The position numbers and the translations under genes are program-made. The notes under the pieces are model-generated. The model did not search any database. It was not told the DNA's origin and saw nothing but the letters and a program-made list of their open reading frames with translations. This document shows, in pieces, positions 1-37,516 of a stretch of 37,516 nt of DNA. This stretch comes from Dichelobacter nodosus (GTDB lineage: Bacteria > Pseudomonadota > Gammaproteobacteria > Cardiobacteriales > Cardiobacteriaceae), in contig NZ_LGVW01000029.1 of the NCBI RefSeq assembly GCF_001263335.1, positions 1 to 37,516 on the forward strand, given 5' to 3'. The number at the start of each line of letters is the position of its first letter. The first letter of the stretch is position 1.

Positions 1-21
1 CGATTCCTTCACGGCCCACCA
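1..21 (+). tRNA. tRNA-Lys, 3' end only (cut by window edge)
   Basis: The first 21 bases are identical to the last 21 bases of the two complete tRNA-Lys(TTT) genes downstream: the end of the T loop, the T stem, the 3' acceptor strand and an encoded CCA. The 35-base spacer that follows (22-56) is also identical to the next spacer. This is therefore the tail of another copy of the same tandem unit, cut by the window edge. Confidence 0.85.
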
Positions 22-56
22 TTTTTGCTGTTTCAATCTCTTTTTAATGATTTCTT

Positions 57-131
57 GGGTCGTTAGCTCAGCGGTAGAGCAGTTGGCTTTTAACCAATTG
101 GTCGAAGGTTCGATTCCTTCACGGCCCACCA
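57..131 (+). tRNA. tRNA-Lys (anticodon TTT)
   Basis: This is a complete 75-base cloverleaf with encoded CCA. The acceptor stem GGGTCGT pairs with ACGGCCC (one G-U). The D arm is GCTC/GAGC, the T arm GAAGG/CCTTC with loop TTCGATT. The anticodon loop CTTTTAA gives anticodon TTT, which reads AAA/AAG. It is identical to the copy at 167-241. Confidence 0.97.
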
Positions 132-166
132 TTTTTGCTGTTTCAATCTCTTTTTAATGATTTCTT

Positions 167-241
167 GGGTCGTTAGCTCAGCGGTAGAGCAGTTGGCTTT
201 TAACCAATTGGTCGAAGGTTCGATTCCTTCACGGCCCACCA
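167..241 (+). tRNA. tRNA-Lys (anticodon TTT), second identical copy
   Basis: This is base-for-base the same 75-base gene as 57-131, offset by exactly 110 bases, with the same cloverleaf and anticodon loop CTTTTAA. The spacer before it (132-166) is identical to 22-56, so gene and spacer were duplicated together. It is probably processed from the same array transcript as its neighbours. Confidence 0.97.
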
Positions 242-290
242 TCGTTATCAGTAGTCGATAGTTTTATCTCTCTTGTGTTTCTCATGTTTT

Positions 291-365
291 GGGTCGTTAG
301 CTCAGCGGTAGAGCAGTTGACTCTTAATCAATTGGTCGAAGGTTCGAACCCTTCACGACCCACCA
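291..365 (+). tRNA. tRNA-Lys (anticodon CTT)
   Basis: This 75-base cloverleaf with encoded CCA closely resembles the preceding tRNAs. Its anticodon loop is CTCTTAA, giving anticodon CTT for AAG codons. The acceptor 3' strand is ACGACCC, which makes a fully Watson-Crick stem, and the T loop is TTCGAAC. It probably arose by duplication of a TTT copy followed by divergence. The spacer before it (242-290) is unlike the 35-base spacers. Confidence 0.96.
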
Positions 366-439
366 AATCTTTTCTAAAGTGTACCGTTTCTCAATAGATG
401 GATTTTAGAGTGGTTTGATATTTTCTCCTTCTGTATTTT

Positions 440-476
440 GAGGCGATTAACGTTTTGTTAACCGCCTCATTTTTTT
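440..476 (+). terminator. Rho-independent terminator of the tRNA-Lys array
   Basis: The stem GAGGCG/CGCCTC continues, after one A/C mismatch, into TTAAC/GTTAA around a GTTTT loop. It is followed by AT and six T's on the plus strand. It lies 74 bases after the last tRNA and just past the stop of the minus-strand gene. In the minus direction no T tract follows, so it mainly serves the tRNAs. Confidence 0.9.
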
Positions 477-478
477 AT

Positions 479-1996
479 CTATTCACTCAATATTTTATCT
501 TTTGGATAACTGATATCGTAATTAAATTCTATCGTTTTATCTGCATTGCTCGGCACCGTTTCTTTCCACAACAAAATCCCTTTAATTTGGTCAACATCGC
601 TTTGATCGGGTTGACGCGCAAATTGCGGCATCACTTTCACATCTGCTTCCTGACTGACGGGCAGTTGCGCGTAAAAATGCAACGGTTTTTCATGTTCGGA
701 CAAATTACGCAACACAAATTTTTGGCGATATTGCCGCACTTTGCTTGGATTAATCACGCCTTTTTTATCATCAAAATCCGGCGTATCTGATACCGTAACG
801 GATAACTGTCCGTCCTCGCCAAAACTCATTTTTTGCGCGCTGCCACCGTGCCAAACTTCGCTTTCATAACGTTGCGTAATCATCAAACCATCGCGCAAAA
901 TCCGCATATTACCGGCAAAAAAATGTATATCTTGCGGTTGAGTCCAACGCGCAATTAATAAAGCTTTTTCAGGCAACGCCCATTGATAAATGGCACTATA
1001 AAGTTCTGTTTTTGCTTCACCTTGCCAATAAGTGATTTGCTGCTCGCTGTCATCGGATAAAACGTCATAATTTGCTGAAAGCGTTGCCGTAAAATCCAAT
1101 CCCGAACGATCGATTTCGCTGCTGGCTTCTGCTGTCAGCGCCATAGGAACAGCGGCAATGCCCGACATACGTTTACCACTGGCTGCGGGATCCAAATATT
1201 CCTCTAAATGAACGGAACGACTATAAAAAGGCGGCAATGAATAATGTTGCGGCGGCGTCATTGCCAAAGTCAGCTGCACATTATGCCAATCTAAACCCGT
1301 TTGCTGACTGACCCGTGCTGAAGCCGTCATCTGCACAGTTTTTTGTTCCGTATTTAAATTAATCGTGCTGTATGGCTGCCAGCGTGCGGCGTGCGTTGAT
1401 TCTTCCAAATGAATGCGTACCGTCCCCATTTGCGCGACTTCAATTTGCAAACGATAAACATCTTCCGTTTTTTCTGCTTTTCCTTCTTCATCTTCAAGTT
1501 GCGCGCTTAATTGTTGAATTTCTAACTCCGTTTGCGCGATTTTTTCTTGTAATGTTTTGGCATATTGCATGCGTTCTGCGACTTTTCTCTCGGAAGATTC
1601 CAAAGTATCGGGATTTTGTTCCAAAGACGATAAAAAATTACCCATTAATTTTTCATGCAAAGAAACTTCATATTCCAAAACTTTCAATTGCGCTTTTGCA
1701 TTTGCTAAAGCCACCGCGGTTGCGCTCGGTTGATGCAAATCCGTACGATGCACGATGCTTTGACTGTGTAATTTCGCGCCGCGCACATCAATCACCGCCA
1801 TTTCTTCGTTCAACGGTTGCGTAATAAATACCGTATGCACGCCCGTTTCATTAATATTTAATACCGCATCTCGTTTTATCAAAGCGCCATCTTGATATAA
1901 CACCACCGCAGTTGCCGGCGCATCAATCGTAAATTCTGCCGCCGATGCGGTAAAACTCACCAACATTATCGCTGCACATAATCGTTTTAACTTCAT
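479..1996 (-). CDS. MuiA-like DUF4140/DUF4139 protein, exported
   Basis: This 505-residue protein has the mucoidy inhibitor MuiA family architecture. An N-terminal signal peptide (about residues 1-20, ending TASAA) is followed by a DUF4140 region with the family-like start 'AVVLYQDGALIKRDAVLNI' (about 29-48). A long charged coiled coil (about 90-185) comes next, then a C-terminal DUF4139 domain (about 190-503) of beta-rich character ending in 'YPKDKILSE'. The biochemical role of the family is not established; the name comes from a phenotype of excess polysaccharide. The protein should be periplasmic or surface-associated. The start is ATG at 1996 with AGGAG seven bases upstream. The dehydrogenase gene ends 51 bases upstream on the same strand, so the two may be co-transcribed. 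Family assignment is from recognition of domain order, not a search. Confidence 0.82.
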   Translation of the reverse strand: MKLKRLCAAIMLVSFTASAAEFTIDAPATAVVLYQDGALIKRDAVLNINETGVHTVFITQPLNEEMAVIDVRGAKLHSQSIVHRTDLHQPSATAVALANAKAQLKVLEYEVSLHEKLMGNFLSSLEQNPDTLESSERKVAERMQYAKTLQEKIAQTELEIQQLSAQLEDEEGKAEKTEDVYRLQIEVAQMGTVRIHLEESTHAARWQPYSTINLNTEQKTVQMTASARVSQQTGLDWHNVQLTLAMTPPQHYSLPPFYSRSVHLEEYLDPAASGKRMSGIAAVPMALTAEASSEIDRSGLDFTATLSANYDVLSDDSEQQITYWQGEAKTELYSAIYQWALPEKALLIARWTQPQDIHFFAGNMRILRDGLMITQRYESEVWHGGSAQKMSFGEDGQLSVTVSDTPDFDDKKGVINPSKVRQYRQKFVLRNLSEHEKPLHFYAQLPVSQEADVKVMPQFARQPDQSDVDQIKGILLWKETVPSNADKTIEFNYDISYPKDKILSE

Positions 1997-2047
1997 TTTT
2001 TGCTCCTTTGTGGAAAAAATAAAAAAGAAGATGATTTATTGTTGCCT

Positions 2048-2989
2048 TTATTTAGCCGATGAAACAATAAAATTGCTCACTTGTGTTGATAAAATCGCCC
2101 ATAACTGTTGCTGTGATTCGAAACTTGCCCAAGCATTATGCGGTGTCAAAATCACCCGCGGGTGATTGGCAAACTGCAACAGCGGATTATCTGCTTCTGG
2201 CGGTTCCGGCAGAAAAACATCACAACCCAAACCTGACAATTGTCCTTTTTGTAATGCTTGCGCGACGGCTTCCGCCTCCATCACCGCTCCGCGTGCTACG
2301 TTAATTAAAATCGGCGCGCGTTTCATCATAGCGATGGTTTGATGATTGATTAAATGTTTGGTTTCTGCGGTTAAAGGACAATGCAAAGCAATCACATCGC
2401 TTGCCGCCATCACGGTTTCAAAATCGGTATAACGATCATCGCGCGGCGCGCGTCCCAATCGTTCCGCCCATAACACATTCATGCCAAATGCCTGCGCGAG
2501 TTCCGTTACCCGATGCGCGATGCTGCCAATGCCAACCAAACCTAACGTTTTTCCTTTGAGATCCCACAATGCGGGCGTACTCAAACTAAAGCGTCCATCT
2601 TTTATCCAAGCGCCGCTTGCTACGCTGCGATGATGCGCCGATAACGCGCGCATGGTTGCCAAAATCATCATAAGCGTATGTTCTGCCACGCTATCAGTGG
2701 AATAACCAGAAACATTAAACACTTTAATGCCCTGTTTTTCGGCAGCAATTTTATCAACATTATCAGTACCTGTAGCCGTAATCTGGATTAATTTTAATTG
2801 TGGTAATTGCGCGAGAAGTTCCGCATCAAACACAATTTTATTGGTGATAATGATGTCCGCCTCACAACTGCGCGCGATTACTTCCGCAGGTTCACTGCGT
2901 TCAAAAACGCGCCAATCGCTCACGCCAGCAGGCGCTGGTAAAGAAACATCTGCGGCAAAAGTAGCTCTATCTAAAAAAACGGCTTTCAT
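2048..2989 (-). CDS. D-2-hydroxyacid dehydrogenase (glycerate dehydrogenase-like)
   Basis: This 313-residue NAD(P)-dependent oxidoreductase belongs to the D-isomer-specific 2-hydroxyacid dehydrogenase family. The Rossmann motif is GLVGIGSIA (150-158). The three catalytic residues are in standard settings: Arg233 in NVARGAVM, Glu262 in PEPPEADNPLL and His284 in LTPHNAWAS. Length and motifs are closest to glycerate/hydroxypyruvate reductases, which interconvert hydroxypyruvate and D-glycerate in the cytoplasm, but the exact substrate cannot be read from sequence. The start is ATG at 2989 with GAGGAA at good spacing. A terminator for the upstream marC gene lies just ahead of it, so this gene probably has its own promoter and may drive the MuiA-like gene downstream. 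Confidence 0.9.
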   Translation of the reverse strand: MKAVFLDRATFAADVSLPAPAGVSDWRVFERSEPAEVIARSCEADIIITNKIVFDAELLAQLPQLKLIQITATGTDNVDKIAAEKQGIKVFNVSGYSTDSVAEHTLMMILATMRALSAHHRSVASGAWIKDGRFSLSTPALWDLKGKTLGLVGIGSIAHRVTELAQAFGMNVLWAERLGRAPRDDRYTDFETVMAASDVIALHCPLTAETKHLINHQTIAMMKRAPILINVARGAVMEAEAVAQALQKGQLSGLGCDVFLPEPPEADNPLLQFANHPRVILTPHNAWASFESQQQLWAILSTQVSNFIVSSAK

Positions 2990-3012
2990 GGTGATTCCTC
3001 AATGTTTATCAT

Positions 3013-3039
3013 AAAAAAGAGGGAGTAAAACTCCCTCTT
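3013..3039 (-). terminator. Terminator downstream of marC (minus strand)
   Basis: A perfect 9-bp stem, AAGAGGGAG/CTCCCTCTT, encloses a 5-base loop and is followed on the minus strand by a run of T's (A's at 3013-3018 on the plus strand). It lies between the marC stop and the dehydrogenase start and separates the two transcripts. Confidence 0.88.
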
Positions 3040-3064
3040 CGATCATAACAAAATCTCAAATAAA

Positions 3065-3670
3065 CTAAGCGCCTGTCGCTTGTAATGCCATATAAACATT
3101 AAGCATCATTTGTACAGAAATTGAGATTAAAATCATACCCATTAAACGTTCTACGGCTTTTAATCCGCGTTTGCGCAAAATTTTGAAGAAAAACGGCGCG
3201 CATAAAAAAATCAGCAAAGAAATAAACCACGAAATCGTCATTGCAAAAAACCAGCGCGTCGTCAAACTGGGATCACTTTCCACCATCATAATTAAAGTAG
3301 CAAGCAAAGAAGGTCCGGCAACAAAAGGAATTGCAATCGGCACAATCAACGGCTCTTCTTCGCCTTCGGTATCATCAGCGCCCATCACGCTGCCGCTTCT
3401 TAACGGGAAAATCATTCTTAAGGCAATGATAAATAAAACAATTGCGCCAGAAATGGAAACGGCTTCACGCGAAATATTTAAGCCGTGCAAAATCGACGAA
3501 CCGCCAAACAAAAAAACCACCATAATGGCGTAAGCAATACATAATTCACGCAATAAAACAATGCGTTGCCGTTTCGGCGATAAATTTTTTAAAATCGACA
3601 GAAAAACGGGGACGTTTCCCAATGGATTGATAATTAAAAATAAAGTTAGAATTGCTGCTGTTAGCGACAT
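3065..3670 (-). CDS. MarC-family inner-membrane protein (UPF0056)
   Basis: This is a 201-residue integral membrane protein with about six hydrophobic spans. It has the MarC/UPF0056 signatures: an N-terminal 'FLIINPLGNVPVFL', a central 'SISGAIVLFIIALRMIF' and 'VPIAIPFVAGPSLLATLI' after an acidic loop. The family's transport substrate is unknown, and its historical link to multiple antibiotic resistance has not held up as a direct role. The start chosen is ATG at 3670, with AGGTGA six bases upstream and a hydrophobic N-terminus as in relatives. An in-frame TTG at 3706 would add 12 residues but has a poor ribosome site. A strong terminator follows and an 18-base palindrome lies upstream. Confidence 0.88.
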   Translation of the reverse strand: MSLTAAILTLFLIINPLGNVPVFLSILKNLSPKRQRIVLLRELCIAYAIMVVFLFGGSSILHGLNISREAVSISGAIVLFIIALRMIFPLRSGSVMGADDTEGEEEPLIVPIAIPFVAGPSLLATLIMMVESDPSLTTRWFFAMTISWFISLLIFLCAPFFFKILRKRGLKAVERLMGMILISISVQMMLNVYMALQATGA

Positions 3671-3741
3671 AATTTCACCTATAAAATAAATAATGAAACG
3701 GGACAATTTGCCCGAGGAGTTTATTTGCGGTTTTCACGAAA

Positions 3742-3759
3742 AATCATGATGTCATGATT
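3742..3759. promoter_or_regulatory. 18-base palindrome upstream of marC (possible operator)
   Basis: AATCATGA-TG-TCATGATT is a perfect inverted repeat (8-bp arms, 2-base centre), 72 bases upstream of the marC start. It has the symmetry and size of a dimeric regulator site. It is not a recognisable Fur, CRP or FNR site, and no regulator gene lies next to it. That it functions as an operator is inference. Confidence 0.4.
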
Positions 3760-3932
3760 ATTGGTTTTCTGATTTTTAATGGTTAACCACAAACAATATT
3801 ACCAATCGACTTTTTCCCCTAAAAAATCACTTAGTGGCTGTTAAAGCCGGCATACGATACCCGTTTTTTTTCATAATGGAAACCCCGCCCAACCCTACTT
3901 TTTGTTTATGTTTTAACGGGTTTGGCAACGGG
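3760..3932. other. Intergenic segment downstream of sspB, G-rich on the minus strand
   Basis: No convincing gene is seen here. On the minus strand it contains the G-rich run GTAGGGTTGGGCGGGGTTTC (3880-3899) and 7-base ACCCGTT/AACGGGT inverted arms about 55 bases apart. A short open frame runs through it, but its start lies inside sspB and it has no plausible product. The G-rich core resembles dispersed repeat remnants in general character, but this window holds only one copy. Confidence 0.35.
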
Positions 3933-4340
3933 TCATTTAATAATTTTGAGATGAGGCGCAGATTCGGTTTTTTCTGATTTTTTTTGCGCATCGGTAACGG
4001 GTTTTGGCGCGCCGTCTGCCAGTTTTGGCGAAAGTTCAAATTCCATGCCTTCTTGTTTTTCTCGCGCAAAAATAGAGGCAACGGCTTCAATGGCAACCGT
4101 CACTGCGCGCGATTCTCCATTAAACCGTGCCGTAAAATAAATATAATCATCTTCAATAACGCAATCTGGAGAAGCTTGCGGCGAAATATTTAAAATGAGA
4201 AATTCGTTTTCTAAAAATCGATCGGGAACGCCATAAACCCAACCTTTATTCGGATAAGCTACCGCAATCTGCGGCGTGCAACCATTATCGACAAGCCATT
4301 GATAAATGGCGCGTAATAAATAAGGTTTTTGACTGGTCAT
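3933..4340 (-). CDS. sspB: ClpXP specificity-enhancing factor SspB
   Basis: This 135-residue adaptor is recognisable from the N-terminal 'KPYLLRAIYQWLVDNGCTP', the beta-rich core with 'LNISPQA' and 'YFTARFNG', and a charged, low-complexity linker. The extreme C-terminus is hydrophobic/basic (PHLKIIK), the tail that docks on ClpX in known SspB proteins. In the family it tethers ssrA-tagged and some other substrates to the ClpXP protease in the cytoplasm. The start is ATG at 4340 with AGGGGA upstream. It follows sspA by 40 bases on the same strand, the usual sspA-sspB operon order. Confidence 0.93.
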   Translation of the reverse strand: MTSQKPYLLRAIYQWLVDNGCTPQIAVAYPNKGWVYGVPDRFLENEFLILNISPQASPDCVIEDDYIYFTARFNGESRAVTVAIEAVASIFAREKQEGMEFELSPKLADGAPKPVTDAQKKSEKTESAPHLKIIK

Positions 4341-4380
4341 GACGTCCCCTTTTCTTTAAAAAAACAAAACTGCGGCGCGG

Positions 4381-5028
4381 TTATTCGCTCACCGTCCGCA
4401 AACCACTTTCATATTTTGACAACGCGGCAACAAAATAATCTTGCTTAAAGTGATAATCCATATAATCAATTAGCGGTTGTGCGGCGGCAGTTTTAGGCAA
4501 ACTGATTTCAAAACTTTCCAAACGCCATAAAATCGGCAACATACAACAATCCAGCAAAGATAATTCCGTGCCGATGGCAAAGTGGCTTTCTTTTAATAAA
4601 GGAGCAATCATTAAAACCGCTTCCCGTAATGATTTAATCGCCGCTTTTTTCTTTGCCGCGCTCATTTTTTCGTGTTCAATTTGTTCAGCAAGCGGATACC
4701 AATTGTTTTCAATTTCCAAACAAAATAAACGAATTTTCGCCCGTTGATTGGCTTCAATAGGCATCAATGCCGGATGCGGAAAACGTTCATCTAAATATTC
4801 GCTGACCACGCGATCATTAAATAAAACCAAATCGCGATCAATCAACGTTGGCAATCGTCCCGTAGGATTAACTTCCAACAAATCTTCCGGCAAATTATCG
4901 GGATCGATATCGATATATTCGATTTCCAAATCTTTTGCATGACACACAATGCGAATCCGATGGCTAGAAATATGTTTGGGACTGGATAATAAAGCCAATC
5001 CACTGCGTTTTTGACTCAAAATACTCAT
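4381..5028 (-). CDS. sspA: Stringent starvation protein A (glutathione S-transferase fold)
   Basis: This 215-residue protein has a glutathione S-transferase fold, with a thioredoxin-like N-terminal half containing 'NPTGRLPTLIDRDLVLF' and 'VVSEYLDERFPHPAL' (about 54-89) and an all-helical C-terminal half. SspA proteins bind RNA polymerase and modify transcription under starvation and acid stress. They have no known transferase activity. The start is ATG at 5028, preceded by GGGTGA. Its position directly upstream of sspB makes the assignment firm. The 100-base gap to the nif3-like gene is AT-rich with no clear terminator, so whether the upstream run reads through is uncertain. Confidence 0.92.
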   Translation of the reverse strand: MSILSQKRSGLALLSSPKHISSHRIRIVCHAKDLEIEYIDIDPDNLPEDLLEVNPTGRLPTLIDRDLVLFNDRVVSEYLDERFPHPALMPIEANQRAKIRLFCLEIENNWYPLAEQIEHEKMSAAKKKAAIKSLREAVLMIAPLLKESHFAIGTELSLLDCCMLPILWRLESFEISLPKTAAAQPLIDYMDYHFKQDYFVAALSKYESGLRTVSE

Positions 5029-5128
5029 GCTTCACCCATAAAATAAAACCCACAAACTATTTATTGCTTACTGCTTGCGAAAAAATCGCTTCAATAAAAC
5101 AAAAAAAATAATGATGAACTGAAAACCA

Positions 5129-5871
5129 TTAAAAAGGATTATCTTCATCAAAAAAGAATATCTTCAATCCTTGCGTTGCCGCCAAATAATCGCCCAAAGC
5201 ACGAACGCCAAAAGTTTCCGTGCTGTGATGTCCGCAAACCAAAAAAAGCATATCGCATTCGCGCGCTTCGTGATAACTGCGTTCTGCGTACTCACCCGTT
5301 AAAAACGCATCGGCACCTTCGGCATGCGCTTGTAATAACAAATCTTGCGCCGCACCCGTACACCACGCAATTTTTTGAATCATTTTCTGCGTATTGCCCA
5401 CTGCAATAATCGAACGTTGCAAAATCTTTTCCACCGCCGCAATCCATTGCGACGCGGAAACGGTTTCAATATCGCCCTGCCATAAAAAATCATCAAACGA
5501 TGATTGGCTGATATTGTGCGCTGATAATGCTTGACCAAACAAAGCGTTATTTCCTAAAGTAGCGTGTTGATCCAGCGGCAAATGATACGCCAATAAATTA
5601 ATCTCGTGATGCAACAAAGTAGCGATTCTTTTTCTTTTAACGCCGACTAATTCCGCCGCTTCCCCTTTCCAAAAATAGCCGTGATGAACGAGCAACGCAT
5701 CGGCATTATTTGCCACCGCAAAATCAATTGCCGCCTGCGATGCGCTTACCGCCGTAACCACCGTTTGAATTTCTGCTCGTCCGGCAATTTGCAAACCATT
5801 GGGCGCATAATCGCGAAATTTACGAATTTGCAACAACTCATTTAAATGAGAAACCAAAAAATCGCGCTGCA

Positions 5872-5872
<1 letters not shown>
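5129..5872 (-). CDS. Nif3-like dinuclear metal-centre protein (YbgI/DUF34 family)
   Basis: This 247-residue protein has the Nif3-family metal ligands in order: His63-His64 in LLVHHGYFW, Asp101 and the adjacent His103 in PLDQHATLGNN, and His215-His216 with Glu219 in GHHSTETFG. Family members form hexameric rings with two metal ions per subunit. Their substrate is not established; GTP cyclohydrolase-type activity has been proposed for some. The ATG at 5872 overlaps the murA stop codon by one base (TAATG), so it is translationally coupled to murA and is the last gene of the envelope run. Functional meaning of that coupling is unknown. Confidence 0.9.
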
Positions 5873-7344
<1,472 letters not shown>

Positions 7345-7355
<11 letters not shown>

Positions 7356-7653
7356 ATTCCGTCCATGCTTGAAAATCAATTTGATACAGCGCTGCCAATT
7401 CGGTAATACTCGCCGGCAACGGTCGCCAAACAAGGTGCGCATTTTGCTGCCGACAATAACGGCACCACCAAATCAAAGCCGCAACGCCCGCGCTGTCGCA
7501 TTGCCGCACAGCGTGCGCATCGACGGTAATCCGTTCTGGCAATGCTTGCGAAAAGCGAGAAAACGGCTTTTGCGCTAATGACAACTGCGTTAATGTTGCA
7601 GATAAATGTAAAACGGCGTCAGCGTCAATCGTGCCGAGCGGAGTTTCTATCAT
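7345..7653 (-). CDS. mlaB: STAS-domain protein MlaB
   Basis: This 102-residue cytoplasmic STAS-domain protein has 'ITVDAHAVRQCDSAGVAALIWW' (about 42-63), matching the STAS beta strand-loop-helix with its conserved D-S-x-G-x turn. In the Mla system MlaB binds the ATPase MlaF and is needed for stability and activity of the MlaFEDB transporter. The ATG overlaps the mlaC stop by one base (TAATG), and its end overlaps ibaG. STAS proteins are poorly conserved in sequence, so position in the mla operon carries much of the assignment. Confidence 0.9.
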
Positions 7654-8249
7654 TACTGCATCGTCCGCATTTTGGCGATTAATTGATCAACGCTACCTTG
7701 TTGCAATTCGGTATCAAAAGTATTGCGATAACTCGTCATCAGCGATACGTTTTCAAAAGTTGCATCGTAGACTTTCCACGCACCATTTTTGAAATAAACC
7801 GCAATAATCACGTTTGCATTCGCATTGCTGCCCGAAACTTGCGCGCGAACTTGCGCCCGTTGATATTTATCCACGCTCGGCACGTTGAGCACGCGCACGC
7901 TAGCGCCGGCATAATTTTGCCAACCTTTGGAATACACGCGAATCAGCAATTCACGAAAAGCAGTGGTAAAAGCGTCAAATTTGCCGCTATCTTTCACGCT
8001 CTTTAAATGTTTTCCCAAAGCAATTTCAGACATTTTGACAAAATCTAACTGCGGTGCAATTTCGCGACTGATAAATTCATGAAACGCCGCCGGATTGGCG
8101 TCGTAAGTAGCTTTATTATTATTTAAATCTTGCGTTAACCGCGCGATTTGCGTTTCCACTTCCATTTTTGCGCTTTCGCCCGTTGGTTCTGCGGCAAAAA
8201 CCGCCCCGCTCAATAATAAAGCCGCAACGGCTAAAAAATGCTTTTTCAT
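7653..8249 (-). CDS. mlaC: Periplasmic phospholipid-binding protein MlaC
   Basis: This 198-residue protein has a cleavable signal peptide (about 1-19, ending AVFA before AEPTG). It is followed by an MlaC/Ttg2D-type domain with 'PQLDFVKMSEIALGKHLK', 'FRELLIRVYSKGW' and a C-terminal 'VYDATFENVSLMTSYRNTFDTEL'. In the pathway it shuttles phospholipid through the periplasm between the inner-membrane MlaFEDB complex and the outer-membrane MlaA partner. MlaA is not in this window. It follows mlaD by 21 bases. Since MlaD is enlarged here (see mlaD), the MlaC-MlaD docking surface may differ from the model. Confidence 0.93.
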   Translation of the reverse strand: MKKHFLAVAALLLSGAVFAAEPTGESAKMEVETQIARLTQDLNNNKATYDANPAAFHEFISREIAPQLDFVKMSEIALGKHLKSVKDSGKFDAFTTAFRELLIRVYSKGWQNYAGASVRVLNVPSVDKYQRAQVRAQVSGSNANANVIIAVYFKNGAWKVYDATFENVSLMTSYRNTFDTELQQGSVDQLIAKMRTMQ

Positions 8250-8270
8250 CTTTTTTCCTCGTTTAAAAAT

Positions 8271-9083
8271 TTAAGATTTTCCCAAACCGGTTACAAATTG
8301 AGAAATTAACTTTTCCAGCACCACGCTGGAATTCGTGTATTGAAAACTATCGCCATCAACGAGCATCGTCGATTCGCCGCCAACGCTGATGCCAATATAT
8401 TTTCCACCAATAATACTCGTACTTAAAATATCAGCGCTACTATCAATCGGCAACCGGTTAAATTGGCGATCAATTTCCAGTTGCACCACTGCCATAAAGG
8501 TTTCTTGATCTAAATGAATGGATTTCACGCGCCCGATTTGCACGCCGGCTAAAGTCACCGGTGCATCAATCGTTAATCCGCTGATATCATTAAATTTTGC
8601 TTCTAAAAGATAAGACGATTCCGGATAAAAATTCCCTTTTCCGCCGCCGAATTGTTGTAATAACTTCTCTAAAACCAAAGCACCGCCGGTGCGGATTAAA
8701 GTATCATCTTGTTTTAAAACATCTTTTGATTCGCCCGATAAAATCCCGATATATTTTTCCCCCAGCAAGCCCGCGGTTAAAATTTGCGCCGTACTATCTG
8801 CCGGCAAAGAAAAACGTCCATCAATATCCAAACTCACCACCACTTCTGCAGTTTTCGGATCTAACGTCATACCGCTGATTTGTCCAATTTGAACGCCCGA
8901 CATCGACACCATCGCCTGTTTTCCCAAACCGCTGACATCACCAAAACGCGCATAAATGCGATATGTATCCTGCGCCTGAAAACCGCCCAAACGGCTGGCT
9001 TTGAGTCCTAAAAAAAACAATCCGCCCACTGCCAATAAAACAAAAAAACCGACAACGGACGCAATTCCATGATTTTTTTTCAT
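8271..9083 (-). CDS. mlaD: MlaD with two tandem MCE domains
   Basis: This 270-residue substrate-binding subunit of the Mla phospholipid transporter is anchored by one N-terminal helix (about 9-29). E. coli MlaD is 183 residues with a single MCE domain. Here two MCE domains follow one another, about 40-133 and 158-252. They align along their whole length: SGVQIGQI with AGVQIGRV, LPADSTAQIL with LPIDSSADIL, and GEKYIGI with GGKYIGI. Each is followed by a matching short helix (LVLEKLLQQF, VVLEKLISQF). The gene lies exactly where mlaD belongs, between mlaE and mlaC. I infer an internal duplication giving two stacked hexameric rings, somewhat like PqiB (three MCE domains) or LetB (seven). Start ATG at 9083. 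Confidence 0.94.
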   Translation of the reverse strand: MKKNHGIASVVGFFVLLAVGGLFFLGLKASRLGGFQAQDTYRIYARFGDVSGLGKQAMVSMSGVQIGQISGMTLDPKTAEVVVSLDIDGRFSLPADSTAQILTAGLLGEKYIGILSGESKDVLKQDDTLIRTGGALVLEKLLQQFGGGKGNFYPESSYLLEAKFNDISGLTIDAPVTLAGVQIGRVKSIHLDQETFMAVVQLEIDRQFNRLPIDSSADILSTSIIGGKYIGISVGGESTMLVDGDSFQYTNSSVVLEKLISQFVTGLGKS

Positions 9084-9091
9084 AGCTACCT

Positions 9092-9880
9092 CTATAGAGC
9101 AAACATCAGCGATGTTAACAAAAAATCAACCGCCAGCACTGCTAACGATGACAACACGACGGTTTTCGTTGTTGCCTGCGCCATACCTTGCGCCGTCGGC
9201 ACGCATACAAATCCCTGAAAAACGCTAATCGCCGCACACAACCAACCAAAAACCAAACTTTTTACCCCAATCCCCAGCACAATATTTTGATAAAAACCAA
9301 CGCCGCGTTGTAATTGCGACCAAAAAATGCCGTTATCCAACCCCAAATGCGGCACGGCAACCCAATAAGCGCCTACCATCGCAGTGGCAACAAAAATAAT
9401 AGCGAGCAACGGCAATGCCAATAAAGCGCCGAAAAAGCGCGGCACGCCAATTTGCGCGAGCGGCTCAACGCCCATCATCGTCATCGCGTCTAATTGCTCG
9501 GTTGTTTTCATTAAACCAATTTCTGCGGTAATAGCGGATCCGGCGCGTCCGGCAAACAATAAAGCCGTCACCACTGAACCTAATTCACGCATCAAAGAAA
9601 GCGCTACCAAAGTAGACGTTGATTGTTCGGCGCCGAATAACGACATATTAATAAACGCTTGCAGCGCTAAAACCATGCCAACAAATAATCCCGAAACCAT
9701 AATAATGGGTAACGACAACACGCCAGCATGAAACAACGCTTTAATCCACAACATCGGGCGCCGCCATAAAATCGACAATTGCCAATGTAACTGCAGCGTT
9801 AAAAAACTAAACTCGGCTAACGCGGCAAGTTGCGTTAACACATAAACCCCAATTTGATTGATTTTAGCGATGATCCGCAT
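9092..9880 (-). CDS. mlaE: Mla transporter permease MlaE
   Basis: This 262-residue inner-membrane permease has the MlaE/Ttg2B signatures 'SGLFVGMVLALQ', 'RELGSVVTALLFAGRAGSAITAEIG', 'TTEQLDAMTMMGVEP' and the C-terminal 'KTVVLSSLAVLAVDFLLTSLMF'. It forms the membrane core of MlaFEDB, which moves phospholipid between the inner membrane and the periplasmic MlaD tunnel. The start chosen is ATG at 9880 with a strong GGAGG five bases upstream, overlapping the end of mlaF by 17 bases. An earlier in-frame start would add 34 residues lying inside mlaF and is less likely. mlaD follows after 8 bases. Confidence 0.94.
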   Translation of the reverse strand: MRIIAKINQIGVYVLTQLAALAEFSFLTLQLHWQLSILWRRPMLWIKALFHAGVLSLPIIMVSGLFVGMVLALQAFINMSLFGAEQSTSTLVALSLMRELGSVVTALLFAGRAGSAITAEIGLMKTTEQLDAMTMMGVEPLAQIGVPRFFGALLALPLLAIIFVATAMVGAYWVAVPHLGLDNGIFWSQLQRGVGFYQNIVLGIGVKSLVFGWLCAAISVFQGFVCVPTAQGMAQATTKTVVLSSLAVLAVDFLLTSLMFAL

Positions 9881-10679
9881 CTTCGCCTCCCAATAATTCT
9901 TGACGATAATCCACCGCCGGATAATGAAATGCCACTGGACCGTCAGCATAACCATGAAAAAATTGTGCAACCAATGGATCATCGCTTGCCATTAAACGTT
10001 CTGGCGTATCATAGGCAGCGATTTTTCCTGCTGATAGCAATAAAATTTTGTCGGCAATTCGACATACTTCCACCAAATCATGGCTTACTACCAAACTGCT
10101 CATGCCCAAACCACGGTTTAAATTTTTCACCAACGATGTCAACATCGCCAAAGAAATTGGATCCTGCCCCGTAAACGGTTCGTCATAAATCATCAATTCA
10201 GGTTCCATCACCATAGCGCGTGCTAAAGCTGCCCGCCGCGCCATACCGCCGGATAATTCGCTGGGCATTAAATGCGCCGCACCGCGCAATCCCACCGTTT
10301 GCAGTTTTAAGGAAACAATAATATCAATCAGCGCTTGATCCATATTCAAAACTTCTTTCAGCGGAAATGCGACATTTTCACCAACCGTCATATCGGTAAA
10401 CAACGCATTATTTTGAAACATCATGCTTATCCGTCGCCGCAATTGCATCAACTGTTTACGATTAAGTTGCCCGATATCTTCACCCAAAACGGTAATTTTG
10501 CCCTGTTGCGGTTGCAATTGTCCGGTAATTAAACGCATCAAAGTGGTTTTACCGGTGCCGCTTGGTCCCATAATTGCGGTAATTTCGCCGGCGGCAATTT
10601 CCACGCTGATATCATCAAAAATTGTGCGCCCGCCACGCGCAAACCGCACATTTTCTAAACAAACAACTGTTTCCGTCAC
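9864..10679 (-). CDS. mlaF: Mla transporter ATP-binding protein MlaF
   Basis: This is a 271-residue ABC ATPase (numbering from the GTG start). It has Walker A GPSGTGKTT (38-46), signature LSGGMARR (about 142-149), Walker B LMIYDEP (162-168) and H-loop SHD (about 199-201). The C-terminal extension after the nucleotide-binding domain is typical of MlaF, where it clasps the neighbouring subunit. It powers the MlaFEDB lipid transporter at the cytoplasmic face. I prefer GTG at 10679, because GGGAG lies eight bases upstream; the TTG at 10685 is only three bases from the same site. It begins 24 bases after the tamB stop on the same strand, so tamB and mla genes probably share a transcript. Confidence 0.93.
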   Translation of the reverse strand: MTETVVCLENVRFARGGRTIFDDISVEIAAGEITAIMGPSGTGKTTLMRLITGQLQPQQGKITVLGEDIGQLNRKQLMQLRRRISMMFQNNALFTDMTVGENVAFPLKEVLNMDQALIDIIVSLKLQTVGLRGAAHLMPSELSGGMARRAALARAMVMEPELMIYDEPFTGQDPISLAMLTSLVKNLNRGLGMSSLVVSHDLVEVCRIADKILLLSAGKIAAYDTPERLMASDDPLVAQFFHGYADGPVAFHYPAVDYRQELLGGEDADHR

Positions 10680-10703
10680 ACCCAAAACTCCCGCTATAAC
10701 TCG

Positions 10704-13700
10704 TTAATTCGTTTCAAATTCATAAGAAAAATCAACCGCATTTTCCAGCGGCTGCGCGCTCGCTTCCACGCTCAAACGATCGGTAATTTGATAACGCGTT
10801 AAAAATTTGGTGATGCTGGTAAAAAAATCCGATTGCATGCCGATATAAATATCTTCTAAAAGATACTTTCCAGCTTTTAAACCACCAATGCCGAGCTCGA
10901 AAACGTCCAAACCCGTTTTTTCCGCCACACCTTTCGGAAACATGCCCTGCGTTCCTAAAACGGCAGCCGTTTGCAATAAAGCCGTCGAATCCGTTGCCGC
11001 ATCGGGCGGGCGTCCAAAAACCAAATACGACAAAATCGCCGAATCAGGCATTGCCGGATCAGAAGTTAACGTTAACTGCATTTGTTGCACGCTGCCGTGA
11101 ATTCTGGCGCCGGCTTCTACATGTTTAATTTCGCGCAGCACCAAAATATCGAGCACGGGATTGGTAATATCATTGGAAAACGTAATCCAGCCGCGGCGAA
11201 TATCCATTTCCTGCCCGTACAATTCATATTTTCCCTGCGCCACTTCAATCCTGCCGCGCCCTTTTAACGCGCTGTTCGGTTCGGCGACCACGTCTAATTT
11301 ACCAATTAACCGCAATTTTGCTTTGCCGCCGGTAAAAAAAACGCGATCGCCTAATGTCACCGCAATATTGAGAGCCACCGGCGATTTTTGTTCACCGTTT
11401 TTTTCGGATACCGGTTGATTCACAATCACCACATCTGGCGAAATCGCAGTGGCGGAAGACGTATCAGGAATATCAATTTTCGCTTCGGAAATAGCAATAT
11501 TGCCGCGCACCGCAACGCCCGAATCAGGACGAATGCGAATATCAAAATTTGGGCTGGCAATTAAACGGATTTTTTTCGAATTGGCTAAAAGTAATTCTTT
11601 TCCTGATAACGCCAATTGCATGGTCAGCGGCTGCAAACGCAAAACGCCGTCTGCCGTTAAATTGCCTTTGGGTGTGCCGATATTACCTTTAATATCAATA
11701 TCACCGCTTTTTTGCGCGCTGATGCGTAAACGAATATCTTTTAATTCCGTTGCGTATTCCGGCACCACAACTTTGCCGTTTTCTAAAAAAATCTCGCCAT
11801 AAACCCGCGGTTTTGCCACCGCGCCGGAAAAAGAAACATCGCCTTTAACGCGTCCTGTTAATTCCGAAATTTGCGGCACTAAATAGCGAAACGTTCCCAC
11901 GTCAGCGATATCTAAATTTAACGTTCCTTGAATGTGCGGTTGCGAAAATTGACTGATTAACGCTTCCGCGCGCACGCGTCCGCTATCGCCTAAATCAAGC
12001 AATAAACGGTTATTAACTTGCGTCGCGCTCATTTTGCTTTCCAGCGTCGCAGTTTTTAAATTGATCATTAAAGGCGGTTTATCCGGCAATATCATTTGAA
12101 TTTTGCCCGCGGTTAATTGCAATTGACTGTGACCGCGCAGCGCACCATTTGCCTCAATTGCCACCGCGCCGGCGCCTTTTAATTGCGTTTCCAGCGTTAT
12201 ATTTTTAGGAATAAAGGCTTGAAAACTTTTGGGATCCAGTTTTTCAATACGATAATCCACTGCCATCGTCGCCGCTTTTTTCGCCGTCACGCACAACGCC
12301 GAAAACGCATCAGCCAAACATAAATCCTCAATACTCAATTTTTCCGCAGCAATATCAATTGCGCTGGGGCGGCGTAATTGCCAATGAAGATCCGTGCCGG
12401 TCAACGTTAATTGCTCCAATTTTCCCGCCCACCGATCGCGCCCGATAAATCCACCTTTGGCTTGCAATGAAGGATTATAGTTACCGCCTTCCGATTGAAG
12501 CGTTACACGATGCGCATCATAACTGCCGTTCGTCGTTAAACGCAGCGCTGGCCATTGTTGATCGGCAACATCAATCCCTTTAAGTTCAATATGATTTTTA
12601 AAAGCACCGCCTGCCGTCAACGCGCTATCGGTTTGCATAGAAAGCGCGCCCAATTTGTACTCCTGATAAGCCAAATGCTCGCCGCTGATTTTAGCTTGCA
12701 AATGCGGCGCTTGCAGCGTGCCGTTTAATTTTGCTTGCGCATACAATTGACCGCTGATTTTGGGATAAAGTGCCGCTAATTTTTTGCCGTCAATCAATAA
12801 ATTAACATCAATTTTTTGCGCGTTAACGTTGCCATCAGCCACAAAATGATTATCGCCAATAAAAATATCGGCTTTATCAATTGCCACGCCATTTTGAGCA
12901 CTTTTGATCTGCATTTCACCTTTTAAGCGTTCGCCCAACCAATGCCCGTCAAGCTTTTTCAAAGCAAGCGCTGCCAACAATTCTTCCGCGTTTTTACTGC
13001 CTTTCGTATGAAATTCAGCGCTGATCTGGCTTGAAAATTCTGGCAATAATTTTTGCAAATTAAGATGCGAAAGCGCGCCGTCAAACGACCAATCGAGCGT
13101 TGGTTGATAATTCAAACGACCATTAAGTTGTGCGGTGCCGTCTAAAGTGTGCACGGTTAACGCTATTTTTTCTGCCGCATTTTGGGTTAACTGCGTTTGC
13201 GCTTGAAAACGGGTTTCTGGAATACTTTCCCCCGCCATTTTGCCCGCGCTTTTTACCGCAATCCCTTGTTTTAAATCGCCGTCAAAATCCAGCGTGCCCT
13301 CGGCATTAATACTTTTTTGCCAACGCAGTTTTTGCCACTGCACCGCGCCTTTTAATTGCGGATTGTCCAATGAACCGCCCAAATGCGCATCAACAGCAAT
13401 GGCGCCGCCCAAATCCGCCGCCAATTTTTCCAAAGCGCGCGCATCAATTTTCAGTGACAAATCCGCTCGCTCGGGACGCGCAAAACCGTTTGCTGTTATC
13501 AAATTATCGGCGAAATTTAATTTAAATTGATCGACTTTTAATTCTTTGCCCAATAATTCCACGCGTCCGCTGCCATTAATGGGATATTTTTGCCAGTGTC
13601 CGAATAAATTTTGTAGCTGCAATTGGGCGGAAATACCTTCTTCCGTTTGTTTTCCTTCGCTGCTGATGGAACCTTCTAATTTCAAATCCAAATTTTGGTT

Positions 13701-14798
13701 GTATTGCCGCGCGTCAATGTGATCAAAAGCCAAATGCGTTTGCCAAGAAAAGGGCGCCGTATGCACATCGCCGGTTAAACGCGCGCTACCGCCTAAAGTA
13801 TGCACCACGGCATCAAGCATACGAACGGCATCAGGCGCCAATTGCGCGCTCAATTCCAAATCCGCCGCCGGAATATTTTTGCCAGTAACCGCGGTTTTAA
13901 CGTTCAAATTTAAATCGTCAAACGCGCCCACCAATTGCGCACTACCTTCTTTAATGGCGACGGCATCGGGCGCATAAAAAACCGTCCAATTGCTATTTAA
14001 ATCTAAATGTTGTTTTGCCAGTTCAACGATTGCCTGCGTTTTTAATTCCGCTTTCAACGCGCCCTCGGCAACCAATTTAACGTGAGGACGCAACGCGCTG
14101 CCCGTTATCGCTAATTGCGCAGTTTGTTTTTGCTGCGGGAAATCCAACTGCGTATCGGCAGCAATATCAAGCGGATAATCGCCGGTCAAATCCAGCGCGC
14201 CGTGAACGTTTAATTGTGCCGGCGGTAATTCGGATTCTGGTAACAATTGATCGGCTTGCAACGCGGTTTTAAGCGTGATGCGGCTGCCGGCGCCGTGCAA
14301 TTCCGCGGAAAAAGTATCAAGCGCTAACAGATTTTTTCCGGATTGCTTAACATTTAATTGTTCAATTGCCAGCCGATCAATATCAATAATCAACGGCAAT
14401 CGAATTTCCGGCAACTGCTTTGGCAACGGCGCCGATGGCGTGTCATCGTTTTTTGGGGATTCCGGCAAATCGATTTCCAAAGCGGTAGCGCTTAATTCGC
14501 GCACGTGAAATCGTTTTGCTTCAAAAGAAACCGCGCTATCGATGATGAACTGATCGCTGTGCAGATTCAGTCCCGCACCGGAAAAGGAACAATTACGCCA
14601 AATTTGCTGTGCGAATAAATGTCCACTAATGGCATCGCAGTGCAATTTAAAAGGTGTTAAATGATTAATCATTGTCGGTATTTTTTTAAAACCGCGTTCA
14701 GTGGTTAATAAAAGAAACGCGGTAATCGTCAGCGCAAACAATAAAAAAACACTGCCTAACAGTAACCGTTTAAAAAAAATCCCGATTGTTTTTACCAT
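10704..14798 (-). CDS. tamB: Translocation and assembly module protein TamB
   Basis: This very long protein (1364 residues; E. coli TamB is 1259) has one N-terminal membrane anchor (about 8-31), then a continuous repetitive beta-rich region. It ends in the conserved DUF490/TamB domain with 'ARIHGSVQQMQLTLTSDPAMPDSAILSYLVFGRPP' split around residues 1255-1290. TamB spans the periplasm as a hydrophobic groove. It works with TamA in outer-membrane protein insertion and is implicated in phospholipid transport to the outer membrane. The start chosen is ATG at 14798 with AGGA upstream; an in-frame TTG at 14813 is also possible. tamA lies directly upstream (70-base gap) and mlaF directly downstream. 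Confidence 0.95.
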   Translation of the reverse strand: MVKTIGIFFKRLLLGSVFLLFALTITAFLLLTTERGFKKIPTMINHLTPFKLHCDAISGHLFAQQIWRNCSFSGAGLNLHSDQFIIDSAVSFEAKRFHVRELSATALEIDLPESPKNDDTPSAPLPKQLPEIRLPLIIDIDRLAIEQLNVKQSGKNLLALDTFSAELHGAGSRITLKTALQADQLLPESELPPAQLNVHGALDLTGDYPLDIAADTQLDFPQQKQTAQLAITGSALRPHVKLVAEGALKAELKTQAIVELAKQHLDLNSNWTVFYAPDAVAIKEGSAQLVGAFDDLNLNVKTAVTGKNIPAADLELSAQLAPDAVRMLDAVVHTLGGSARLTGDVHTAPFSWQTHLAFDHIDARQYNQNLDLKLEGSISSEGKQTEEGISAQLQLQNLFGHWQKYPINGSGRVELLGKELKVDQFKLNFADNLITANGFARPERADLSLKIDARALEKLAADLGGAIAVDAHLGGSLDNPQLKGAVQWQKLRWQKSINAEGTLDFDGDLKQGIAVKSAGKMAGESIPETRFQAQTQLTQNAAEKIALTVHTLDGTAQLNGRLNYQPTLDWSFDGALSHLNLQKLLPEFSSQISAEFHTKGSKNAEELLAALALKKLDGHWLGERLKGEMQIKSAQNGVAIDKADIFIGDNHFVADGNVNAQKIDVNLLIDGKKLAALYPKISGQLYAQAKLNGTLQAPHLQAKISGEHLAYQEYKLGALSMQTDSALTAGGAFKNHIELKGIDVADQQWPALRLTTNGSYDAHRVTLQSEGGNYNPSLQAKGGFIGRDRWAGKLEQLTLTGTDLHWQLRRPSAIDIAAEKLSIEDLCLADAFSALCVTAKKAATMAVDYRIEKLDPKSFQAFIPKNITLETQLKGAGAVAIEANGALRGHSQLQLTAGKIQMILPDKPPLMINLKTATLESKMSATQVNNRLLLDLGDSGRVRAEALISQFSQPHIQGTLNLDIADVGTFRYLVPQISELTGRVKGDVSFSGAVAKPRVYGEIFLENGKVVVPEYATELKDIRLRISAQKSGDIDIKGNIGTPKGNLTADGVLRLQPLTMQLALSGKELLLANSKKIRLIASPNFDIRIRPDSGVAVRGNIAISEAKIDIPDTSSATAISPDVVIVNQPVSEKNGEQKSPVALNIAVTLGDRVFFTGGKAKLRLIGKLDVVAEPNSALKGRGRIEVAQGKYELYGQEMDIRRGWITFSNDITNPVLDILVLREIKHVEAGARIHGSVQQMQLTLTSDPAMPDSAILSYLVFGRPPDAATDSTALLQTAAVLGTQGMFPKGVAEKTGLDVFELGIGGLKAGKYLLEDIYIGMQSDFFTSITKFLTRYQITDRLSVEASAQPLENAVDFSYEFETN

Positions 14799-14868
14799 CA
14801 AATCCTGCCCCAAATTGAAAAAGATGCCGAACCGTTTTTCGCGTACAGTAAACGTCCGTTACAAATGT

Positions 14869-16668
14869 TTATAAATCCAATTGCGTTCCAATGGTGAGAT
14901 GAATGCGCACATTGTCGCCGTAATCTTTGTCAAAACCGTGCCCCAAATCGAGGTGAATGGGCCCGACGGGCGATTTCCAATGCACGCCTAATCCCGCGCC
15001 CACTTTTGCTTTAAAATCATCTTTAAAGGCATCGCCAGCGTCTACAAATGCCGCCGCTGCCCAATCGTCTTTAAAATAATATTCATATTCTAAAGAAGTG
15101 GTTGCAAGATATTTGCCGCCGATGTTGGTATTGGAGCTGTCGCGCGGACCGATATATTCATAACCATAACCGCGAATGCTGCGGTCGCCGCCGGCAAAAT
15201 AACGAAAACTCGGCGGTAAGCGTTGATAATCATCTGCCCAATTGGCGCCCAAATCGATTCGTCCAATCACGCGATTTTTGGCGTTAAATGGTTGAATATA
15301 AACGGCGCGAGCATTCGTTTGCGCAAAACTGATATCGCTTAATACGTTTTCAACGCCGCCTAATACTTCAAATTGAAATTGATATCCGGCATCGGGATTG
15401 AAGCGGTTATCGTTGGAGTTGTACGTCACGCTCACGCTGGGATACGTTAAAACTACTTCGTCTTTATCATTGCCGATGGTGAATTTTTCATATGCGGTGG
15501 TGATGCCCGCGCGCCAATCCCAATGATTTACGCGCCAGTTGTAACCGCCGCCGATAAAGCCGCGCCGGCTGGTGTAGCCCGTATCTTTAATTCTGCCGCC
15601 AAAATTGAGGTAGTAATAATCGGTGCTGGGGTGCGCCGCAGGAATGCGGTACATATTATTGAATTCACTATTTTTTCTCGAGGCATATAAACTGCTGGAA
15701 AAATTATGTCCATAACGATTGACCCAGCGCCAATCAAAATCGATTTTGCCGCGAATGCCAGAATCGGTGGAATAACCAATACCCAAAGCATAATGTTTGT
15801 TTTTATTCATTGTTAACTGCGCATCAATGGGCACAATTTTTTGTTCGGGATCAGGTTTTCCGCCCACTAAAACTTGCCGAAAATAACCGCTACTTTGTAA
15901 ATCTTGTTGCAATTGCGTGATTTTGCGCGCTTCGTAAACCTCACCCTCGCGAATAGTAACAAAGCGTTGCAATAATGATTCATCGAGCGGCAAAATTTTG
16001 GGATTTTCGGATTGTTCGGCATTACTAAATTGCGTTTTTCCGAAATGATAACGTTGACCGCTGTCGTAATGAATCGCGATATCGGCGCTGTTTTGATCGG
16101 TATCAACGGCGATGCGTTTGGTATCAAATTTTCCATCAAAATAACCTTTGCGCGTTCCTAAAGCGGTGTATTCGTTTTTATACGTTTCATATTGTTGATG
16201 ATTGAGCGCTTTGCCGGTTTTAAACGGGTGTTTAGTCATCAATTGACGAAATTCTGCATCTTCTTTAGCTTCGCCTTCGGTTTTAATATCAATCGTACGA
16301 ATTAACGCCGGCGCGCCTAAATCCACGGTATAAATCACTTTAATTTTTTGATCGTTTAATTGTTTTTTATCAACGCGCACGTTGCTGTGATAATAACCAA
16401 ATGGTTGTTGCGAGCGCTGAATTTCTTCCACGCCGTTTTCAATTAAATAATTGATATAACTTGGTTGCGTAATTTTTTCGTTTTTCACGCGCGACAACGC
16501 CAAAAAAGCGCGGGCGTTTTCTAACTGTTTTTTATCCTTAATACCTTGAATTTCAATTTCGCTAATCTTTTGATCGCGCAATGATTCTAAAGATTCTTGC
16601 GCCGCCGCGCTCACCATCACCGCACCTGCTAATGCACAAATGCCATATCGCCAAGTTTTATTAAACAT
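14869..16668 (-). CDS. tamA: Outer-membrane assembly protein TamA (Omp85 family)
   Basis: This 599-residue Omp85-family outer-membrane protein has a signal peptide (about 1-22, VSAAAQ region). An N-terminal POTRA region (about 30-270) contains 'VIYTVDLGAPALIRTIDI'. The 16-strand barrel has the diagnostic 'GGDRSIRGYGYEYIGP' loop and a C-terminal beta-signal ending '...LTIGTQLDL'. TamA partners with TamB in inserting a subset of outer-membrane proteins. The start is ATG at 16668, two bases after the murJ stop and preceded by AAGGGA. Longer in-frame alternatives run into murJ and lack a signal peptide, so they are rejected. The murJ-tamA-tamB order makes co-expression very likely. Confidence 0.94.
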   Translation of the reverse strand: MFNKTWRYGICALAGAVMVSAAAQESLESLRDQKISEIEIQGIKDKKQLENARAFLALSRVKNEKITQPSYINYLIENGVEEIQRSQQPFGYYHSNVRVDKKQLNDQKIKVIYTVDLGAPALIRTIDIKTEGEAKEDAEFRQLMTKHPFKTGKALNHQQYETYKNEYTALGTRKGYFDGKFDTKRIAVDTDQNSADIAIHYDSGQRYHFGKTQFSNAEQSENPKILPLDESLLQRFVTIREGEVYEARKITQLQQDLQSSGYFRQVLVGGKPDPEQKIVPIDAQLTMNKNKHYALGIGYSTDSGIRGKIDFDWRWVNRYGHNFSSSLYASRKNSEFNNMYRIPAAHPSTDYYYLNFGGRIKDTGYTSRRGFIGGGYNWRVNHWDWRAGITTAYEKFTIGNDKDEVVLTYPSVSVTYNSNDNRFNPDAGYQFQFEVLGGVENVLSDISFAQTNARAVYIQPFNAKNRVIGRIDLGANWADDYQRLPPSFRYFAGGDRSIRGYGYEYIGPRDSSNTNIGGKYLATTSLEYEYYFKDDWAAAAFVDAGDAFKDDFKAKVGAGLGVHWKSPVGPIHLDLGHGFDKDYGDNVRIHLTIGTQLDL

Positions 16669-16670
16669 GC

Positions 16671-18197
16671 TTATCCCTTCCTTAATTGTCGCCAGCGTAC
16701 GCCAACCGCGTAAAGGCTGATGACGTAAATAACGATGCCTATCATAATTAATGCGCCTAAATAGCCCACGCGCATTCCGGTTGAACGCGAGAGCCAAGTA
16801 TCCATACTTCCTTGTAAATAATAAAGAAATAAAGCCATAATGCTGTTTGCGGTCACGATTTGAAACAGGGGACGCTTCAAAGAAAAACGCGCCAATCGCC
16901 CTTCTCGATATAAAAAATAGAAAAGCAAAGCAACATTGACCACCGCGGCAACGCTACTTGCCAATGCCAATCCCACATGTCCCCATAAACGGCTGAACAA
17001 AACCGCAACCATTATATTGGTTGCCATTGCCACAATGCCTGCTTTTACCGGCGTTTTCGTATCTTGCCGCGCATAAAATGCCGGCGCTAAAATTTTCACT
17101 AATACTAAAAAAACCGCCGCGCAGCCGTAAGCGCGCAAACTCATTGTTGTCATTAAAACATCGTGTTCTAAAAAATTTCCGCCGTAAAAAAGCGTTACCA
17201 AAATCGATGGCGCCAACATTACCAGCCCCGTTGAAGCTGCAGAACCGATTAATAAACCCCAGCGCAGCGCCCAGATTAAAGTATCCGTGAATTGCGTTTC
17301 ATTATTTTGCGCTTTTAATGCGCTTAATTTCGGCAAAATAACCGTACCTAACGCCACGCCGACCAAAGCAATCGGCAATTCTACCATTCGATCGGAATAA
17401 TAAAGCCATGAAATGCTGCCGGTTGCGAGCATAGATGCCAAAAAAGTATTCATTAAAACCGTTAATTGCCCGACGGAAGAACCGAATAAAGTAGGAATCA
17501 TCAAGCGCAAAATTTTTTGCACGCCAGCGTGATAAAAACCCCACCGCGGCATAACTAATAATTTTAATTTCCACAATAACGGCAATTGAATTGCCAATTG
17601 AATAATCCCGCCGATTAATACCGCCCAAGCGAGTTCAATGCCGCTGCTATCAGCATAAAAAGCGCGCCAAACGCATGCCATAATCAAAGTGATATTGAGA
17701 AAAACGGGCGTCAGCGCCGGCAGGGAAAAATAACCAAAGGTATTTAAAATGCCGCCTGCCATCGCAGTTAATGAAATCAATAAAATATAGGGAAAAAGAA
17801 TTGCCAACATTTCTTTGGCAAGTAAAAACTGTTCGGGTTTTGCGGTTAATCCGTGCGCCACGGCAAAAATTACGCCGCCCGCGCCAAAAACGCCCAAAAT
17901 CGTAATCACTAATAAAATGCCTAACAGCGTGCCGCTGGTATAACGCAATAAATCCGTTAATGCCGCCGGCGATGTGCTACGCGTGGCGGAAAAAACCGGC
18001 ACAAAAGCGTTTGCAAAACCGCCTTCGGCAAAAAACCGGCGCAATGTGTTAGGAATGCGTAACGCGGCAAAAAAAGGATCGGTAATGGTGACGCCGAAAT
18101 AGCGCGCAATCAGCATATCGCGCAATAATCCTAATACACGGCTGATTAACGTCATGATTGAAAAAACGGCTGATGATTTTGCCAACGAACTGATCAT
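16671..18197 (-). CDS. murJ: Lipid II flippase MurJ
   Basis: This 508-residue polytopic membrane protein of the MOP superfamily has about 14 transmembrane spans. Its conserved N-terminus is 'MTLISRVLGLLRDMLIARYFG', followed by 'DPFFAALRIPNTLRRFFAEGGFANAFVPVF', a near-invariant MurJ block (split across about 38-67). It flips lipid II across the inner membrane for peptidoglycan assembly. The ATG at 18197 overlaps the metF stop codon by four bases (ATGA), which fixes the start and implies translational coupling. A GTG 12 bases upstream is less likely. tamA begins two bases after its stop. Confidence 0.95.
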   Translation of the reverse strand: MISSLAKSSAVFSIMTLISRVLGLLRDMLIARYFGVTITDPFFAALRIPNTLRRFFAEGGFANAFVPVFSATRSTSPAALTDLLRYTSGTLLGILLVITILGVFGAGGVIFAVAHGLTAKPEQFLLAKEMLAILFPYILLISLTAMAGGILNTFGYFSLPALTPVFLNITLIMACVWRAFYADSSGIELAWAVLIGGIIQLAIQLPLLWKLKLLVMPRWGFYHAGVQKILRLMIPTLFGSSVGQLTVLMNTFLASMLATGSISWLYYSDRMVELPIALVGVALGTVILPKLSALKAQNNETQFTDTLIWALRWGLLIGSAASTGLVMLAPSILVTLFYGGNFLEHDVLMTTMSLRAYGCAAVFLVLVKILAPAFYARQDTKTPVKAGIVAMATNIMVAVLFSRLWGHVGLALASSVAAVVNVALLFYFLYREGRLARFSLKRPLFQIVTANSIMALFLYYLQGSMDTWLSRSTGMRVGYLGALIMIGIVIYVISLYAVGVRWRQLRKG

Positions 18198-19048
18198 AAT
18201 GCGTACCACCCTAAACGTTTTGCAATTTCAATTAAAGCATCGGCGCGATTCATCGTGTAAAAATGCAAACCAGGGACGCCTTCTGACACTAATCGTTGGC
18301 ATAATTGCGAGACAACGTCCGCGCCAAAATCCAATAATGAAGCGCTATCTTCTTGATAAGATTCCAAACGTGTGCGAATCCAGCGCGGAATTTCCGTGCC
18401 GCAATTATCTGAAAACCGCGCCAAACGAACGTAATTCGTAATGGGCATAATGCCCGGCACAATGGGAATGGAAACGCCCATTTTGACTACGTCATCACGA
18501 AACCGTAAATAAGCGTCGCCGTTGAAAAAATATTGCGTTACAGCTTCATTAGCGCCCGCCGCACATTTTTCATAAAAATTAATTAAATCAATTTGTTGTG
18601 TTTGCGCCTGCGGGTGCGTTTCCGGATATGCCGCCACCACAATATGAACGCTGTCGCCCCATTGTTTGCGCACTAAACGCACTAAATCGCGCGCGCTCAT
18701 AATATCGCCTAATTGATAAATTCCGGACGGCATATCGCCGCGTAATAACATAAGATGTTTGATGCCCAATTTTTGATATTGCGCCAACAGCGATGCAATT
18801 GCCCGTTTGTGAGACGCGACGCAGGTAATATGCGGCATAACGGCTCTTTCTGCTTCGCGACACAATGTTTTAACCAAGGCGATGGTTTGATCGCGCGTGG
18901 CGCCGCCGGCGCCGTACGTCACCGAATAATATTCACAATTTAAAAAAGATAACGCTTGACGCACTTCAGCCAGTTTTTTTTCTCCGATTTTCGTTGCTGC
19001 GGGAAAAAATTCGCAACTCAAACGTAATGAATTCGATTTTTCAATCAT
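18194..19048 (-). CDS. metF: 5,10-methylenetetrahydrofolate reductase MetF
   Basis: This 284-residue flavoprotein reduces methylene-THF to methyl-THF for methionine synthesis. Visible features are the catalytic Glu13 in SCEFFP, 'YSVTYGAGGATRDQT', 'HLMLLRGDMPSG' with the flavin-contacting Asp and 'QYFFNGDAYLRFRDD' in the folate-binding region. The start chosen is ATG at 19048, one base after the stop of the upstream lipoprotein gene. A TTG 27 bases earlier would overlap that gene, and neither has a strong ribosome site, so translation may be coupled. Its end overlaps murJ by four bases. A one-carbon gene inside an envelope operon is functionally unexpected. Confidence 0.92.
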   Translation of the reverse strand: MIEKSNSLRLSCEFFPAATKIGEKKLAEVRQALSFLNCEYYSVTYGAGGATRDQTIALVKTLCREAERAVMPHITCVASHKRAIASLLAQYQKLGIKHLMLLRGDMPSGIYQLGDIMSARDLVRLVRKQWGDSVHIVVAAYPETHPQAQTQQIDLINFYEKCAAGANEAVTQYFFNGDAYLRFRDDVVKMGVSIPIVPGIMPITNYVRLARFSDNCGTEIPRWIRTRLESYQEDSASLLDFGADVVSQLCQRLVSEGVPGLHFYTMNRADALIEIAKRLGWYAL

Positions 19049-19049
19049 A

Positions 19050-19289
19050 TTAACGAGATACGGGAACCGGCTCAATTAATAATACGGTTTTACTATTAAC
19101 AATATAACTTTGTTCGTTAACATCTTGAAAGCGATAATAGCCGTCGTTATCTAATTTAGGTTTGGCGCGCGCGTATAAAGAGTCTCCCGTTAACATTTTT
19201 ATTTCGTATAACGTATGCTTATCAGCTAAGGAGCCGATGCAACCGTTTAATAAAATGATCGCCACGCCGACACATAATCCTTTGAGCAT
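19050..19289 (-). CDS. YgdI/YgdR-family (DUF903) small lipoprotein
   Basis: This 79-residue lipoprotein has signal peptide and lipobox ILLNGC (Cys17). It is followed by a compact SH3-like beta domain of the YgdI/YgdR type: 'YEIKMLTGDSLYARAKPKLD' then 'GYYRFQDVNEQSYIVNSKTVLLIE'. The function of the family is unknown; it is expected on the periplasmic face of a membrane. The start is ATG at 19289 with AGGTGG upstream. It is the first gene of the long minus-strand envelope run, with a good promoter upstream. The metF start follows its stop after one base. Confidence 0.85.
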   Translation of the reverse strand: MLKGLCVGVAIILLNGCIGSLADKHTLYEIKMLTGDSLYARAKPKLDNDGYYRFQDVNEQSYIVNSKTVLLIEPVPVSR

Positions 19290-19325
19290 AATCCACCTAA
19301 ATTTTAGAAAATTATTTGGGGCGGA

Positions 19326-19354
19326 AGTATATCATTTGCTAAATACGCTGACAG
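19326..19354 (-). promoter_or_regulatory. Promoter for the ygdI-like/metF/murJ/tam/mla run
   Basis: On the minus strand there is CTGTCA (19354-19349, four of six matches to TTGACA), a 17-base spacer, and an extended -10 TGATATACT whose TATACT lies at 19331-19326. The start of transcription would fall about 30 bases before the lipoprotein ATG. It overlaps the control region of the divergent rhlB. Confidence 0.65.
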
Positions 19355-19373
19355 CTAGCAATCGTGCTATACT
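19348..19373 (+). promoter_or_regulatory. Extended -10 promoter of rhlB
   Basis: TGCTATACT (19365-19373) is an extended -10 element (TGn plus TATACT). CTGACA at 19348-19353 resembles a -35 but sits only 14 bases away, so the extended -10 probably does the work. Transcription would start near 19380, leaving a leader of about 36 bases before the rhlB ATG. Confidence 0.55.
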
Positions 19374-19415
19374 CACGCCATTTCTTACTTTACCCATTGT
19401 TAATAACTTTTATTT

Positions 19416-20714
19416 ATGACAAACGAAAATAAAAATACCGCACATTTTACTGATTTTCCGATTCATAGCGCTCTTTTAGAAGCTTTAGAAGATATTCATT
19501 TTACAAAAACAACACCGATTCAAGCACAAACATTGCCTTTAACTTTAGCGGGTTACGATGTTATGGGCATTGCGCAAACGGGAACGGGAAAAACAGCGGC
19601 TTTTTTACTTTCTTTAATGCATTATTTAATGACAAATCCCGTTCACCCAAAAGCAAAAGGTCCGTGGGCAATTGTTTTGGCGCCGACTCGGGAATTGGCA
19701 ATTCAAATTAAAAAAGAAATGGATCTTTTGGGCGCTTATACGGGTTTGGTGAGTCTCGCGATTTATGGCGGCACTTCGATCGAGCATCAGAAAAAACTGT
19801 TTCAGGCGTGCAATGTTGACGTTATCATCGGCACGCCGGGCAGAATTATCGATTTATTCAAACAAAAAGTATTTCGCCTTAAAAATATTGAAGTATGCGT
19901 TTTAGATGAAGCCGATCGCATGTTTGATTTGGGTTTTATTGATGACGTGCGTTATTTATTGCGACAAATGCCGCCTGCTTATGAACGATTAAATTTATTA
20001 TTCAGCGCCACGATGCCGCAAAAAGTGCAAGAATTGGCTTATGAACATTTCAACGCGCCGAAAGTAGTTGCGATTGAAAGCCAACAAACCACGGCAAACA
20101 ATATCACGCATTATCTTTATCACACCGCAAAACACGAAAAAACACCTTTATTATTAGGACTTTTTGCCCGCGAACGTCCCGAGCGCAGCATGATTTTTTT
20201 AAATACCAAACACGATTTAGAACGGCTTAGTTTGGTTTTAACGGCTAATGGTTATCATAACGCGGCGTTATCAGGCGACGTTGCGCAGAAAAAACGCGAG
20301 CAAATTATTCGTGATTTTCAAGAAGGAACGGTTAATATCGTGGTGGCAACTGATGTTGCGGCGCGCGGCATTCATATTGACGGCATCACGCACGTTTTTA
20401 ATTATGATTTACCACAAATTGCTGAGGATTACGTGCATCGCATCGGACGCACCGCGCGCGCGGGCGCATCGGGCACGGCAATTAGTTTTGCTTGCGAAGA
20501 ATACGTTTATTCTTTGCCCGAAATTGAACATTTTTTAGGCGAAAAAATTCCGGTAAAACCCATTGAAGAATCTTTGATTGTAGACGTTATTCCGCCGAGC
20601 GATGAAGCGCTCGATGCTTTACGCAATGAAAAAGAAAGCCGCATTCGTATCCACAACCGCGGCAATCGTAAGCCGATGACGAAATCAATCCGCCGCCGGC
20701 GTTATCAAAAATAA
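19416..20714 (+). CDS. rhlB: DEAD-box ATP-dependent RNA helicase RhlB
   Basis: This 432-residue RNA helicase has all DEAD-box motifs in order: Q motif TTPIQAQTLPL, motif I AQTGTGKT, Ia APTRELA, II LDEADRMFD, III SAT, V ATDVAARGIHIDG and VI HRIGRTARAG, then a short basic tail. The segments 'LPLTLAGYDVMGIAQTGTGKT' (split about 41-61) and 'ACEEYVYSLPEIEHFLG' are characteristic of RhlB, which unwinds RNA for the RNase E degradosome in gammaproteobacteria. No ribosome-binding purine run is visible before the ATG at 19416; the leader there is A/T-rich. Its stop lies two bases from the stop of the convergent nitroreductase gene. Confidence 0.93.
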   Translation: MTNENKNTAHFTDFPIHSALLEALEDIHFTKTTPIQAQTLPLTLAGYDVMGIAQTGTGKTAAFLLSLMHYLMTNPVHPKAKGPWAIVLAPTRELAIQIKKEMDLLGAYTGLVSLAIYGGTSIEHQKKLFQACNVDVIIGTPGRIIDLFKQKVFRLKNIEVCVLDEADRMFDLGFIDDVRYLLRQMPPAYERLNLLFSATMPQKVQELAYEHFNAPKVVAIESQQTTANNITHYLYHTAKHEKTPLLLGLFARERPERSMIFLNTKHDLERLSLVLTANGYHNAALSGDVAQKKREQIIRDFQEGTVNIVVATDVAARGIHIDGITHVFNYDLPQIAEDYVHRIGRTARAGASGTAISFACEEYVYSLPEIEHFLGEKIPVKPIEESLIVDVIPPSDEALDALRNEKESRIRIHNRGNRKPMTKSIRRRRYQK

Positions 20715-20716
20715 TA

Positions 20717-21379
20717 TTATTCTACCCAAGAAACCAATTCGTTGAATGGTTTGCGGCTTTTCGGGCGCGGCTCTTTTGCGCGATAACCAAAAGTAACCAT
20801 CACAGAAATGCCGTATTCTTGCGGATCAAAAACTTGTGCTTCCGCCAAAATACGGCTGACTTCCGCATAATCAAATCCTTCTATCGGGCAAGAATCAATG
20901 CCTAATAAGGCTGCTGCCATCATCATATTGGCTAAAGCGATATACGTTTGTTTGCTCGCCCAATCAAATAAAGTGCGTTCACTTTCTAAAATACGCATAT
21001 CGTGTTCTTGAAATTTTTGGTAGACGGCAACGGCTTTAGCAATTTGCTCATCAGAAAGTTGCCGTTTTAACAATGCTTCTTTAAAAAAATCAGAATCATA
21101 ACGCGCATTTTTCTTTGCCAATAAAATCACGAGATGGCTGGCGTGATCGATTTGTGTGGCAAGTCCCCAGCTAACAGGTTTGATTGCTTGGCGCAACGCT
21201 TTATTTTGTAAAACAACAAATTTCCACGGTTCGGAACCGACCGAGCTCGGCGATAAACGCGCACTTTCTAAAATGCATTGAAAATCTTCCTGACTGATTT
21301 TTTTCTCCGCATCATAATGGCGCGTGGCGCTACGAAAATGAAATAGTGATAAAACTTCTTCGGTGGTCATTTGAGACAT
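20717..21379 (-). CDS. Nitroreductase-family NAD(P)H-dependent flavoprotein (NfsB-like)
   Basis: This 220-residue FMN-dependent oxidoreductase of the nitroreductase fold has an N-terminal 'FHFRSATRHYDAEKKIS' with the flavin-contacting Arg-Ser, 'LSPSSVGSEPWKFVVLQN', and a C-terminal 'YGISVMVTFGYRAKEP'. Length and layout are closest to NfsB-type enzymes, which reduce quinones and nitroaromatics, but the natural substrate is not evident. The start is ATG at 21379 with AAGGAA upstream. It is a single-gene unit between the terminator of the CheX operon and the convergent rhlB. Confidence 0.88.
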   Translation of the reverse strand: MSQMTTEEVLSLFHFRSATRHYDAEKKISQEDFQCILESARLSPSSVGSEPWKFVVLQNKALRQAIKPVSWGLATQIDHASHLVILLAKKNARYDSDFFKEALLKRQLSDEQIAKAVAVYQKFQEHDMRILESERTLFDWASKQTYIALANMMMAAALLGIDSCPIEGFDYAEVSRILAEAQVFDPQEYGISVMVTFGYRAKEPRPKSRKPFNELVSWVE

Positions 21380-21395
21380 TATTATTCCTTTGTGA

Positions 21396-21425
21396 TCAAA
21401 AAATAGCCTGTAAAAACAGGCTATT
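21396..21425 (-). terminator. Terminator of the kinase/CheY/CheX operon
   Basis: A perfect 10-bp stem AATAGCCTGT/ACAGGCTATT with a 4-base loop (21402-21425) is followed on the minus strand by a run of T's. It lies 28 bases past the cheX-like stop and before the nitroreductase start. Confidence 0.92.
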
Positions 21426-21453
21426 CATCATATTTATACCATGCGTTCAACAA

Positions 21454-21909
21454 TTAGCCTTCCTGTAAGCAAATGACAATTGCTGCGGCGTATTGTTTCC
21501 AAGTAATCGGAATAACATAAGAACGCGCATCTTTTGGTAAATAAATTTCGCCCGGTGTACCTTGGATAACCATCGGCACGGAAATCATAAAGGTTTCACC
21601 ATATTCACTGCGCGCGTTACCAGAAATGGTATTAGCGATTTCGCCTACTAAATCCAGCATACTGGATTCATTATTATCATTTTCACCAATGGATAACAAA
21701 ATGTGACGCAATAAAACTTTTGGCGCAGTGAAATAAACGCAACCGCGATAAGGTCCAGATATCCCAATAATGCCTGTGTAATCATGAGCTTTGGGCGTAT
21801 TATTTTCGACCAAATACGGAGTTCCCACTTCTGCATTGATATTATTTACTTCATTGAAAAAGCGGTTTACGCCATCAATAAATACCTGCATTCTTTCTTC
21901 TTTAATCAT
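21454..21909 (-). CDS. CheX-type phosphatase of CheY
   Basis: This 151-residue protein of the CheC/CheX/FliY phosphatase superfamily has the CheX-like layout. An N-terminal helix 'MQVFIDGVNRFFNEV' precedes the active helix with the expected E-x-x-N pair, Glu90 and Asn93, in LVGEIANTISGNA, and a beta-rich C-terminal half. CheX proteins dephosphorylate CheY-P. Its ATG overlaps the upstream CheY-like stop (ATGA), with GGAGGA before it, so the two are translationally coupled. This strongly suggests it resets that regulator. It ends at a strong terminator as the last gene of the operon. Confidence 0.88.
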   Translation of the reverse strand: MIKEERMQVFIDGVNRFFNEVNNINAEVGTPYLVENNTPKAHDYTGIIGISGPYRGCVYFTAPKVLLRHILLSIGENDNNESSMLDLVGEIANTISGNARSEYGETFMISVPMVIQGTPGEIYLPKDARSYVIPITWKQYAAAIVICLQEG

Positions 21910-22274
21910 GCCATATCCTCCATCATCTCGGTCAATGCATCTACAAGTTGTTCATCTGAAAATGGTTTTGTTAAAAAGCCATTGGCGCCTAATTCTAACG
22001 CTTTAATTCCAGTTGCCTTATCAGACAAGGCGGATACAACTAATATTTGAATTTTTGGGTTAATTTCAATCAAAGATTTTATACATTCCAAACCGTCCAT
22101 TTCCGGCATTGTTAAGTCCATCGTTACGACGTCCGGATGTAAACTTTTACACAAACTAATAGCTTCCGCGCCATTTTTTGCTTTACCCACAATTTTAAAT
22201 GGCGCATCATTGGGTAACCGCGCAATTTTGTTGCGGATAATCATCGAATCATCAACAATCATTAATCGATACAT
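21906..22274 (-). CDS. Single-domain CheY-like response regulator
   Basis: This 122-residue receiver domain with no output domain has the full phosphorylation site: acidic pair Asp8-Asp9 in IVDDS, phosphoacceptor Asp53 in TMDLTMPEMDG, Ser81 in VVSALSDK and Lys103 in LTKPFS. As a stand-alone receiver it should act by protein-protein contact, as CheY does at the flagellar switch or in pilus control. The target is not visible here. The start is ATG at 22274 with AGGAAG upstream. It lies 12 bases after the kinase gene and overlaps the CheX-type phosphatase gene, so it sits between its likely kinase and phosphatase. Confidence 0.93.
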   Translation of the reverse strand: MYRLMIVDDSMIIRNKIARLPNDAPFKIVGKAKNGAEAISLCKSLHPDVVTMDLTMPEMDGLECIKSLIEINPKIQILVVSALSDKATGIKALELGANGFLTKPFSDEQLVDALTEMMEDMA

Positions 22275-22286
22275 AATACTTCCTAT

Positions 22287-24494
22287 TTATTTTCCAGTAG
22301 CAATTAGACGAATAGTAAATCTTGTAAATTGTCCCGGTTCTGATTTAATCGCCAATTTACCATTCAATGATTTAATGCGATCCCGCACAACGTCCATACC
22401 AACGCCTCGTCCTGCATCTTCTGTACTCATAGTTGCAGTTGACATGCCGGTGACAAAAATCGCGCGATAAAGCTCTTCTCGAGTCATTTCATCAGGATTT
22501 TTATTAAAATCAGGCAATTGACGCAATTTATCGCGAATAGCTTCAATATCAATTCCCTTACCATCGTCTTCTACGATCAAATCGTAAAAACCATCACGCG
22601 CAATCAAACTCACGCCCAAATGCCCTTGACGACTTTTACCTTTAGCTTTTCGTGCTTCTGGAGTTTCAATACCATGAACCATGGCATTACGAATTAACTG
22701 AACTGCAACGGATTTAATCATATCCATCTTTTTCTCATCAAACGGCGCTTTGCTAAAGCCTTCAACTACCGCCTCAACCAGCTTATAGTTACGCTCTGCA
22801 ACTTGTTCAGCATATTGTTTTAAATACTGATCGATATCACCATGATGCATTTGTGCTGCAGCATTTTGTAAAGTTTTCGCCTCATCACCGCCGGCGCCTT
22901 GAGTTGCGTGCGTGATCAAGCGTTGTTGCAAGCTACGTGTGATATTCAATTGTTCCATCATAGCGTCCAAAGAAACCGCAACCGCTAAGAAGTCGTCCCC
23001 AGCCAATTCTTGTTGACCGCGCAACTCTTTAAGTTTGTTTTCCATTTCTTCAGCAATAACCACAAATCGGTCAAATTCCAAAGCCGAAGATTCCCCTTTA
23101 AACGCATGAATTTCTCGGAAAATTTCATCAATTTTCGCCCGCAAACCGTGAGAACCGCGCGCATTCGGGTTACGCAAAATCGTGTTAATTTTTTCCGCAA
23201 CTTCGTCACCGCGCCGCATATAACCTGCCAAAATATCAGGATCAACCCGCAATACTTTAACCAGCATTTCCACTTGACGGTTGTTTTGTTCACGTTCTTT
23301 TTCCAACCGTTGTTCGAGTAATACGGATTCCGTAATATCGGTTACAGAAACCAGCACCCGCTTAATTTCTTTATCTTCAAATACACGGTTAAAGTCGAAA
23401 CGCAAGAAGCGGTCGTTTAATCCCCCTTGCTTATCATCGATAAATACTTGAATCCGGTTCAACGGGTTCAATGATTTAATCAAAGATTCTTTAACCCGCG
23501 GTTTAAATAATTGACGAATATAACTTTTCGTATTTTCGATATCTGTTTTGCTTAATACGTTATCGAGAACCGCCTCAAAGTCTTGTCCTCCCATTTCTAC
23601 CCCAGGCAAAATGGTTTTTAACGCATTAGATTGTTGGTGACCAACGCGCAAGTCTTCCCCAATCAAAAACAAACCTTCTTGAACGGAACCCATGATTTCG
23701 TCCGTTTCGCGCCGCGCAATCGCTGCTTCACGGTCAGCTTTTGAAAGGCTTCGATAAATCACGAAATAAGTGATGAATAAGAAATAAATGATAACCGCCG
23801 CAATCGCGCCAGATTGCAATTGACTTTGAAACTTAGCATTCTTTGTTACTTCTTGTTGCACCGTTCTAATCACGCCGTCGGCACTTTCTGTTAAGTTCAA
23901 GTTAGAGGTTTTCGCTTGAGTCATCGCTGATTCCAATTCATCGGAGCTGTCAGACATAATATCGTCAGCAACGGCTAAATAAGCTTGTAACTTTTCTTGC
24001 AGAGGTTTCCAATATTCATCGATAGTTGCTAAATATTTTTTTACCTCTTCGTTTTTATTGGCTTCGATTCTCGCAGTAGAACCATCGAGCTGTGTATCAG
24101 TTCCGCCGTCTTTCAGTGTTGCAATGATTTTGGTAAAACCGTCGGTATTGTTTTGCATTCGTGTTAACAAAGAACGCATGTGCGGACTGTTTGTATCCTC
24201 ACCATAACTCGCTTGCGCGTCGAAAATATCCCGAATGATTTCCCGACTGTATTGATTAATTTTTTGTGCTGCTTGGATCTGCGCCGTATTCGCTCGTGCG
24301 TGATTGGCAATCCGCATATCTTGAACGATAACAACAGCGAACAAGAGAACCAGCCCCAAAATTGAAATAATCAACCCCATGTACCGTCGCAGCGTTCCCT
24401 GATGGACGACTTCGTTCGATAAAGATGATTCCGATACCCTTTCTGGTGCCGCGCTATTATCATCTGCTTTCTTTCTGCCAAATTTAAAAGCCAT
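22287..24494 (-). CDS. Membrane-anchored CheA-like histidine kinase with Hpt domain
   Basis: This 735-residue sensor kinase has an unusual build. TM1 is about 39-58 and TM2 about 229-249, enclosing a mostly helical periplasmic domain reminiscent of PilJ-type sensors. A cytoplasmic PAS-like segment (about 262-390) and a coiled coil follow. Next is a phosphotransfer (Hpt) helix with His463 in EIHAFKGESSALEF, then a CheA-type ATPase with N box LIRNAMVHGIE (600-610), EDDGKGID (642-649) and GRGVGMDVV (695-703). No CheW/SH3 domain, receiver or methyl-accepting domain is seen, so sensing, phosphotransfer and ATPase lie in one chain. I infer His463 is phosphorylated and passes phosphate to the CheY-like protein encoded 12 bases downstream. 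The start is ATG at 24494 with GAGGGA upstream. Confidence 0.9.
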   Translation of the reverse strand: MAFKFGRKKADDNSAAPERVSESSLSNEVVHQGTLRRYMGLIISILGLVLLFAVVIVQDMRIANHARANTAQIQAAQKINQYSREIIRDIFDAQASYGEDTNSPHMRSLLTRMQNNTDGFTKIIATLKDGGTDTQLDGSTARIEANKNEEVKKYLATIDEYWKPLQEKLQAYLAVADDIMSDSSDELESAMTQAKTSNLNLTESADGVIRTVQQEVTKNAKFQSQLQSGAIAAVIIYFLFITYFVIYRSLSKADREAAIARRETDEIMGSVQEGLFLIGEDLRVGHQQSNALKTILPGVEMGGQDFEAVLDNVLSKTDIENTKSYIRQLFKPRVKESLIKSLNPLNRIQVFIDDKQGGLNDRFLRFDFNRVFEDKEIKRVLVSVTDITESVLLEQRLEKEREQNNRQVEMLVKVLRVDPDILAGYMRRGDEVAEKINTILRNPNARGSHGLRAKIDEIFREIHAFKGESSALEFDRFVVIAEEMENKLKELRGQQELAGDDFLAVAVSLDAMMEQLNITRSLQQRLITHATQGAGGDEAKTLQNAAAQMHHGDIDQYLKQYAEQVAERNYKLVEAVVEGFSKAPFDEKKMDMIKSVAVQLIRNAMVHGIETPEARKAKGKSRQGHLGVSLIARDGFYDLIVEDDGKGIDIEAIRDKLRQLPDFNKNPDEMTREELYRAIFVTGMSTATMSTEDAGRGVGMDVVRDRIKSLNGKLAIKSEPGQFTRFTIRLIATGK

Positions 24495-24697
24495 TTTCTT
24501 CCCTCAATAAATTAACTTTACAAAATTATTTCCCTGCATATGAATCACACACCATTTAGCTCTTATCGCGCGTTAATTAAAGGTACTGTGACGGTTTAAA
24601 TACTACTACATCTTAGCAAACAAGAGTACAAAAAAGCCGCCTTACGAAGTTTCAATCATTTGATAAAAACCAACGAATGCTTTGAAAAACAGAAATT

Positions 24698-24726
24698 TTG
24701 TCATCTGGAATGCTAATCTGTACGAT
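24698..24726 (+). promoter_or_regulatory. Promoter of the glycosyltransferase gene
   Basis: TTGTCA (24698-24703) and TACGAT (24721-24726) are separated by exactly 17 bases, five and four matches to the sigma-70 hexamers. The start point would be near 24733, leaving a leader of about 28 bases before the ATG at 24761. This argues against translation from the TTG at 24698. The rest of the 266-base divergent gap holds no clear kinase promoter. Confidence 0.55.
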
Positions 24727-24760
24727 ATTAGCGGTGAGAATTCTAACAGGAAATAAGAAA

Positions 24761-25492
24761 ATGTGCTTGTCTGCTGTCATCATTGTAAAAAATGCAGAAC
24801 ATACCTTAGAAAAAACACTTCAATCCCTTAGTTTATTTAAAGAAATATTAATATATGACACTGGTTCAACTGATAAAAGCAAAACCATTGCCTTAACATT
24901 TGCCAACGTTCGCTGGATTGACGGTTACTTTGATCAATTCGGCACAACGAAAAATCGTGCGGTGGCAACTGCGCGTTATGATTGGATATTTTCATTAGAT
25001 GCTGATGAAAGCGTTGATGCACAATTAGCACAATCCATGCTCACTTTTCCGTTTGATAAGCCTGAAACTGTTGGCGAGATTTTGCGCGAAAATTGGTTTT
25101 ATGGACAAGCGGTAACGGTTGGCGGCTGGGGAAACGACCGTCTCATTCGTCTTTTTCATCGGCGTTACCATCAATTTTCCAACCGCTGCGTGCATGAATC
25201 CGTCGTTATCGATAAAAATACCCACGTTATTGCCCTTTCCGGACGACTCCAACATCAAGCCGTTACCGATTTGGCGCAACTCATCACAAAAATAGATCGT
25301 TATTCAGCTTTAAGCGCGCAAATCGTTCCGAAAAAACCATTTTTCATCATCGTATTAAAAACCTTTTACGCCTTTATCCGCAGCTACTTTTTTCAATGCG
25401 GTTTTTTAGCCGGCTGGCGCGGATTTACCATTGCCGTTTATGAAGCCAATAACGTTTATTTCAAATATTTACGTGCCAAAATAAAATCTTAA
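24761..25492 (+). CDS. Family 2 glycosyltransferase (WaaE/KdtX-like, LPS core type)
   Basis: This 243-residue GT-A fold glycosyltransferase has an N-terminal 'LSAVIIVKNAEHTLEKTL', the nucleotide-sugar segment 'IYDTGSTDKSK', the metal-binding 'SLDADES' (DxD-like) and the acceptor-side 'NRCVHESV'. It ends with a hydrophobic/basic amphipathic segment near 'AFIRSYFFQCGFLAGWRG'. These features match enzymes that add a glucose or similar residue to the lipopolysaccharide inner core at the cytoplasmic face of the membrane. The exact sugar and acceptor cannot be read. The start chosen is ATG at 24761 with AGGAAA about ten bases upstream. macA follows 22 bases after its stop, so the three genes may be co-transcribed. 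Confidence 0.85.
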   Translation: MCLSAVIIVKNAEHTLEKTLQSLSLFKEILIYDTGSTDKSKTIALTFANVRWIDGYFDQFGTTKNRAVATARYDWIFSLDADESVDAQLAQSMLTFPFDKPETVGEILRENWFYGQAVTVGGWGNDRLIRLFHRRYHQFSNRCVHESVVIDKNTHVIALSGRLQHQAVTDLAQLITKIDRYSALSAQIVPKKPFFIIVLKTFYAFIRSYFFQCGFLAGWRGFTIAVYEANNVYFKYLRAKIKS

Positions 25493-25514
25493 AATCAAAT
25501 AATTAGGACTATGA

Positions 25515-26699
25515 ATGATCATAAAAACGCTCCAGCAACACCGCCGTATTCTCGTAAAATCATCTCTATTTTTATTACTCATTTGCGGCGGCATTTGGGC
25601 TTATCACCGCTACCAACATCAAAATACCGCCACCCAACCGCATTATTTAACCGCGACCGTTCAAAAAGGAACCATCAGTTATCAAATTAATGCCACCGGC
25701 ATCGTTTATCCGGAAAAAATTGTGGACGTTGGCGCGCAAGTTTCCGGAAAAATTGCACGATTACACGTGAAAATCGGCGATACCGTTAGCGCCGGACAAA
25801 TCGTCGTTGAAATTGATGCAAAAAATCAAGAAAACATGCGCAAAACGGCAACCGCACAATTGCAACGACAAAAAGCCGAACTCGCCAGCGCCAAAGCGCA
25901 TTTACAACAAGCGCAAAAAAATGAACAACGCTCCCGAAAACTATTTCAAAATCAAGCCGGCAGCAAAATTGAATATGAACAAAATACCACCGCTTTAACC
26001 GTCGCAGAAAATAACGTGCGCGCGGCGGAGGCGGCAATTCGTCAAAGTGAACTGACGATTGAATTGGCAGACGTACAATTAAGCGATACCAAAATCCGCG
26101 CGCCCATTAGCGGCACCGTGATTGCAATTGCCGTTGAAGAAGGACAAACCGTCAACGCCGCGCAATCTTCTCCTCTTTTAATCACGCTCGCTCAAACCAA
26201 TACGATGATCGTTAAAGCCGAAATTGCCGAAGCCGATATTGGCGATATTCGCGCGGGATTGCCGGCAAAAATTCATTTGCTCGGTAAAAAAGCGCAATCC
26301 TATCAAGCGCCATTAAATCATATTGATCCCGCGCCGATTTCCGTATCCCAACACGGCGCTTTTGCCCGCAATGAAGCGGTTTATTATTACGCCGATATCA
26401 AACTGCCCAATCCAGAAAATAAATTGCGTTACGGCATGACGGCAAAAATTGCCATTGAAGTTGAACGCGCGGAAAAAACTTTGCTCGTACCGCTCACAGC
26501 TTTGCACGATGATGAAGACGGCACAACCAGCGTTAACGTTTTAACCGCCGAACAACAACCGCAAAAACGCATCGTAAAAACTGGATTGGAAGACGGCATT
26601 AATGCGCAAATCGTGTCGGGATTAACGGAAGGAGAAAACGTCATCATCAGCACTTCGGGAACCGGCGCCGCCTACGAATTCAAAGAAAGAGGTTTGTAA
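25515..26699 (+). CDS. macA: MacA periplasmic adaptor of the MacAB-TolC pump
   Basis: This 394-residue membrane fusion protein has an N-terminal membrane anchor (about 14-30). The first lipoyl half is 'VDVGAQVSGKIARLHVKIGDTV', followed by a long helical hairpin (about 110-185), the second lipoyl half 'IRAPISGTVIAIAVEEGQTV', then beta-barrel and membrane-proximal domains. MacA links the MacB ATPase to an outer-membrane TolC channel and stimulates it. Clients in the family include macrolides, enterotoxin and protoporphyrin; the client here is unknown. The start is ATG at 25515 with AGGA upstream. The stop overlaps the macB ATG by one base (TAATG). No tolC gene is in this window. Confidence 0.92.
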   Translation: MIIKTLQQHRRILVKSSLFLLLICGGIWAYHRYQHQNTATQPHYLTATVQKGTISYQINATGIVYPEKIVDVGAQVSGKIARLHVKIGDTVSAGQIVVEIDAKNQENMRKTATAQLQRQKAELASAKAHLQQAQKNEQRSRKLFQNQAGSKIEYEQNTTALTVAENNVRAAEAAIRQSELTIELADVQLSDTKIRAPISGTVIAIAVEEGQTVNAAQSSPLLITLAQTNTMIVKAEIAEADIGDIRAGLPAKIHLLGKKAQSYQAPLNHIDPAPISVSQHGAFARNEAVYYYADIKLPNPENKLRYGMTAKIAIEVERAEKTLLVPLTALHDDEDGTTSVNVLTAEQQPQKRIVKTGLEDGINAQIVSGLTEGENVIISTSGTGAAYEFKERGL

Positions 26700-28633
26700 T
26701 GACGGCGCTCATTAAAGTGCAAAAATTGTGCAAATATTTTGGCAGCGGCGAAACGAAAACCTGCGTTTTGCGCGAAATCGATTTAGAAATTACCGCCGGC
26801 GAAATGGTGGCTATCGTGGGGCAATCGGGCTCTGGAAAATCCACTTTGATGCATATTTTGGGTTGTTTAGATCGTCCCTCTTCCGGCGATTATTGGCTCG
26901 ACGGCAATCATATCGATACGCTCACCGCCGGCGCACAGGCGCGTTTACGCCGCGAATATATCGGATTTATTTTTCAACGTTATCATTTATTAAATGATTT
27001 AAGTGCACGGGAAAACGTAGCCATTCCAGCGCTTTATGCTGGCGTTGATCGGGTTACGCGGCTTTTGCGCGCCGATCAATTGCTGGAACGTTTGGGACTG
27101 GGTGCGCGTAAACATCACAAACCGCAGCAACTTTCCGGCGGTCAGCAACAACGCGTTTCCATCGCACGCGCCTTAATCAACGGCGGCAAAATTATCCTTG
27201 CCGATGAACCCACCGGCGCTTTAGATAGCGAATCGGGCGCGGAAGTAATGAACATTTTGCGCGAATTACACCAACAAGGTCATACCATTATTTTGGTAAC
27301 GCATGATGCACATATTGCCGAACAAGCCGATCGCATTATTGAATTAAAAGACGGCGTGATTCTCTCCGATACGGTGCGCAATGTGCGCCCTTTTCAAGCG
27401 CCGGAATTACCGCAAAAAAGCGTTCAAAAAAACCGATTTTCACTCAAAACCTTGGCATCTGCTTTTTCTATGGCAATCCGCGCGATTTTAGGACATAAAC
27501 TCCGTTCATTTTTAACTATGCTCGGCATTATCATCGGCATTGCTTCGGTGGTGAGCATGGTGGCATTAGGACAAGGTTCGCAGCAGCAAGTGTTATCACG
27601 GATTCAAACGTTGGGTTCTAATACGATTCAAGTTTTTTCCGGTGCATTTGGCGATCCGAATGCGTGGCGCGTCCAAACATTAAGCGCGGACGATGCCACA
27701 TTATTAGCGCAACAAAGTTTTGTGGATTCTGCTACGCCGATTCTTTCTTTAGACGGCGCGGTGCGCACTTCTGATCGAACGTTAACGGCAATTGTTACCG
27801 GCATCGGCAGGCATTATTTTCAAGTGCAAAACATGCCGATTATTCGCGGGGCGGCGCTTGCTGAAAATGATATTCGAGAATTAAAAGCGGTTGCTTATAT
27901 TGATGAAAAAAGCGCACAACAATTATTTCCTCATTCCGATCCGTTGGGTGCGGTGATGGTTTTAGGTAATGTTGCGGTGACGATTATCGGCGTGGTGGAT
28001 ACGCAAAATCATCGGCAATTTCGCAATACAAATGCCATTAATCTTTTTATGCCTTATACGTCGGTAATGAGCCGTTTGCTGGGTTCTTCTCGCGTTTCGC
28101 AGATTATGGTGCGCATTCGTGATGGCGTTGAAAGCACGGTGGCAGAAGATGCCATCAGTCGCATTTTGATCCGGCGCCACGGCAGCAAAGATTTTACTTT
28201 GTTTAATAACGATTCGTTGCGGCAAGTTATTACGCAAACCAGCAAAACTTTATCACTGTTGATTGCCGCAATTGCAGTGATTTCTTTGATTGTCGGCGGC
28301 ATCGGCGTGATGAATATCATGTTGGTTTCGGTGACCGAACGAACGCAAGAAATCGGTATTCGTATGGCGGTAGGCGCGCGGCGGCAAGATATTTTGCAAC
28401 AATTTTTGATTGAGGCGGTGTTGCTGTGTTTATTCGGCGGCATCATCGGTATTGGTTTGGCTTTTGGTATTGGGCAATTAATCGCATTAAGCGGCGCATT
28501 TACCATGATTTATTCGTTAACGTCGGTGGTGATAGCGTTTGGTTGCGCCAGTGGTATTGGAATTTTATTCGGTTATTTACCGGCAAAAAATGCTGCCAAA
28601 CTCGATCCCGTTCAAGCACTTGCTCACGATTAA
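26699..28633 (+). CDS. macB: MacB ABC exporter (ATPase fused to FtsX-type permease)
   Basis: This 644-residue protein has an N-terminal ABC ATPase: Walker A GQSGSGKST (about 41-49), signature LSGGQQQR (about 143-150) and Walker B ILADEP. It is followed by TM1 (about 271-293), a large periplasmic MacB core domain and three C-terminal helices with FtsX-like 'GVMNIMLVSVTERTQEIGIR' and 'AVGARRQDI'. The length equals that of E. coli MacB within a few residues. It works as a mechanotransmission pump driving substrates from the periplasm through MacA and TolC. It is translationally coupled to macA. No terminator with a T tract is seen in the 116 bases before dolP, only a weak 6-bp inverted repeat at 28643-28677. 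Confidence 0.94.
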   Translation: MTALIKVQKLCKYFGSGETKTCVLREIDLEITAGEMVAIVGQSGSGKSTLMHILGCLDRPSSGDYWLDGNHIDTLTAGAQARLRREYIGFIFQRYHLLNDLSARENVAIPALYAGVDRVTRLLRADQLLERLGLGARKHHKPQQLSGGQQQRVSIARALINGGKIILADEPTGALDSESGAEVMNILRELHQQGHTIILVTHDAHIAEQADRIIELKDGVILSDTVRNVRPFQAPELPQKSVQKNRFSLKTLASAFSMAIRAILGHKLRSFLTMLGIIIGIASVVSMVALGQGSQQQVLSRIQTLGSNTIQVFSGAFGDPNAWRVQTLSADDATLLAQQSFVDSATPILSLDGAVRTSDRTLTAIVTGIGRHYFQVQNMPIIRGAALAENDIRELKAVAYIDEKSAQQLFPHSDPLGAVMVLGNVAVTIIGVVDTQNHRQFRNTNAINLFMPYTSVMSRLLGSSRVSQIMVRIRDGVESTVAEDAISRILIRRHGSKDFTLFNNDSLRQVITQTSKTLSLLIAAIAVISLIVGGIGVMNIMLVSVTERTQEIGIRMAVGARRQDILQQFLIEAVLLCLFGGIIGIGLAFGIGQLIALSGAFTMIYSLTSVVIAFGCASGIGILFGYLPAKNAAKLDPVQALAHD

Positions 28634-28749
28634 ATAATTTCTTGCGGATAAACAGTGTGCCGATATTAATTTCCGCACAATAAACGTTGATCATATTAAA
28701 AAGCGATGATAGTTTTAACGGCATGTGCGTTTTTCGATTGAGATTACTG

Positions 28750-29331
28750 ATGAAACCAATAATAGTATTTGCGCTTTGTTCTAGTCTGTTATTACAAGCT
28801 TGTATGCCGATTGCCATTGGCGGCGCGGTAACAACGGCGCAAGTGATACATGATCGCCGTTCAACAGGAACAGTTATTGACGATAAAACCTTAGAACTCA
28901 ATATTGCCAGCAAAATTAGATCTTATCCGCGCTTTGCGGAAAATAGCCATGTAAACGTTAACGTTTACGATGGATTGGTTTTATTGACGGGAGAAGTGAT
29001 TAATCAGCAAATAAAACGAGAAATTGGTGCGATGGTTGCGCAGCAAAAAGGTTTAGGCGTGCAACATTTAGCCAATTATTTATTAATTGGACCACGCAGC
29101 ACATTGAGCAATCGTTCTTATGATGTGAAATTAGCCACGAAAGCAAAAGCGGTTTTGATGGACGTTAACATCGCTGGTTTTGATCCTACGCGGGTTAAAG
29201 TGGTTGCTGAACATGCTTCTATATTTTTGATGGGAATTGTCACCGAACAAGAATCGCGCGCGGTGGTTGATGTGGTGCGGCGCGTTGAAGGCGCGGGGCA
29301 AGTGATTACTTTATTCACCATCAGCAATTAA
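28750..29331 (+). CDS. dolP: DolP, outer-membrane lipoprotein with two BON domains
   Basis: This 193-residue lipoprotein has lipobox LLLQAC (Cys18), then the DolP-typical 'DRRSTGTVIDDKTLELNI' and two BON domains, about 46-110 and 123-190. The second contains 'VKVVAEHASIFLMGIVTEQES', matching the E. coli DolP (YraP) pattern, and the overall length is the same (191 there). DolP binds anionic phospholipid at the division site and supports the BAM machinery and outer-membrane integrity. The start chosen is ATG at 28750, because it yields a signal peptide; an in-frame TTG at 28687 would bury it. The ribosome site is weak. The thematic link to the TamAB/Mla run is notable. Confidence 0.9.
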   Translation: MKPIIVFALCSSLLLQACMPIAIGGAVTTAQVIHDRRSTGTVIDDKTLELNIASKIRSYPRFAENSHVNVNVYDGLVLLTGEVINQQIKREIGAMVAQQKGLGVQHLANYLLIGPRSTLSNRSYDVKLATKAKAVLMDVNIAGFDPTRVKVVAEHASIFLMGIVTEQESRAVVDVVRRVEGAGQVITLFTISN

Positions 29332-29363
29332 TGTGAACATTATTTTTTGTTTTGTTTTTATAA

Positions 29364-29414
29364 AAAACTCAATTATGCTGAAAAAATATAAATATTCTCT
29401 ATAGTTTGAGTTTT
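29364..29414 (+). terminator. Possible dolP terminator (long AT-rich hairpin)
   Basis: The arms AAAACTCAA (29364-29372) and TTGAGTTTT (29406-29414) are perfectly complementary over nine bases with a 33-base AT-rich loop. The 3' arm ends in T's followed by more AT-rich sequence. The G+C content of the stem is low and the loop long, so termination is uncertain. Confidence 0.3.
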
Positions 29415-29527
29415 ATTATAAAAATTTTTAGCAAATTGTGATTGGTTTTGAGATAAAAAACGGTTCGCCGGAATGATTGGCTACATTGTATTTATCGATA
29501 TAGGGGGATTAGAATAGCGATGGTTCC

Positions 29528-29547
29528 TTCAAAAGTCCGCTTTTGAA
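29528..29547. promoter_or_regulatory. Inverted repeat in the aspA leader region
   Basis: TTCAAAAGTCCGCTTTTGAA is a perfect 8-bp inverted repeat with a 4-base centre. It can extend to CC/GG with one bulged A, and lies 62 bases before the aspA ATG and just upstream of a TTGACA hexamer. It could be an operator or an RNA hairpin from a promoter further upstream. It does not match CRP or FNR consensus. Confidence 0.4.
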
Positions 29548-29565
29548 AGGGTAAATGTCCCTCTG

Positions 29566-29595
29566 TTGACAATAACAATTACCAGACGGTAAACA
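29566..29595 (+). promoter_or_regulatory. Possible aspA promoter
   Basis: A perfect TTGACA (29566-29571) is followed after 18 bases by TAAACA (29590-29595), a weak -10. Transcription would begin very close to the ribosome site AGGAGA, giving a very short leader. Another promoter further upstream in the 277-base gap is possible. Confidence 0.35.
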
Positions 29596-29608
29596 TAGGA
29601 GAATATAT

Positions 29609-31009
29609 ATGACAGCAACTCGTCAAGAACATGATTTATTAGGTTATCGCGATGTTCCCGCCGATGCATATTATGGTATTCAAACGCTCCGTGGCGTTGA
29701 AAACTTTAATATCACCGGTGTAAAACTCCATCAATTTTCAACCTTTATTCGTGCTTTAGCGACAGTGAAAAAAGCCGCGGCAATTGCCAATCATGAAGTG
29801 GGAATTTTAGATAGCAAAATTAAGGATGCTATTGTTGCCGCGTGTGATGAAATTATTGCCGATAAATTCCATGATCATTTTGTGGTAGACATGATCCAAG
29901 GCGGCGCCGGCACATCAACCAATATGAATGCCAACGAAGTTATTGCCAACCGCGCTTTGGAAATTTTGGGACACAAACGCGGTGAATATCAATATGTTCA
30001 CCCCAATAATCACGTCAACCTCTCGCAATCAACCAACGATGCTTATCCAACCGCGTTGCATATCGCTTTAGATGATTATTGCGCGCGTTTGCTCGATAAA
30101 ATGGTGATTTTGCGGGACAGTTTCTTGAAGAAAAGTGAAGAGTTTGCCGATAAACTCAAAATGGGACGGACGCATTTGCAAGACGCCGTTCCGATGACCG
30201 CTGGGCAAGAATTCCATGCTTTTGCCACGATGATCAGCAAAGAAATGGAACGCATTGAACAAACCCGTAATTTACTTTACGAAATTAATATGGGTGCAAC
30301 CGCTATCGGTACCGAATTAAACGCGCCGAAAGGTTATGCTAAAGCCTGCGCGCAAGCGTTAGCCGATTTAACCGGTAAACCGTATTACACTTCTAAAGAT
30401 TTGATTCAAGCCACGCAAGATACCAGTCCTTATGCGGCGTTATCAGGAAATTTACGTTTATTGGCAGCGCGGTTGTCAAAAATTGCGCACGATTTGCGTT
30501 TGGAATCTTCAGGTCCGCGCGCGGGTTTGGCGCAATATCGTTTGCCGGAAATGCAACCCGGTAGTTCTATTATGCCTGGCAAAGTCAATCCCGTAATTCC
30601 GGAAGTCGTTAACCAAACTTGTTTCCATGTGATGGGCATTGACCATGCTATTTTATTGGCGTGCGAATCAGGGCAATTGCAATTGAACGTTTTTGAGCCA
30701 GTGATGACGTTTAACCTCTTTACCGGCATTAATATGTTAGCCAATGCTTGCGAAACTTTCGCAAAACGTTGCATTGACGGCATTATGCTCAATGAAGAAC
30801 ATTGCCGCGAACAAGTTTTATCCAATATTGGTTTGATCACAGCTTTAAATCCTCATATTGGTTATGAAGCTTCAAACCGCATTGCTCGCAAAGCGCAAGA
30901 AACCGGCGGCAGCGTTTATGAACTGGTTTTGGCAGAAGGTCTGCTCAAACGCGAAGAACTCGATCGCATCATCGCTCCAGAGAATATGGTGCACCCCAAT
31001 AAAGATTAA
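29609..31009 (+). CDS. aspA: Aspartate ammonia-lyase
   Basis: This 466-residue enzyme of the fumarase/aspartase superfamily catalyses reversible deamination of L-aspartate to fumarate and ammonia in the cytoplasm. It has the family signature GSSIMPGKVNP with the catalytic serine, 'GGAGTSTNMNANEVIANRA', and the N-terminal 'HDLLGYRDVPADAYYGIQT' typical of aspartase rather than class II fumarase. The start is ATG at 29609 with AGGAGA upstream. It forms a single-gene unit closed by a strong terminator. In anaerobic or microaerobic bacteria it feeds fumarate respiration; the amino-acid-based lifestyle this suggests is inference. Confidence 0.96.
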   Translation: MTATRQEHDLLGYRDVPADAYYGIQTLRGVENFNITGVKLHQFSTFIRALATVKKAAAIANHEVGILDSKIKDAIVAACDEIIADKFHDHFVVDMIQGGAGTSTNMNANEVIANRALEILGHKRGEYQYVHPNNHVNLSQSTNDAYPTALHIALDDYCARLLDKMVILRDSFLKKSEEFADKLKMGRTHLQDAVPMTAGQEFHAFATMISKEMERIEQTRNLLYEINMGATAIGTELNAPKGYAKACAQALADLTGKPYYTSKDLIQATQDTSPYAALSGNLRLLAARLSKIAHDLRLESSGPRAGLAQYRLPEMQPGSSIMPGKVNPVIPEVVNQTCFHVMGIDHAILLACESGQLQLNVFEPVMTFNLFTGINMLANACETFAKRCIDGIMLNEEHCREQVLSNIGLITALNPHIGYEASNRIARKAQETGGSVYELVLAEGLLKREELDRIIAPENMVHPNKD

Positions 31010-31025
31010 TTTTTTCTTTATCAAC

Positions 31026-31059
31026 AGCCGCCATCATTTTTTGATGGCGGTTATTTTTT
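31026..31059 (+). terminator. Terminator of aspA
   Basis: A perfect 9-bp stem CCGCCATCA/TGATGGCGG (31028-31050) encloses a 5-base T loop and is followed by a T-rich tail TTATTTTTT. It starts 18 bases after the aspA stop. Confidence 0.95.
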
Positions 31060-31085
31060 GCAGTTAACCTCTATCGCGATATACT
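31057..31085 (+). promoter_or_regulatory. Possible promoter of ftsY-rpoH-fur
   Basis: TTTGCA (31057-31062, four of six to TTGACA), a 17-base spacer, and TATACT (31080-31085, five of six to TATAAT). The -35 overlaps the T tail of the aspA terminator, so one gene ends where the next control region begins. The leader before ftsY would be about 75 bases. Confidence 0.45.
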
Positions 31086-31166
31086 GCCTCGCCAAAACCG
31101 TTTCGGTTAATCTCTCTACGGATTCCCGCCGTCTATCCACCCGATTTAAAAATAAGGAAAAAATGA

Positions 31167-32519
31167 ATGGATTTTTTTAAATGGTTTAAAAAACAACCCA
31201 CCAAAACCGCCGATAAAGAACACATTGAAAAATCATCTTCAGAAGATATTACCGCAGAAAAAACAGCGGAAACGGCGGAACCGTCTTTAGAAAATGTTGC
31301 CGTGGAAAAATCAGCGGAAACGGCGGAACCATCTTCAGAAAATGTTGCCGCAGAAAAATCAGAGGGAACGATAGAACCATCTTCAGAAAATATTGCCGCA
31401 GAAAAAACAGCGGAAACGGCGGAACCGTCTTTAGAAAATGTTGCCGTGGAAAAATCAGCGGAAACGGCGGAACCATCTTCAGAAAATGTTGCCGCAGAAA
31501 AATCAGAGGGAACGATAGAACCATCTTCAGAAAATATTGCCGCAGAAAAAACAGCGGAAACGGCGGAACCATCTTCAGAAAATATTGCCGCAGAAAAGTC
31601 AGCGGAAGCGGAAGTCAGTTATTTTGCGCGCTTGAAAATGGGTTTAGCAAAAACCCGCGATAATTTTGCCGCGGTATTTTTAGGTAAAAAAGCGCTCGAT
31701 CAAGATTTATTAGATGATTTAGAAATGCGTTTATTAACCGCGGATTGCGGCATTGAAATCACGGAAAAAATCATTGCTCACATCAAAGATAAAATGAACC
31801 GAAAAGAACTTGCTGATAGTGACGCGGTTCAAAAAGCGGTTGCAGATTACATGATTGAATTGCTCACGCCTTATGAACAACCGCTTTGCGTGGAAAAACA
31901 CCAACCTTTTGTGATTTTAATGGCAGGCATTAACGGCGCCGGAAAAACGACGACAATCGGCAAATTAAGTCACCGTTTGCAACAAGAAGGAAAAAAAATC
32001 ATGCTTGCCGCCGCGGATACGTTTCGCGCTGCCGCCGTGGAACAATTGCAAACTTGGGGCGAACGTCATCATATTCCCGTGATTGCGCAAAAAACGGGAG
32101 CTGACGCGGCATCAGTGGCTTATGATGCTTTGCAATCTGCACAAGCGCGTAAAATGGACGTATTAATCATTGATACCGCCGGCAGATTGCACACGCAGGA
32201 TCATTTGATGGACGAATTGAAAAAGGTAAAACGCGTTTTGCAAAAACTTGATGATAAAGTGCCGCATGAAACGTTATTGGTCATCGATGCCGGCAATGGG
32301 CAAAATGCTTTAAAACAAGCTTTATCTTTTCATCAAGATATCGGCGTGGACGGTTTAGTGATTACCAAATTAGACGGCAGTGCCAAAGGTGGCATTTTAT
32401 TTGCGATTACCGAAAAGCTCAAAGTGCCGATTCGTTTCGTCGGCGTGGGCGAACGTTCCGACGATTTACATGCATTTAATGCAAAAAATTTTGTATTTGC
32501 CTTACTATATGATAAGTAA
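31167..32519 (+). CDS. ftsY: Signal recognition particle receptor FtsY
   Basis: This 450-residue SRP GTPase docks SRP-ribosome complexes at the inner membrane. It begins with an amphipathic 'MDFFKWFKKQ' membrane-binding motif. An acidic A domain follows (about 18-150), made almost wholly of seven 16-residue repeats, and then the N and G domains. G-domain motifs: GINGAGKTTT (254-263), DTFRAAA, DTAGR, TKLDG and the closing GVGE. The start is ATG at 31167 with AAGGAA upstream; an ATG four bases earlier is out of frame. rpoH follows 18 bases after the stop. The A domain is variable in length across bacteria, so the repeats probably do not disrupt function. Confidence 0.96.
   Translation: MDFFKWFKKQPTKTADKEHIEKSSSEDITAEKTAETAEPSLENVAVEKSAETAEPSSENVAAEKSEGTIEPSSENIAAEKTAETAEPSLENVAVEKSAETAEPSSENVAAEKSEGTIEPSSENIAAEKTAETAEPSSENIAAEKSAEAEVSYFARLKMGLAKTRDNFAAVFLGKKALDQDLLDDLEMRLLTADCGIEITEKIIAHIKDKMNRKELADSDAVQKAVADYMIELLTPYEQPLCVEKHQPFVILMAGINGAGKTTTIGKLSHRLQQEGKKIMLAAADTFRAAAVEQLQTWGERHHIPVIAQKTGADAASVAYDALQSAQARKMDVLIIDTAGRLHTQDHLMDELKKVKRVLQKLDDKVPHETLLVIDAGNGQNALKQALSFHQDIGVDGLVITKLDGSAKGGILFAITEKLKVPIRFVGVGERSDDLHAFNAKNFVFALLYDK
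31254..31589 (+). repeat. 48-bp tandem repeat inside ftsY (seven units)
   Basis: Seven consecutive 48-bp units encode 16-residue variants such as AEKTAETAEPSLENVA and VEKSAETAEPSSENVA. Units 1-3 (31254-31397) and 4-6 (31398-31541) form two 144-bp blocks that read as identical at every base; unit 7 is a divergent hybrid. The period is a multiple of three, so gain or loss of units keeps the frame. Confidence 0.95.
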
Positions 32520-32537
32520 TTTTAATCAGGAATCTTT

Positions 32538-33431
32538 ATGACAACAACTTCTGTTTCTTTGCAATCCAATCATGCGCTCGTGCCACACGGACAATGGTTA
32601 ACGCCTTCTAGCGATATTGATCAATATATTGCAAAAGTAAGACAAATTCCCATTTTGGACGCGGACGAAGAATTTCGTTTAGCAACCGAATTGCAACAAA
32701 ATCATTCTTTAGCGGCGGCGCAAACGTTGATCGTGCATCATTTAAAATTTGTCGTACACATTGCACGCGGTTTTTTAGGCTACGGTTTACCTTTAGGCGA
32801 TCTGATCCAAGAAGGTAATATTGGTTTGATGAAAGCGGTGAAACGTTTTGAGCCACAACGCGGCGTACGCTTGGTGTCTTTTGCCGTGCATTGGATTAAA
32901 TCTGAAATTCATGAATACGTTATCCGCAATTGGCGTTTAGTGAAAATTGCGACCACAAAAGCGCAACGTAAATTGTTTTTTAATTTGCGCAGTATGAAAA
33001 AAAATATGCATTGGTTGTCGGACGCTGAGGCGCAAACGATTGCCGAAGATTTAAATGTAAGCGTGAAAGATGTATTGGAAATGGAAAGCCGTATTCACGG
33101 GCAAGATATTGCTTTTGATCCGCTTGATGAAAATGATGACGAGGAAAACGTTGCACCAGCTGCTTGGTTGACAGATGAAAGCGTTGACCCCGCCCTTTCA
33201 ACCGAACATCACGAACAAAAGCATTTATTGCAACATCAATTAACGCAAGGATTAAATCAATTAGACGCGCGCAGTCGGGAAATTATTGAATCCCGTTGGT
33301 TGAATGAGCATGAAAAAGTGACGCTACAAACGCTTGCCAGCAAATACCATATTTCTGCCGAACGCATTCGCCAAATTGAGCAACAAGCGCTGTTGCAATT
33401 GAAAAATAGTATGATCGCCGCGGTGAAATAA
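32538..33431 (+). CDS. rpoH: RNA polymerase heat-shock sigma factor RpoH (sigma-32)
   Basis: This 297-residue sigma-70-family factor has region 2 with 'DLIQEGNIGLMKAVKRFEPQRGVRL' split about 88-111. The diagnostic RpoH box is QRKLFFNLR (143-151), and region 4 ends in 'YHISAERIRQIEQQALLQLK'. It directs transcription of chaperone and protease genes on heat or envelope-protein stress. The start is ATG at 32538 with AGGAA upstream. It follows ftsY by 18 bases, so it is probably transcribed with it. In many gammaproteobacteria ftsE and ftsX lie between ftsY and rpoH; they are absent here. No hairpin covering its start was worked out. Confidence 0.95.
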   Translation: MTTTSVSLQSNHALVPHGQWLTPSSDIDQYIAKVRQIPILDADEEFRLATELQQNHSLAAAQTLIVHHLKFVVHIARGFLGYGLPLGDLIQEGNIGLMKAVKRFEPQRGVRLVSFAVHWIKSEIHEYVIRNWRLVKIATTKAQRKLFFNLRSMKKNMHWLSDAEAQTIAEDLNVSVKDVLEMESRIHGQDIAFDPLDENDDEENVAPAAWLTDESVDPALSTEHHEQKHLLQHQLTQGLNQLDARSREIIESRWLNEHEKVTLQTLASKYHISAERIRQIEQQALLQLKNSMIAAVK

Positions 33432-33477
33432 ATATTTTTTATTTATGCCCATAGTGTTCGGTCAAAAAGGAAAAGTT

Positions 33478-33900
33478 ATGAGTCAACAATTAAAAAAAGC
33501 AGGATTAAAAGTAACCGGTCCAAGAATGAAAATTTTAGAAATTATGGAGCGCGAAACCTCGTTTGATGACGGCGTACACTTATCCGCTGAAGATGTTTAC
33601 AAAATTTTGCTGGCTGCCGATGAAGAAATTGGTTTGGCAACGGTTTATCGGGTTTTGACGCAATTTGAACAAGCGGGCATTTTAAAACGGCATAATTTTG
33701 AAGGAAATCATAGCGTTTTCGAAATTAATAAAGGCGAGCATCACAATCATTTGATTTGCGTTAAAACGGGAAAAGTAACCGAGTTTTACGATGAAGTAAT
33801 CACGGAACGTTTGAAAGAAATTGCACAAAAACACCATTACGATTTTGAAGATTATCGTTTGGTTTTATATGGCATTTGCCACGATGATGAAGATAACTAG
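33478..33900 (+). CDS. fur: Ferric uptake regulator Fur
   Basis: This 140-residue iron-responsive repressor has an N-terminal winged helix with 'LKKAGLKVTGPRMKIL' and the recognition helix region 'EIGLATVYRVLTQFEQAGI'. The metal-binding segment is 'HHNHLIC' (89-94). Only one Cys of the usual CxxC pair remains: the second position is Thr97 in CVKTGK, as I recall for Pseudomonas-type Fur. Cys134 is near the C-terminus. The start chosen is ATG at 33478 with AAGGAAAA upstream; an in-frame ATG at 33445 would add 11 unrelated residues. It lies 46 bases after rpoH. A good Fur-box match occurs 2.6 kb downstream, before the DUF4198 gene. Confidence 0.95.
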   Translation: MSQQLKKAGLKVTGPRMKILEIMERETSFDDGVHLSAEDVYKILLAADEEIGLATVYRVLTQFEQAGILKRHNFEGNHSVFEINKGEHHNHLICVKTGKVTEFYDEVITERLKEIAQKHHYDFEDYRLVLYGICHDDEDN

Positions 33901-33912
33901 CAGATAAATATG

Positions 33913-34404
33913 CTATTTTTGCTCCAAAGTCAGCACGCCGTTTGATTGAGAAAAGGTAAATTGCGATAAAAATCGCATGCCCAATAAAACTTCATTTTCC
34001 ATTTTTGGCACAATGATGGCGGGCATGTTTTCGATAATAAAATGCCCAACTTTTAAGGATTCAATATGCGTTAGCCACGCTGTGGTTTTGCCGTTTGCCG
34101 TGGAAATAGTCAAAGTTGCTGACTTTTTTAAACCGGATTGCGCGGCGATTTGTTCATTTACCGCAATATCGCTGGCGCCGGTGTCAATCATAAAGGTTAC
34201 CGGCACATCATTAATCGCGCCGCTGATTCGATAGTGCCGATCCGGACTTTGTTTTACGAGCAAACTTTGTGCATATTCCGAGATGATTTCGTGTTGAACT
34301 GGCGCGAAATAGTTTTTCATCGATAGATAAAACAAAATGGCTAATAGAAAAAATCCGAGTAAAGCAAATAATTGCCCATAATAGCGGTGAGATGGTGTGT
34401 TCAT
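33913..34404 (-). CDS. Membrane-anchored retropepsin-like aspartic protease
   Basis: This 163-residue protein has an N-terminal transmembrane helix (about 11-29) and a single-lobe aspartic protease domain of the clan AA, retropepsin-like type. The active-site motif is FMIDTGASDIAV, with Asp74, and the second conserved strand is 'NEVLLGMRFLSQF' near the C-terminus. Such proteins should act as dimers in the periplasm; substrates are not known. The start chosen is ATG at 34404 with AAGGAAAA upstream; longer in-frame starts overlap the divergent gene. Its stop is 12 bases from the stop of fur (convergent). It shares a 91-base divergent control region with the DUF533 gene. Confidence 0.87.
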   Translation of the reverse strand: MNTPSHRYYGQLFALLGFFLLAILFYLSMKNYFAPVQHEIISEYAQSLLVKQSPDRHYRISGAINDVPVTFMIDTGASDIAVNEQIAAQSGLKKSATLTISTANGKTTAWLTHIESLKVGHFIIENMPAIIVPKMENEVLLGMRFLSQFTFSQSNGVLTLEQK

Positions 34405-34430
34405 AAAAATTTTCCTTTCGGCGTTTAACA

Positions 34431-34458
34431 TTCGAAGCGCTTTATTTTCGTGTAAAAT
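34431..34458 (+). promoter_or_regulatory. Possible promoter of the DUF533 gene
   Basis: TTCGAA (34431-34436), a 16-base spacer and TAAAAT (34453-34458, five of six to TATAAT) lie 38 bases before the ATG. The -35 is poor, so the call rests mainly on the -10. Confidence 0.3.
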
Positions 34459-34495
34459 ACGGCGCATTTGTGCATTCACTCTTTTTTGAGAAACT

Positions 34496-35215
34496 ATGAA
34501 TATCAATGAGTTACTTAATAATATACTGCAAATAAGCCAACAAAATCAGGGAATCAGTGGGCGAGGTTTGGATAAAAAACTACAAGAAATACTCAACGGT
34601 TACCAAAATCATAATCCATTAAAAAATGCATTCAACGATCCCGATTTAATAAAAAAATTAGGCGGTGGCGCGTTGGCAGTGGGCGTGCTTTCGTTATTAT
34701 TAGGCGGAAAAGATAATAACAAACGTTCCGTTTCTGGTTCCATTATGCGCATGGGATCTTTGGCAGCAATCGGCACGTTAGCTTATCAAGCGTTACAAAA
34801 TTGGCAAGAAAATCAATCTCATAATGCACCGTTAAATCAACCATCTAGTAACCGCGCCGCGCAGGAAGCCGAACGCAACAGTCGGATCATTTTAAAAGCG
34901 ATGATTGCGGCAGCGCAGGCAAACGGCGTTATTGATGATGCAGAACGAGCGATGATTTTGCAACAAATCGGCGCGGTGGAAGATGAACAAACGCAACGGT
35001 GGTTGGCGCACGCGTTAAATTATCCGGTAACGCCGCAAGCAATTGCTGAAGAAGTTGGGCAAGATCCTGTTTTAGCTAGTGAAGTTTATTTAACATCTCG
35101 CATTATTTGCGGAACGTTAGATCAGCAAGAAACAGATTATTTGCAACAATTACAATGCGCTTTAGGATTAGATGAACAATTTGTTAAACAATTAGAAGCA
35201 CGCGCCGGATTTTAG
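34496..35215 (+). CDS. DUF533/TerB-like inner-membrane protein (YebE type)
   Basis: This 239-residue protein is recognisable as DUF533. An N-terminal charged region is followed by one or two short hydrophobic segments ('GGALAVGVLSLLLGG' about 57-71 and 'MGSLAAIGTLAYQALQNW' about 86-103). A Gln/Asn-rich linker then leads to a C-terminal all-helical TerB-like domain beginning 'ILKAMIAAAQANGVIDDAERAMI' (split about 131-153). That motif, with its paired acidic residues, suggests a metal-binding helix pair as in tellurite-resistance TerB, but function is unknown. The start is ATG at 34496 with a weak GAGA site. Alternative hairpins follow before the channel gene. Confidence 0.83.
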   Translation: MNINELLNNILQISQQNQGISGRGLDKKLQEILNGYQNHNPLKNAFNDPDLIKKLGGGALAVGVLSLLLGGKDNNKRSVSGSIMRMGSLAAIGTLAYQALQNWQENQSHNAPLNQPSSNRAAQEAERNSRIILKAMIAAAQANGVIDDAERAMILQQIGAVEDEQTQRWLAHALNYPVTPQAIAEEVGQDPVLASEVYLTSRIICGTLDQQETDYLQQLQCALGLDEQFVKQLEARAGF

Positions 35216-35242
35216 TCATTAAATAAATCAATATGTTTGTAA

Positions 35243-35271
35243 CCGCATTATCAACGCGGATTTTTTGATAA
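35243..35271 (+). terminator. Overlapping hairpins between DUF533 and the channel gene
   Basis: Two mutually exclusive stems are possible. CCGC/GCGG (35243-35246 with 35256-35259), followed by six T's, resembles a weak terminator. TTATCAA/TTGATAA (35248-35254 with 35265-35271) is longer and ends just before the ribosome site of the next gene. This could be a leaky terminator or attenuator; the stems are short. Confidence 0.35.
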
Positions 35272-35286
35272 ATAAAGGAATAAAAA

Positions 35287-36060
35287 ATGAGTTTGTATCC
35301 TCAAGAAATTTTAACCGTTACCATTGAAAAGGGAATTGGTAAAGCCAATGGTCGTTTGGGATATCTCTCGATATTAGGTTTTTTGGGTGGTGCTTTTATT
35401 GCGCTGGGTTATTTGTCTTATATTAAAGTAGTCGGTGGAATGCCTCATGAATGGGGAAGTTTCGCAACTTTATTGGGCGCTTCGGTATTCCCTATCGGAT
35501 TAATCGGCATTTTGATTGGCGGCGGTGAATTGATTACCGGAAACATGATGGTTGTTTCGGTAGCGTATTTTGCCAAACGCGTTTCTATCACTAAACTTGC
35601 CCGCAACTGGATTATTATTTCCTCTACTAATTTATTAGGCGCTTTAGCGGTTGCATGGTTTTTTGGACATTATTTGGGCATTACTGAAGGCGCACTTTTG
35701 CCCGAAACATTAGCCGTTGCCCAATCGAAAGTAGATATGGATTTTTCTCGTGCTGTGGTTTCCGGCATTGGTTGTAATTGGATGGTATGCATGGGTGTTT
35801 GGTTGGCTTATGGCGCAAAGTCAATGTCTGGCAAAATATTGGGGATTTGGTTTCCAGTAATGATTTTTGTTTTGCTTGGATTTCAACACGTTGTTGCCAA
35901 TATGTTTGTTATTCCAGCAGCGATGTTTGCTGGTGCTAATATTTCAATGTCTCAGTTTTTCTATAATTTATGCTCAGTTTATTTAGGTAATACTTTGGGC
36001 GGTGCAATATTGGTTGGTGGTATGTATTTTATGGCGTACCGTCAAGTATTAACGCATTAA
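35287..36060 (+). CDS. Formate/nitrite transporter family channel
   Basis: This 257-residue membrane protein of the FocA/NirC family has about six transmembrane spans and pentameric channel signatures. They are 'GGGELITGNMM' with the gating threonine, 'SGIGCNWMVCMGVWLAYGAKS', and 'LGFQHVVANMFVIPA' with the central pore histidine. In FocA and NirC the residue before that histidine is Glu; here it is Gln, as I recall for some other FNT subgroups. The substrate could therefore be formate, nitrite, hydrosulfide or another small anion, and I give no symbol. The start is ATG at 35287 with AAGGAA upstream. A 20-base hairpin follows 21 bases after the stop. Confidence 0.9.
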   Translation: MSLYPQEILTVTIEKGIGKANGRLGYLSILGFLGGAFIALGYLSYIKVVGGMPHEWGSFATLLGASVFPIGLIGILIGGGELITGNMMVVSVAYFAKRVSITKLARNWIIISSTNLLGALAVAWFFGHYLGITEGALLPETLAVAQSKVDMDFSRAVVSGIGCNWMVCMGVWLAYGAKSMSGKILGIWFPVMIFVLLGFQHVVANMFVIPAAMFAGANISMSQFFYNLCSVYLGNTLGGAILVGGMYFMAYRQVLTH

Positions 36061-36081
36061 ACTGTGTTTAGAATAATCATG

Positions 36082-36101
36082 AACCGCCCTAATGGGCGGT
36101 T
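36082..36101 (+). terminator. 20-base hairpin after the channel gene
   Basis: AACCGCCCTAATGGGCGGTT is a perfect 8-bp stem with a 4-base loop. No T tract follows on the plus strand (AGTTAATG), so it may be an RNA 3'-end stabiliser or weak terminator. The same stem with a different loop recurs at 37471-37490. Confidence 0.6.
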
Positions 36102-36476
36102 AGTTAATGGGTTAAACAATGTGATTTTTTCTAATAAATATTTTACAATGCCTGTGACTGCACTCAATTATTCCAATAAAGTCGCTGAATTCTTTACGAT
36201 GACTCAAAACTGCTTCGTTTCTTTTATATTAATTTTTTATAACATCTTCTTTATCTAAAACCGAAAATTTACTGCCAATTTTTGTTATTAATGCTTTAGA
36301 AATAACTTTAAATCAATTAAAGTTTCATCGTTTTTTGATTAAATTTATTTCGTTGTCATTTAAAAATTTTCGTAAAAATTTATCTCCAAATTTAGTTTTT
36401 AAATTTGATATTCTCGAAATTTGAACTATGTTTATAAATTTAAATAAATTCAATATAAATAATTAATATAATAAAT
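36102..36476. other. AT-rich intergenic segment upstream of the DUF4198 gene
   Basis: I see no credible gene here. One line (36361-36420) holds only 10 G or C in 60 bases. A 64-codon open frame (36064-36258) starts with GTG, runs through the hairpin at 36082, and has no ribosome site or recognisable product. The segment is dominated by A/T runs with repeated AAATTTGA-like words, suited to nucleoid-protein binding or UP elements. Such composition is common in acquired DNA. Confidence 0.5.
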
Positions 36477-36506
36477 TTGACAATAATTATCATTATCAAT
36501 TACAGT
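36477..36506 (+). promoter_or_regulatory. Promoter of the DUF4198 gene
   Basis: A perfect TTGACA (36477-36482) is followed after 18 bases by TACAGT (36501-36506). TACAAT at 36506-36511 is a better -10 in sequence, but it lies too far from this -35. The Fur-box match covers the -35 and most of the spacer, as expected for a repressed promoter. Confidence 0.6.
36479..36497. promoter_or_regulatory. Fur box over the DUF4198 promoter
   Basis: GACAATAATTATCATTATC matches the 19-base Fur consensus GATAATGATAATCATTATC at 16 of 19 positions (mismatches at 3, 7 and 10). It overlaps the promoter 42 bases before the ATG. The Fur gene itself lies in this window. Binding is predicted, not shown. Confidence 0.75.
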
Positions 36507-36538
36507 ACAATCTACCCAATTTTATTTCGGAGAAACTT

Positions 36539-37300
36539 ATGAAAAAAATACTAGCTTTATCAAGTGCAATTGTTGCAACTTCGCTTTTTGGTCATGATTT
36601 ATGGGTTTGGGGTGAAAATTCTGATAATTTTAAAGCCGATATGATTTATGGGCATGATTTTCCAAATCCTGAACAAATCAAAGAAGAAAGAACTGTTCTG
36701 TTCGATAAAGTCAAAGTTATCGGTAAAGATAAAGAAATTATTCTTGAACAAACGGGTGAAAATTATCATTTTGAAGGAGAAAAACTGAGTGATGGAGTTT
36801 ATATTTTAAATGCTTTCTATAAACCAACGCCTTGGATAAAAAAAGCAGATGGAAAATGGGAAATGAATAAAACTAGAAAGGATACAACTGATGAGGTTGA
36901 GTATTGCGGTATTTCAACCATGCAAGGTAAAGCCTTAATAAAAGTTGGAGAAGCAAGTAGTTCTAGCATTATCTCTAAACCATTAAAAAAAGGACTTGAA
37001 ATAACGCCCGCATTTGAAAATTTAGATGATATTAAAGTTGATCAATTGCTTAAATTTACAGTAACTTTAAATGGAAATTTAGTTAAAAATGCTGTTATTT
37101 ATGCAAGCTATGGCGGATATGCCAATAACGCTGATATGGCTGGTGCTGGTTATGCAAAAACAGATTTAGAAGGAAATTTTGAGTTTAGACCACTTAAAAA
37201 AGGATTATGGTATTTAAAAACAACAGTTAATACGGATACAGACAATAAAGATTGTGAAACATATAGTGATAAAGCAACTTTAGTATTTGAAGTTAAATAA
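36539..37300 (+). CDS. DUF4198 periplasmic protein, probable Fur-regulated metal-handling protein
   Basis: This 253-residue exported protein has a signal peptide of about 18 residues ending 'SLFG', with the mature chain starting HDLWVWGENSD. A histidine at or near the new N-terminus followed by an aromatic motif is typical of the DUF4198 family (COG5266, listed as a periplasmic component of Co2+ uptake systems). The rest is beta-rich with a C-terminal Ig-like region. No transporter genes adjoin it. The start is ATG at 36539 with CGGAGA upstream, and a Fur box covers the promoter. Two hand-counted lines gave 19/60 and 20/60 G+C, against 26/60 for a line of mlaD, and codons are strongly A/T-biased. 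This suggests transfer from an AT-rich donor. The metal, perhaps iron, nickel or cobalt, is not determined. Confidence 0.82.
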   Translation: MKKILALSSAIVATSLFGHDLWVWGENSDNFKADMIYGHDFPNPEQIKEERTVLFDKVKVIGKDKEIILEQTGENYHFEGEKLSDGVYILNAFYKPTPWIKKADGKWEMNKTRKDTTDEVEYCGISTMQGKALIKVGEASSSSIISKPLKKGLEITPAFENLDDIKVDQLLKFTVTLNGNLVKNAVIYASYGGYANNADMAGAGYAKTDLEGNFEFRPLKKGLWYLKTTVNTDTDNKDCETYSDKATLVFEVK

Positions 37301-37309
37301 TATTTTAAT

Positions 37310-37356
37310 AAACATTTGGCAAGTTCTGATTTTTAAGTCAAATTTGTCAAATGTTT
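37310..37356 (+). terminator. Hairpin downstream of the DUF4198 gene
   Basis: AAACATTTGGCAA (37310-37322) pairs with TTGTCAAATGTTT (37344-37356) over 13 positions with one G-U, around a 21-base loop. The start is 10 bases after the stop codon. The following bases are only moderately T-rich, so it may act as a terminator or as a 3' stabiliser. Confidence 0.5.
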
Positions 37357-37470
37357 ACTTTATGATTGCAAAGTAAATCATAACTTTTTGTATTCATTAA
37401 AAAAATCGCTTTTTATTAAAACCGATATTTTATACTACGTAACCACGCCGTTACACAAGCATAAAGAACG

Positions 37471-37498
37471 AACCGCCCGATGGGGCGGTTTTAATTTG
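37471..37498 (+). terminator. Terminator near the window end
   Basis: AACCGCCCGATGGGGCGGTT has the same 8-bp arms as the hairpin at 36082-36101, here followed by TTTAATTT. It fits a Rho-independent terminator on the plus strand, 170 bases beyond the DUF4198 stop. The stretch between is AT-rich without a gene. Confidence 0.75.
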
Positions 37499-37516
37499 TG
37501 TGGTGTTATTTAGCAG

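Follow-up and report, generated by a model that had tools for sequence, protein, structure and literature searches.

How MCE proteins with many rings (PqiB and LetB) originated from a protein with a single ring (MlaD) is an open question; how the two faces of the MlaD ring work with MlaE and MlaC is a second. MlaD hands lipids over between the inner-membrane transporter and the shuttle protein MlaC. Both are raised by the window (the whole 37,516-nucleotide stretch of Dichelobacter nodosus DNA that we analyzed), in which an intact mla operon encodes an MlaD with two MCE domains in tandem. We ask whether this protein is an MlaD, how often such proteins arose, and what the residues retained by each domain suggest about the arrangement of the rings.

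The tandem MlaD

The initial annotation placed an MlaD with two tandem MCE domains at positions 8271–9083, with no strand given. An open reading frame occupies exactly these positions on the minus strand (the plus strand is interrupted by many stop codons) and encodes a 270-residue protein in which the Pfam MCE family (PF02470; 133.8 bits vs a cut-off of 25.1) and the NCBIfam MlaD equivalog (TIGR04430; 271.6 bits vs a cut-off of 135) each match two stretches; the best single stretch for TIGR04430 spans positions 6–143 of the 146 in the profile. An MCE profile trained on MlaDs gives 138 and 150 bits for the two domains but at most 25 bits for any domain of Escherichia coli LetB and at most 16 bits for any domain of PqiB; from the scores with TIGR04430 and this profile, we conclude that the protein is an MlaD rather than a PqiB or LetB out of place. 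As in other members of the family, the gene is encoded with mlaF, mlaE, mlaC, and mlaB (7345–10685, minus strand), and an N-terminal transmembrane helix is present. A single MCE domain is typical of characterized MlaDs but is not demanded by TIGR04430; because the D. nodosus protein has two, we call it a variant and not an ordinary MlaD.

The two halves of the protein align end to end with one gap (50 of 117 positions identical, 43%; 63% similar; E = 2e-29), a likeness far beyond chance. This alignment is as the initial annotation described, as is the helix that trails each half (VLEKLxxQF; VLEKLLQQF in half 1 and VLEKLISQF in half 2), but the motifs that it listed as common to both halves are in part different: SGVQIGQ occurs in half 1 only (half 2 has AGVQIGR), and the shared pore motif GxKYIGI is GEKYIGI in half 1 and GGKYIGI in half 2. 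The similarity of the halves is almost erased in the DNA, so the duplication is old.

Reading from the N-terminus (all features on the minus strand), a transmembrane helix (residues 5–32, 8988–9071; AlphaFold2) that aligns with the MlaD chains of MlaFEDB structures is followed by the membrane-proximal MCE domain 1 (residues 40–133, 8685–8966; Pfam and TIGR04430, with a pLDDT of ~90 over most of its length), whose pore loop, T-A-G-L-L-G-E, retains the ancestral form in the alignment (residues 103–109, 8757–8777). A short α1 helix (VLEKLLQQF, 8649–8678; residues 138–145 in the model, of low confidence with pLDDT <50 for residues 136–150) and a Gly-rich interdomain linker seen in both the sequence and the model (GGGKGNFYP, residues 146–154, 8622–8648) lead to the distal MCE domain 2 (residues 155–252, 8328–8621; matched to 5uw8 by structure). 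The pore loop of domain 2, S-T-S-I-I-G-G (residues 221–227, 8403–8423), has lost the acid in the alignment, and the protein ends with the MlaC-side α1 helix in its ancestral form (residues 253–269, 8277–8327; alignment and AlphaFold2, with pLDDT <50 for residues 256–270).

The AlphaFold2 model, made from 19 sequences (the window and its relatives from the genome survey only), predicts that both MCE domains, and not just one, are folded; it is a monomer with a mean pLDDT of 80.5 and a pTM of 0.45 that does not fix the arrangement of the domains relative to each other. In the model, domain 2 spans residues 157–252 and the terminal helix residues 255–269. Domain 2 of the model superposes on the core of E. 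coli MlaD (5uw8) with Z 19.5 and an rmsd of 1.2 Å over 98 residues, and the transmembrane helix with domain 1 matches the MlaD chains of MlaFEDB with Z 17–18; two-domain pieces of LetB (e.g., 6vci) give Z 14.7 and an rmsd of 10.7.

Operon and genome context

The gene order is mlaF-mlaE-mlaD-mlaC-mlaB-bolA-murA, as in E. coli, with all of the genes on the minus strand: mlaF (ATPase; 9864–10685; Pfam and NCBIfam), mlaE (permease; 9092–9982; PF02405), mlaD, mlaC (periplasmic shuttle; 7653–8249; PF05494), mlaB (STAS protein; 7345–7653; PF13466), a bolA/ibaG-like gene (7131–7442; PF01722), and murA (5872–7131; Pfam). The partners of MlaD were said to be of normal size, and we find 273 residues for MlaF, 296 for MlaE as called, 198 for MlaC, and 102 for MlaB; the true start of mlaE is probably internal, giving a product of ~260 residues, because its relatives align from about residue 44. 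MlaA and a separate PqiB with three MCE domains are encoded elsewhere in the 1.45-Mb genome.

Directly upstream of the operon and on the same strand are tamB and tamA (10704–16797), so that two envelope systems adjoin, and murJ is next beyond them (16671–18209). MlaC has a one-residue insertion that is common to the Cardiobacteriaceae with a tandem MlaD (7653–8249 in the window and mlaC of L036 and L037) and absent from the aligned relatives with a single-domain MlaD; these carriers form one clade only, and our argument makes no use of the insertion. The Cardiobacteriaceae also encode a PqiB-type protein with three MCE domains; one reading frame (G003, C1:1969888–1970916) encodes 729 residues vs ~550–580 elsewhere in the family.

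Distribution of tandem MlaDs

A survey of related genomes for long MlaDs, which had been proposed with the initial annotation, found several. In the Cardiobacteriaceae, the 270-residue tandem protein is encoded by the D. nodosus genome and by both members of a sister genus (g2; two separate Cardiobacteriaceae MAGs according to NCBI), with 58% identity over the full length; because the sister genus has the same protein, the doubling in D. nodosus is inherited and not an artifact. The MlaDs of the other nine Cardiobacteriaceae genomes have one MCE domain. One of the nine (G005, L039:5837–6181) is apparently frameshifted just past the pore loop, by either a draft error or conversion to a pseudogene. 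In one genus of the family (L044 and L045; G006 and G010), mlaC does not directly follow mlaD; either other ORFs intervene or the stretch that was read showed no mlaC.

A class-wide sample added two genomes, G121, with two domains in 277 residues, and G135, with at least three. The latter count is a minimum: one contig (L078:6027–7055) ends inside domain 3, another (L088:1474–1950) carries domain 3 with mlaC and mlaB after it, and the ends of the two contigs share a 347-base overlap at 95%; more than three domains are therefore possible. A sample of the phylum added G591, a member of the gammaproteobacterial family f183, in which 36 of 59 genomes encode a tandem MlaD and the remainder a single one; the architecture is also found in f183 genomes assembled as single contigs. 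We had considered tandem MlaD a rarity (of 318 genomes that gave a match, three matched the tandem over its full length), a description that we dropped given its frequency in f183. The commonness in f183 makes the D. nodosus protein less of an oddity, but it also enables a test of how the faces of the ring are divided (below).

MlaC is retained beside all of the tandem and triple forms that we examined. MlaA is present in all of the tandem and triple genomes that were searched except G121, where it was not found in an assembly that is 76% complete. In G121 (L077:4769–6142), a gene for a 457-residue outer membrane efflux protein (TolC-type, PF02321) separates mlaC from the tandem mlaD.

Duplication history

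In trees of the individual MCE domains, domains 1, domains 2, and the single domains of the Cardiobacteriaceae form one clade (98–100%), those of f183 form another (100/99), and domain 3 of G135 groups with a single MlaD of its own family (100/99). The trees, which do not include PqiB or LetB, thus place both domains of the D. nodosus protein within the MlaD clade of its own family, as expected for the internal duplication of an MlaD that had been suggested from the sequence. When all of the terminal domains are forced into one clade, the topology is rejected (p-AU 0.005); when all of the domain 1s are forced into one clade, it is rejected in the larger tree (p-AU 0.0006; p-AU 0.014 for the domain 1s from outside the Cardiobacteriaceae) and borderline in the smaller tree (p-AU 0.052). 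These tests are limited by the 119 columns of the alignment and by long branches. On the rejections, we set aside a single common origin of the tandem MlaDs: at least two separate duplications of the MCE domain are well supported by the domain sequences, and four are likely. The duplication in the D. nodosus lineage is placed by sequence comparison in the ancestor of the two Cardiobacteriaceae genera, in which the branch lengths identify domain 1 as evolving faster than domain 2.

The separate tandem MlaDs serve as natural experiments: residues that only the first copy retains mark out one face of the ring, and those that only the last copy retains mark out the other.

Residue retention in the two domains

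The positions in this section are those of E. coli MlaD. The pore loop T103-x-G105-L106-x-G108-E109 is near-invariant in 36 single MlaDs, with an acid at position 109 in 35 of them. In the Cardiobacteriaceae, G121, and G135, every domain 1 has an acid at 109, which is replaced in all of the distal domains (by G, G, N, G, and S); conversely, position 118 and the α1 helix (I147L) have drifted in the domain 1s, whereas the last domains retain G118 and I147. We first recognized this pattern post hoc, in these three lineages, and then set it as a prediction ahead of the analysis of G591. The core of the prediction held in G591 (D109, S118, and L147 in domain 1; T109, G118, and I147 in domain 2), but the part that concerned T103 and G105 failed; loss by T103S and G105S/N is absent from the domain 2s of f183, so we dropped it as a general signature of distal domains, of which the loss of the acid at 109 remains a part.

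Counts in f183 (20 single and 32 tandem MlaDs) have the same form: an acid is found at 109 in 20/20 singles, 32/32 domain 1s, and 0/32 domain 2s; G118 in 20/20 singles, 0–3 of 32 domain 1s, and 32/32 domain 2s; and I147 in 20/20 singles, 2/32 domain 1s, and 32/32 domain 2s. Thus, at the MlaC-side positions 118, 146, and 147, domain 2 and not domain 1 has the form of the single MlaDs. Using a fixed rule in f183 alone, we picked the columns retained only in domain 1 (51, 53, 55, 64, 73, 107, and 109) and those retained only in domain 2 (116, 118, 120, 129, 138, 146, 147, and 151) and applied both sets to the Cardiobacteriaceae, G121, and G135. The sets divide 8 to 0 and 0 to 12, each as predicted (Fisher p = 8e-6, to be read as a guide only because columns within a protein are not independent, the lineages are few, and some positions had been seen beforehand); the remaining conserved columns divide 17 to 38.

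In E. coli, the β6–β7 loop (around 118–123) and the α1 helix (141–152) dock MlaC (PMC11289387, PMC10245069), and the pore loop that contains Leu106 and Leu107 contacts lipid at the place where MlaD rests on MlaE (PMC7790496). The complementary retention is thus consistent with a stack of two rings, the first on MlaE and the last docking MlaC; it also fits the suggestion in the initial annotation that a second ring changes how MlaC docks, as the docking face is retained in the last domain only. Position 109 itself is not among the contacts named in the cited papers and is a candidate MlaE-side determinant. The drift of the helix in domain 1 could result from ring–ring packing rather than from the loss of MlaC docking.

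Proposed architecture and alternatives

We favor, with a probability of about 0.74, a stacked two-ring MlaD in which ring 1 sits on MlaE and ring 2 docks MlaC, that is, a shuttle system that is one ring longer. Six tandem subunits would assemble into a hexamer that stacks two MCE rings on top of the MlaE dimer. Ring 1 (residues 40–133), with the ancestral pore loop TAGLLGE, would contact MlaE; ring 2 (residues 155–252) would sit atop ring 1 and extend the hydrophobic lumen, with lipid passing through both pores; and the β6–β7 loop and terminal helix of ring 2 would dock MlaC, which would still ferry lipid to and from MlaA, presumably in the service of lipid asymmetry. Because every tandem and triple form examined has MlaC beside it, the system would remain a shuttle system; an MCE ring is ~3 nm high, a stack of two or three does not reach across the periplasm, and, because both MlaC and MlaA are retained and one extra ring cannot span this distance, the system should work as a shuttle.

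An unlikely alternative, yet the one that survives best, is neutral tandem duplication, in which an extra MCE domain is tolerated without a new function and the changed residues record relaxed constraint. It would explain why relatives with a single domain in the same families manage without a second and why the branches of domain 1 are longer than those of domain 2 in the Cardiobacteriaceae. However, the tandem has been retained intact in two genera of the Cardiobacteriaceae and in 36 f183 genomes, the positions retained and lost are complementary and alike in separate lineages, and each copy is strongly conserved at its own positions; the last point implies selection on each copy, although this selection may merely preserve the two original contacts.

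We consider it less probable still that the tandem MlaD is an intermediate toward a tunnel, an evolutionary guess offered in the initial annotation, in which stacked MlaD rings would be starting to take over from the MlaC shuttle. Tunnels are formed by known multi-ring MCE proteins (PMC12436622), and G135 has expanded to at least three MCE domains. Nevertheless, MlaC remains beside every tandem and triple form examined, MlaA is missing, among the genomes searched, only from the incomplete G121 assembly, the rings are too few for the distance, and the conserved MlaC-docking face argues that the shuttle still docks.

Two further explanations are very improbable: capture of a PqiB- or LetB-type protein into the mla operon would account for the multi-MCE architecture only, and is opposed by the profile scores, the family-internal position of both domains, and the separate PqiB of D. 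nodosus; an assembly or sequencing artifact, conceivable in a draft of 36 contigs, is opposed by halves that are just 43% identical, by the full-length orthologs in the two MAGs, and by the single-contig f183 genomes.

Extending the two-ring, MlaC-docking reading beyond D. nodosus, we are inclined to think, with less assurance than for the D. nodosus protein itself, that MlaD has repeatedly gained stacked rings (two and, once, at least three) by separate duplications that each time divided the faces of the ancestral ring, the proximal for MlaE and the distal for MlaC. Such proteins would represent an undescribed multi-ring transporter that depends on MlaC and a repeatable route toward a multi-ring conduit. 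A description of tandem MlaD was not found in the open-access literature, to which our search was largely confined.

Comparison with known MCE systems

The MlaDs of the MlaFEDB complexes of E. coli, P. aeruginosa, and A. baumannii resemble the D. nodosus protein in transmembrane helix, MCE fold, pore loop, α1 helix, operon, and partners; however, they have one MCE domain where D. nodosus has two, and in the latter the contact faces are apparently split between the copies. PqiB also has tandem MCE domains on one chain, but it has three of them, an extended C-terminal needle of helices, which the D. nodosus protein lacks, and PqiA and PqiC as partners, with no MlaC; the D. nodosus protein has two domains in 270 residues and mla neighbors rather than pqiA and pqiC, and the MCE domains of PqiB score far below MlaD on the MlaD-trained profile. 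LetB (YebT) has stacked MCE domains, as we propose here, but its seven rings span the periplasm and it works with LetA; it is 13–18% identical to the D. nodosus MlaD, which has two domains and is encoded beside MlaE and MlaF.

Rare proteobacterial multi-MCE proteins with domain numbers other than three or seven were counted by Isom et al. (2017; PMC5561183); in passages of its main text, that paper does not discuss tandem MlaD, and the minor architectures are listed in its supplement. The MlaD of Veillonella (PMC10665443) and Mpc of Brucella (PMC12436622) also depart from the single-ring shuttle MlaD, but they are lengthened by helices and a β-barrel or a PqiC-type partner and have no MlaC; in D. 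nodosus, the lengthening is by duplication of the MCE domain, and MlaC is kept.
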